The position numbers were made by a program, and so were the translations under genes. The notes beneath the pieces were generated by a model. The model had not been told where the DNA came from. It worked only from the letters and a program-made list of their open reading frames with translations, and searched no databases. Shown piece after piece: positions 1-51,759 of a DNA stretch of 51,759 nt (position 1 is the stretch's first letter; each line of letters opens with the position of its first letter). Location of the stretch: assembly GCA_014084085.1 (NCBI GenBank), contig NPFB01000106.1, positions 1 through 51,759 of the forward strand, given 5' to 3'. The DNA comes from Hondaea fermentalgiana (lineage: Eukaryota; Sar; Bigyra; Thraustochytrida; Thraustochytriidae).

Positions 1-981
1 GAGCGCGGGGCCAAGCTTGACCTGCAGAACAACAATGGATACACCGCGCTCATACATGGTGGCTTGTCAGCCAAAAGGAATCGCATCACACCGCGGTGGG
101 TCTCCTGCGCTGCATCTTATGCTCTGCTGCGCGGCGGGCGCCGATCTGGACTTGAAGATCATGACGCGCTGCCGCTGGCCAAGAGAAAAACTCGCGCCGA
201 TGCCGTCGCGTTCCTGGAGTTCGCGACGGCGTCGGAGGTGGCGGGGCTCCTGATGGGCGATTTGCAGCAGCCGCGGAGCCTCGTGGTGACCTTTTACGAG
301 GAGGGTCTGCGCACGAAGAGGATGTGCTCGGTGCTGCAGGACGTGGATCTCTAGGCGATGAGCGCGACCTCGTCGCTTTAGCTGTGCATGATCTCGAACG
401 AGAGTTCAACCCAAACGCTGCCCAGGTCCCGCAAAAGTCGCCGCCTAGGCGCGTGCCGCGGGGGCTGGTCCGCGCGGCGCGGCGCGGCGCATTTCGGACA
501 TTTATCAGTACCTCACGCACGACTGGGGTGAGGATGGTGCAAACCACGAGGTCGCGAGCTCGGTGAACGCAAGCTCCGACACGCGAACAAGGTCACGTGG
601 TTTGATGAGGATCGCCTCTCTTGCGAAATTGTCCAGCAAATCACGCAAGGCCTTGAAAACTCGTGCAACGTGGTAGTCCACTTCATGGAGCGATGCATGG
701 ACAAGCTGCAGAGCGATAATGAAAATTTTTGCAAGGAGGATTTTCTCGCGGCAGCGCGTGTTCGCAAGACGCGTAATACGATTGCCGTTGTGGTGGACCC
801 GGCAATGCTCGTCACGTCGGTGTGGCGAGGACCGCTGCAGCTCAAGCTTGGTGGCCATCTTTACATCGACTTTACATCGCCAGCCGCGCGCGAGGAGAGC
901 TTTCCATCTCTTTTGGAACGTCCAATGCTTGAGCCCAATGCATCTGGGAGCGAATCTAATGCGAGTCGAAGGCTGCCATGA
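1..981 (+). pseudogene. Decayed ankyrin-TIR gene, 5' end outside the window
   Basis: Parts of one protein appear in successive frames. Frame 1 opens with an ankyrin-type stretch (LDLQNNNGYTALIHGG, about 19-66). Frame 2 continues with LCCAAGADLDLK (about 121-157). Frame 1 resumes with DHDALPLAKRKTRADAVAFLEFA and stops at 352-354. A TIR-type start (YLTHDWGEDGANHEV, about 505-552) lies in another frame. A further shift near 553-560 leads into NKVTWFDEDRLSCEIVQQIT and CNVVVHFMERCMDKL, with a stop at 979-981. The order THDWG, TWFDE, IVQQ, then a CKEDF helix and a IAVVVD strand matches TIR domains of algal and oomycete ANK-TIR proteins. The position usually holding the catalytic Glu appears to be Asp in CKEDF, though that alignment is from memory. 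At least three shifts and one stop argue for a pseudogene. Indel errors in a draft assembly could also explain the breaks. Confidence 0.65.
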
Positions 982-2361
982 AAAAGGACGCCGCACAGCC
1001 GCAATGAAATGTTATGTTTGTTCTTTCCATCTCTAGTCATGACGCGTAATGAAGGAGACAAGAGGACAAACCACGGCACTTTCCGCGAAGAATGGTATTG
1101 AGAAAGTGGACCGTAAGATGGATTCTGTTTAACGCTGGTTAGCTACGGATGATTCGGATCTGCTCGTGATGGGACTGCTTTGCCTCGGCGCCAGGTCTGA
1201 GACTTGGATAAGTGATGTGCAGAGGAGATGGTGAGGAGCATGGGACTTTGTCACACTCCCCGGCTAGGAGATGTTCACTGCCGTGACTTTGTGGTCTGCT
1301 CTCACCTAGCACACTGATCGCCGTAAAGGCCTCAAATGAGACTTCCCATGGGCGAAAGATCGACGTCATCTTGTCCATACCATCCAGCCTTGGTGGTGTC
1401 ATTCTTCATCCTCGATACGAGCCATGGCAACGTGCCTGCGCCTGAGCCCAAGCCAACACCAGCCTGGGGCGAGAGCCGCATGGGCGCGCACCAGGCAGGC
1501 TGACGGTTGAGAAATACCTCCGACCGAACAATCAGCGACAACGAGCATCGAGCAAAATACGCAATGCGAGCTGTAACTTCTGCCGAGCATGGTTCCTTTC
1601 CTTTTGCCTTTTGACTCCGCTCTCTTTCTCACTCGCCAGCGAAAACCTATTAGCCGCCCAGAACTCACGTAATAACTTGCCCCACGTTACACACGCGCTG
1701 TCGACCGCTCAGTATCAGAATCTTAAAAAAAGAAGAAGGAAGGGGCGTAGTGCCTGGGTTTTAGCAACCCGCTCAGAAGTCGTGTGCCGCGTGCAGTCCT
1801 TTTGTTTCGAGCGTATTCGTCGCTTCAGCAGAAGCTCAGCGACCAGCTTGTTTTGTCGTGCTGTGCGCAGCGGCGAAGCGCGCAAGCTTGCGCAAGAGCA
1901 ATGCCGCACGCTGGGCGTCGCCGGCGGTCGCCGGACGCACCCATTTTGGGAAATGTACGAGGACTCGTTGGACAAGAAGCGAAGAAAATGCAATATAATG
2001 GAATTGTCAATCATTCCGCACTCTCGCGCATCGCCATGAAGAAACTATATTTCCAGACCTCTGTTCAATTGAACTTAACGCTTTTACAGCTGTGCTACAT
2101 ATTCCTGTTCTTTGTGCAGACACATCACGCAATTCCGAAAACAGATCTTCGTTACGACAAGCGATAGCTGTGTTTTTTCCGTCGCCGCAGCTTTGAAGCG
2201 AATTCCTTTCCCCAACTTGCTTTCCCATCCCATTCACGTTTTTTGTTGTTGTGCAAATGCTAGGTTTCCCCCTTTGTTGTGCGCAGATACGGCATACATC
2301 TTGAGAGTGAAAGCTTGGTTGCGACGATCCAGGCCCATTGCCTTTGGCTCTTTGCCTTGCT
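982..2361. other. Intergenic, no gene recognised
   Basis: About 1.4 kb between the TIR relic and the 3' end of the membrane-protein gene on the minus strand. Short open frames on both strands lack recognisable domains and have no consistent codon pattern. The stretch 1980-2250 is comparatively AT-rich and would hold the 3' untranslated region of the minus-strand gene. No RNA gene or mobile element was seen. Confidence 0.5.
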
Positions 2362-3432
2362 TCATTGCGGTGCGGACGCACCCTTGACGAAGCGCCACAA
2401 GCCGTAACCCTGCGACCCCCACGCTGCGCAGAGCCACGCATGCATGAGGGCATTCGTGACCCCAAGGGGAAGGTTCGCAAAGTTGAGAACATCATAGGCA
2501 GGGAGGAGAGCGATGTTGGCGAGGGCGCCGTAGACGAGAATGGCCAAGCCAACCGCGTCAACGTGCACGTTGGCCCAGGATCGACGCGAAAAAAGCACGA
2601 GGACGAGGTACATTGTTGGGATGGTCTGCGTAACACCGGTGAGAAAAATGTCGCATGCGGGCTGTGCCATGGAGAATCGATTCGTGAAAATAACAATGAG
2701 AAAGAAAACAGACCACAATGTCCAGCAAAAGTCGGGGACCACAAGGATACGAAACCGAGGCAGGCTCGTCTCGTTGGTCGGAAGTCGGGCAAGCGCCGAG
2801 GCGGTAGCGCCCATGATGCCACCTGCTGCGCCTACCGCGCCGACGCATATTTTCCAAACAAGGCGAAAGAGCGAGGTGTGGAGTTTGCCGGGCAGGAACT
2901 GATGCGCCAGTGCCCCGGCGAGGGTGGAGACAGCGTACGAGCCGAGCAGAGTGCTCCCGGTCTCCATGAGTCGTGCATTGTGGGAAGTCCTGGTCTCTGC
3001 GTTCATTGCCAGCGCAAAAAAGGACATGACGACTGCGAGACCATAGTCTGTGCCGTATGTGAGCCAAGTGTCATCGAATTTGACGTTGGGCGCGTAAACA
3101 AAGTTTGCAGGCGTGTACAGCTGCGGACCCGAGAGGAAGGCCGTCAGGGGCGGAAGCCATCTACCGAGCGCGAAGCTGCCCAAAAGGAGCCCGGCGAAAA
3201 TGGCCATCCACACGAGGCTCTCGGCGTCGCTCAGCCCCACGTCGGCCCCGAGCTGCGACTGCACAGCGCGCAGCGAGTCGCGGCCGAGCACGTCGCGCAG
3301 CCGCAGCGACCGCCGCGGCCCCTCGCGCGGTCCCGGCGAGCCGCTCTTCTTGCTCGCGCCCCGGGCGTGCAGCCCCGCGGTCTCTGCGCCCTCGGCGCCA
3401 TCCTCGCTCGCGCTCCGCGCCTCGGCGCGCAT
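2362..3432 (-). CDS. Multipass membrane protein of unknown function
   Basis: The chosen start is the Met at 3432, giving about 356 residues. An in-frame Met at 3567 would add 45 Arg/Ala-rich residues that look like translated GC-rich leader. A charged, low-complexity N-terminus of about 80 residues (RGASKKSGSPGPREG) precedes roughly eight hydrophobic segments. These include VWMAIFAGLLLGSFALG, YGLAVVMSFFALAM, GSTLLGSYAVSTLAGALAH, FCWTLWSVFFLIVIF and VGLAILVYGALANIALL. The last segment, LMHAWLCAAWGSQGYGLW, contains His and Trp in the membrane. I do not recognise the family. The His residues in membrane segments are compatible with a membrane hydrolase or an electron carrier, but nothing in the sequence decides this. 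It is transcribed divergently from the gene at 4385. Confidence 0.7.
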   Translation of the reverse strand: MRAEARSASEDGAEGAETAGLHARGASKKSGSPGPREGPRRSLRLRDVLGRDSLRAVQSQLGADVGLSDAESLVWMAIFAGLLLGSFALGRWLPPLTAFLSGPQLYTPANFVYAPNVKFDDTWLTYGTDYGLAVVMSFFALAMNAETRTSHNARLMETGSTLLGSYAVSTLAGALAHQFLPGKLHTSLFRLVWKICVGAVGAAGGIMGATASALARLPTNETSLPRFRILVVPDFCWTLWSVFFLIVIFTNRFSMAQPACDIFLTGVTQTIPTMYLVLVLFSRRSWANVHVDAVGLAILVYGALANIALLPAYDVLNFANLPLGVTNALMHAWLCAAWGSQGYGLWRFVKGASAPQ

Positions 3433-4384
3433 GCTCGCTCCGCGTCCTCGCCTTCTCGCTCGCGCTCCTCGCGCCTCCCCTGCTCTGCTCCGCGCGGCCG
3501 CCTTCGGGACTGCCGCGCCTCTGCGCGCGCGCGCGCGTCCAGCGCGGCTTTGGAAACCCCGTTTCACGCCAGATCCGAGCCATCGATTCTCGACGCGCGC
3601 CGCGCGCCCATGGCTGCTGCCCGCTGCCGGCCTGCCTCCTGCCTGCCTGCCTGCGCTCTGCCGCCGCCGCGCTCTGCCGCCGCCGCGCGCGCAGCTGCTC
3701 GCGGTGCCGGCGCGAGCTCGGGCTTGCGTCGCTGGGTTTGGATTTGGATTCTATCGTGGCGAGGAGTACGTATCCATGGAGTACTTCTCGGCCGAGGCGA
3801 GGTGCGCCGCGGCGGATCGAGTCTTGACCTCGCGGCCCGGACCGCCGGGGCGCCGCGCGCACGTGCCCGGAATTCCGGGGGATCGAAAGCGGGGCGGACT
3901 CGCCGCGCCGCCGCGCCGCGCAGACGGGTGCGGATCGCGGACTCTGCGCAGGGCAGGCACATCATCAGGCACCTCACTGTCAGTGCAGGCAGTCGCCGTG
4001 GTGTCTGTCGTCAGCCGCAGCCGCTCGGGACGAGGAGCGCAGTGATCGACGAACATCACGACTTTGAGAAGATGCTATACAAGACCTACATCTAGTGAAT
4101 AGAGAGCAGGGGGAGGCGGCCATGGCCCCGCCCCAGTCTTGTGGCGGCGACGGGAGATACCAGACCGCGGGACCAATCTCTATCAGGTCCCCAGGTGACG
4201 GACGATCGGGAGCCCGAGATCCGCCGGCACCCAAACCCAGACCCGCAAGCCAAGGCACTGCAAGGCGAGCCAAGGCAAGACAAGGCAAGGCAAGCCGAGC
4301 CAAGCTAAGCTAAGCCGAGCCAAGCTAAGCTAAGCCGAGCCAAGCCAAGTCAGGCCAAGCCAAGCCGGAGTCGCAGGAAGAAAA
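3433..4384. promoter_or_regulatory. GC-rich divergent promoter and leader interval
   Basis: This roughly 950-base gap separates two divergently oriented genes. It is extremely GC-rich, with CGCGCGCGCG runs near 3525-3540. On the right it ends in a pentanucleotide repeat directly before the start codon at 4385. The long open frame on the plus strand through 2338-4095 is a compositional shadow of the membrane-protein gene and its leader. Confidence 0.45.
4251..4372 (+). repeat. CAAGG/TAAGC pentanucleotide repeat in a 5' leader
   Basis: Degenerate 5-base units (CAAGG, CAAGC, TAAGC, CGAGC) run to within 13 bases of the start codon at 4385. A longer unit, CTAAGCTAAGCCGAGCCAAG, is present twice in a row around 4300-4345. 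In the sense strand the tract is poor in T and rich in A, G and C, as in several other leaders in this window. Confidence 0.85.
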
Positions 4385-4897
4385 ATGGCGGATCCCAAGA
4401 GCCGCGAAGAGACCCTCCAAGAGTGCCAAAGGCGAACAGTGTACCATGGCGCGGCTAACTTTGCCATTGGCCTACTCGCCGGCATCCCGTACACCCTCGT
4501 GGTCTTCAGAGACCACGCGACGGAGTGGGCGCCCTCGGTCCAGGAGAGCATTGAAAAGTCTGGACTCATGGCGCTCGCCAGAAAGTCCACAGGAACCGAG
4601 CGCGCCTGGAAAATGGCGCACCTGGAGGGCCTTCTCAACGGCATGAGCATGCTGCTCGTCGCCAGCATTATGCCGGTGCTCCGCTCGCTCTCGGCCAAGG
4701 AACTGCGCGAGCTTACCGTAACCATGATGCTCACTGGCTACGGCAACAGCGTCGCTGCAGCCTTGTGCGCCCAAATGTCTGTGCGCGGACTTGCTTCTGG
4801 AGGTTCCGTGGCGAACCGTGTTGCCAATGCGGGATTCACGGTCGCCGTCGTTACCATTGTGCGTGCCTTGTTTCTCATCATGAAGGGAACGCGTTAA
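4385..4897 (+). CDS. HabA/styrene-oxide-isomerase-like small membrane protein
   Basis: A 170-residue protein with about four hydrophobic segments: AANFAIGLLAGIPYTLVVF, a segment at about residues 79-99, LTVTMMLTGYGNSVAAAL, and TVAVVTIVRALFLIM. The key motif is AHLEGLLNG, with His79 and Asn85, followed by YGN at 119-121. This matches the four-helix hydroxylaminobenzene mutase/styrene oxide isomerase family. There a His in AHLEG-x2-NG is reported to bind haem b, with the Asn six residues later and a Tyr about 45 residues later in the active site (recalled from the published structure). The start has an A-rich context (AAAAATGG). The fold and motif are well supported. The substrate cannot be told: bacterial members rearrange hydroxylaminoarenes or isomerise epoxides, and a eukaryotic member could do something else. 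Confidence 0.65.
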   Translation: MADPKSREETLQECQRRTVYHGAANFAIGLLAGIPYTLVVFRDHATEWAPSVQESIEKSGLMALARKSTGTERAWKMAHLEGLLNGMSMLLVASIMPVLRSLSAKELRELTVTMMLTGYGNSVAAALCAQMSVRGLASGGSVANRVANAGFTVAVVTIVRALFLIMKGTR

Positions 4898-5185
4898 CTC
4901 GAAATCTCTCTCTCTTTCTCCCGTTTCCCTCCTGAATGGAGCAAAACAAACATATTTTATCGTCTCGTCTAAAAAGCTCGTTTGGGAAAAGAATCTTTGT
5001 GCGCATGACGCGTGCTTGTATTGTCGTCATCTACTTATCGTCTGCCTTTCCATGCCAAAATATGCGGTCCATGCCAACATGCAGATCTTAGGTTCTCTTT
5101 TCGAATGCCTTTGCGTTGGGCAGAAATTTGTACATCGCAAGAGCAGAGTCCACTGCGAAAGAATAAACGAATATAGAGAACATAT

Positions 5186-6052
5186 TTAGGACGAGGTAAA
5201 GTAGCTTCGAAAGAGTGCCGAGGTCCGCAAGAGATCGAGACCGCCAGCACCCAGCAAAGTTTCATTAATGGCGTCCTCAGAAGCAAAAGCAATGGCTGCA
5301 GCTTCATCCTGTGGACGCGGACGATCTCTCTGCTCCCGTGCTGGCCGTGGTCTCGACGTCCTTGCGAGTACATGTGTTGGTTTAGGATGTCGATCAAGAG
5401 GTGCGTCCTTTGCAGGCCTTTCGCTTGCTGGCTTGAGATGCCGCGAGGCTGCGAGACGCCGACTGTTTTCATTGAGAGTAGGTGCAAAGGTACAGTCGCG
5501 CACATCGATATCTTGGCGCTTGGACCTTTCGGCGTCCATGCGAGCTTGCCGCCGCGCGGCCCAAGCCGCACGATCGTCTGCGCTTCGCTGCTGCACAAGA
5601 CGCTTGGACATGGGATTCATTTCTGGATGTGCTCGGACCTCTCGGACCTCTTCCTCTTCGAGCGCATGGCGCAGAGCCGCCACTCGTTTGTCTGCATCGA
5701 GTCTCCCTCGCATTTGTTTTTCTTCTTTATTTCTTTTCTTGATGTGGTTGTTGTACCTGTTATTATTGTAGTTGATGTTGTTGTTGTTGTTCCGCATTTC
5801 TTTTTTCCATTCGTCGTCATTCTTTTTCCTATCGTTGTTGTCAGAGTTGTTGCTTTGTCTGCTACAGCTCGACGCGCTTGCTGTACTTTTCGGGCTCTTG
5901 CTCACGGCGCTCGCCCCCTCGCCTACCAGGTCTCGCTCTTGCACTTGCTCTTGCTCTCGCAGCAGGTGTTCGCGCTCGGCACCAAAGTGGTCGCGCTTGA
6001 GCGCCTGCAGCAGGTCGTACGTGTTGGCCACCGAGGCCACGAGGTCCTCCAT
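5186..6052 (-). CDS. Asn-rich coiled-coil protein with CTFxPxL motif
   Basis: The start is set at the Met at 6052 (MEDLVASVANTYDLLQ), giving 288 residues. A Met at 6172 would add 40 Arg/Ser-rich residues and lie 61 bases from the stop of the upstream gene. The protein begins with a predicted helix (residues 1-45). A Ser-rich linker follows, then an Asn-rich, highly charged stretch at about 85-110 encoded by GTT repeats on the opposite strand. Next is a coiled coil (EEKQMRGRLDADKRVAALRH). The conserved-looking element is DCTFAPTLNENSRRLA near residues 185-200. CTFxPxIxxxS elements recur in coiled-coil cytoskeletal and flagellar proteins of protists, so a cytoskeletal role is plausible but unproven. 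The C-terminal third is Arg/Pro-rich and probably disordered. Confidence 0.65.
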   Translation of the reverse strand: MEDLVASVANTYDLLQALKRDHFGAEREHLLREQEQVQERDLVGEGASAVSKSPKSTASASSCSRQSNNSDNNDRKKNDDEWKKEMRNNNNNINYNNNRYNNHIKKRNKEEKQMRGRLDADKRVAALRHALEEEEVREVRAHPEMNPMSKRLVQQRSADDRAAWAARRQARMDAERSKRQDIDVRDCTFAPTLNENSRRLAASRHLKPASERPAKDAPLDRHPKPTHVLARTSRPRPAREQRDRPRPQDEAAAIAFASEDAINETLLGAGGLDLLRTSALFRSYFTSS

Positions 6053-6232
6053 GGCCGCGGCCGCCTCCCTCTCCCTGCCCTCTTTTTTGCCTGATTGATC
6101 CCGCGCCCCAACCGACCGACCAATCGACCGGCCGCAAGGAAACGAGCTGCGCGCGCGCAGAGCAGCAGGCAAGCGAGCACAGGAACGCGGGTGGGGAAAA
6201 GGGGAAGGGAGCGCACGGCGCGGACGCCCGCG

Positions 6233-7795
6233 TTAGTAGACGCCGGCGACAATAGCAGAAAAGGACACGACCGTGGAAAGGAGACCAAAGGCGGTAATCG
6301 GTTTTGCCAACGGCCGCAACTTGGATTCGGACGTGGGCTTGATGAGCGCGGCAAAGCAAAGGCCCGGAATGGTCACCGCGAGCGAAACGGCAAAGGTTGA
6401 CCCGACAAAGCTCATGACAAATCCGAGACTGCTCAGCACCATGGCCACCACCAGCGAGAGCACCGCGACCACAAAGCCGACGCTAAAGTCGAAACAACTA
6501 ATTCCCGATCCAGACGCCGCCTCTGCAGCCACAGGGTTCGCAAACGAGGCCTGCGTTGCGCCCGTCAGAGCCAGGTACGGCGAGTAGCTCATGGGCATCG
6601 TCATGGTGCCCGCCTCGATCTGGCCCGTGGACAAGACATTGTGTCCGCGCGCCGCAGACGTTGGCGAGTCTCCGCCGTCAAACTCGTCCTCACCCACGCC
6701 CTTGAGCACCGCCACGAGCTCGACAATAATCGGAAACCGAATCACCGGGTAAGCGCAAACGCACTTGGCAATAATGCAGATTTGCGCCACCACATTCATG
6801 GTCGTGCCGCGCTCGAGCGAGCCCGTGGGCAAGTCCGTAATCGAGTGCCCAAAGGCAGCCACCATGAGCAAGCCGAGAACCAGCAAGAGCACCGCCATGA
6901 TGCCAAACGTCCAGTTCACGACCCGCACGTAGTCGCGCTTGTGGCGCAACGTCTCGTAAATGGACGGGTACACGGCGTGGCCCGCAAAGAGCAAGAGGAT
7001 GCCGCCGTAGCTCGCGCTAAAGTCGAGGGCCCGCGCCGGGAAAAAGGGCCACTCCGTGTACACGATGCCCGTCGTGGCCATGGTGCGCACGCTCTCAAAG
7101 GCCAGCACGCCGTACAGCACAAAGAAAATGGCAATGCCTGCCAGACTCATGTAGCTCAGGTGCACCGGGTTAATGAGCACGACCGTGGGGCCGATGATGG
7201 CCCACATGAGCAAGTTGCTCATGGAGTGCGACACGCCTGGGATCGCCAGCAGGGCTTCCTTGACGGCCACCACGCTCATGAGCATGTACGAGAAGAGCTC
7301 GAGGATCTGAAAGATGCGCAGGCTGGCCGCGGCCGCCACGGTGGCGCTCCGCACCGAAAAGGCGCGCCGCGCGGCCTGGTTGCCGATCTCCGCATAACTA
7401 TGGATTCCCGGGAAGCGCTCGAGGACCTCGCCCAGCATGATGGCTGTCACCCAGCACACGCAAAAGGCAATGAGCGTGATGACCAGGCCGGACCACCCGT
7501 CGCGGCTCAGGTTATACCCAAAGCAGAGGATGCCAAAGCCGCAGTTGTAGTTGAGCGACGTAAAGAGCGCCATCTTGAACGAGAGGCCCTCCTTGTTGTC
7601 GGCGGCGTCCAGGAGCGCCTCGATGTCCACGTCCTCCTGCGAGTCCACGTCGCCCTCGCTCGCGGCTTCCCCGCTCAGCAGCGGCGCCCGCATCTGCTGC
7701 AGCCGCGCGTGCCGCGCGTCCGAGCCATCTCGCACGTCCGCGCTGCTCGCCCTCTCCCGCGAGGGGTCCGACAGCGTGCGCTCCATGCGCGCCAT
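6233..7795 (-). CDS. AAAP-family amino-acid transporter (SLC32/36/38-like)
   Basis: About 520 residues from the Met at 7795 (MARMERTLSDPSRERASS). A second Met lies three codons on, and an upstream one at 7945 would add 50 Arg-rich residues. After an acidic N-terminus (SQEDVDIEALLDAADNKEG) the protein enters the membrane with LSFKMALFTSLNYNCGFGIL, the usual first-helix region of the Aa_trans family. WVTAIMLGEVLERFPGIHSYAEIG follows, then about nine further helices. Family members exchange or symport amino acids with protons across the plasma, vacuolar or vesicular membrane. The position of the SYAEIG element fits the vesicular/vacuolar side of the family (VIAAT/AVT type). A Gly/Ser-rich loop near residue 400 separates the last helices. 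Substrate cannot be assigned. The downstream gene on the same strand follows closely. Confidence 0.85.
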   Translation of the reverse strand: MARMERTLSDPSRERASSADVRDGSDARHARLQQMRAPLLSGEAASEGDVDSQEDVDIEALLDAADNKEGLSFKMALFTSLNYNCGFGILCFGYNLSRDGWSGLVITLIAFCVCWVTAIMLGEVLERFPGIHSYAEIGNQAARRAFSVRSATVAAAASLRIFQILELFSYMLMSVVAVKEALLAIPGVSHSMSNLLMWAIIGPTVVLINPVHLSYMSLAGIAIFFVLYGVLAFESVRTMATTGIVYTEWPFFPARALDFSASYGGILLLFAGHAVYPSIYETLRHKRDYVRVVNWTFGIMAVLLLVLGLLMVAAFGHSITDLPTGSLERGTTMNVVAQICIIAKCVCAYPVIRFPIIVELVAVLKGVGEDEFDGGDSPTSAARGHNVLSTGQIEAGTMTMPMSYSPYLALTGATQASFANPVAAEAASGSGISCFDFSVGFVVAVLSLVVAMVLSSLGFVMSFVGSTFAVSLAVTIPGLCFAALIKPTSESKLRPLAKPITAFGLLSTVVSFSAIVAGVY

Positions 7796-9176
7796 CTCCG
7801 CCTCGCTCCGCGCCCGCCGCTCCTCCTCTCCGCGCTGCCTGCGCGCTCCGCGTCTGCCCGCGCGTCCGTCTGCCCGCGTCCGTCTGCGCCTCTGTCTAGA
7901 CAGTCTGCCTCTGCCTGCCCTGCTCGCGCGAGTCCCGAGGCTCAAGCGCGCACGCCTCGGGGCTCTCTATCTTGCCTTGCCCTGCCTGGTCGCCTTGCTT
8001 GCTTGCTGCCAGCGCAGACAGTTATACGGGTTAGTTGCAGTTGGCTGGCTCAAAGAGTATAGGCTATAGATAACCACCGACCGCCCCGGCAGCCCGATCG
8101 ATCTATCTGTCGATTGGGTATCCATCCACCCATCCACCCATCCATCCATCCATCCATCCGCCATGCCCGTTCATCCCTCCGCGGCCGACGCGCCGCCGGC
8201 GCAGCACGGGAGGCGCGACGCTGCGGCGCGGCGCGGCGTGGCCGCGAGGCGTCGCTGGCGGCCGCGGGCAGGCAGGCCAGGGGGCAGGGCGGCCAAGGCC
8301 AGGCCAGGGAGAGGGGAAGCGCTTCCTCTCTCCGTCTCTCTGGCTCGGAAGAGTAGTATCTTTCCTTCTTTTCTTTCTTTCCACTCGTTTTCTTTCTTGG
8401 TCTCTCTCGTACGTAACCATGGCACGAGGAGGAACTCACTCGACACCGGCGCAGCGGAAGCGAGGCGAGCGGACCACCACCGTTTTCACCCGCGTCACCG
8501 CCGTCTGCGTCACCCGCGTCGCCGTCGTCGTCGTCGTGCTCGTCGTCGTCATGATGACCATGGCCGAAAGCGGCTCGCTGTTGCCTGCAACAAATGCAAC
8601 AGCAACCAGCGAGCGGTTCGCAGCTGCAGCTGGCCCCGCCGTCGTGGATTTCTGCCTCGCACCGACAGCGACAGAGCCACCGCTGCAGCCACCGTGGCCA
8701 GTGGCGGGGCCTCGGAGCGCAGAACGCAAAGGCCCCGCACGACAGCTGAGCGTTCGGAGCGGGTGATGCGAAGCTGGAACAAGGCCAGAGCTTCCTGTCC
8801 TTTCAAACGCCGCGAGCTTCCAATCAATCGATGCCTCTGCAGCTGCAGCCCACGAGTGGCGGTGGTGGACGAGGCAGCGGCAGCGGCAGCGGCGTATACA
8901 AGGCGCGTGATCATAGAGTGAGTGTGCAAGGCGTCGACCACGTCTGGTGAAAGGTGTGTCTGTGTGGCATGCCCTGATCCGAAAGTCCTAACATAATTTT
9001 CGCTCATGCCATGCCAGAGGCGAAAAAAAACAACCGTAGTACTACGTAACATAGTTTTCTTCTTTCATCTCTTTGAGTTCTCGTGCTCCGCCAACATGGA
9101 AAAGAAAACAACACCTTTCATGGTCAACAAAAATACACAAACACACACACACCCTTTCTCTCTCTTATTTTTTTAT
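7796..9176. other. Intergenic: leader and simple repeats, weak small frames
   Basis: The left part is the GC-rich leader of the transporter gene. It includes CTTGC/CCTTG units at 7971-8010, which read as GCAAG repeats in the sense strand. A TCCA repeat lies at 8121-8159 and pyrimidine-rich runs at 8360-8410. A plus-strand frame at 8419-8766 (115 residues) starts in a good context (ACCATGGC). It has a hydrophobic segment (VAVVVVVLVVVMM) made by GTC/GTCGTC repeats. I do not accept it as a gene without transcript evidence. The palindrome GTAGTACTAC occurs near 9035. Confidence 0.45.
8121..8159. repeat. TCCA tetranucleotide microsatellite
   Basis: Imperfect repeat of TCCA/CCCA units, about nine copies, in the leader region upstream of the minus-strand transporter gene. 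Confidence 0.9.
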
Positions 9177-12100
9177 TCATCTCTTGGGGTAGTCCTGCAG
9201 TACGAGGTTCTCGAGATCGTACGGCATAATGTCGAGCCGCTTCCACACCTCGAGACGCGTGCGCAGCGGCTTGCACACGGCCCGCAAAAAGTGCTCGACT
9301 GTCTCGGCGTTGGCATCCATTTTCGACTGCGCCAACCTTCTCAGGACCAAGACCACCATCTTCATTCGCGCCTCGGCAGCCGCGCGCGTGTTCAAGTCCA
9401 TGCGCGCCGTCTTCGCTAGCGTCTCGAATTCAGACTCGAGAGCGGACCGCACCGAGGCCGCAGCGCCATCGCGACGCATCGCGGAAGCCGCCACGCCTTC
9501 CGGTCTGCAATTGTACGCTTCGGAGAAGCGATGCCAAATCACACCTGCCGTGAGACCCCGCACCTGAAAGAGCTCCACGCCACCATCGTCCAGCATGGGC
9601 AGATTCACAACGTCATCGAGCGACTTCACCACGGGGATCTTGATCGTTCCCAAGAGATCCTCAAAATAGCTCTCATCCGGTACATGCGTGGCCCACACTG
9701 TCGCCATCCGAACCCTGGCCATGGGAACGACAAAATCTTCTTCTCCCTCTCGCATCCTCGTCAGCGGAAGCAAAACGCGCGAACAAAACGCCGACGTGTG
9801 CTGCGTATCGATTCGAAAGCTTCCCTCCGAGGTAATCGCAAGTGTCTCCATGACATCCTTGCGCGAGCTCGTCGTGGAAAGCGAAAAAGTCCGCAACGTG
9901 TCGCTAACGGTGTCCGACATCCAAAAATTCGTCACCGAGGCGCTCGAGTGGTCATCCTCACCCGCGTTTGTTCGCAGAGGCGCAAGCCCTCGCGAACTGG
10001 GCAGAGTTGCCAAAAGATACCCGCGGAGCTGCATCTCATGTCGCGAATCGACCGCCAAATCATGCAAGAGATCCAATGCAAAAGCTGCTTCCTGCGGAGG
10101 CCATGTCGGGGCCGGAGCTCCGCGGAGCGCACCAGACTGTGCCGGATCTTGCAAGCACGCGAGCGCAAACTTTACAATCACGCGCTTCACGTCCACATGA
10201 AGCGCCGGGGTCGTGCGGGCCCACTCGCTCCGCAACAGCGCCAGCGCTTCCGGGAGCTGGATCTCCGTAAGAAGACGGAGAACTGCCTTGTGCACACCAA
10301 CTCGTAGCATTTTCCGCCGTGTCTCGCCGAGGACGAGGCCCAAGATGCCCAAGAGCTTGGCCTCGCCCACATGTTGCCGCACCCCAGCAAGTGTCATTGC
10401 GGTACCATTTCCAAAGTCATTTTGCATCGCCTCGGGCGACAACAGATACACCAGGCAGGCAAACGGGTCGTGCGCCTCAAAAACGTTCTGGATGATGGTC
10501 TTCACGCTCCGCTGCGTCTCCACTGACACGTTTCCGCTTTCTCGCTTTTCCACGTCCGCTTGCTCGTAAAGCTTCATCAAACACGTCATGGCCGCTTGGG
10601 TTTCAAGCGCAGGGTTTGCCAGCCATTGCTTGAGCGCCTCCGTCCGCTGCTCAGACGCCAGCTCCCCATTGGAGAAATCGGCCCAGCTCTGCTCCGCCAC
10701 ACGACGCGCCACCACGTACGGAAGACGATCGATCCGTAAAGTCGAAAAATCCCACACGCGGAGACCTCCCATTTGCCGCAACAAATCCTCCCGTTCCTCG
10801 TCATCGCGGGCCTGTTCGAGCTTGCGCAAGCGCTTCTCGTCCTGAAAAAATCTGCCCGCAAAGTTCTCGTGAGTCTCGCGCTCTGGCGCAACATAGACAG
10901 CGACCTGATCCTGCCTCTGACGAAAGAGTACTTCTTCCACCGCCTCCATGTAGATTGCGCTTTCGTCCATTTCCAAGAGGGCGCGCGCTCGGTCCACCTT
11001 GGCCGACACGTCCGCATGGCCCCGCTGCCGTGGCAAACATACCTCGTCGTGCGTGCAACAGCGCATCACTGCCACAAAGAGACCCAATGTGTGCTCCTTT
11101 GATTCGGGAGCCGTCTCACGAAGACGAGCTTCCAGGGCCTCACCCAGCTTGAGCACGCCCTTTCTCTCATCTTGCCGGCGCTGCCACGCAAGAACGGCGC
11201 GTTTGCAAGAGGCCTCGTCATACATAGGCGTAGAGAGTCCTTGCACGAACCCCACACTCGGCTTTGCTGCCGCTACCCCGACCAGAGCAAGGCGTTCTCG
11301 CGCTGCACGCAACGTAGGGAAAGCAGCGCAAACACGCGAGGCTACGCAGTTCTCTGAGACCCCATATTCCGCGACGCTGCTCTTCTCAAGCATGTCCAGA
11401 AAGTCGCCAACGGTGCTCAAATTGCAAAGGGCATTGCGACCTGAACACGCCTCGTTAACAAGGTCTGTAATCGTCTCGAATATGCCCGGCGTGGCTGGCC
11501 AGTATTGGCCAAGCGAACGCACAAGCTGCGTGATGCGCGACAAACTCGACGCAAAATGCGCGCCAAGACCGAACGGCTGATCCAGATCCACGGCCTCGTA
11601 GCCGGAAGAGACCACCGCAATCATGTCCAGCGCGCTCACTTGGGGCGAGATGATCTCGCCTCGATCGACGCGCTCTTCCTTCTTGCAGAAATGCAAAGTC
11701 CGGGCCTTGTCCACGGCACTCGACGGCAGCCCGGCTGTTCCTGCCAAAAGTGGAACCACTTCGCCGTCAAAGTTGACGACTCGTTTCAAATCATCGCTGT
11801 CGACGGATGCGTGCGCCAACACGAGCTGTTCGCGGGCGCGTGCCCCCGTCTGCACGGATTCCATGACCAAGAGCGATTTGGCTGCCGTCGCGTACCAGGC
11901 CTTGCGCGTCTCTAGAGAAGCCTCCCTGGCTTGCATATCTACGTCACCCGGTCCTGATTGCGTCATCAGCCAGGAACACGTCACATCCATGACGAGATTC
12001 AGCATGACACGCAAACACCGGGACGCCGCGTCCATCAGTCGCGCGTCCATGTTCGTTGCTGCCACCGTATCTTGTGTCAATTGACCCAGAGCGGAGAGCA

Positions 12101-15100
12101 CGACTTGCACGCTTTTGGCGGCGGGACCTTCGCGAGCAAATCCCGCCACCGTTGCGCTGTCTTCCGTATCCATCGCTACGGATGACGCTTCCTGGCGCGA
12201 TGCAATAAGCCGCGCGGCCGCATCCGTCACATAATCTTCGCGCAGGAACAAATGAACCATTTTGGGCCATCGCCGCGACAGCGCCTCAAGACCTTGTACG
12301 CGGTTCGGTCCCTGCTCGTTTCTGATGCTGCGTACAAAATCGGAAAAAACGCGGCTCGCCACGGTACGCGACTTGCGAGCGCACGCGCGATCGAGCTGGT
12401 CCATGTAAGCCGATAGTCTCCCATTGCCAGATTCGTTAAAGGTGCTTTGCCGTCGCAAATCCCGCCACTCCTCGGCAAAGGCCTCATCTCGGGGGTGTGC
12501 GCGCTCTCTGAGCGCAAGCTTGAGCTCATTCATCTCCCGTGCCGTCAGCGTTTCAAGCTTGGGGATCAAGTCGACCTGGACAGCGTGAATCATCCGGTCT
12601 AGAATGTCAATCCTCCCACTTTGCAACGCGGGCTGTCGGCTAACGGTTCGCGTCATGTACGAGAACAGAAACTGCTCACGACAGCCTACGGCCTCAATGA
12701 CGACGTCGCCAATTTGAGGGAATACAGACTCCACGTCCATCCAGGCTTGGGCACGAATGACAATGGTCAAGAGCTTCCTCAGGGATTCATCGATGGCCTT
12801 CACGTCGCCCTTGGCAGCTTCCACAGCCAGATTCGTTACAATATCGCCGAGCTTGGCACTTCCACGCGGCCCGCTTGGCTGCAAAAGGTCCACAAGCAGC
12901 GTCCCCAGAATGCGCGCAGAGGCACCATCCTTGGCCGCAAACGGAGGCCGCCAAGACGCAACCGTTCCAAGTCTAGTCTCTGCAATGTCCGGGCCTTGCG
13001 CTTTGCGAGCAAAGAGGAGGCTCACCAAAGACTCCCACTGCTGAAGAAGGGTCCTTTGCAGCTCCTTGGCGTCCTGCGCAGAATAAGAGGCCTGCACAAA
13101 CTCGGACGTGACCTCATCCCACGTGTACTTGGTATTGCCCGCGTCAAGCTCGCTGTCAAACGCCGAATGCAAAGCATATTTGCGCCAGTTTGTCACCGCC
13201 ACGTCAAGAGCTTTGATGCTTGCTTCCTCACGCAGTTTAGCGGCCACACGCGACTCCGTAGACGTGCAAAGCGAGGTGCGCAAGTCTGTGGATCGCCCGA
13301 GGTACTTTGCCAATTCTTTGCTTTGAAGGTTCATTCGAGGCACCATGAGGAACTCGAGACTCTCCAGATACTGGCCAAGCCACACCTCGTACATTGCATT
13401 CACGATTGCCTGACGCTGCTTCGTCTCCTTGTCGCCCAAAGTGCCGGCCCAGCTCACCATATATTCGGCGGTTGTCTCGGAGACTGCCAAGAGCCGGGTT
13501 CTCTCTTCATAGAGTGAATGCGAGTATTGCGCCTGCTTCTGCCGCGTGGGACGTGCATTGCGCCTGGCTGGCGAATTTTCCTTACGCCTTGTCGACAGAT
13601 ACAACGGAATCCAACGCGTCATGCTTTCAGTCACGAGACTTTTCAGCTCGCTCGTATCCTCTACAAAGCGCGCATGCATGCATGCCGCCCCGACGATTGC
13701 AATGCCCGCCGAAGCACAGCGTCTCGCTACTTCATCCCGACTGTCACAGTCTCCGGCGCGCTCGTACAAGACACGCGCAAGCGTAACGAGGACGCCGTAC
13801 CAAATCTCGCCAAAGACTGCCCGAATGGACTCCTGCCCAAGCGCGGTGCCAATTTCCTTGACTGCGCGCAAAAGCTGAGCCAAATAAAGGTTGCGCTTGC
13901 TAAAGTGAGCTTTCTCTCTTTCCGCTTTCTCCTGCCAACCCGGACGTGACATGTCATCAAGGGGGAGACGAAGCGCGAACCCCCACGCAAAAGGCTCCTC
14001 CGAAGAATTTGGTGCGCTCTCCAGCGTGAGACTCGAACCACACTTGAGGCACGCGACGATCTCGTCTCCACACCACTGGAGCAATCGCTTGCCCTGCGTT
14101 TTCGCATCTCCTCCTGAAGCGTGGCGCGCATCGTGCTCAAACCTGCCCGTCCGAAGCCTTTGGACAATTGCCCCCTTGACCTGCTCAAAGAGATCCTCCT
14201 TGCACGCGGATACAATCACCGGCGCCGCACCGCCGCCTTCGCGCTCAAGATCCTTCAAATTCTCGGTGCAGGAAAGGAGGGCGTCAACAAGGTCCTGAAG
14301 TGGAGTTGCACCAAGGAGTCGGGGCGCCATTCGCGCCAATGAGCCCGAAAATTGGATCTTGAGGGCATGCTGAGCAAAGCGCGACATCTCCTCCGGGCTT
14401 CGTGTATTGAGCATCTCTACCACGCGGTCTCTGTGTTCCCATTGCACGGCCATCTCCCTGGGGTACAATGGGGGGAATTCCTGCAACAGCGAAAACAACT
14501 TGCTCGCGTCGCGAGCAGAAGGTGCTTTCCAGGACTCCATAACGATTGACCAGGCAAAGTGCACGTAGAACACACCAAGAACACGGTTTGCCCCACCTTG
14601 TGCGACTTCGGATTTCAACGACTCTTCATAGGCTGCCACGAGCGCGTCCCCGTAGCGATCCCAAAATCGCTTCATGGGCAATTCGGCGAGGGTGATCTTG
14701 AGGTCACGTGCGTTACCTCCGTCTTCAGGATTCGTGAAAAAGATCTTCCACTGGGCAAGAAACTTGTCGACCCTGGCCAGGACCATGCGGGCGGCCACAT
14801 CGGGTCCCGCCATGACAAGAGCCTTCTTGGCCAAAGCTGTAGCGCGAAGGTGCAAATTCTCGTAGAGAGCCTCGGCAATCGCGGGCTTTGGCCGGGCCTG
14901 CAAAACCCGCTCTGCTCGCAGTTGAAGCTCTTTCGGACTGCGCGACGACTCGACCATCGCTACGAGCTCCTCATCAGTCAGGGCCGAGCACTGCACCGCA
15001 GAACGCATCGCGAGAGCGCGAAGCGATTCGCCAGCTTCGTTCACGGCGTAGCGCAAGAGCTCTGCGCCGCGGGGCCCAAGCACAGGGGCGGCGAGAAGTG

Positions 15101-15536
15101 CCATCTCGGCAATGTCCCGTCTCGACGTCATACGCATCGGACTCGCGTCCGCGTACAGCACCCGAACAAAGTCTTCGTCGTCCTCTGTCGTCAAATGCAT
15201 TTCGGCGTCTCCGTCTCCGTCTTTGTCGCCATCCGTAGGGTTCGAGGCTTCGTCCGTCGTCTTGAACGTGAGCAAATCTCGCGTCAGTGTTGCGAGCGCC
15301 TCGAGCCGCGCCTCGTCGCCTTCGCGATGTGCCTCCCGGATCACCCGAGGAAGCACGCTCGCTCGCGTCTTCTTGGGCATCTCCGCCATGACGTTGACCA
15401 CCTCTTTCGCGCTTGGGACCGTGTTTTCCCGCGCGAACAGCGCGCACAGCCGCTCCTTTTTCGCATCGTCCCCCGCGAACCCGCCCACCAGTGTTGCCGC
15501 CGCCACTGCTGCTGCTGCTGCTGCTGACGCTGACAT
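9177..15536 (-). CDS. Giant 2,119-residue protein, probable alpha-solenoid
   Basis: One uninterrupted frame of 6,360 bases, starting at a Met (MSASAAAAAAVAAATLVGGF) whose Ala run comes from a GCN repeat. The composition is helix-forming throughout, with amphipathic repeats of 30-45 residues such as SPEEMSRFAQHALKIQ, SALTDEELVAMVESSRSPKE and LMKLYEQADVEKRE. It has few Gly/Pro-rich breaks and no membrane segments or signal peptide. This pattern suggests a HEAT/ARM-like solenoid, the kind of scaffold used in nuclear transport, translation control or trafficking. No family motif was recognised, so function is left open. The opposite strand carries several long frames that are shadows of its codon bias. 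The gene ends close to a TTATTTTTTT-rich stretch at 9165-9176. Confidence 0.8.
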   Translation of the reverse strand: MSASAAAAAAVAAATLVGGFAGDDAKKERLCALFARENTVPSAKEVVNVMAEMPKKTRASVLPRVIREAHREGDEARLEALATLTRDLLTFKTTDEASNPTDGDKDGDGDAEMHLTTEDDEDFVRVLYADASPMRMTSRRDIAEMALLAAPVLGPRGAELLRYAVNEAGESLRALAMRSAVQCSALTDEELVAMVESSRSPKELQLRAERVLQARPKPAIAEALYENLHLRATALAKKALVMAGPDVAARMVLARVDKFLAQWKIFFTNPEDGGNARDLKITLAELPMKRFWDRYGDALVAAYEESLKSEVAQGGANRVLGVFYVHFAWSIVMESWKAPSARDASKLFSLLQEFPPLYPREMAVQWEHRDRVVEMLNTRSPEEMSRFAQHALKIQFSGSLARMAPRLLGATPLQDLVDALLSCTENLKDLEREGGGAAPVIVSACKEDLFEQVKGAIVQRLRTGRFEHDARHASGGDAKTQGKRLLQWCGDEIVACLKCGSSLTLESAPNSSEEPFAWGFALRLPLDDMSRPGWQEKAEREKAHFSKRNLYLAQLLRAVKEIGTALGQESIRAVFGEIWYGVLVTLARVLYERAGDCDSRDEVARRCASAGIAIVGAACMHARFVEDTSELKSLVTESMTRWIPLYLSTRRKENSPARRNARPTRQKQAQYSHSLYEERTRLLAVSETTAEYMVSWAGTLGDKETKQRQAIVNAMYEVWLGQYLESLEFLMVPRMNLQSKELAKYLGRSTDLRTSLCTSTESRVAAKLREEASIKALDVAVTNWRKYALHSAFDSELDAGNTKYTWDEVTSEFVQASYSAQDAKELQRTLLQQWESLVSLLFARKAQGPDIAETRLGTVASWRPPFAAKDGASARILGTLLVDLLQPSGPRGSAKLGDIVTNLAVEAAKGDVKAIDESLRKLLTIVIRAQAWMDVESVFPQIGDVVIEAVGCREQFLFSYMTRTVSRQPALQSGRIDILDRMIHAVQVDLIPKLETLTAREMNELKLALRERAHPRDEAFAEEWRDLRRQSTFNESGNGRLSAYMDQLDRACARKSRTVASRVFSDFVRSIRNEQGPNRVQGLEALSRRWPKMVHLFLREDYVTDAAARLIASRQEASSVAMDTEDSATVAGFAREGPAAKSVQVVLSALGQLTQDTVAATNMDARLMDAASRCLRVMLNLVMDVTCSWLMTQSGPGDVDMQAREASLETRKAWYATAAKSLLVMESVQTGARAREQLVLAHASVDSDDLKRVVNFDGEVVPLLAGTAGLPSSAVDKARTLHFCKKEERVDRGEIISPQVSALDMIAVVSSGYEAVDLDQPFGLGAHFASSLSRITQLVRSLGQYWPATPGIFETITDLVNEACSGRNALCNLSTVGDFLDMLEKSSVAEYGVSENCVASRVCAAFPTLRAARERLALVGVAAAKPSVGFVQGLSTPMYDEASCKRAVLAWQRRQDERKGVLKLGEALEARLRETAPESKEHTLGLFVAVMRCCTHDEVCLPRQRGHADVSAKVDRARALLEMDESAIYMEAVEEVLFRQRQDQVAVYVAPERETHENFAGRFFQDEKRLRKLEQARDDEEREDLLRQMGGLRVWDFSTLRIDRLPYVVARRVAEQSWADFSNGELASEQRTEALKQWLANPALETQAAMTCLMKLYEQADVEKRESGNVSVETQRSVKTIIQNVFEAHDPFACLVYLLSPEAMQNDFGNGTAMTLAGVRQHVGEAKLLGILGLVLGETRRKMLRVGVHKAVLRLLTEIQLPEALALLRSEWARTTPALHVDVKRVIVKFALACLQDPAQSGALRGAPAPTWPPQEAAFALDLLHDLAVDSRHEMQLRGYLLATLPSSRGLAPLRTNAGEDDHSSASVTNFWMSDTVSDTLRTFSLSTTSSRKDVMETLAITSEGSFRIDTQHTSAFCSRVLLPLTRMREGEEDFVVPMARVRMATVWATHVPDESYFEDLLGTIKIPVVKSLDDVVNLPMLDDGGVELFQVRGLTAGVIWHRFSEAYNCRPEGVAASAMRRDGAAASVRSALESEFETLAKTARMDLNTRAAAEARMKMVVLVLRRLAQSKMDANAETVEHFLRAVCKPLRTRLEVWKRLDIMPYDLENLVLQDYPKR

Positions 15537-15944
15537 GCTGCCTCAAGACTCGCGGTTTTCTTCAAGTCCTGCTGCCGGTGTTTGGGGTTTGCACAACAAA
15601 CAGTCTTGGGTGCCACGAAGACTGAAAGATCCCTTTTTTCTTTCTTTTCTCGAACTCACAGTCAACTCAACTCAATTCTGCACTTGTAGTAAGAAAAATT
15701 AAGGTTCTCTACGAGATCCGAGGCGGTTCTGCGCTGGATCTTCGGACGGTTCGTTAAGCTGCGTTCTCCTGCCAACCCATCGCGCGCACGATCGCGTTTC
15801 GTACCGCGATCCTCGGCCAGCTGCAGCTGGCAGTGGCCATGGTGGCTGGCTGGCTGGTCGCTCGAGGTTCCTGGCCTGCTCCGCTCGGCTGGCCTGCACG
15901 GACGCTGCGGCGGCGGCCAAAAAAAAAAGAAAGGGGAAAGAAGA

Positions 15945-16046
15945 CGCCCACCCAGGAGTTGAACCTGGACTTCGACTGTTCATAGAGAATTTCCAATCTT
16001 CGATCGTACATTTAGTACGACCAACTTGTGCTGCCTTTTGGGGGCG
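15945..16046 (-). ncRNA. tRNA-like Pol III unit
   Basis: Read on the minus strand, the 3' end has a perfect T-arm (stem CCAGG/CCTGG, loop TTCAACT, 15952-15968) containing a B-box GGTTCAACTCC. The 3' acceptor strand GTGGGCG (15945-15951) pairs in six of seven positions with CGCCCCC at 16040-16046. An A-box-like AGCACAAGTTGG follows the 5' strand. A five-pair stem GATTG/CAGTC precedes a normal five-base variable region, but its loop has 15 bases. An eight-pair hairpin (GGTCGTAC/GTACGATC) sits where the D-arm should end. T10 (complement of 15919-15928) lies downstream like a Pol III terminator. The D-arm does not fit a standard tRNA and no anticodon can be named. It could be an intron-containing tRNA, a tRNA pseudogene or a tRNA-derived repeat. 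Confidence 0.4.
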
Positions 16047-16196
16047 TAAAAGCCGACGGCCACCTCGGCCCGTGAACGAGTTCGAAATCGGATCGAGGTA
16101 AACTCCTTTATAACGACCGGGCTTCGCGCTCACCATTTCCAATGTATCCAATGTATATAGGCGATTGCAATGCATCTGTGCACCAGTCTTTTTGTT

Positions 16197-16288
16197 CGTG
16201 CGATGTCAAAGGTTGACCCCATGACTTTCTCTAAAAAATTCAGAAATTTACTTGTCATGGGTTGTCGGTTCGATTCCGGCTCGCGCGG
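16197..16288 (+). tRNA. Putative tRNA with enlarged anticodon loop, identity unknown
   Basis: The acceptor stem is fully paired (CGTGCGA at 16197-16203 with TCGCGCG at 16281-16287). The T-arm is GTCGG/CCGGC around TTCGATT (16264-16280), giving a consensus B-box GGTTCGATTCC. The anticodon stem ATGAC/GTCAT extends to eight pairs as CCCATGAC/GTCATGGG, and the variable region is short. The loop of this stem is about 28 bases, as expected if it carries an intron of about 21 bases. The D-arm is small (TCAA-AGG-TTGA). T5 at 16292-16296 and T20 at 16302-16321 follow as terminators. Anticodon placement is ambiguous (TCT or CTA can be drawn), so no amino acid is assigned. A degenerate tRNA or SINE head is the alternative. 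Confidence 0.45.
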
Positions 16289-16301
16289 TTATTTTTGGTC
16301 G

Positions 16302-16321
16302 TTTTTTTTTTTTTTTTTTTT
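16302..16321 (+). terminator. T20 tract, likely Pol III terminator
   Basis: Twenty consecutive T begin 14 bases after the discriminator position of the tRNA-like unit, with a T5 run between. Runs of four or more T end RNA polymerase III transcription. Confidence 0.5.
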
Positions 16322-16549
16322 GCCAATGACGCAAAAGCTTGGAAGAGACGAGGTCAGCATAGGTGCGTGATGATCGTTTCATTTGAGATCGGAGGAACTC
16401 TGAAAGGGACTAAAAGGCTGTACTAAGACCCTCGAGAATCTCTTGACGTCTAGACCGCATAATGCTCCCTCAAGATTAGGATAGTTTTTTTGTTTTTTTT
16501 GGCAAGTTCACACAATCAAAATACAAGTCTCCGTTTACTGGGTGTCACA

Positions 16550-17428
16550 TCAGGGAAGTAAACCCAAGAGCGCGGGCCAAATCAGACCATGAAGCACAAT
16601 TACTCCCGCGCCCAAAGCAGTCGCGGTCTGCGCATTTGCTAAAACAGACATGCTTCGAAAAACGACGAGAGCGATGCAAGCGCTACTAGAAAGCAGTACA
16701 CTGAGTTTGCAAAGCACCAGGAATACGCCGCCGCCCGATGTCGGCGTTAAACCAAGAAGTAGACAATGCGAAAACACACCATAGCCGCACACGCAAAACA
16801 ACTGATCCAGGCGAAGCGGTCTCAGATACACGTGTCGTCCCTTGTCACCATCATCGTCGTGGTCGTTAACAGCCACGTCATCACCGCCATGATTTGCTTC
16901 ACGCTGGCCCTCGTCCAGGGCTGCCCCGCCTTGCTCCTCATCGAGCTCCTGCGATGCAACATCGACACCCAAACCACCGGAGATGATTCTATACTCGTGC
17001 AAAATGCGCCTCGACGCAAGATAGAGGCCTCCTGACAGGCCCACCCAGTAGAATATTGCCACAAGGATACCGCTGAGGACAGAAAACCCGGTGGCTTGCA
17101 AAAGGAGGGCCTTTGTCGCTGTCAGCACGATCGGGCCGTAGAGGTCCGGATCTGCAATGAGGGCGACGGTCGGCCTGTGCATAGGCACCAGCGAGTGTAC
17201 GAGCCGCCGGAGGACAACCTTGGTCTCCACATTCTCCAAGTACGGCTTGGCCATTTCCATCAGAATTGCCAACTCCTGCCGCGCCAAGATCTCTACTCCG
17301 ACGCCCTCGTCCTTGTCCAGCCGGTGGCGCGCGAGGGCGCCGCTGCCGCCGCTCGCCTCCATCTCGTCTTGCACGCCGCCCTCGGTGCCGTGTTCTGACG
17401 TGCTCGAGCGTCTCTTCTGGGTCGTCAT
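16550..17428 (-). CDS. Yip1-domain Golgi/ER membrane protein, YIPF3-like
   Basis: A 292-residue protein. A hydrophilic N-terminus of about 85 residues leads into ETKVVLRRLVHSLVPMHRPTV and then DPDLYGPIVLTATKALLL. LRRLVHSLVP followed by DLYGP at the first membrane helix is the signature of YIPF3/YIPF4-type Yip1 proteins. About five helices follow, including FSVLSGILVAIFYWVGLSGG, VFSHCLLLGLTP and VIVLHGLIWPALLGLLP. An acidic loop (residues about 160-200, AVNDHDDDGDKG) interrupts the domain and is longer than usual. YIPF proteins act in ER-Golgi trafficking with Rab GTPases, and YIPF3 partners with YIPF4 in animals. The gene is head to head with FEN1. Confidence 0.75.
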   Translation of the reverse strand: MTTQKRRSSTSEHGTEGGVQDEMEASGGSGALARHRLDKDEGVGVEILARQELAILMEMAKPYLENVETKVVLRRLVHSLVPMHRPTVALIADPDLYGPIVLTATKALLLQATGFSVLSGILVAIFYWVGLSGGLYLASRRILHEYRIISGGLGVDVASQELDEEQGGAALDEGQREANHGGDDVAVNDHDDDGDKGRHVYLRPLRLDQLFCVCGYGVFSHCLLLGLTPTSGGGVFLVLCKLSVLLSSSACIALVVFRSMSVLANAQTATALGAGVIVLHGLIWPALLGLLP

Positions 17429-17888
17429 GGAGTCCCGCTCTGCCCTCGCCCGTATCTCGTCCCGCTCCTTGCCGCGCCGCTTCCGCGCGCCGCCTCTCTC
17501 CGGCTACGCGCACGCGTCGCGCTCTCGTTCTGCTCTGCCAATGCGTCGATCAGAAACGGTTTATCGAGGCCTCTTTTTATTTGATTTTCATTTTTTTGTC
17601 TGGCAGTGGGTTGCGCCTGGGTATAGTAGTGGGCGCGACTTGACTGTGAGAGGCCCGAATCGAAACAAAGGAGAAACCCAACCACCGCAACGCGGACCGA
17701 CGCGGACGACGCAGATCGGAGACAGGAGACGAGCGTGCGAGGCAAGCTCGTGACAGGGTCTGCGCTGCGCGTAAAGCCCGGCTGTCTTCGAAGGAGCCCC
17801 GCGCCGCGCTCGAGCACCGGACACGAGTCTAAAGCGAGTGTCAACTCAACCACCGCCTCCTTTCGACACACAGACAAACCACGAGACC
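17429..17888. promoter_or_regulatory. Divergent promoter interval, YIPF3-like / FEN1
   Basis: A 460-base interval separates two start codons pointing away from each other, so it must hold both promoters. A T-rich stretch (17570-17600) lies near the middle. The FEN1 side ends in a T-poor leader (ACACAGACAAACCACGAGACC directly before ATG). No defined factor site was recognised. Confidence 0.5.
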
Positions 17889-19082
17889 ATGGGCATCAAG
17901 CAGCTCATGAAGCTGCTGGACGAGGAGGCGCCAGGATGCTACAAGGAGACGGAAAAGACCAGCTACATGGGCCGCACCGTGGCGATTGATGCCTCAATGC
18001 AAATGTACGCCTTTCTCGTCATGGTGCGCACAGCGGGTGCAGGAGGGGCGCCCGCGCAGCACCTCATGAACGAGGCCGGCGAAGTAACCTCACACATAAG
18101 CGGGTTCTTTTACAGAACCATCAACCTCTTACAAAAGGGTCTCAAGCCCGTATTCGTCTTTGACGGCAAGGCGCCCGAGCTCAAGAGCGACGAGATTTCC
18201 AAGCGCAAGGAAGCCAAGGCCAAGGCCGAGGCTGATCTGCAAAAGGCCCAAGAGGCGCACCGCGACGCCGAGGATCAGGAAAAGGCCCAAGAAGAAATCG
18301 AAAAGGCCTCGAAACGAACAACTCGCGTTACGCGCGAGCACAATGAGGACGTCCAAAAGCTATTGCGCCTCATGGGCCTGCCCATTGTTCTTGCACCTGG
18401 CGAGGCCGAGGCGCAGTGCGCCGAGCTTTGCGCAAAGGGCAAGGTCTTCGCCGCCGCCACCGAAGACATGGATGCCCTTACGTTTGGCGCGCCCATTCTC
18501 TTGCGCCGCCTCACGCTTCCTGACTCGCAAAACCAGCCTGTTGTCGAGATCCACCTCGACAAGGTTCTCGCGCAACTCGAGCTCACCATGGACCAGTTCA
18601 TTGACCTCTGTATCCTCTGCGGCTGCGACTATTGCTCCAGCATCAAGGGCATTGGCCCCAAAAAGGCGCTAAAGTACATTCGCGAAAACAAGACACTCGA
18701 AAAGGTCCTCGAGGTCGTGGGCAAGGAAGCCAAGTACGACATTCCGACTTCGCTCACCGAAAATCTCGATCGCATTCGCGAGATCTTCCGCACGCCAGCA
18801 GTTCACGACGGGAAAGACCTTGACTTCAAGTTTGAGGCTGTCCAAAAGGAAGAACTTCTCAAATTCCTTGTCGAGTCCAAGGGCTTTGACGAAAAGCGCG
18901 TCAAGGCTGCGCTCGAGCGACTCGAAAAGAGCAAGGCACAGACATCACAGTCTCGACTCGAGACGTTTTTCAAGCCCAAGCCGGGCGCTGCCGGCGCTTC
19001 GTCTTCTGTAGGCTTCAAGCGCAAGGCAGGGGCGCAGCGTGGCAAAGGAGCCAAGCGGGGTCGTGGCCGCGGAAGGCGCTAA
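17889..19082 (+). CDS. FEN1: Flap endonuclease 1
   Basis: A 397-residue structure-specific nuclease that removes 5' flaps in Okazaki-fragment maturation and long-patch base-excision repair. The start is the Met at 17889 (MGIKQL), because Gly2 is part of the family's active site. An in-frame Met 17 codons upstream gives an implausible extension. Catalytic acids are all present: Asp34, Asp92 (VFDGKAPE), Glu172 and Glu174 (APGEAEAQC), Asp193 and Asp195 (ATEDMDAL), and Asp247 (CGCDYCSSIKGIGPKKAL, in the helix-two-turn-helix). From Glu172 on, numbering is a constant 14 above human FEN1, consistent with two small upstream insertions. A PIP box (QSRLETFF) for PCNA binding lies near residue 350. The C-terminal tail is a Lys/Arg/Gly-rich nuclear-targeting stretch. 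No introns are needed. Confidence 0.97.
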   Translation: MGIKQLMKLLDEEAPGCYKETEKTSYMGRTVAIDASMQMYAFLVMVRTAGAGGAPAQHLMNEAGEVTSHISGFFYRTINLLQKGLKPVFVFDGKAPELKSDEISKRKEAKAKAEADLQKAQEAHRDAEDQEKAQEEIEKASKRTTRVTREHNEDVQKLLRLMGLPIVLAPGEAEAQCAELCAKGKVFAAATEDMDALTFGAPILLRRLTLPDSQNQPVVEIHLDKVLAQLELTMDQFIDLCILCGCDYCSSIKGIGPKKALKYIRENKTLEKVLEVVGKEAKYDIPTSLTENLDRIREIFRTPAVHDGKDLDFKFEAVQKEELLKFLVESKGFDEKRVKAALERLEKSKAQTSQSRLETFFKPKPGAAGASSSVGFKRKAGAQRGKGAKRGRGRGRR

Positions 19083-19621
19083 ATTTTTATCTTTTCTTGT
19101 TCGAAACTACATTGCGAAACTAAATCAATCAAAAAAGTTGACTGGCGAGGGCCGTAAGACGCTGCGACGGACGCCTTGGAGGTAAGAAAGTGATTGAGCT
19201 TCGTCGGAGAAGTCAGTCTTGTCTCGGAAGAGCTTTTGCTCCAACAAGTCACTCACTCAGTACTTCAGTTTGTTCATTGTTCGGCAATGTAAGACGAGAT
19301 GTTTTGGTCAACCGGAAATTTCGGGTAGTGGGACTACTACCCGAACCTGCCGCCCGTCGGGGAAAATGATTTGCCGAGAATTTCGGGTAGTAGCGCCACT
19401 ACCCGAAATATAGCCAGGCCTACCATGGTAGTATACACTGCAATCACGGAGCTTGCGCTTGCGCTTGCGCTTGCGCTCGCGCATCCCGCACGCGCACGCG
19501 GCTCGAGACAAAGGCACGACACCGCCAGTGCCGGGACGTGCGGGCGTTAGCGGCCTTAGTTGCTGTGTGCCAGCTCCGCGACAAGGCATCGCAGCTGCGC
19601 TGTCACGAGGAAAGCAAAACG
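19083..19621. other. Intergenic with clustered inverted repeats
   Basis: The left part is the FEN1 3' region. The centre carries two related hairpins and a short palindrome (listed separately). The right part has GCGCTT repeats (about 19450-19478) leading to the leader of the channel gene. An in-frame Met at 19538 exists, but the Met at 19622 has the better context. Confidence 0.5.
19320..19431. repeat. Two related inverted repeats plus a palindrome
   Basis: Hairpin 1 pairs TTCGGGTAGT (19320-19329) with ACTACCCGAA (19336-19345). Hairpin 2 pairs ATTTCGGGTAGT (19380-19391) with ACTACCCGAAAT (19398-19409). Both have six-base loops and share the same arm. CTACCATGGTAG (19420-19431) is a perfect palindrome just beyond. 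Confidence 0.9.
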
Positions 19622-21394
19622 ATGAGGCAAGACAAACTCGAGCCGGGCGCGGGACCGCCCACAACAGACGTGGAGCGAGCCGTCGCTGCCGAGGTGGAGC
19701 GCGTAAGGGCAAGCTACGCTCTACGCAAACCCAAGTGGATCGTCTATCCCTCGAATAAAATCATTCGGACGTGGGACGGCATCATGTTGCTCAATCTCTT
19801 TATTCTTTCGTTCACTCTGCCTTATCAAATCGGCGTGAGCGGCGGCTACTATCTTTTGGTCAACAACGTCTGGCTGGCCATCAACCTCGTCATGAACACC
19901 ATTTTCTTCATTGATACGTTTTTGTACTTTTTCAGATCCTTCCATGACGCCAATGGGCACCTTCTCCTGGACCTCAAGGAAATCCAGCGGCGCTATCTGC
20001 GAGGCATGTTCGTGCTCAACCTCATTTCCTGTTTTCCCAGCACTGTCGTCTTCTCCGCCTACGGTCGCAACGTCGGTGATGGCACAAATCGTGCCGATAT
20101 CCGGCAGGAGTGGATCATTCTTCTTAAGATTATTGAGATGCTTAAATTTGCGCGTCTCGCGCGCGCTTCGACAATCCTCAACACCTCCGAGCTCGTTGCC
20201 AGTGTTCGTGTTCATGTCAAATCCAGCTATCTGCAGCTCCTCTGGTTTGTCTTTGTGCTCGCGCTCGTGAGTCATTGGCTCGCCTGCTTTTGGGTCTTTA
20301 TTGCGCTTGCCCAAGCAGGAGGCTTCGGCGACGCCCTGGCGGAGACGGACAATTGGATCAGCGCATACGTCGACCAGAATGCAGGCTCCACAGGTCTCGA
20401 CCCTATCGGGTGGCAGAATAGCTTTGATCGCTACGTTCTCGCCCTCTTTTGGTCCATTCAGACGCTCACCAGTATTGGCTACGGCACCCTCTCCCCATAC
20501 ACGCCTCTCGAGTGGTGGGTCGCCTCGATTCTCATGCTTCTCGCGGGCATCTGCTGGGCCTACGTGGTTGGTAGCACCGTCACAATTGCTTCCTCGCTCA
20601 ATGCAGAGCACGAGGCATTCCGCACTCGCATGGATGCCGCAAACACCTTGATTGCCCAATTTCCGGCGCGCGCTAGCGTCGCACCAGCGCAGGCGGTCCA
20701 GGATCACGATTCCATCGCTGGTGACAAGACCTCGGTTCAGCCCAACAGTGGCACGGATCACGATCATCGCGTTCTCGCGGAGCGCATTCGAGACTACATT
20801 CGCATCAAAAACCTTCGCGGAAATGGAGGAAAGGACTCTGCGCAGAGTACCATGGAGGAGGCCTTTTCCATTCTTGGAGCGCTGCCCCCCGAGCTTCGAC
20901 GCTCCTCTGCGCTCATGCTTGTCGACAGCTCCATTCGCTGCGTGCCTTACATGCGTCTTGTGACGCATTCGACGTTGCTCTCTGTGGCCGATGCCTGTGA
21001 GTTCCTCGACTTTTCGCCGGGTGAGAGCATGCGTCTACACGCTGACGCGGAAGACACGCGTGGTCTCTTTGTCTTGCGTTTGGGAACTGCGATTCACGCC
21101 GAGTATTCGCAAGAAAAGGGTCGGATTTCTGCCATACGCATGCTCACAACAGGCTCGGTCATCGGCGCCGGCCAGGTTTTGCTCGAGCAAGGCCATCCGG
21201 CCCTTGTCGATCTTGTCAGCGTCGGTTTCCTCACCTTTACGGAGATGGTCTTTGTTCCTCGTCACATTGTGCTTTTGGCTCTCGACCGCTCTCTGGGTGC
21301 CTGGAAGCAATCTGCGCGATGGCTCTATCTTCGCGAGGCCCTTCGCGCCTTGCCTCAACTCCAGCTTTTATCGCCGCTCGGCAAATCTTCCTGA
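19622..21394 (+). CDS. Voltage-gated K+ channel of the EAG/CNBD type
   Basis: 590 residues from the Met at 19622 (AAAACGATGAGG). A Met at 19538 would add 28 residues. S1 is IMLLNLFILSFTLPYQIGV, S2 is NTIFFIDTFLYFF and S3 is GMFVLNLISCFPS. The S4 region (IILLKIIEMLKFARLARAS) has only about four spaced basic residues. S5 (LLWFVFVLALVSHWLACFW) and a pore helix with selectivity filter SIGYGTLSP (GYG at 286-288) indicate K+ selectivity. S6 is ILMLLAGICWAYVVGS. A C-linker-like ILGALPPELRRSSALML precedes a C-terminal domain at about 430-590 that has the layout of a cyclic-nucleotide-binding domain (CEFLDFSPGESM, GTAIHAEYS, GSVIGAGQVL). It lacks an obvious phosphate-binding PRAA-type motif, so ligand binding is doubtful, as in animal EAG channels. 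Confidence 0.85.
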   Translation: MRQDKLEPGAGPPTTDVERAVAAEVERVRASYALRKPKWIVYPSNKIIRTWDGIMLLNLFILSFTLPYQIGVSGGYYLLVNNVWLAINLVMNTIFFIDTFLYFFRSFHDANGHLLLDLKEIQRRYLRGMFVLNLISCFPSTVVFSAYGRNVGDGTNRADIRQEWIILLKIIEMLKFARLARASTILNTSELVASVRVHVKSSYLQLLWFVFVLALVSHWLACFWVFIALAQAGGFGDALAETDNWISAYVDQNAGSTGLDPIGWQNSFDRYVLALFWSIQTLTSIGYGTLSPYTPLEWWVASILMLLAGICWAYVVGSTVTIASSLNAEHEAFRTRMDAANTLIAQFPARASVAPAQAVQDHDSIAGDKTSVQPNSGTDHDHRVLAERIRDYIRIKNLRGNGGKDSAQSTMEEAFSILGALPPELRRSSALMLVDSSIRCVPYMRLVTHSTLLSVADACEFLDFSPGESMRLHADAEDTRGLFVLRLGTAIHAEYSQEKGRISAIRMLTTGSVIGAGQVLLEQGHPALVDLVSVGFLTFTEMVFVPRHIVLLALDRSLGAWKQSARWLYLREALRALPQLQLLSPLGKSS

Positions 21395-22198
21395 TTAAAA
21401 TTTGTACTTTATCACCCTCTTTGCTCCTTTCTTGGTTGGCCACGGACGAACAGAAGCGTTGTGCCTGCAAGCAGCCAGAGCCTTTGCAAGCACCACACCC
21501 AAGCTCTTCATGCTCGTCTTCTCTTCTACGGTGATGACCTTATCATTACGCGGCTGCCACCTCTGGTGTCAATGCTGGCTGGCCGGTCACCATTTTCTTC
21601 ACCGCCAATCACCAGAGACTGCAGCAGGCTGCCGCGCCGCAGCAGGCAGCTGGCATTTACTCCCAAGATCGCTTTGTGCTTCGCACTCACCTTTTTTCAC
21701 GGTGAGTGGCCGCAAGGCTGCAGCTTGTGCACGCCAGTGGCGACGTCTCTGCCGGACCTATACCTCCGCCAAATTCTCCCCCCTCCTTCTTTCTCTCACC
21801 ACACTGTACCTCAATACCTCAGTACTAGTTCCTCTCATCCCCACTGCGCAAAAAAACCTGCAATGCAGGATAGCTCAGAGAACTCTCCACTATGGAATAA
21901 AGTCACAGTGAAGAACAGAGGGCTCATGCTGCCTTTTCAGCGCCGCGTGAAAGTCTCAACTTCGCGCAGTGCAGACCCTTCAACTCGAGCCGGCGTGACT
22001 CGGCCGCGCCGCGTCGCTCCCGCGCTCGCGCTCGCTACCGCCCGCCCGCGCGCCCGCACGCGTACCGCGCCACGCCGCGCCCTGCGCCCGCGCCCCGCCC
22101 CGGCGGCGCCTTCTTCTTCTTCTTCTTCTTCTTCTTCTTCATCGAGCCGCACTTGGACCGTGCCCGCGCCCCGCGGCGCGCACGAGAATAAGGACAAG
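21395..22198. other. Intergenic and leader of the V-ATPase gene
   Basis: About 800 bases. An open frame in phase with the V-ATPase gene runs through it from 21461. The encoded Ser/Arg/Ala-rich sequence is unlike any subunit-a N-terminus and includes a Ser run from a CTT repeat (22110-22141), so it is taken as untranslated leader. Confidence 0.6.
22110..22141 (+). repeat. TTC trinucleotide repeat in a 5' leader
   Basis: About ten TTC units end 57 bases before the chosen start codon of the V-ATPase gene. This is a rare pyrimidine tract among otherwise T-poor leaders here. Confidence 0.9.
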
Positions 22199-24856
22199 AT
22201 GGCGGAGCAGGAGAGCAACAGTATCCGCGGCGTGCAAGAATGGTTTCGCTCCGCCGACATGGAGTACATTAACGTGGTGCTCCAAGAGGACTGCGCGCAC
22301 CGCGTGCTGTCCCAGGTAGGCCGCATGGGCGCCGTGCAGTTCACCGACTTGAACGCCGACAAGACCGTCTTCCAGCGGCGCTACGTGAACGAAGTGCAGC
22401 GCTGCGACCAGGTCGAGCGCAAGCTCCGGTACCTGGAGGAGCAGCTTAACCGCTTCAACATCCCCGCCATCGGCAGCCCCAGCGTCGACGCCTTCCTCGA
22501 CCGGCTCGATCAACGCCAGGGCACCGACAACGAGGTCTCACGCCAGCAGGTCAACTACATGGACAACCTCGAGAACCACGTCGACGAGAAGGAGTCGGAG
22601 CTCGTCCAGCTGAACATGTACAACTCGACGCTGAGCAACGACTACTTTGCCCAGATCGAGCTGCGCCACGTCCTGCAGCAGGCCAAGACCTACGCTCAGG
22701 AGAACGTCACGGACGCCACCTTTGACGCGCAGAGCGTCGAGGTCTCGGGCAGCGGCGATGTCGAGGGTGGCGCCACCTACGACAACGCTCTGCGCTTCCG
22801 CTTCATCTCGGGTGTTGTGACGCGCGAGAACCGCAACCGCTTCGAGCGCATGGTCTTCCGCAGCACGCGCGGAAACTGCCTCATGCGCTTTTACGACATT
22901 GATGACGACACCATCAAGAACGTTGAGACCGGTGAGACTCTCATGAAGGACGTCTTTATCGTCTTTTTCCAGGCTCCCTACATTGAGCAAAAGATCCGCC
23001 GCATTTGTGACGCCTTTGAGGCCCGCCTCTACCAGATCCCGGATCTAAGCAACGTTGCTGCCATCGAGGATCGCCTCCGCGAGGTCCACGAGGACATCAA
23101 CGATCGCCAGCGCGTTCTCCAAAAGAATGAGACTGACATCAAGTCTCTTCTTTCCGAGGTTGCCCAATACCTCGAGGTCTGGAAGTGGATTGCCATGCGC
23201 GAAAAGTCCATCTACCACACGATGAACCACTTTGCCGATGACGTGTCGGGCGTTCTCCGCGGTGAGGGCTGGGTGATTGCTACCAAGCGCGAAGAAGTCG
23301 CCGATATGATCGCGCGTGCCCATGCCGAGTCTGGTACCTCCAACGTCATGCCCAGCTCGGTCAACGCCGTGCCCCAGTCCGAGTGGCCCTCGACGCCGCC
23401 CACCTTTTTCCGCACCAACAAGTTCACGCGTGTCTTTCAGGTCATCGTCGACACGTACGGTGTGCCCCGTTACCATGAGGCCAACCCTGCCCTCACGACG
23501 GTCATCACCTTTCCCTTCTTCTTTGGCGTCATGTTTGGTGACATCGGTCATGGCCTCCTCTTGACCATCTTTGCGCTTTACATTGTCTTCAAGGAGAAGG
23601 ACTTTGAGAAGCTCAAGGGCCAGAACGAGCTCGGCGACATGGTCTTCGGCGGTCGCTATGTCATTGTTCTCATGGGCTTCTTCGCCACGTACTGCGGTTT
23701 CATCTACAACGATTGGTTTGCCATGGGTTTGCGTCTGTGGCCCAGCAAGTGGATCGTCGACGAGACGGCTCACGGCGATACCATCCACTTTAATCCTGAT
23801 CCGGATTGGACCTACCCGCTCGGTGTCGACCCCACGTGGCATCGCGCCGACAACGACTTGCTCTTTTTTAACTCGCTCAAGATGAAGATGGCCGTCATCT
23901 TTGGTGTCACGCACATGATGATGGGTCTCTTCCACCGTCTTCTCAATGCGCTGTACTTTCAGGATCGCGGACTCTTGCACAACCTGGACCTTTGGTTCGA
24001 GGCCGTTCCCATGATTATCTTCATGGGCGCTCTCTTTGGCTACATGTGCTTTCTCATCCTGTACAAGTGGTCCCTTGGCTGGCTCGAGTCGGACTGCGGT
24101 CGTGACAACTGCACGAACCCCCCGGCACTTCTCTCGACTCTCATCAACATTGCGCTTCAGCCTGGCAACGTTCCTATCGAGGAGTCGCTCTACAGCGGCC
24201 AGGGCACCGTGCAGGCCATTCTCCTTTTGCTTGCGGTCATCAACGTCCCCCTCATGCTGATTCCCAAGCCTTACTTCCTCATCAAGCGCATGAAGAACGA
24301 GCACCATCACGGTGACGCTCACCACGGCGCCAACGGATCGAGCAGCGGCGTCCAGGACTCGCAGGCTCACCTCGACGAAGGAAACGAGCTCATGCTTGGC
24401 GACGATGGCCACGGTGACAGCACCACCCTCTCGCCTGCGGCGCCGCCCCACGGTGAAGAGGAGGAGGAGCACTCTGCTGGCGACATCTGGATCCACCAGG
24501 CCATCGAGACGATTGAGTTTACCCTCGGCTGCATCTCCAACACGGCCTCCTATCTGCGTCTCTGGGCTCTTTCGCTTGCCCACTCTCAGCTCGCTTCCGT
24601 CTTCCTCGAGAAGGCCCTTCTCGACTACCTTCCGGACGACTCGGCCATGGGCGTTATCCTCGCCTTTGCTGGTTACGCCATCTTTGCTGCCATCACCTTT
24701 GCCGTTCTCATGTGCATGGATAACCTCGAGTGCTTCCTGCACAGTCTGCGTCTTGCTTGGGTCGAGTTCCAGAACAAGTTCTACAAGGGTGACGGTGTTG
24801 CTTTTGCTCCCCTCGACTTTCGCGCATCTCTCGTCGCGGGTCTGCCGGTTGCGTAA
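22199..24856 (+). CDS. V-type H+-ATPase subunit a
   Basis: 885 residues. The start at 22199 (AAGATGGCGG) gives the family's N-terminus: a short tail, then FRSADMEYINVVLQEDCAHRV and GRMGAVQFTDLNAD. The cytosolic half (residues about 1-400) forms the coiled-coil arm of the proton pump stator. The C-terminal half has about eight membrane helices starting at FPFFFGVMFGDIGHG. SYLRLWALSLAHSQL contains the essential Arg (Arg787 here, the equivalent of yeast Vph1 Arg735) that releases protons from the c-ring. A His/Asp/Glu-rich loop around residues 700-765 (EHHHGDAHHGANG, GEEEEEHSAGD) is longer than usual. The protein would acidify vacuoles, endosomes or contractile-vacuole membranes. It is intronless with strong codon bias, which suggests high expression. 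Confidence 0.97.
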   Translation: MAEQESNSIRGVQEWFRSADMEYINVVLQEDCAHRVLSQVGRMGAVQFTDLNADKTVFQRRYVNEVQRCDQVERKLRYLEEQLNRFNIPAIGSPSVDAFLDRLDQRQGTDNEVSRQQVNYMDNLENHVDEKESELVQLNMYNSTLSNDYFAQIELRHVLQQAKTYAQENVTDATFDAQSVEVSGSGDVEGGATYDNALRFRFISGVVTRENRNRFERMVFRSTRGNCLMRFYDIDDDTIKNVETGETLMKDVFIVFFQAPYIEQKIRRICDAFEARLYQIPDLSNVAAIEDRLREVHEDINDRQRVLQKNETDIKSLLSEVAQYLEVWKWIAMREKSIYHTMNHFADDVSGVLRGEGWVIATKREEVADMIARAHAESGTSNVMPSSVNAVPQSEWPSTPPTFFRTNKFTRVFQVIVDTYGVPRYHEANPALTTVITFPFFFGVMFGDIGHGLLLTIFALYIVFKEKDFEKLKGQNELGDMVFGGRYVIVLMGFFATYCGFIYNDWFAMGLRLWPSKWIVDETAHGDTIHFNPDPDWTYPLGVDPTWHRADNDLLFFNSLKMKMAVIFGVTHMMMGLFHRLLNALYFQDRGLLHNLDLWFEAVPMIIFMGALFGYMCFLILYKWSLGWLESDCGRDNCTNPPALLSTLINIALQPGNVPIEESLYSGQGTVQAILLLLAVINVPLMLIPKPYFLIKRMKNEHHHGDAHHGANGSSSGVQDSQAHLDEGNELMLGDDGHGDSTTLSPAAPPHGEEEEEHSAGDIWIHQAIETIEFTLGCISNTASYLRLWALSLAHSQLASVFLEKALLDYLPDDSAMGVILAFAGYAIFAAITFAVLMCMDNLECFLHSLRLAWVEFQNKFYKGDGVAFAPLDFRASLVAGLPVA

Positions 24857-25044
24857 GCAAACATTCCTCTTTGAAGGCCTAGGCCTAGACCTAGTTGTTG
24901 TCTGCAACACTTTCTTATCATTCATTTCACTTTCTTTTATTCCTTCTCCTTTTTTGCTTTTTTCGCCCTGTCAAAAGAAAGATTCGTGAGCATTGTGTGC
25001 AAATGCAGCCAGACTCGAGGAGAGAGAATGCGTTCTCTGATCCG

Positions 25045-25092
25045 CGTATACGCTCAAAGTCGTATACGCTCAAAGTTGTATACGCTCAAAGT
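25045..25092 (+). repeat. Three tandem copies of a 16-base unit
   Basis: CGTATACGCTCAAAGT occurs at 25045-25060 and 25061-25076, and TGTATACGCTCAAAGT at 25077-25092. The 12-base core TACGCTCAAAGT recurs at 49218-49229. Confidence 0.92.
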
Positions 25093-25318
25093 CGTGTCAA
25101 TCGAAGATCCAAGAAAATCGCTTGACACTAGTTTTTCTTTTTCAAGGATGTATACTTTGACCGATGACCAGTAACCTGACAGGGTTGGTTCAACGCGCAA
25201 CACAAGCCGCCGCAAAAGCAACTTCTTTTCCCTCACACACCAAAATCAATGCTTGACTGACTGTGAGCGAGCGTGCTATCGGTAGTAGATAGCCCGAGCC
25301 CGAGTCGGAGTAACCGGT

Positions 25319-25320
25319 AA

Positions 25321-25375
<55 letters not shown>
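25319..25375 (+). repeat. AAGC tetranucleotide microsatellite
   Basis: About 14 uninterrupted AAGC units, 170 bases before the start codon at 25546. Confidence 0.95.
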
Positions 25376-25545
25376 TTTCCGAAAAAAAATAACAAGTCAA
25401 ATTCGAGTCAAATCCATTTGCACGGTCAACGTGGTCGCATTCACAGATTGCAAAGACCTGCGAGGAGAGGGCGAAGGCCGCGTGGCTGGGCGCATACGCG
25501 AGAGGCGGTGGGTTATTTGTTGCACCAGTCCCTACGCCACCAACC

Positions 25546-26817
25546 ATGAGCTCCCCAAGCCAGCAGTACCACGCCGTCGGCTCTGGAGCCAGCGGCGACA
25601 ATATGCTCGCCATGATGCACCACGAGGACGACGACGACGAGTACGACGACGAGGAGGACGACGAGGGGGACTTGGAGAGGGATGCGGACGGGCTCGAAGG
25701 GACTGGGGACGAAGAAGTCGAGGCCGCAAACTTGAATGGCCGCGCGGACGGCGGTCGCAAGAAGCAGGACGGACGAAAGAGCAAGCGCCCCTCGAACCGG
25801 CCGCGGTCCGCCTCGAGCACAACCTACGAGGTGCACCGGCTCGATGAAAGTAAAAAAATGAAGCAAATGGACATTATGGTCACGGGCGACCGCATGCCCA
25901 CCGAGGTAAATCACCGGCGCTGGATTGTTATTGGTCTCTTTGCGCTCTTTGGCGTCATCCTCACCGTTGTGGTCATTCTCGAGGTTACCCTGCACGGCGC
26001 CAAGGATGATCTTGTCTCTATTATGGAGCGAGATGCGACGCGGCGCGATGTCTACCTGATCCACTTTAGCGCTGCGGGCCGTCGCGTCACATGGGCGGAC
26101 ACGGATATTATTGAGAGCATTGGCATGGCGCAGACCCTTGTACAGCGTCTGGGTAGCGTCCCGTTCAGCGACTTTAGCATTGAAATGTACAAGCGCGAAC
26201 TCACCGACGACGTCGAGATCGCCGTCGTGGAGGAGGATAATGACAAGATCGATACCGACATTGTTTGCACCAACGAGGCCATTCAGACCTTGACCAAGGT
26301 GGGCATCAAGCGTTGCTCGCCGCGCGCAAAGGTCAGCGCACTGAAGGAGGCTGTCACGTGCGACTACAGTGCGAGCGGTCGCATGATCTCTTTTTGGCAA
26401 AAGAGCCTCAAAGACCTCGGTGTTCGCGAGGGCCTCAATTCGCGCTGCTGCGACCATGATCAGGTCGCCGATAATGTGTCGAATGAGCTCGAGCTCTGCC
26501 GCGCTTCAATACCAAGCGATTCCGACCCTGCCGCCACGCTCGTCTTTCGCTACTACACGAAGCCAAAAGACTCCAAGACGTGCCACGTGACCATGTGCGG
26601 GTGTGAGTGCATCTCTGATTCTGTGTGTCCGACGATTCCCGCGGATATGCTCAAAGACAACAAGCTTTGCAAGACGGTGCTCGATCTAAAAACGACGAAT
26701 TCGATCAAATGCGTCGACGTGCCGAAGATTGCCCAAAATTACGCGTCTGCGCTTCAGTCGGCGGGCATCACCATGGAGGGCAACCCTCGATGCTACGGGC
26801 GCTCCGTGCATGCTTAG
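25546..26817 (+). CDS. Type II single-pass membrane protein, function unknown
   Basis: 423 residues; start context CAACCATGAG. The first 120 residues are cytosolic in style. They include a strongly acidic run (residues about 26-42, DDDDEYDDEEDDEGDLE) and a basic stretch (KKQDGRKSKRPSNRPRS). One membrane helix, WIVIGLFALFGVILTVVVILEV, sits at about 126-147. The remainder looks like a folded ectodomain of about 275 residues. It contains around 14 cysteines, several in pairs or close groups (SRCCDHDQ, CHVTMCGCECISDSVC), as expected of a disulfide-bonded lumenal or surface domain. I do not recognise the family. The arrangement suggests a secretory-pathway or cell-surface protein anchored by its N-terminal helix. 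Confidence 0.75.
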   Translation: MSSPSQQYHAVGSGASGDNMLAMMHHEDDDDEYDDEEDDEGDLERDADGLEGTGDEEVEAANLNGRADGGRKKQDGRKSKRPSNRPRSASSTTYEVHRLDESKKMKQMDIMVTGDRMPTEVNHRRWIVIGLFALFGVILTVVVILEVTLHGAKDDLVSIMERDATRRDVYLIHFSAAGRRVTWADTDIIESIGMAQTLVQRLGSVPFSDFSIEMYKRELTDDVEIAVVEEDNDKIDTDIVCTNEAIQTLTKVGIKRCSPRAKVSALKEAVTCDYSASGRMISFWQKSLKDLGVREGLNSRCCDHDQVADNVSNELELCRASIPSDSDPAATLVFRYYTKPKDSKTCHVTMCGCECISDSVCPTIPADMLKDNKLCKTVLDLKTTNSIKCVDVPKIAQNYASALQSAGITMEGNPRCYGRSVHA

Positions 26818-27007
26818 ACCTTTTGTTCTTTTTCTTTTCTTTTTTCTTTCCTTTTTACTGCTTGAAGCCACTGTCATCATGAACTCATTTTACTAAGCAT
26901 TTCGCCCATTGCAAATAAGTATATACTCCTTGACAGTCGTCGAGCGGGACCATGAACTCATTTGGCTAACCATTTCCGCTCATTCCACTCCCCAATATAA
27001 TTCCTCG

Positions 27008-27053
<46 letters not shown>

Positions 27054-27158
27054 GCGTGCGTGGAATTCCGGCCAGTAGCCGGCCGGCCGGGCCCCGGGCG
27101 CCCAAAACCTCAACGGCAAAATAAAAGAACCAAACATAAAACAAACGAGATCAGTACG
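26818..27158. other. Intergenic with CT repeat
   Basis: A pyrimidine-rich run follows the stop at 26817 (about 26820-26860). A CT microsatellite occupies about 27010-27051. The stretch 27060-27158 is the leader of ENY2. A CATGAACTCATTT segment occurs twice (about 26878 and 26951) with differing flanks. Confidence 0.55.
27010..27051. repeat. CT dinucleotide microsatellite
   Basis: About 20 uninterrupted CT units located 110 bases before the ENY2 start codon. Confidence 0.95.
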
Positions 27159-27721
27159 ATGGAGGCCTCGACAAGTCTTTTGGAGCGCAAGAAGCGCGAG
27201 CAACAGGTGCGCGCATCGATCGCGAGCAAGCTTGAGGAGACAGGCGAGAGGGAACGGTACGTTTGCGCACTGCATCCATCAGCCTCGACAGTAGGCCGCA
27301 CTGCGAAAATGTGAAAGAAAGGTGCTCGTAACTGACCCAGTTCCGCGTTTACAGTCTGGAGGAGCTATTACGCACCAAACTCATCGAGTGTGGCTGGCGG
27401 GACGAGCTCAAGGCGTACTGCAAAGGTAAGCTGATTGATCTTTCATTTTCTTGCGTTGGAAAGCGCACGCAACTAACTAGAGGTTGAGGACATTTTCTCC
27501 AGAAATTATCAAAAACAAGGGCACGGAAAGCATAACCGTGGACAAACTCATCGCCGAGGCCACTCCAAGAGGACGAGGTAAGTTGAGATGAGGCGGGTGC
27601 TATTTTGAGTAGAAAACTTTGCCTCACGCAAGAAAGCTGTCCAATTTACGCAGCCACAGTCCCAGACTCAATCAAGGCCGAGCTATTGAACCGCATTCGT
27701 ACATTCTTACAAACGCTGTAA
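27159..27721 (+). CDS. ENY2: ENY2/Sus1, four exons (SAGA DUB module and TREX-2)
   Basis: Exons are 27159-27256, 27355-27425, 27503-27577 and 27654-27721. They join to 312 bases, 103 residues plus stop. Introns of 98, 77 and 76 bases start GTACGT, GTAAGC and GTAAGT and end TTTACAG, TCTCCAG and TTACGCAG. The product begins [16 protein letters not shown]. Exon 2 encodes [19 protein letters not shown], exon 3 [20 protein letters not shown] and exon 4 [19 protein letters not shown]. These match the helical ENY2 fold, including the ITVDKL-A-TPRGR-x-VPD-IK-ELL-RI pattern, and the length of the human protein (101). ENY2/Sus1 bridges histone H2B deubiquitination in SAGA and mRNA export in TREX-2 at nuclear pores. 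It is the only multi-intron gene recognised here. Confidence 0.95.
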
Positions 27722-27758
27722 TTCCATGCAGTTTACTTTCCATATAGCTTGCCAAATC

Positions 27759-27847
27759 TGGTTGATAGATGCGTTGTCTGGTTGACAGATGCGTTGTCTA
27801 TCAAGCCAAATTTGGTTGACAGATGCATTGTCTATCAAGCCAAATCC
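27759..27847 (+). repeat. Tandem repeat with GGTTGACAGATGC unit
   Basis: A short first unit (27759-27778) and two fuller units of about 34 bases (27779-27813 and 27814-27847) share GGTTGA(T/C)AGATGC(G/A)TTGTC. The full units end in TATCAAGCCAAAT. Confidence 0.85.
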
Positions 27848-28535
27848 GAACAATGATGTCGCGCAAGAGCGAACTACCCAACAAAACTCGTCTCGTGTGC
27901 TAAACTGTGCTGAGTAAGCGACCATTCTTACTTGGAGAAACAAAACATGCTGCGAGACTTTGCGGTAAGACGGTTTGTGAAGACTATAAACCATCTCGAA
28001 TTGACCCTTTTCAAACTGCGCGGTAGACACGTGTTGGCTCCACACATTGGCGAGAAGAGGGTAAAGGTGAAAAGGAAAAATGCACTTGCTTCAAGCAGAT
28101 CTATGCTCATCTCGAAACAATGCAAAAGGCGCTCTACGAACTAACGAAAGTGTCTGCATTTACCGAAGATAAAATGGGCATCTAATTTCAAAGAAGAACA
28201 CAACTTTTCTAATGACTTGACTGATTCTGATTTGTTGGCTGGTCCGGCCTTGCTAACGCGCCCTCCTGAATCCAATTAATCAGGTCTGCGCATACATGTT
28301 GCGAACCTTTTGCCGCTTTGGTGTCCTCGGCACTACAAAGATCACCTGGTTCCTGAAATTAGAGCCGGGCAACACCCTGGGAATCACCAAAGTTTACGAC
28401 TGTACCGGCAGCACCGAAGCTACGAATCCGAAGCACGCACACCGCCGACTTCTTCTTGAGGCTTCGAAAGGTTCTCGTCTGTTAAACAGCACTATCCTTG
28501 TCAGTCTGGGACGAAACGCAAATCTCAACGTTGCG

Positions 28536-28647
28536 GACTCCTCTCTTCTCCGCTTGTAGACGCTCCTTACTGGCAAGGATTGCGAGTGAATGCAACGTAG
28601 CAGAAGTTCCTTGACTTCTCTCTTCTCCGCTTGTTGACGCTCGTCAC
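28536..28647 (+). repeat. 35-base direct repeat, 77 bases apart
   Basis: Copies at 28536-28570 and 28613-28647 differ at four positions. The shared core is CTCTCTTCTCCGCTTGT. Confidence 0.85.
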
Positions 28648-29020
28648 ACTCGCAGGGCCCGTAACATCGATTTCATCGAGAGGGACACGGTGCTCGCAAT
28701 GTGACTGGCTCGCACGACGTCACGATGCCCCTTGCCGCCGACGCCTACGCACCGGCGGTCTCGGTCTGCGACACCTTGCGGCGGCGTCCACCGCCCGAGA
28801 TCCTGGCCAGCCTTCTTGTCCCTGCTTCTTCAGCGTCTCAAAGTGTGCCAGATCGCGCACGGCTCGCCTGTGACCGGGGACATTCACGTGACTAACTGCA
28901 TCCACTCTGTACCTCGCACGCGCACTTCTACGCTGCGCGCGATGACTACCCGCTCGTCTCCATGCAGCTGCAGCTGCAGCAGCTGAGCTGGAGCAGCTGA
29001 GCTGGCAGTGCAGGCAGCAG

Positions 29021-29048
29021 GCAAGGCAAGGCAAGGCAAGGCAAGGCA
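29021..29048 (+). repeat. GGCAA pentanucleotide repeat
   Basis: About five uninterrupted GGCAA units in the GC-rich region upstream of the START-domain gene. The same unit recurs at 37309-37340 and, degenerate, at 4251-4372. Confidence 0.9.
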
Positions 29049-30251
29049 GGCTCCTCCCGGTCGTTAGGAGCAGCATTGTACCAGGTGTATCGAAGCTGGT
29101 CTGCCGCACTCACTCACTGTGCACGCTCCGGCTCTGGGCGGCCATCGCGGCCACCCCGCCCGCCAGGACGGACGCGCGAGTGCTGCGTGTGCGCTGCCCT
29201 GCCCTGCGCGGGGGCCTGCGGCCGCAGCGCCGCCACGTCGAGCTTCGATTCCAGGCCGCCTCGAGGCGCTGGCGCGAGAAGTCCTCGCGAGAAGGAAGGC
29301 CTCGTTCCTGGGCTCGAGAAATGTAGCGTGAGAGCGCGAGACGTTCACGAGGTGGCTCGAGACAGCATTTGCAGCTTGTCATGCGCGAGGACATCGTCTC
29401 GAGCTCGAGCTGCTGCGCGAGGAGCTCGACGGCCGGGCGGTGGACGTGCACCTGCACGCATGGACGCACGTGGACGCGCGGAGGAGGAGGCAGGGAGGGA
29501 TGGACGGATGGATGGCTGCGCGAGGAAGGGAGGGCCAAGGCGAGCAGGGCCGCCGCGGCCGCGCAGTGAGTGGACTGGCGCCGCGCGATCGAGCCGAGCA
29601 CAGCGCAGCCCTCGAAGCGGAGAGAGACTTCATGTCGTATGCGCGCAGTTATTAGGACGCGGGAGAGAGATGCGGACACGGAGACAGAGACTCACTGGCA
29701 AGCCGAGATCTTCTTTCCTCCACTGGCCATGGTGGTGTGGCTGGCAGGCAGTTCGTTGGTCGCTGTTTCGCCTAGGAAGCGGCTAGCCCACTCCCAGCCG
29801 AGGCGCAAAAATCGCCTCGGCGGCCCTTTTGCTCCGCTCCGGCTCTGCTCCGCTCTGCGCCGCTCTGCTCTGCTCCGCTCCGCGCACAGCCCGCGCCCAC
29901 GGCGAGCTCGCGCGGCGCCGCTCCAGCGCTGTCCGGCGTGCACCTGGCCGCGCGGCGGGGCAAGCTAGACCTAGGCGAGGGCGCGGCGCCCGCAACTGCA
30001 AGGGGCGACCAGCACGTGCACGGGTGGGTGTGCGACATAGGCCTAGTGAGTGAGTGACAACAGCACTGTTAGTACCATACTTTTACTGCGCGCTTCTTTC
30101 TTGCTTTCTTTCTTTCTGTCCTTGCTTGTGGTTTTTCCGCGGCCACGACTACATTTGGGAGGACAGAGGCGCGGCATTCCGCCTTCGCAGCGCGCACGCG
30201 GGGCTCGGGCGCCGCGCAGGCACGCAGGCTCGCACGCGGCGGCAGGGCAGG

Positions 30252-30306
30252 GCAGGCTAGGAGCAGCGAAGAGCAGAGCAGAGCAGCGAAGAGCAGAGCA
30301 GAGCAG
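30252..30306 (+). repeat. AGAGCAG repeat in the leader of the START gene
   Basis: Repeated GAGCAGCGAAGAGCAGAGCA units end about 25 bases before the start codon at 30333. The tract contains no T. Confidence 0.9.
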
Positions 30307-30332
30307 AACTCGGGGGTGAAGAGGAGGGAAAC

Positions 30333-32633
30333 ATGGGCTGCGCCGGCAGCAAAGAAGAGGTGGACGACGAGGCGTTCCTGGACTACTTTGTCTCGCTCGC
30401 GAACGAGGAGTATGGGTGGGACGAGAAGATCCGCGACCAGGATGGTCCGCGAGGAACCAAGGTCGGCTCGAGGGAAAGCGAACAAGGGGATGTGCAGTAC
30501 TGGCGCGGCATCGCCACCTTTCGTGGACCCATGGACACCGTCGCTTGGTTCCTCCGCAACCAGACCGAGTTCAACGCGCTGGCATCCACAATCGACCCCG
30601 AAGTCCTTGGCAAAGAACTCGCCAGCATGCACAAGCTCGATCGCATTGAGATCCTCAAAATGACCTCCGCCAACACGGCTCATCTCCGCTTCACCATGCA
30701 GTTTCCGAGCCCGCTGCCTCCGCGCGAGTTTCTCATGGTCGAACGCACGACGCAACTCCCCGACGGGTCCCTCGTCGTCGTCTGCCGAAGCGAGGTCTCC
30801 GCACAGACAAGAAAGAGCCGCACCATGAGCTCCAAGTACCAGCTTTCGACCTTTAGCTTGGATAGCGGCGAAGAGGACACGACCCCCTCGAGACCTGCAT
30901 CACGACCTCTCTCGGCATCTCTGGCGGCGCTGCTGCGCGCCGCGAGCGGGTCGGCCAACGGCGGCTCGAGCTCGCCCAGAAGCACGCTCGCTGCCCTTTC
31001 TGGCGGGCCCCAAGCCGTCCCGACGGTCAAGGGCCAAGCTCATTTTGTTGGATATCTGCTTAAACCCGTGCGCGATCGGCAATTCACGCAGGTCACCTAT
31101 TTGGCTGCTCTCGACCCAAAGCTTGGCGCCAGCGATTACGAGTCTCTCGGCATGTTTGATTCGCTTCTCGCACCGCAAGTGACTCCGCGAGCGCTCACAT
31201 TGCCAACGAATGAAGCAAGCGAGGAAGAAGAGGAAGATGATGAAGAGGCCGAAGATGTCGCCTATGGCGGTCCCGCGGCCCCTTCCGTCGTCTCGAGCGT
31301 GCGCGCCCGTGCAAACGACCGCGTTCTTGACGTCCAAACCAAGCTCGACATGACGCTGGGGAGCGGTCGCGTGCTGGCCCAGGTCGAAAGCGCCCGTCGG
31401 TACTTTGAGGATCCCAAGACGATCTGGGCGGAACAGCTCTACCGACTGTTGTCGGCGCAGATTGGCGAGTTCGGTTTCGAGCCCGTCGAGGCCGCCCAGT
31501 TTGGCGAAGAGCGCCTGCAAACCGGAACGCATGTGAAAAGCCGCACCATGGGCCACGGCATTATCAAAATGTTCGATCTCATGGGTAGAGTTCATGTGCA
31601 GTTTGACAGCGGCGAGGAGCACATTTTCATGCCCGACGAAGTCTCCACCGAGCTCAAGGCGGCCATCGAGGCTGGCACGCGCGTTCGCCACCAGCAACGA
31701 GGCTTGGGCACGGTGAAACGCTTTGATGACGAGGAGGGCACGATCCACGTGCGTTTCGACGACGGCGAGTATCATCGTTACAACGCAGCCTCATGGAAAG
31801 AAAAGTTCACCGTCGTGAACCAAGACCGCGCGTACGCCAATGTCAACCTTTCCAAGTGCCCGCAAGTCAACATGGAGGGCATCACCAAGGGTTCAAATCT
31901 GCATTTCCATGCTGGTGTCACTGCGCCGGGCATTATGCGCAAGCGCGGAACGCTCGTCGGGCTCTCCAACGGCAGCGGTAAGAGCTCCAACAATGACCCC
32001 ATTGACGCAGAAGCCCTCCGCATTTCCTTTGTCATTTCAGGTCGCTCGCAAGAGATCCTCGACTACATTCTCGACTACGCCGAAGATGAAAAGGCCGGTC
32101 GTCTCGTGGAGGAGCACGTTGTGCAGGAACACTCTGCGCGCCACCGCACAGTGTACCAGCGCGTGCACTACCCTCAGGGTCTTAACGATCGCGACTTTGT
32201 TTTCGACACCTTTTGGCAGGAAGTTGACGACAAGACCTTTTTGGTTGTGCAAAAGTCTACCGAGGCGGCCGATGTTCCTGAGGTCCGCAACGTCGTTCGC
32301 GCCAACATCGTCATTCGTGGCTTTTTGCTCGAGCCGCTGTACGAGTCCGGCTCAGCTGATGGTCCGGGGCTCATGACGCGGGTGACGTATTTGACTTGCG
32401 TTGAGCCCGGCGGACTTGTTCCGCCCAAGGTCGTGGCCATTCAGAACCGTACCGAGCTCCTTGGTGTGCTTACTGACATGCGCTCTCATTTTTATCGTTG
32501 CGACAACAAGTCTGCGGTCACCGTCAGTCTTTCTGAGGGCTCCACGCAGCGAGCCAAAGGCGAAGTCAAGGCCAAGCTGAAGCGCCGCTCGCTGCGTCGC
32601 AGGTCTGTCAAAGAAGTCTTGCCTGGCTTGTAA
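30333..32633 (+). CDS. Dual START-domain protein with central SH3-like repeats
   Basis: 766 residues. The N-terminus MGCAGSKEE is a classic site for N-myristoylation at Gly2 with palmitoylation at Cys3, so the protein is probably membrane-anchored. The first START-like domain spans about residues 15-300 (YWRGIATFRGPMDTVAWFL, LRFTMQFPSPLPPREFLMVE, VGYLLKPVRDRQFTQVTYLA) and is split by a Ser-rich insert. The middle (about 395-490) has two related small beta units, THVKSRTMGHGIIKMFD with VHVQFDSGEEHIF and TRVRHQQRGLGTVKRFD with IHVRFDDGEYHRY. Each resembles a Tudor/KOW-like barrel. A second START-like domain covers about 555-730 (TVYQRVHYPQGLNDRDFVFDTFW). The tail is Lys/Arg-rich. START domains bind lipids such as sterols, phospholipids and ceramides, and the ligand here is unknown. 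An acidic Glu/Asp run lies near residue 295. Confidence 0.8.
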   Translation: MGCAGSKEEVDDEAFLDYFVSLANEEYGWDEKIRDQDGPRGTKVGSRESEQGDVQYWRGIATFRGPMDTVAWFLRNQTEFNALASTIDPEVLGKELASMHKLDRIEILKMTSANTAHLRFTMQFPSPLPPREFLMVERTTQLPDGSLVVVCRSEVSAQTRKSRTMSSKYQLSTFSLDSGEEDTTPSRPASRPLSASLAALLRAASGSANGGSSSPRSTLAALSGGPQAVPTVKGQAHFVGYLLKPVRDRQFTQVTYLAALDPKLGASDYESLGMFDSLLAPQVTPRALTLPTNEASEEEEEDDEEAEDVAYGGPAAPSVVSSVRARANDRVLDVQTKLDMTLGSGRVLAQVESARRYFEDPKTIWAEQLYRLLSAQIGEFGFEPVEAAQFGEERLQTGTHVKSRTMGHGIIKMFDLMGRVHVQFDSGEEHIFMPDEVSTELKAAIEAGTRVRHQQRGLGTVKRFDDEEGTIHVRFDDGEYHRYNAASWKEKFTVVNQDRAYANVNLSKCPQVNMEGITKGSNLHFHAGVTAPGIMRKRGTLVGLSNGSGKSSNNDPIDAEALRISFVISGRSQEILDYILDYAEDEKAGRLVEEHVVQEHSARHRTVYQRVHYPQGLNDRDFVFDTFWQEVDDKTFLVVQKSTEAADVPEVRNVVRANIVIRGFLLEPLYESGSADGPGLMTRVTYLTCVEPGGLVPPKVVAIQNRTELLGVLTDMRSHFYRCDNKSAVTVSLSEGSTQRAKGEVKAKLKRRSLRRRSVKEVLPGL

Positions 32634-33354
32634 CATTTTGTCTTGCTTGCGCAAACGCACAAAACACTCTGCGAGCCTGGCTGCGTTGCATCAACCCTTT
32701 TATTCCACTTTTCTATCCCTCTCCTTCCCTTCCCTTCCCTTCCTTCTCCTTTCCTTTCCTTTCGTCTCCTCTCCTTCCCTCGGCTGCTTTTTCTGGCCGT
32801 CTGGCTGGATGCCTGGCTGGCGCGGTCAGAATTTTGAACACTGTTATACGTATACCACTATCATTCATGTTTCACTTTTGATCTCTTGAGGCGCGCGGCG
32901 CCGCGAAAAAGCATTTCGAGGATTTCGACGGTTCGCCGATGTAGTAGTGGGTGTAGTACTACAAGACGTACGAAAAGGGAAAAGAAAGCGACCGAGAGAG
33001 TTAGTTGCGATGTTGAAGATGGACATGCTCTCAAAATCTCTGCTCTCGAAATCCCTGCAAAAGCTTTACACCAGTATACCCTTCGTGCTCCGCGCTTCTG
33101 TTTGTTCGCTCTCATTTGCGAGCAGCGAAGGAGCATGTGCTTTCCAGCTTTGAAAAACAAAAAACAAAAATCATAAAACAAAAAAAAAACAGTTGGCTGC
33201 TTACCTTAGGTCACTGCAGATCGAGAACAGAGACACTCTCCAAGAGCTCGACCGCGCTACCGCAGCAGCGGCGACGCCTCGTGCCTTCGCCGTCGTCAAC
33301 GCTCACAGACCGCTCTCGCCGTTCCCCGCGCGAAGTCAGCACAAGGTCGCCACG
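32634..33354. other. Intergenic: pyrimidine tract then A-rich leader
   Basis: CTTCC/CCTTT repeats at about 32715-32790 lie shortly after the START gene's stop. Around 32945-32970 GTAGTAG and GTAGTACTAC form a small inverted repeat. An A-rich tract at 33150-33190 precedes the leader of the zinc-knuckle gene. Confidence 0.55.
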
Positions 33355-33945
33355 ATGAGCCATAAGCTGGACATGTCGCTTGACCAGCTCGCCGCTCTGA
33401 GCCGCGCCGAGAAGAAGAAGCAGCAGGCCGCGGAGAAGCAGCAGCAGCAGCAAAAGCAGCAGCAGCAGCAGCAAAAGCAGCAGCAGCAGCAAAAGGCCGC
33501 TTCTGGCCCGAGCAGGCGCGCAAGTGGTCGCAAGGAGCGCCGCGAGACCGCGGGCCCCCTCGGCAACAAGCCCTCCAAGCAGCAGACGATCGAGTGCCGC
33601 GGCTGCGGCGGCAACCACAAAAAGGTGGATTGCCCTCACAAGGACAAGGAATGCCGCATCTGCGGCGAGACTGGCCACCTCAAGGCCAAATGTTTTAAAG
33701 CCTGCTATGGCTGCGGCGGCGACCATAAAAAGGTCGACTGCCCGTTCAAGGAGAAGAAGTGCAGCAACTGCTTCCAGGTTGGTCATGCTCGCGCTAAATG
33801 CTTGCAAAGCACAGCTTCGTGCCGCGCTTGCGGATCTCCCAAGCATGCCAAGCAGGATTGCGCCCATCGCGAAAAGGATTGCAACAATTGCGGCCGCGTT
33901 GGCCACATCAAGAGCGCCTGCCTGCAGCCTGTTGCCGCCAACTGA
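33355..33945 (+). CDS. Six-zinc-knuckle protein with UAP56-binding-type motif
   Basis: 196 residues from the Met at 33355 (GCCACGATGAGC). An upstream in-frame Met at 33193 follows an A-rich tract and encodes unlikely sequence. Residues 5-15, LDMSLDQLAAL, match the UAP56-binding motif of export adaptors such as ALYREF (DMSLDDII). A Gln-rich helix (about 23-47) and a basic linker follow. Six CCHC zinc knuckles then run from residue 81. They alternate between a short form C-x2-C-x3-H-x4-C (CGGNHKKVDC, CGGDHKKVDC) and the canonical C-x2-C-x4-H-x4-C (CGETGHLKAKC, CFQVGHARAKC, CGRVGHIKSAC). Such knuckles bind single-stranded RNA or DNA. The combination suggests an mRNA-binding adaptor loaded by the TREX helicase. 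CNBP/Gis2-type translation factors are an alternative, but they lack the N-terminal motif. Confidence 0.8.
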   Translation: MSHKLDMSLDQLAALSRAEKKKQQAAEKQQQQQKQQQQQQKQQQQQKAASGPSRRASGRKERRETAGPLGNKPSKQQTIECRGCGGNHKKVDCPHKDKECRICGETGHLKAKCFKACYGCGGDHKKVDCPFKEKKCSNCFQVGHARAKCLQSTASCRACGSPKHAKQDCAHREKDCNNCGRVGHIKSACLQPVAAN

Positions 33946-34551
33946 TTCGCACTCTATTATGGGTTGACTCCTTCTTTTTCTTCTCCTTTTCACTCATCCA
34001 TCCATCCACTGATTGATTCATTCATTCATTCATTCAGTCATTCAATCATCGACTGGGTCGCGCAAAACGTACAAGGTGCAAGCAAGACCCACGCGCTTCG
34101 AGCGTATATTTGGCGTGGGCGTACATTCGCCTCGAGGATGCGATCCAGCCAAGCAGCAGCAGCATCAGCAGCAACGCTCGCCTCGCCAACTTCTCTTTTC
34201 GTAAAAAGATCTATTAGCCTTCTCCCTCATCATTCTTACGAACAAACGAGCAAACCATTCCAAAACAGTGCAGGCGACAACTTTGACTTTTGGTCCGCAA
34301 ACCTAGCGTATTAGAGGGATGACGACTTCTTGCAAGCGCGACTTTGATTCGCGCAAAGTATATACCTGACACGCATGCTTGAGCCGGTCCTCAGCCACTG
34401 GAACGGTTTGAGCTGCCTTGCGTCCTGCCAAACAAGTTCTGCAATGGGCCAAATTTGTTCCTCTCACAAAGTTAGATATGTTATACTTTACTGATGGATG
34501 GAGCGAGCAAGAGGTTTCTGATTCGATGTCCTCCATTTAGATGTTCTCCAT
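33946..34551. other. Convergent 3' intergenic region
   Basis: This lies between the stop codons of two converging genes. It holds an ATTC tetranucleotide repeat (about 34014-34042) and otherwise AT-rich unique sequence. No gene was recognised. Confidence 0.55.
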
Positions 34552-36660
34552 TTAGATCTGAGAGATTTCATCCCGAGAATTCTCCTCCGGGTTGACAGTC
34601 TCGTTCTTCTGGACCACGGTCTCGGCACTGGCCTCAGCAGGATCGGCGCCGGTGTTCATTCCCTTCTTGGAGCCGCCAGTGAAGGGGCTGAATTTGGCCA
34701 CGAGCGTGATGCTCGCGAGAATAGCAAGCAGCGGAAGCAGCGCAGGCCAGGACTTTTCGTAGTCGACGACACGCATGATGTCACCGTTGGAGCTTGCGAC
34801 AATAGGAATGGCGGAAATAATGCCGAACAGCGAGTCACCTGCAACCAGACCAGCGCAATAAAGGACACCCTCTGAGGCGTTATCGTCCGGGGAAGTGCGC
34901 GCGATGAGGTGCAGCATGCTGCCCATGAAGATGGGCACCAGGTAGGTGCAGGGCAGATAAAAGGCGACGGCAAAGGCGAGCACGGGGAGGCGAAAGTTAA
35001 TGTTGAAGCGCTCGAGCGTCTTGTCGAGGGCAATAATGACAACACCGAGACCAGCACCCACGCCAATGTAGGCCCAGGGGAGCGTGCCGTTGATAATGCC
35101 AACAGGAATGGTCGCAATGATGCTGGCCTGGGGGGCCTCGAGACCAATGCCCAGCGTGTATGCAGAGTCGAGAAGCTCGAGGATGGGAGCAATGACGACA
35201 GAAGTTACAAAGACACCGAGAATCATCGCGAACTCTTGCTTCCACGGCGTGGCACCCAAAAGGTAGCCAGCCTTGAGATCCTGCATGTTATCGCCACTAA
35301 TGGCGCACGCCGAGGCCACAGCGCAGCACATGATCACGGCTGTGGGGGGTCCGATGGGATCGTCCGAGCCCCAGAGGCCGAGGATGAGCGCAGAAATAAC
35401 GAGCGATGAAGAGATCGTGACGCCGGAGACCGGGTTGTTCGAAGATCCGACAAGGCCGGCCATGTATGCGGCGACAGAGGCAAAGAGGAAGGACAAAATG
35501 GCAACCACCACAGCCATGAGCAGGCAGCGTCCCCAGCTGTCGCTAAAGGCGGAGAAAATAATGTAGAGGGGCACGATGGTGCCGCCGATGATCAAAAGGG
35601 TAATCTTGAAGGGGAAGTCCTGGTCCAGACGCGCGGGCAGGTTCGTGCTGCTCTCAACCTGGTTCGCCTCGTTCTGGGTTCCGCGGAGCTGCCGAATGCC
35701 GAACTTGACGCTGGTGATGAGCGCGCTGCGCAGGCTCACCAGACTCCAGAGGCCACCGACAACCATGAGGCCGATACCGGCGTAGCGAGCCTCGCCAAAC
35801 TCGGCGCTTGCCACGTTTGCGCCGTTGAACTCGCCATTGGAGCTCGTGTCCCACTCGGCCTCGCTCCAGCGATCGTTGATGACGGCCGAGATCGGGATCA
35901 TAATGAGGTACTGGCACATGCTGCCAAGGAAGAGGACGGTGCCGACGTTGGGCCCGACAATGTATCCGACACCAAAGAGCGCCGAGGACACGTTGAGGCC
36001 AATGTAGCTCGGGTACATGTTCTTGTACAGCCAGCCGACGCCGAGCGTAGGCGAGTACATGCCGAGAGTCTCGAAGAGCTTGGTGAGCGTGCCGAGGGCG
36101 GTTCCCGCGCCCACAGCGTATACCGCGTTGCCGCCCTTTTCACCAGAGCGCAGCACTTGCGCCGTGGCCACGCCCTCGGGGAACTTGAGAGGCGGTTCGA
36201 TCTCCATCAGGAGCGCGCGCCGCAGAGGGATGCTGTAGGCAATGCCAAGCAGGCCGCCAAAGAGGGTCAAAAAGGTCACGTAGGCGTAGTTGACGCCCAG
36301 GAAAGAGTCCCATCCCTCGACGCCCGCAAAGGTCGGGTTGCCGAGGTCGCGCTCCGTGTTCATGATCACCAGACCGGGCAGCGTGAAGATGGCTGCGGCC
36401 GCGAGCGCCTCGCCTGCGGAGGCGGCAGTCTGCACAATGTTGTTTTCGAGAATGTTCGAGTCCTTGAAGCACTTGAGCGCCGCCATGGACATGACGGACG
36501 CGGGGATCGACGCGCTCACGGTGAGGCCGACCAAGAGGCCCAGGTACACGTTCGCGGCGCCGAGCACCACGGCGAGGACGATGGAAAGCACCACGCCCCG
36601 CACGGTGATCTCGCGGTAGTCATTGTGGGTCACGTAGGGGACGAAGGTATTCGCCGTCAT
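34552..36660 (-). CDS. OPT-family oligopeptide/metal-chelate transporter
   Basis: 702 residues with about 14-16 membrane helices. The first helix region VVLSIVLAVVLGAANVYLGLLVGLTVSASIPAS is the usual OPT beginning. It is followed by NNIVQTAASAGEALAAAAIFTLP, the family's N-x2-Q-T-x2-S-A-G-E signature, and the loop PLRRALLMEIEPPLKFPEGVA. This pattern belongs to the YSL-like/prokaryote-like clade. Members there move metal-nicotianamine or other metal chelates, or peptides, with protons. Later markers are SGVTISSSLVISALILGLWGSDDP and DNMQDLKAGYLLGATPWKQE. The C-terminus is hydrophilic and acidic (EASAETVVQKNETVNPEE). The sense-strand leader is rich in GACAAG units. Substrate cannot be assigned from sequence. 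Confidence 0.92.
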   Translation of the reverse strand: MTANTFVPYVTHNDYREITVRGVVLSIVLAVVLGAANVYLGLLVGLTVSASIPASVMSMAALKCFKDSNILENNIVQTAASAGEALAAAAIFTLPGLVIMNTERDLGNPTFAGVEGWDSFLGVNYAYVTFLTLFGGLLGIAYSIPLRRALLMEIEPPLKFPEGVATAQVLRSGEKGGNAVYAVGAGTALGTLTKLFETLGMYSPTLGVGWLYKNMYPSYIGLNVSSALFGVGYIVGPNVGTVLFLGSMCQYLIMIPISAVINDRWSEAEWDTSSNGEFNGANVASAEFGEARYAGIGLMVVGGLWSLVSLRSALITSVKFGIRQLRGTQNEANQVESSTNLPARLDQDFPFKITLLIIGGTIVPLYIIFSAFSDSWGRCLLMAVVVAILSFLFASVAAYMAGLVGSSNNPVSGVTISSSLVISALILGLWGSDDPIGPPTAVIMCCAVASACAISGDNMQDLKAGYLLGATPWKQEFAMILGVFVTSVVIAPILELLDSAYTLGIGLEAPQASIIATIPVGIINGTLPWAYIGVGAGLGVVIIALDKTLERFNINFRLPVLAFAVAFYLPCTYLVPIFMGSMLHLIARTSPDDNASEGVLYCAGLVAGDSLFGIISAIPIVASSNGDIMRVVDYEKSWPALLPLLAILASITLVAKFSPFTGGSKKGMNTGADPAEASAETVVQKNETVNPEENSRDEISQI

Positions 36661-36664
36661 CTTG

Positions 36665-36735
36665 GTTCGTTCGTCTTATCCCTTGTCTCTTGTCTTATCT
36701 CTTGTCTCTTGTCTTCTATCTTGTCTTGGTCTTCT
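36665..36735 (-). repeat. GACAAG-type repeat in the OPT leader
   Basis: Sense-strand units AGACAAG and AGATAAG repeat about eight times, starting about five bases upstream of the OPT start codon. The tract is purine-rich in the transcript. Confidence 0.88.
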
Positions 36736-37308
36736 TGGGCCGACCTTGATTCGGTCGTGCTTGCCTTCGCAAAGGCTGAATCAGCTTCCCGCCGGGGCTG
36801 GGGTTCGAGATTTGCTCGTCTGAATTCGCCTCCCTTCTCGCTGCCTCCTGCTTGCTGCAGCTGCTGCTGCTGCCGCCTGTGCTGCCCGTGGCAGCTGCAG
36901 CTGCAGCAAGCCGCCGTCAGTCCAGTCACTCGTCGCGCGTGCCATCGTCAGCAGCTCCGGACAGACGGATGGACGGGCGTTGGTCCTCGAGGCCTGGACT
37001 TTTGTTCCGCCGTCCGTCGGCCGCTTCCGAGGCGAGCGTGGCGTGCGTGCATCCGCTCTGCGCCTCTGCGCCAGTGTTGAGACCGCTGCTGCTGCGGCAT
37101 TTCTGCCTGCGACAGCGACAAAGCGACTGCGACTGCGACACACATGCGCATGCACATGCACGGCATCCAGCCTCTGCCGCGAGATCTGCGCGCTGCATGC
37201 TCGACATCGAAGCGAGCGTTGCGGCTCCGCGTCACGTCGCCACCGCCCAGCCCGCGGCGGTCCAGCCGCTGCCGCGCGCCAGCACAGCGCAGCCCAGCAC
37301 AGCGTGCA

Positions 37309-37340
37309 AGGCAAGGCAAGGCAAGGCAAGGCAAGGCAAG
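37309..37340 (+). repeat. GGCAA pentanucleotide repeat
   Basis: About six perfect units, the same unit as at 29021-29048. Confidence 0.93.
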
Positions 37341-37577
37341 GCCGTGCGGCGCAGCGCAGCGCATCGCGGCGCAGGCGGTGGCGAGGCCGTGGCATCTCGC
37401 GGCCCTCGGCACCGTCGAGGCTTGGCTCGGGCCTGGGACGATTCCGATGGACGGACGATGGGACTGTCTTGCCTGACCGAGGATGGAAGCAGGCCCAGCT
37501 CCCGCGTTCCAGGATGCCGGGATGCACGCCGCGCTGACGCTCGCGCGTGCTCCGCCCTCGGCGCTGCGCGGCGCTGC

Positions 37578-37723
37578 GCGGAGACCAGAGCGGAGCAGGG
37601 NNNNNNNNNNNNNNNNNNNNNNNNNNNNNNNNNNNNNNNNNNNNNNNNNNNNNNNNNNNNNNNNNNNNNNNNNNNNNNNNNNNNNNNNNNNNNNNNNNNN
37701 GCGGAGACCAGAGCGGAGCAGGG
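37578..37723. other. Assembly gap of 100 N inside a 23-base direct repeat
   Basis: Positions 37601-37700 are all N, the conventional length for a gap of unknown size. The 23 bases before the gap (37578-37600) are identical to the 23 bases after it (37701-37723). The key words are GCGGAGACC and AGAGCGGAGCAGGG. The two contigs may overlap here, or a tandem array may have collapsed. Confidence 0.95.
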
Positions 37724-38595
37724 CGCCGCGGCGTGCGCGGCGTCCTTGACTCGCGCCGGGCGGCAGCGGTGCGGCGGCCGGTCGATCGATCGATCGATCT
37801 CGGCAGCGGGGAGCGGCAGGCAGACGCGAGGCGAGGCGAGGCGAGGCGAGGCGAGGCGAGCGCGGCGCGGCGCGGCGCGGCGCGCAGCGAGAACGCCGCG
37901 CGGAGGGAGGAGCGGTCGCCGGCCAGAACGCTCTCGGCGCTGCTCGGGGCGCCTGCGAGCACGGTTCGCGCGCCCTCCGCGCTGATGCCTGCTGCCTGCT
38001 GCACTGCTGGCGATGATGAGAACGCCGACGGCGACGATGAAAAATCAGAGCCAGTGATGCTGCTGATCAGGGACGGGGATGTGTTGATGATGGTGATGCA
38101 GGGACTCGATCACTCACCCTGACACTGACAGCAGTGCAGCTGCAGCAGCAGAAGAAGGAAGGGCCGACCTGCAGCTGCAAGTGGCATGTGGCAGTGATGA
38201 CAGTGGCCCGCAGCGCAGCCGCCATGGAAGGGCGAGATTCACCAATCTCGAGAACGCCAGTCGAGGGCGGCTGCGGCCCGCCACGGCTTCCTGGAGACTC
38301 AAGAACAGCGCCGCTGCAGCTACCGCTGGCAGTGCATTGCCTCGGCTGCGTCGGGGAAAAAGGTTGTTTCATCCTCCTCCTCCTCGACAGCGACTCCCGC
38401 TGCAGCCTTACATCTCGTCCTGGCCAGCAAGTCGAGATCTGCTGCTGACTGCGAGTCGAGTGGGGCGGCACGTGGTGCGCAGTCAAGACCGATACGGACG
38501 AGCATTTTGACGCGGTCGATGGGAGTTCATAAATGATGCGGCTGCAGCGGCCGCGGCAAGGTCTTCTTTTAGATATTTATATACATGTCACATGC

Positions 38596-41500
38596 TTAGC
38601 GCTCGGATGTTTCACCGGCTGCGGCTGATGTCGCGTGCAAGACGCGATGGAGAAAAATGCGCTGAAGCTCCTCGTTCACGGCCTCCTCCGCATAGATCTC
38701 GCTGCGAAAGTAAAGAACCTCCTCCTTGAGAAAGAGATTGGCATGCAGGGCCCTGTCCATCTCGTGCGCCGACTCCTCCAGCCTCTTGGCATCGCTCCAG
38801 TTCCAGGCCGACTCGACTTGCATGGGGAGAACGCGTCGCGAGACACAAAAGTAATTGAGGGAATCCCTGAGACCTTGCACGTGGAAGATCCCGTTCGTCA
38901 AGATGAGAAGAACCACCGCGTCTGGCTGCGGCCCGGTTCGAGTTTCCTGCTCCTTTCTCTCGGCCAGCTTTTCTCCGTTCTCGTCAAGCCTGACAATGAA
39001 GCGATAGCGCGTAGAGTTCACCAGCCTCGTGTTGCGCGCCGTGGACGGTTGCATGCACATCTCATAGCGCTTTGCCGCGCGTTCTCCGTCGGGACTGTCG
39101 CCGCCATAGACCACGAAAATCTCAACGTCCTTTTGCGTCTCGCTGTCGTGCGCGTGTTGCTGCGCACCGTCGCTCCGATTTTGCCAGACATCGCTCGAGC
39201 TCAAGAGCTCCGGAGGCACAAAGCCCGAAATCCGCATCAATTGTTTAGCCACAGCATCTGCTTCGAACTTTCGCCGACGGTAGACGAGGATCTTTTCCTC
39301 GCCATACTTGAAGCAGTAATTCCTCACCAGCTTGAGGGCATGCAGGAGTTCCTCCTTCATTTCAACTTCTTTCCGCAGGTTTTGCATGTTGCTCTTGAAT
39401 TCTCGAGTGGCCACATGGATAAATTCACTCCTTTTCTGAGGTCCAGGTACATGCCTTCGCTCGATGGCTTCGGTAAAGTCCCACTTGAAATCATTCTCCG
39501 TCCTCCACGTTAGCTCGTCATCTTCAGCTTGTTCGCAGCCTTGGCTGCGAGAGGACCAGGGCGTGCATGCTGTGTTCCAGTGTGGATTCCTCAAATCATC
39601 CTCCTTGATAAAGATGACGTCCCTTTTAAGTTCAATCGCCTGTGCCAGCTCAAGGAGACAGAACGGACGAAAGAGTGCTGAGCGCGTGAGGATAAAGACA
39701 AACCTTTTGGAAAGCGCAATGCCTTCGTACATCCCGGGCAATGTCACAACGTCAGCATTCACGTCGACCCAGGTGTACGCACGCTTTGCTCGCAGATGAA
39801 GATCCAGTTGTTGAACGATCCAAGACGCCTCCCGTTGAACGTGACTTAGGAAAAAGTGGTATCGCGGCAGTAAGTCGTTGCTGGGTTGCAATGGCGTTGG
39901 GTCCGCCGTCTTGACTTTGGCTGGCTTCCCACGAATGATAAAGGGGTGGCGAAGAACATCCTCAATAGTGATGCGCTGGCTTGAAACGCCCACGAGGCAT
40001 CGGCGGACAAGGTCTCGGCCATCCTCATGTTGGCCCAGTCTCTTGTCGCGCTCGTCGTCGAGACCAATCCAATTTATCAGCTCCGCCCTTTCGACGCGGG
40101 TCACGAGGTTGTCCGTGTTTCGTTCCATGAGAAAAAGTGGCGTTCCGCTGAGAAGCTCGTACAAGACCACGCCAAAACTCCACACATCAAATTGCGACTT
40201 GTCGCAGCTCCGTGACTCGTCGTGGTCGTGTCGCCTGTCGCGACCAGAGTTGGCATCGTCATCGCTGGCCTCGTACCAAAAAGTGTTGGGGCCCGTGCCC
40301 GTGCGCTCTTGGGACAGGAAAAGAATTCTGGCTGCCTCCGGGGGGATGTATCCCGAGCTGCACTTGGTGTTGGCGTCAAAACGTTCCTCTTTGGACGTTG
40401 CTGAGTCCATATCGATGAGATTCCACCTCGCCCCGTCTTCGTTCAAGCTATCCTCGCCGTCCCTCAATAGAGCAGCCGGGGTCTTACTGTACTTGCACCG
40501 ACGACTCTCGCTCCAAAAGCTCTTGTCAAAGGTGCCCTTGTCAGTGAAAAAGCGCTCGGTCGAGACGGACGACCTCAGAATCACATTGCGTGGCTTGATG
40601 TCGCCATGCACGATGTCTTCTTTGTGCAGTTCAGCGATCGCGTGAGCAAGATACCAAGCGACAGTTCGGATTCGGCATGCGTCGGGCCCGGCAAGATACT
40701 CCGAGTTCATGAAGCCAAAGAGGGTATAGTTTGCTCTGGTCATGATGATGCACTTGTCTTCCACGTGGAGCGCACGGATCTTCATTGTGTACTTGTACTG
40801 ACGCTGCTTTCGATCTAGATCTGTGATGAGCTCGTCGCGAGGCATGTCCCTGTTGTATTCAATCCCGCGCGCACGCAGCTCGCGGTCAAACTCCCTTTCG
40901 TCCTCCATCACCTTGATTGCAACGGATTTGCTGTTGTCGCGAAGATCGTTCGCAAAGAAGACCACACAATTTTGACTCAGGTGGGCAGGAGCGCCCTTGA
41001 CCACTTGATAACGCCCGAGATAGACCCCGTGCGTTAGAGCCCAGTCGCGAAGCTCCGTACCTTCACAGGCGCGCACGATTGATCGCAGAGAGCGGCCTCG
41101 TTTGTCCTTGTAGTCGAAGAGTCCAGTCATGAGCGAGTGGTTGTTTCGCGTGATATCTTTCATGATCTTCATCATGTTCATGAGCGAGCTTCTTTGCGCG
41201 AAGATATGATGGATCATGGACCCGTGCTCTTGCTTCGTATCGGAACCAAGCGTCGCCCCAGGCGAATGCACTTCATCGGCCCAGGCATCATCCTCCGCAG
41301 CGCAATCCTGACCAAATGGCCCGGTAAACGAGGAGTCGTGTCTTTGAAGAGGACGCAAGCAAGGTGCCGGAGACTCTGATGCCGTCCAGATGGACATGTG
41401 CGCCCAGACGCTATAGTTGCCCTTGTACAGGTGCGTGACCATGGCTGTGATGCACGATGCAAGAAGTCTCGGGTTTTGCTTCACCATCTTGAAGGCTTTG

Positions 41501-43293
41501 GAGGTCCATCGGAAAGATCGCGGGGCATTGTTCTCGCTCCAAAGTCCTACCTCGTCGGCGTTAAAAAGCACCTTGGCAATGTGCTGCGCTCCCTCACGAG
41601 GCTTGCATAATGCGAGCACTGGAACCAGCTCCTCGCAGATGGACCCAAAGGTATTCTCGCGAATGTCGATATTGTAGTCTGACATGCAGAGCGCCACATC
41701 GATAAAGTTAGCCGCCAATTTGGTGTACTTTCTACGCTCGTGCAACGTCGGGCTCTGATCGCCAATGATTTTGATGAGGATAAGCTTGGAAACTTTAAAG
41801 TTGTCCGGCTCCTTGAGCGCCGTAATGATCTTTTCCATCCCCATCTTGAGCGCATTGCGTTTCAAGTTGAGCTCGTCCACCTTGCACACGCGAACGAGAT
41901 TGCAGATCGCATCCACGCATCTTCCTGTGAGCTTGTTGCGACCAAGATGCACCAACTTCATGTCTTTGCCACGCTTCAGCAGTGCTTCCAAGAGCTCAAT
42001 GGCCGCATCGTCGCCAATTTGATTGTTGAAGAGGTTGATAGAAAGCAGATCATTTGTCACGGTGATTGAACGTGCAATGGACAGACCTCCTCTTTCCCCG
42101 ATAACGTTGACGGCAAGGTCGAGAACCTCGAGGTTCTTGTGGCGCTCGAACAAAGTACGCAAACAGTCGTCGCTCTTTTCCGTCAAGTTATTGAAAAACA
42201 GCGAGAGCAGTTTCAAATTCGACTGGGACTTGGTGTCAGCGAGTGCACTGCAGATTTCGCGGCAACCTGCATCGGCAATTGCGTTCATGCCAAGATCGAG
42301 GGCGCACAGAGACGTGTTCTTGCGGAGAGAATCGCCGAGAGCGATTCCGCCCTCTGCGCCAATGACGTTATTTCGGAGGCTCAGCACCTGTACGAAACAG
42401 TCCGCTTGCTTGAGAAAGCTTGCCACAACTTTGGCGCCAACGGACCCGAGTCCATTGTTGTAAAGTTGCAGCTTTACGAGGGTCTTGTTGCCCCGGAGAG
42501 CACAAAGGAGTTCATCGAGACTCGTGCGACCAATATCCCCGGGGGCGTTGTTGCGGTCGGCAAAGGAGTGCGACTCTTCCTTCTTCAAGTCATTGCCCAA
42601 ACCGCTGCCACCGAGGTTGAGAAAGACGAGATGGTGATTGAGCTTAAGAGCGTTTCCAAGCTTGATCATGCGCAGAACGCCGGGGCGTAAGGGTTGCTGG
42701 CCAGAGTAAGGCTGTGGCGAAACAAGTCGCGATTCTTTTCCTGGTGCGTCATTGGCCTGCAGAGATTGCGACGCAGCGCCTGCTCGAGTTCCATCCTCAA
42801 AGGTCTCTGTCTGAGGATGCAGGGCAGACACAGATTCGATGTTGGCTGCAAGCCCATTGCGGCTCAGATCCAGGCCAACCATCCAAGGGATGTTGTATTT
42901 GATAATTTGCACCACATCGTCGAAGATCTCGCGATTTAGATCAACAGAGGAAACCTCGAGGAGACCGAGCGTTCTAAAGCCCACTTCAACGCGCTCGTGC
43001 TCTTCTTGGTTCGCGGCGCCCGCCAGGATAGACGTGCATTCCACGCGTTTTGGGGCTTCCTCGCCGGCCCCGGACCAAATGTGCCGTTCAGTAGTCGCCT
43101 GCTCAACCTTGGCCTGCTCTTCGACATTTGCGCAGAGAGGCTCGTAATACATTTTCCTATTGACACCGAGCATCCTCGACGTGTTGCCGATGTCTTCCCA
43201 TCCCGCACGAACCGTCAGCCCATCTTCGGACTCGGGCAGGTCGCTATTGGCCTGCTCAGTCCTCGCAAGGTGCTCCTCGCTGACGCTGGCCAT
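38596..43293 (-). CDS. LRR-kinase-TIR immune-receptor-like protein
   Basis: 1,565 residues in one exon; start GCCAGCATC in the plus strand (ATG at 43293). Residues about 95-500 are leucine-rich repeats of the ribonuclease-inhibitor/NLR type (LVKLQLYNNGLGSVGAKVV, LCALDLGMNAIADAGC, LLSINLFNNQIGDDAA). A helical linker (about 500-745) ends in an ankyrin-terminal-like piece. A protein kinase domain (about 755-1120) has Lys794 in VAIKVM and Asp898 in VHGDIKPRN. The metal-binding loop is LIDMDSA with Asp961. GYIPPEA and DVWSFGVVLYELLSG follow. A TIR domain begins at about 1142 (RYHFFLSHVQREASWIV, YTWVDVNAD). It keeps the glutamate typical of NAD-cleaving TIRs in FCLLELAQAI (Glu1215). The last 250 residues resemble a second, divergent TIR-like fold. 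No signal peptide or membrane helix is present, so it is a cytosolic sensor candidate. Confidence 0.9.
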   Translation of the reverse strand: MASVSEEHLARTEQANSDLPESEDGLTVRAGWEDIGNTSRMLGVNRKMYYEPLCANVEEQAKVEQATTERHIWSGAGEEAPKRVECTSILAGAANQEEHERVEVGFRTLGLLEVSSVDLNREIFDDVVQIIKYNIPWMVGLDLSRNGLAANIESVSALHPQTETFEDGTRAGAASQSLQANDAPGKESRLVSPQPYSGQQPLRPGVLRMIKLGNALKLNHHLVFLNLGGSGLGNDLKKEESHSFADRNNAPGDIGRTSLDELLCALRGNKTLVKLQLYNNGLGSVGAKVVASFLKQADCFVQVLSLRNNVIGAEGGIALGDSLRKNTSLCALDLGMNAIADAGCREICSALADTKSQSNLKLLSLFFNNLTEKSDDCLRTLFERHKNLEVLDLAVNVIGERGGLSIARSITVTNDLLSINLFNNQIGDDAAIELLEALLKRGKDMKLVHLGRNKLTGRCVDAICNLVRVCKVDELNLKRNALKMGMEKIITALKEPDNFKVSKLILIKIIGDQSPTLHERRKYTKLAANFIDVALCMSDYNIDIRENTFGSICEELVPVLALCKPREGAQHIAKVLFNADEVGLWSENNAPRSFRWTSKAFKMVKQNPRLLASCITAMVTHLYKGNYSVWAHMSIWTASESPAPCLRPLQRHDSSFTGPFGQDCAAEDDAWADEVHSPGATLGSDTKQEHGSMIHHIFAQRSSLMNMMKIMKDITRNNHSLMTGLFDYKDKRGRSLRSIVRACEGTELRDWALTHGVYLGRYQVVKGAPAHLSQNCVVFFANDLRDNSKSVAIKVMEDEREFDRELRARGIEYNRDMPRDELITDLDRKQRQYKYTMKIRALHVEDKCIIMTRANYTLFGFMNSEYLAGPDACRIRTVAWYLAHAIAELHKEDIVHGDIKPRNVILRSSVSTERFFTDKGTFDKSFWSESRRCKYSKTPAALLRDGEDSLNEDGARWNLIDMDSATSKEERFDANTKCSSGYIPPEAARILFLSQERTGTGPNTFWYEASDDDANSGRDRRHDHDESRSCDKSQFDVWSFGVVLYELLSGTPLFLMERNTDNLVTRVERAELINWIGLDDERDKRLGQHEDGRDLVRRCLVGVSSQRITIEDVLRHPFIIRGKPAKVKTADPTPLQPSNDLLPRYHFFLSHVQREASWIVQQLDLHLRAKRAYTWVDVNADVVTLPGMYEGIALSKRFVFILTRSALFRPFCLLELAQAIELKRDVIFIKEDDLRNPHWNTACTPWSSRSQGCEQAEDDELTWRTENDFKWDFTEAIERRHVPGPQKRSEFIHVATREFKSNMQNLRKEVEMKEELLHALKLVRNYCFKYGEEKILVYRRRKFEADAVAKQLMRISGFVPPELLSSSDVWQNRSDGAQQHAHDSETQKDVEIFVVYGGDSPDGERAAKRYEMCMQPSTARNTRLVNSTRYRFIVRLDENGEKLAERKEQETRTGPQPDAVVLLILTNGIFHVQGLRDSLNYFCVSRRVLPMQVESAWNWSDAKRLEESAHEMDRALHANLFLKEEVLYFRSEIYAEEAVNEELQRIFLHRVLHATSAAAGETSER

Positions 43294-44299
43294 CTTGCTG
43301 CTTGATCCTCAAGCACCTTGAAAGCTTGCTCGAGCACCACCAAGCTGATACGTTTGCTTGTTTATGAACAAAGGGGAAGATTTGTTGCTTGAGGCTTGCC
43401 TTAATTTTAAAGATCGATCGATCCGAAAAAGATCGCTTTCTCCCGGAAAATATCTATCGCTTCTTTCACCAAGAATCGATTTCTCCAGAAGGATCTAGAT
43501 CTTTTCCTGCACTGCGATGTATAGCGATGCTTTGTTTTCCTCGCGCCACGCCACCACCTCGAATTAGATGGTCTCGCTGCACGTCTAGGTTCCGGGTCTG
43601 CCGATTCCTTCCCTCCGCTCCAACTCTGCGCTGCCTTGCCACGCTTCCCGGTCGCTGGAGCTCCCTGGGGTCCTCGAGGACGCCGCCAAGCTCTCTCGCT
43701 TCACCAACCCCGCTTCTCGCGCCCTCTGGCTCCTCGTCCTCTCGCCCGCACGTAGGGGTCCTCGCCCGTCGCGCGAACCGGAAACATCGGCCCCGGGCCC
43801 GTCCTACACCGCGTCCGGCGAGTTGCGAGTTGGTCTCGCCGTCCGTCCGTCGGTCGTCGTGTCCCCGTCTCCGTCCTCGTCGCTGTCCCCGTCGCTGTCG
43901 CTGCCGCTGCCGCCATGGTCGCTGCCGCCGTCTGTCGCTGTCGCTCTTCGCGTCGTCCAAGCGGCTCTCTCCAGCTAATGCGGCAAGACCAGCGCGGCGC
44001 GTGCCGCCACGGTACCGGTTCGCGGTACCGGCCTGGAGAACCTGCGCGCGCGAACCTGCTGGAGAACCTGCGGCCAGTGGAGAGGAGAACCTGGGCGGCG
44101 GAGGAGAACCTACGCGACGGAGAACCTACGCGAAGCGGACGCGTGCGAAGGACGGGGGTGAAACAAAGGAACGCAACGCAAAGCAAAAGAACTTGAGAAC
44201 TCGGAACGCAAAGCAAAGGAACGCAAACGCAAAGCAGAGAACTTGAAACGCAAAGCAAGCAAAGCAAAGCAAATACCGAACGCGGCGCGGGACCACGAG
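43294..44299. promoter_or_regulatory. Divergent promoter interval, TIR gene / Nudix gene
   Basis: About 1 kb between two start codons pointing apart. Near the TIR start the DNA is AT-richer, with GATCGATC and AGATCT-like words (43410-43500). The middle is GC-rich. The Nudix side ends in a repetitive leader (listed separately). Long frames crossing it are compositional. Confidence 0.5.
44160..44280 (+). repeat. Irregular CAAAG/GAACGCAAAG repeat in the Nudix leader
   Basis: Units such as GAACGCAAAGCAAAG and AGAACTTGA recur several times and end about 20 bases before the start codon at 44300. The tract is nearly T-free in the sense strand. Confidence 0.85.
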
Positions 44300-45055
44300 A
44301 TGCCACGCAACATTCGGATGTCGTTTGAGGAGAAATTTCCGAGCTGCGACGATATGGACAGGGAGACGGAGAGCGGCGAGGCGCCGAGCTTGAAGGATCA
44401 TGCGGAAAAGGTGCACGATGTCCCGCTTGAGGCGCCGGGCTTTCGCTGGGTGCGGCTGGTGAAGCAGACGTTTCGCAATGAAAAGCAAGTAGAGAAGGAG
44501 TGGGAGTTCGCAGAGCGTACGACGCGCAAAGGAGAGATTGACGCAGTCTTCATTGTGGCCACCGTCGTCGGACGCATGGAGGGACAGGGGCCGGAAACGC
44601 TCGTCATCTCGCAGTATCGCCCGCCTACCGACTCCTACGTGCTCGAGTTCCCCGCGGGACTCGTCGATGAGGGAGAGGACGCCGAGACCGCGGCGCTTCG
44701 CGAACTCCGCGAGGAGACCGGGTATCTTGGCGAGGTCAAATCCGTCTCCGACGTGCTGTTTGTCGACCCGGGACTCTCGAATGCCAATCTTAAGTTCGTT
44801 AATGTCACAGTAGACTGTACCAATGATCTCAATCGCGAACCAGTGCCAAAGCAGGATGAGGACGAGTTCATACAAACGCATCTGGTTCCTCAAAAGGACC
44901 TTCTCAAGTCACTTCGCAATCCCAGGCATATTGAGACGGAGAAATCGATGCTTCCCGACACGACCGCCCTCAAAGACCGGTCCAATGTGACTGTGAGTGG
45001 GCTGCTCTACGCATACGCTCTCGGTCTTGCAGCAGCTCAAAGTCAGCATGTATAG
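44300..45055 (+). CDS. Nudix hydrolase, ADP-ribose pyrophosphatase type
   Basis: 251 residues from the Met at 44300 (GAGATGCCAC). An in-frame Met at 44243 and a second at 44318 are alternatives. The Nudix box is complete at residues 120-142: G-LVDEG-E-DAETAAL-REL-REETGY, with all catalytic Glu residues. Upstream are GEIDAVFIVATVV and VISQYRPPTDSYVLEFPAG, the strand and QYR-x10-EFPAG elements of the NUDT5/YSA1 group. That group splits ADP-ribose into AMP and ribose 5-phosphate. Downstream DPGLSNANLKFVNVTVD also fits: NUDT5 and Ysa1 have a DPG-x(3)-E/N element there. The C-terminus VSGLLYAYALGLAA matches the family's final helix. It likely clears ADP-ribose or related nucleoside diphosphate sugars in the cytosol. 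It is head to head with a TIR gene whose product may generate ADP-ribose. Confidence 0.9.
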   Translation: MPRNIRMSFEEKFPSCDDMDRETESGEAPSLKDHAEKVHDVPLEAPGFRWVRLVKQTFRNEKQVEKEWEFAERTTRKGEIDAVFIVATVVGRMEGQGPETLVISQYRPPTDSYVLEFPAGLVDEGEDAETAALRELREETGYLGEVKSVSDVLFVDPGLSNANLKFVNVTVDCTNDLNREPVPKQDEDEFIQTHLVPQKDLLKSLRNPRHIETEKSMLPDTTALKDRSNVTVSGLLYAYALGLAAAQSQHV

Positions 45056-45560
45056 CGACAACACATGAGCGAGTGTGCAGTAAAATGTTATCAAAGAATT
45101 CTGTTTTTTAAAAATGGAGACAGAATCGAAAATTGCACAAGCAAACACATATACATTAAAGAGATTCCGAACTGGCTCACGCGTTTTTGGAAGGAAAAAG
45201 CCAACGTAAGCACCATCAACGCTACATGTTTTGCGCTCAGGATTGACGCAATCAAGAAATACAAAAGCGCACTCATTCCCGCAAGAAAACAGAAAAATAA
45301 AAATAGCGATCTTCCACTTTGCTTTACAACGTCGAGAATTTGGCAAAAAGTGCTGCTGTGTGTCGCAGTGCTGATGATGAAAAGGAGAAAAAGTGAAAGA
45401 AAGTGCAAGTGCCTTGCCTTTGTTTGTTCCTGACGTTTCGTTGTCTCACGAAACGAGTTGAAGAGAAAGAGAAAGAAAACGAGGAACAGCCGGCCGGGAG
45501 ATTTGGTTATTTTGATTAAAGATGGATGGCTGATCGAAGCAGGACAAAGCAAACAACGCC
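45056..45560. other. Convergent 3' intergenic region
   Basis: AT-rich, A-rich sequence between the stops of the Nudix gene and the GDT1 gene. A purine run (GAAGAGAAAGAGAAAG, about 45459-45480) would be a pyrimidine tract after the GDT1 stop in its sense strand. No gene was recognised. Confidence 0.55.
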
Positions 45561-46307
45561 CTAGCTGTACGTAGAAAGGTTGAGAAAGGCAAAGATGAAA
45601 AAGGTAAAGCTGCCAGAAAAGGCAACGGTCCGCTGGCTAATCTGCGTGGCGATAAGGCGACCTCCGAAGACAGCAATGGCCGTGCAAATGGTGTGTCCCA
45701 CCATACCACCAATCGTCACACCAATCGGGTCGTTGTGCGCAGACAAAGTAACGGTGGCAATCTGACTACGGTCACCCCACTCGGCCAGGAAGGTCATCAC
45801 AAAGGCCTCGATAAAGACCGGCGTGAGGATCTTGCCAAGCTGCGCGCGCCAGCCCGCTTTGCTCTTGGATGCGCGCAGCGATTTCTCGACTTCCTCGATT
45901 TCATCGTCCGCGTCATCGTGGCTTGCGTGGTAGCCAATCCACAAGAGGCGAAAGCCAAAGAAGAAGTACATAAAGGTGGCGATCTTGTGCGTGAGCGCCG
46001 GGCTAATGAGCTTGGGCATGACAAAGCCCATCGCTGCCGAAAGCACAGTCATCACATACAGCGCGCCTAGCGCACCGGCCAGGATCACCGCTCGCGGGTA
46101 CCGCATCGCCATAATGGCCGCGATGATAAAGGTCTCGTCACCGAGCTCAGAGACGATGATCATGGCAAACGATCGAATCGTGGCCTCGGTAAACGTTCCG
46201 TACGGCTCGTCCTCATTGATGGAACCAGCCTTTTGGGTGAGCCCGTCCACGAGCATGCCGCGCAGGTTGCCCCCGCGGCTCGCGGCCTCGTCTGCAAAAG
46301 TCGCCAT
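45561..46307 (-). CDS. GDT1/TMEM165-family cation transporter (UPF0016)
   Basis: 248 residues with six or seven membrane helices in two halves. Each half carries the family's E-x-G-D-(K/R)-(T/S) motif: ELGDET at residues 54-59 and EWGDRS at 176-181. FIIAAIMAMRYPRAVILAGALGAL after the first motif is near-identical to the animal TMEM165 pattern. Between the halves is an acidic-to-basic cytosolic loop (HDDADDEIEEVEKSLRASKSK). Family members import Mn2+ and Ca2+ into the Golgi, or into chloroplasts in plants, in exchange for protons, supporting glycosylation. The first motif has Glu58 where Lys or Arg is usual. No long N-terminal targeting sequence is present, so a Golgi or vacuole location is more likely than a plastid. 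It is head to head with the UDP-sugar pyrophosphorylase gene. Confidence 0.92.
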   Translation of the reverse strand: MATFADEAASRGGNLRGMLVDGLTQKAGSINEDEPYGTFTEATIRSFAMIIVSELGDETFIIAAIMAMRYPRAVILAGALGALYVMTVLSAAMGFVMPKLISPALTHKIATFMYFFFGFRLLWIGYHASHDDADDEIEEVEKSLRASKSKAGWRAQLGKILTPVFIEAFVMTFLAEWGDRSQIATVTLSAHNDPIGVTIGGMVGHTICTAIAVFGGRLIATQISQRTVAFSGSFTFFIFAFLNLSTYS

Positions 46308-46359
46308 CCTGTACGCGTGGACGCAGCAACAAGCAGCCTAAGCAAAAGAAAGCCTCTTC

Positions 46360-46404
46360 TCGTTCGTTCGTTCGCTCGCTCGCTCGTGCGTGCGTGCGTG
46401 CGTC
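46360..46404 (-). repeat. Tetranucleotide repeats in the GDT1 leader
   Basis: Consecutive CGTT, CGCT and CGTG units in the plus strand (AACG, AGCG and CACG in the transcript), 55-95 bases before the GDT1 start codon. Confidence 0.9.
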
Positions 46405-46887
46405 CGCAAAGAACGACGAAGGGCGCCTGCGAAGCAGCGCCGCCGGCAAGGCACGACCGAGTCGAAGAGCGCCACGCGCCTCTTCCGCTCCTCTCTAGCA
46501 GGACCGCGGCCGGGCCACGGGACAGAGCTTGCTGGCCTCGACGACTCCAGTTTGTTCGTGCTGCCCCTCCGCATTGGTCTCCCTGCACGAGACCCCCCCA
46601 CCTAGGTTAGTGTGTGCTTTTCACGCTTGAAGCGAGCGCATAAAAATCAAGTATGAGACCCCTCCAGCTCACCATTTGAACAACCCAAATTCGACGTGGC
46701 TACCCCCCCACCTCCTGCCTGCAGCTTGCGAGTCCGCCTCGGCAGCGCCAGGGTAATACATGAAACAGAGCAGAGCCGATCAGAGTGCCCCCCCTCCTTC
46801 GACAAAGGGCCGCGGCCTGAACAACGCAAAGTAGAAATTGGTGTGTGCGCAACGCAATTTAAACTCCTTGTCGCTCAGAATCTCCGG

Positions 46888-46944
46888 TATAGACAGAGAG
46901 ACAGAGCAGAGCAGACAGAGCAGGCAGGCAAGGAGGCAGACAGA

Positions 46945-46981
<37 letters not shown>

Positions 46982-46982
46982 G
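46888..46982 (+). repeat. GACA/GAGCA repeats in the pyrophosphorylase leader
   Basis: Irregular AGACAGAGCAG units lead into about ten perfect GACA units (46945-46982). A purine-only stretch of about 40 bases follows nearer the start codon (about 47050-47089). Confidence 0.92.
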
Positions 46983-47089
46983 TCACATAGCCCGGCGCTT
47001 AGCCAGTCACCCTGCCCCAAGCTCGCAGCCGAGCGAGGCTCGCAACTCGAAAGGGATAGAGAAGGAAAGGAAAAAGAAGAAAAAGAAAG

Positions 47090-48943
47090 ATGGCCCAGGA
47101 TCTTCGCGCTGCGCTTGAAGACGAGGGCCAGACGCACCTTTTCGACAGCGCGGGGGACGCCCAGGATGATCTTATGGAGCAGTTGCAAACTCTCAACGCA
47201 AACTACCCTGGAGGTCTGCCCGCATATGTGCGTCGCGCCCGGGATCTGCTGGAAAAGAGCAAACGAGGTGACAACCCTTTTGAAGGATATACCCCCAAGA
47301 TTCCCGAGTGCGTCACCTTTCCCTTTGAAGCGTTGCACAAAGAGCGAGCCGAAGCCGAAGCTGCTGGTCGCGCTGCATTCGCGCAATGCGCCTGCGTTCT
47401 CGTCGCCGGAGGGCTCGGGGAACGTCTCGGGTACTCGGGCATCAAGGTGGAGCTGCCCAGCGAAATCACCTCGGGAACCTCGTTCCTTGGATTGTACTGC
47501 CAATACATTGCTGCCTTGCAAGATCCGGCGTCCCCTGTGCCGCTTGCAATCATGACCTCGGACGACACACATGACAAGACGCTTGAGTTGCTGGAGCGGG
47601 AGGACTATTTTGGACTTGATCGCGACCAAGTGCACCTCATGAAGCAGGAAAAGGTCGCCTGTCTCGCAGACAACGAACCCAAGCTCGCCATCGACCCCAA
47701 AGATCCTGCACGCGTCCTTACTAAGCCACACGGCCACGGTGATGTGCACCTTTTGCTTTACCAGACGGGACTTGCGCAGGACTGGCTCGACGCAGGCCGA
47801 GAATGGGTTCTCTTTTTCCAGGATACAAACCCGCTCTCATTTCGCACCATGCCCGCAACTCTGGGCGTCAGCGTCATGTCTGGCTACCAGGTAAACTCGG
47901 TGGCCATCCCGCGCAAGGCCAAGGCCGCAGCCGGCGCGCTCATGCGTCTCTGTCATCAAGATGGCCACGAAATCACCGTCAATGTCGAGTACAACTACAT
48001 TGACAGCTTGCTTCGCGCCACTGTCAGTCCAGACGAGGGCGACGTCAATGGTGACGATGGCTACTCTGCCTTTCCAGGCAACATGAATCAGCTCATTTTC
48101 GCTCTCGAGCCCTACGTCAAGACGCTCGAAAAGACGGGTGGCGTCATTCCTGAGTTTGTCAACCCCAAGTACGCCGATGAAACACGAACCGTTTTCAAGT
48201 CGCCCACACGGCTGGAATGTATGATGCAGGACTACCCACTGACGCTCCGCGATCTTGGCGAGCCCCCTGCGCCCGGTTCCATCGGCGTCACGGTTTTCCA
48301 GGATGCAGGCGCAATGGAAAATGATGCTTTGAATGGTCCGCCTAGCCTCACACATCGTCTCTATGCGCCAGCCAAGAACAATTTACACGACGCTGCACAA
48401 AAGGCGGGCAAAGGCATTCCGGACGCCAGCTGCACATCCACCGAGCTCGCAATCTACGCCTGCAACGCGCTCATGCTGCGCGACTTGGGCTGTGAGATTG
48501 GCGCACCGGCATCCGCTGCCTACGGCGGCTTTGCGCAGCCGGAATGGCCGCACATTGTCCTTTTGCCCAGTTTCTGCCCACTCTTTTCTGAGTTACCAGC
48601 GCGCTTCGAGCAACCGGATCAGGTCAAGGTGTCTTCGCGCTCGACGTTGGTCATTTCGGGCGACATCACTTTTGCCGGACCTGTTGATGTCGACGGAACG
48701 CTAGTGCTGACTGCAGCGCCTGGTGTAAAGGTGCGGGTGGGCGCAGTCAAGGTGCGCAATGAGCCGGCAACGTTTGCAGCAGTGGACCCCGACGACGAGG
48801 CCGAGCTCGAGGTGTATCGAATTCGGGGCTTCAAGCTTGAGCGCCCCGTGCTGTACGACGGTGGACACCCTGTCGAAGATGCGGATTTTGTCGTTCGTTA
48901 CGAAGATCCTGGAGAGCATGAGGTCGACCGCATCGAACTGTAG
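47090..48943 (+). CDS. UDP-sugar pyrophosphorylase
   Basis: 617 residues, close to plant USP (about 614). The start AAAGATGGCC lies in a purine-rich leader. The nucleotide-binding motif LVAGGLGERLGYSGIKVELP (about 103-122) carries the USP-specific YSGIK-ELP ending, which separates it from UDP-GlcNAc and UDP-glucose pyrophosphorylases. Further markers are PLAIMTSDDTHDKTLELLE, KPHGHGDVHLLLYQTGLA, VLFFQDTNPLSF and VNVEYNYIDSLL. The C-terminal part (about 520-617, VSSRSTLVISGDITFAGPVDVDGTL) is a left-handed beta-helix-like domain. The enzyme makes UDP-glucose, UDP-galactose, UDP-glucuronate, UDP-xylose and similar sugars from their 1-phosphates. It works in the cytosol in salvage and in supply for polysaccharide and glycoprotein synthesis. 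Confidence 0.95.
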   Translation: MAQDLRAALEDEGQTHLFDSAGDAQDDLMEQLQTLNANYPGGLPAYVRRARDLLEKSKRGDNPFEGYTPKIPECVTFPFEALHKERAEAEAAGRAAFAQCACVLVAGGLGERLGYSGIKVELPSEITSGTSFLGLYCQYIAALQDPASPVPLAIMTSDDTHDKTLELLEREDYFGLDRDQVHLMKQEKVACLADNEPKLAIDPKDPARVLTKPHGHGDVHLLLYQTGLAQDWLDAGREWVLFFQDTNPLSFRTMPATLGVSVMSGYQVNSVAIPRKAKAAAGALMRLCHQDGHEITVNVEYNYIDSLLRATVSPDEGDVNGDDGYSAFPGNMNQLIFALEPYVKTLEKTGGVIPEFVNPKYADETRTVFKSPTRLECMMQDYPLTLRDLGEPPAPGSIGVTVFQDAGAMENDALNGPPSLTHRLYAPAKNNLHDAAQKAGKGIPDASCTSTELAIYACNALMLRDLGCEIGAPASAAYGGFAQPEWPHIVLLPSFCPLFSELPARFEQPDQVKVSSRSTLVISGDITFAGPVDVDGTLVLTAAPGVKVRVGAVKVRNEPATFAAVDPDDEAELEVYRIRGFKLERPVLYDGGHPVEDADFVVRYEDPGEHEVDRIEL

Positions 48944-49385
48944 AAAAATGAAGGACACAGAATGCAAAACAAAAGTCAATTTTGGCTCGTTGTTTTGAAA
49001 AGTATCCAAAGGCGTTGATGGATGGGTTTCAGGGGTGAGGGGGGGGGGGGGGGGGGGGGGGGCAAGCATCAAAGAGAAGGTCAGCTCATCGTATCATTTT
49101 TTCAAAAATGATACGCCCCTAAAAAGATGAGGTAAAGGGAAAAGAACTTTGTTCGCCAACTTTTGTGGTCGCGCAAAGCGTGAAATCGAACAAGACTCAA
49201 GAAGAGAAGCTCATACATACGCTCAAAGTAAATGTCCATCGAGTTGTCGCAAAGATCTATCAATGTGTGGTGCAGGCACGTCGTTTTGGCATGCAAGCAT
49301 GCATTGTTTGTACACTCGCGCATAGTTGTCAACGACCCTCGCTGGAGGTGCTGGCCAAAGGAAACAAAGCAAGTAAGGAAATGAC
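48944..49385. other. Convergent 3' region with poly-G and a palindrome
   Basis: Between two converging genes. A run of about 24 G lies at about 49038-49062. A near-perfect palindrome at 49091-49114 pairs GTATCATTTTT with AAAAATGATAC. A single copy of the 12-base word TACGCTCAAAGT is at 49218-49229. No gene was seen. Confidence 0.6.
49091..49114. repeat. Palindrome between converging genes
   Basis: Eleven-base arms GTATCATTTTT and AAAAATGATAC are separated by TC. It lies about 150 bases after the pyrophosphorylase stop and 270 bases after the stop of the facing gene. It could act as a hairpin in either transcript. Confidence 0.9.
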
Positions 49386-50933
49386 TCACTCCTTGCCGGA
49401 TTTGAGAAATTGATTCCGGTAGTGGAGAAGAGGCGTAGTGCCGTGAAAGCATGACGTCCAGCCACGGTCGCTCTGTTTGTTCTTGTAAATTTTGCGCTTG
49501 CAGTAAAGCGCAAAGCTGGGCGGAGAAATGAAAACATTGGACTCGAACTCGATGAGTCCGCCTTCATTGATGACGCCCTCAAAACGATGCTTGTTTAAAT
49601 AGGGGACGCTGATGACGTCCCCCGGTTTCAGGTAGCCATGCTCGACGAGGTCAACAATCGTGGTTTGATGCGGGTTCCGTTTCAAGACGAGATCGTTTTT
49701 GAACTCGTATTTGCGTCTTTTCGGTGAGCTTGGTCGGGCTGCGCCACTGGCATTGCTGTTGCCCGAGGTGCTACAAACGCTGTTGCCTCGTCGCTTCCCC
49801 TGGCGCGTGGTGGTTTCAGAAGTTCCGTTTGAAGCGCCTTGGGCGCGGCGCTCCCCGTTTGCAGCTCCGGCCCCGCCCCCCCTCGTGGCGCAAGCTCGGC
49901 TTTGCTGGGATCGTGTCCCCACACGTGACGTTGAGGTTGACGTGGATGAAGAAGCAAGGGGCTCAGAGGGCGCCTTCGTCGCCGTTGTGCTTGCGACCGT
50001 CGCGGCGGTCTGTTCGTTCCCAGGCAAAAGGTGCGTAAGCGATCGCCGCGTCCCCTTGGAGCGCGACTGCTGATGGACCTTTTCGAGGTGCTTGATCGTC
50101 GGCGCGATGCAGGCGTGACAGAACCATGGTTCGGGCAAAGCCACATTCTCTCCACCTTCAAAAGAAACGCACCGGCGATGAAACCACTTGCAGCATGAGC
50201 GAAAGTCACACCCTACAGCGTTTGCAAAGTCCTTTTCTTCGATTTCCTTGGCGCACACAGAGCAAATGGTCGGCGTGGCCTCGCCGCCTTCATCCGCATA
50301 GGATGCACTGTCTTCGGCTTCGGATCCAGCATTCGCGTCACGAGACGCTGCGCGAGCAGCCCCAAGACCCGCGCGAACGGCCTTGCGCTTTCGTCGAGGC
50401 TGCCCGCGCGAATCTTCGCCCGAAGTGGTGCCATCGTTTTCTATTTCATTTTCATCGGCGCCTTCAAAGGCGTTCAGGGGCGGTCGCGCGCCCGACGCGC
50501 CCATGGCAGCAGGGCGCGTCTCGCGCTCCTTGTGAGCTGCAGTGGCCATATCGATGGCGCTACGCGGCGTGAGCGCCGCGCGTCGAGGCGTAAGAAGGGC
50601 TCGCGCTGACTTGAACTGCGCCAGACTGGATAGAAGCTCCAGCGTCGCGCGTTCGCTCGCGTCAATGTCAAGTTCCTCCACCGATGGAGTGTCGGGGTCG
50701 TTTCGACCGCCGCTGTTTGCTATGTCTCTTGCGTTTTGGCCACTTTCCGTCTCAAGTTTCATCACACCTTCCCCCGAAGAGACTTCTGCATCGGAATGGC
50801 GCAGCTTGCTCGGCACGCTCAGGGCGAAGCGCGCGTCCCCGGCATCGTCAGAAGTAGCAGGCTCGTCGCTTCGTACAGTGTTTGATTGTGGTGGTACTAA
50901 CGATGCTGACGCCGACGCTGAGGTTGCTGCTGT

Positions 50934-50969
<36 letters not shown>

Positions 50970-51701
50970 CGGAGCAGTTTGTGCGGGTTGAAAGCCCTCG
51001 GCTACAAGCTTTCTCACGAGCGGGGAGTTGTCGACGCAGACCTGCAGGTGACTCCCGCTATTGAGGAGATCGTCGGACACCGTGCGGTATTCTGCGGCAA
51101 GTTTACTGGCGGCGATTGCACTGATGGAAGAGGCGGCCGCCATGACCTGGTGCTTGTCTCGGGCCTTGGCAAGGAGCTTGCTGGCGTGGCCCTTGTTTCG
51201 GGGTGAGAAGAGCCCGCAGAGACTCTGTTCCATGAGGCGCCGGAGGTCGTCCGGGTTCTGAAGTTTTTGCACGGCCTCGACGCCGGTCCTGAATTGGTCC
51301 CAGACGGGGAAGAAGCTCTGCAGCGCCTCGGGCGCTGCGTCGCCCTGGGCCTCGAGCTCTTTGCGCGAGGCGTCCACGAGGGTGACGAGGCGGGCCCACT
51401 CGGCCCTCGAGGTCGGGTCCTCGCGCATGGCAAAGTACTCTGGGCCCTTTGAAGAGAACTCGCGTCGCAGCTGCTCAAAGGCCGGCGCCGTGACCCCTTG
51501 TCTCTTCCACTGCGCAATGTTCCCCAGAATCTCGATGTACAGCTCGAAGAGGTTCAGGTCCGCGTCGCCCTCCCCTTGCGGACCTGCGAAAGCTCCTCCT
51601 CCTCCTCCTCGCTGCAGCAGCTGCTGCTGCTGCTGCTGCACGCGCTCCCACGGCTGCAGCAGCTGCTCCTGCTGCTCGTGCTGGGCCGTGCTCGGCGCCA
51701 T
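49386..51701 (-). CDS. PHD finger-RAMA domain chromatin protein
   Basis: 771 residues from the first ATG at 51701 (MAPSTAQHEQQEQ). The frame stays open to the window edge at 51759, and CCAG/GTG before the ATG could be a splice acceptor, so the true 5' end may be outside. Poly-Gln (about 22-27), poly-Gly and poly-Ser runs flank a helical region (about 45-230, NLFELYIEILGNIAQWKRQ). A PHD finger at about 477-535 has CSVC, then C-x5-CC, WFHRRC and WFCHAC, in C4HC3 order. Ser/Thr-rich sequence separates it from a C-terminal RAMA domain (about 675-765: IVDLVEHGYLKPGDVISV, GLIEFESNVFISPPSFALYC, GWTSCF). PHD fingers read histone tails. RAMA domains occur in adenine-methylation enzymes and in MPND, reported to bind 6mA DNA. 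The protein is therefore a candidate chromatin reader. Confidence 0.82.
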
Positions 51702-51759
51702 CCCCGGCACCTGGAGCGGGCTGGGCCGCGGCGGTCTGCTCAGCGCGGGGCCGGCCGCC

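Follow-up and report, generated by a model that had tools for sequence, protein, structure and literature searches.

A divergent LRR–kinase–TIR protein and the expanded kinase–TIR family of the thraustochytrid Hondaea fermentalgiana

Known kinase–TIR proteins and the layout of the locus

Kinase and TIR domains share a single polypeptide in choanoflagellates, for which Richter et al. 2018 (PMC6040629), in the portion of the text available, described Kinase TLRs (LRR, transmembrane helix, kinase, TIR) and Kinase TIRs, calling both unique to choanoflagellates and uncharacterized. The kinase–TIR combination that a preliminary description reported in our locus is indeed present; in view of these published proteins, it belongs to a kind already known.

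We analyzed a window of 51,759 nucleotides, the whole stretch of Hondaea fermentalgiana DNA (Stramenopiles, Labyrinthulomycetes, Thraustochytriidae) considered here. One gene in it carries the following features.

38596..43293, minus strand: whole reading frame, 1565 aa (LRR, helical region, kinase, TIR, C-terminal alpha/beta domain); ORF list and Pfam
41809..42678, minus strand: ribonuclease-inhibitor-type LRRs, residues ~206–495 (best modelled 280–459); LRR_6, PDB sequence matches, pLDDT
41017..41808, minus strand: helical region, fold not assigned, residues ~496–759; AlphaFold2 model
39934..41016, minus strand: protein kinase, residues ~760–1120; Pfam Pkinase, alignments, residue check
39214..39870, minus strand: TIR domain, residues ~1142–1360, its strands D and E separated by a long helical insert; Pfam, genome search, structural model
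39649..39651, minus strand: codon of Glu1215, in the catalytic-Glu column; residue check, alignment A3
38614..39141, minus strand: C-terminal alpha/beta domain, residues ~1385–1560, which may be a further, degenerate TIR that lacks the Glu; model, hhalign, paralogue L044

The single intronless frame is real and lies where it had been placed, and a Pfam scan of the 1565-aa protein recovered all three domains in the proposed order (LRR_6, E = 2e-9; Pkinase, E = 7.3e-19; TIR_2, E = 9.3e-6). Its start is well bounded, since the stop-to-stop frame in the six-frame search is 1570 aa and the frame from ATG to stop 1565 aa. We also found the absence of a membrane helix borne out: hydropathy peaks at ~1.45–1.46 (Kyte–Doolittle), and because all 19-residue windows are ≤1.46, no such helix is indicated, either between LRR and TIR, where Toll-like receptors have one, or between LRR and kinase, where LRR receptor-like kinases do. 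The NB-ARC or NACHT domain of NLRs gave no match at E ≤ 1 in the Pfam scan, and the suggestion that the kinase replaces the NB-ARC switch was a functional guess, not supported as stated. The preliminary description had the LRR, kinase, and TIR in order and missed the C-terminal alpha/beta domain.

In a PDB sequence search, the LRRs matched ribonuclease inhibitor (E = 4.2e-24) and also the LRRs of NLRPs. Repeats of this type occur in radial-spoke and dynein-regulatory proteins as well (PDB sequence matches), and the "complete immune-receptor-like architecture" claimed for the protein amounts to a likeness of parts. The LRR model has a 10-residue mean pLDDT of 73–95 over model residues 171–350. 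The following region (residues ~496–759) is mostly helical at low pLDDT and has no Pfam match above cut-off in the whole-protein scan. On balance, the earlier observation was confirmed and its interpretation partly supported. Our preferred reading, held at about even confidence, is that this is a thraustochytrid cytosolic receptor-like signalling protein in which LRR sensing and kinase gating would control an NAD-cleaving TIR, probably in defence.

Compared with the choanoflagellate proteins in the available portion of PMC6040629, the window protein likewise has kinase and TIR in one chain and shares the LRR–kinase–TIR order of the Kinase TLRs. In contrast to these, it has no membrane helix, and a kinase plus a TIR without such a helix is the combination by which that text defines Kinase TIRs. 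The same text mentions no post-TIR domain; the window protein has one. None of the matches listed in our protein searches, many of which lack an organism name, was named as a choanoflagellate. What is new here is an expanded kinase–TIR family in a stramenopile, with a cytosolic LRR form and a conserved extra C-terminal domain; its likeness to the choanoflagellate proteins is one of architecture.

Plant TIR-NB-LRR receptors such as RUN1 and RPP1 share with the window protein the LRRs, a TIR fold of the enzymatic type, and a cytosolic location, but the window protein lacks NB-ARC, has the opposite domain order, carries a kinase in the middle, and has ribonuclease-inhibitor-type LRRs. SARM1 is also cytosolic and resembles it in the TIR fold, the Glu column, and the position of the TIR in the C-terminal part; it has ARM and SAM domains where the window protein has LRR and kinase. 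Animal Toll-like receptors likewise place the LRR N-terminally and the TIR toward the C terminus, but are unlike the window protein in having a membrane helix, and they recruit a kinase that the window protein carries in cis. Plant TIR group 16 differs by its description in the available part of a survey (PMC7075850), with a P-loop NTPase or ATPase as partner and no LRRs. An atlas of eukaryotic TIRs (PMC13142454), also available in part, covers EukProt, which includes several of the kinase–TIR proteins described below, and reports uncharacterised eukaryote-only TIR clades; the main text consulted mentions neither Labyrinthul, thraustochytrid, stramenopile, nor kinase. Our literature search, from which subscription journals were mostly missing, found no paper on labyrinthulomycete kinase–TIR proteins and none pairing "Thraustochytrid" with "TIR domain."

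The kinase, TIR, and C-terminal domains

The kinase retains these residues of active eukaryotic protein kinases: K794 (VAIK Lys), E805 (helix-C Glu), D898 (HxD Asp), N903 (Asn), and D961 (DFG Asp). Its DFG motif reads DMD, with the glycine absent, and DxD occupies this site in 14/14 aligned rows. The glycine-rich loop of active eukaryotic kinases was not seen in the window kinase, where GAPAHLSQN stands at its place.

The TIR_2 profile scored 26.6 bits on the whole protein, just below the curated cut-off of 28, and 30.4 bits, above it, in the six-frame genome search; with a profile match and the predicted TIR fold, the domain belongs to the TIR superfamily. Structure prediction, proposed earlier as a check, bore out the fold, the best structural matches being enzymatic TIRs from plants and SARM1. 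The domain starts at ~1142 as first described, but, with a long insert separating strands D and E, it extends to ~1360 and not to 1300. The residue numbers given for the FLSH first strand (1148–1151) and for Glu1215 in FCLLELAQAI (1211–1220) were right. Glu1215 opens helix C and occupies the column in which NAD-cleaving TIRs have their catalytic Glu, as first described. However, profile alignment showed that TLR6 also carries Glu in this column, and because animal TLR TIRs are described as without enzymatic activity (PMC11249213, seen in part), the residue is not diagnostic of an NADase.

This bears on the strongest alternative, a kinase-led signalling protein whose TIR, like those of animal TLRs, would serve for docking, cleaving no NAD+ and leaving phosphorylation as the output. 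We consider it somewhat unlikely: Glu is kept in the catalytic column of 14/15 family TIRs (alignment A3) and of all 20 aligned TIR ORFs from the H. fermentalgiana genome, and the enzymatic TIRs among the best structural matches point the same way. Side by side with this stands a natural contrast between enzyme and scaffold, the kinase–TIR paralogue L043 (G000 C213; gene model P0015), where Gly takes the place of the catalytic Glu and the rest is kept.

The last 175 residues are modelled as five strands plus helices in a TIR-like order. In hhalign, this C-terminal domain aligned with TIR over 26 columns (P = 1.7e-4, probability 50%), its end falling on the YRRRxFEEDAM end of the TIR. The weakness of direct profile matches speaks against a TIR: the C-terminal domain of L044, scanned alone, reached 16.7 bits with Pfam TIR (E = 0.0066; cut-off 21.3) and had a slightly better match to DUF4154. 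Other profile comparisons with TIR families gave weak matches, below cut-off when the domain was scanned alone, and alignment A4 has no conserved Glu at the place of TIR helix C. We regard a second, degenerate TIR as possible.

A kinase–TIR family and its genomic setting

Searching the genome with residues 740–1565 gave at least 51 matches (55 of 65 candidates scored). Kinase and TIR share one open frame in the window gene and in at least eight further loci (L038–L045), and therefore the pairing is more than chance. L046 has a kinase without a TIR in the frame read, and in L047 (G000 C14:924500-927200) a kinase–TIR-like core is split over several short frames, from introns or as a decayed copy. 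Protein searches scored the best 7987–7992 candidates by shared words and genome searches the best candidates, so that all family counts are lower bounds. Several loci have counterparts among database proteins: L041 is identical to P0006 over 1291 residues and L045 to P0014 over 882 residues, L039 equals P0016, and L040 is 94% identical to P0017. The protein database alone supplied two more gene models, P0012 and P0013, which are ≤67% identical to any L locus (L047 left out of the comparison). P0006, an LRR–kinase–TIR protein, is named "Protein NLRC3 [Hondaea fermentalgiana]" at NCBI, presumably from its LRRs; its Pfam table has no NACHT.

The window gene, L038, L041/P0006, P0012, and P0015 each have an LRR_6 match that exceeds its cut-off. 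Outside the records that carry the name Hondaea, LRR–kinase–TIR proteins are P0007, P0008, and P0011 (LRR_6 and TIR_2 of P0011 being below their cut-offs), and P0009 and P0002 are kinase–TIR proteins. P0002 is a partial sequence recorded under the dinoflagellate Durusdinium trenchii, either its own gene or a contaminant. P0003 is a kinase–TIR protein whose N-terminal part looks membrane-spanning by eye. Alignments A1 and A2, built from the 17 proteins P0001–P0017, omit P0001 (the window protein), P0004 and P0005 (kinases without TIR in the Pfam list), and P0013 (a truncated model). The tree groups L041 with P0007 and P0008 at 100/100. The window gene, at most 33–34% identical to any other row, sits there on a long branch of unsure placement, and we regard it as a divergent member of an expanded family.

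The six-frame search of the genome gave 73 TIR_2 matches, 68 of them above cut-off, and 31 were read. We scanned 20 TIR ORFs (18 non-kinase ORFs of 21 read, plus L038 and L042, omitting L028 for a gap and L030 and L032 as short) and found COR-A in 12, Roc in 11, and ankyrin in 4. NB-ARC gave no match in the genome context. By eye from the translations, the COR–TIR proteins, mostly with Roc, are L017, L019–L023, L025–L027, L029, L034, and L035, the last apparently LRR–Roc–COR–TIR, and the ankyrin–TIR proteins are L018 (twice), L024, and L033. TIR proteins are thus many, with Roc-COR, ankyrin, LRR-Roc-COR, or kinase as partners; fusion to a kinase is one type among several, and the COR and ankyrin repertoire is as interesting.

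An NADase-type TIR protein could also act without an immune role, as a stress, metabolic, or developmental switch like SARM1 in neurons. The SARM1-like fold match agrees with this, as does the 64% identity of L041 and P0007, which is unlike that of fast-evolving immune receptors. We nevertheless judge it quite unlikely, since recognition fits better with many paralogues in one genome, variable N termini, and a large TIR repertoire, and the branch of the window gene itself is long. A read-through of adjacent genes by assembly or gene-model error is very improbable: although the window gene is known here from genomic DNA alone, its frame is uninterrupted and the same kinase–TIR core recurs in the further loci and in other records.

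A NUDIX hydrolase gene (window 44243–45055, plus strand; E = 1.1e-14) adjoins the TIR gene divergently and, if of the ADP-ribose type, would fit a TIR product; none of the 16 NUDIX matches in the genome otherwise lies ≤10 kb from a TIR match. The window also holds a RAMA domain protein (49386–51710, minus strand; 44.8 bits), whose PHD-finger match falls just short of its cut-off (22.4 of 24), and an assembly gap of exactly 100 N (37601–37700) with repeated sequence on its flanks, seen in the translations.

Proposed working and meaning

As an LRR-sensed, kinase-gated, NAD-cleaving TIR protein, the window protein would bind a ligand or a guarded protein through its N-terminal LRR arc. Binding would free or gather the kinase, whose catalytic residues are in place, to phosphorylate itself or its neighbours. 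Clustering could then align the TIRs, which have the fold and the Glu, for NAD+ cleavage through Glu1215, the output being a nucleotide signal or an NAD+ depletion that would arrest or kill the cell. Assembly or control may fall to the C-terminal domain, perhaps a second TIR without the conserved Glu. By analogy, defence is the likeliest purpose.

A bolder proposal, which we find rather unlikely, is that thraustochytrids have a class of cytosolic immune receptors uniting sensor, switch, and executioner in one chain, where the LRR triggers a kinase that gates an NAD-cleaving TIR in cis and a second, dead TIR-like domain controls assembly. If true, this would be an NLR equivalent without a nucleotide-binding switch. 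Receptor logic of this kind can be put to the test: both the Glu and the kinase Asp are clear, and the Glu-to-Gly paralogue L043 provides an internal contrast.

Eukaryotic innate immunity is known mostly from animals, plants, and fungi. The family means that kinase–TIR pairing is not confined to choanoflagellates, and its sequences suggest that a single-celled marine protist may have an unstudied cell-internal alarm system. A stramenopile multi-gene kinase–TIR family, partly with LRR sensors, would extend receptor logic beyond animals, plants, and fungi, with phosphorylation instead of a nucleotide switch.
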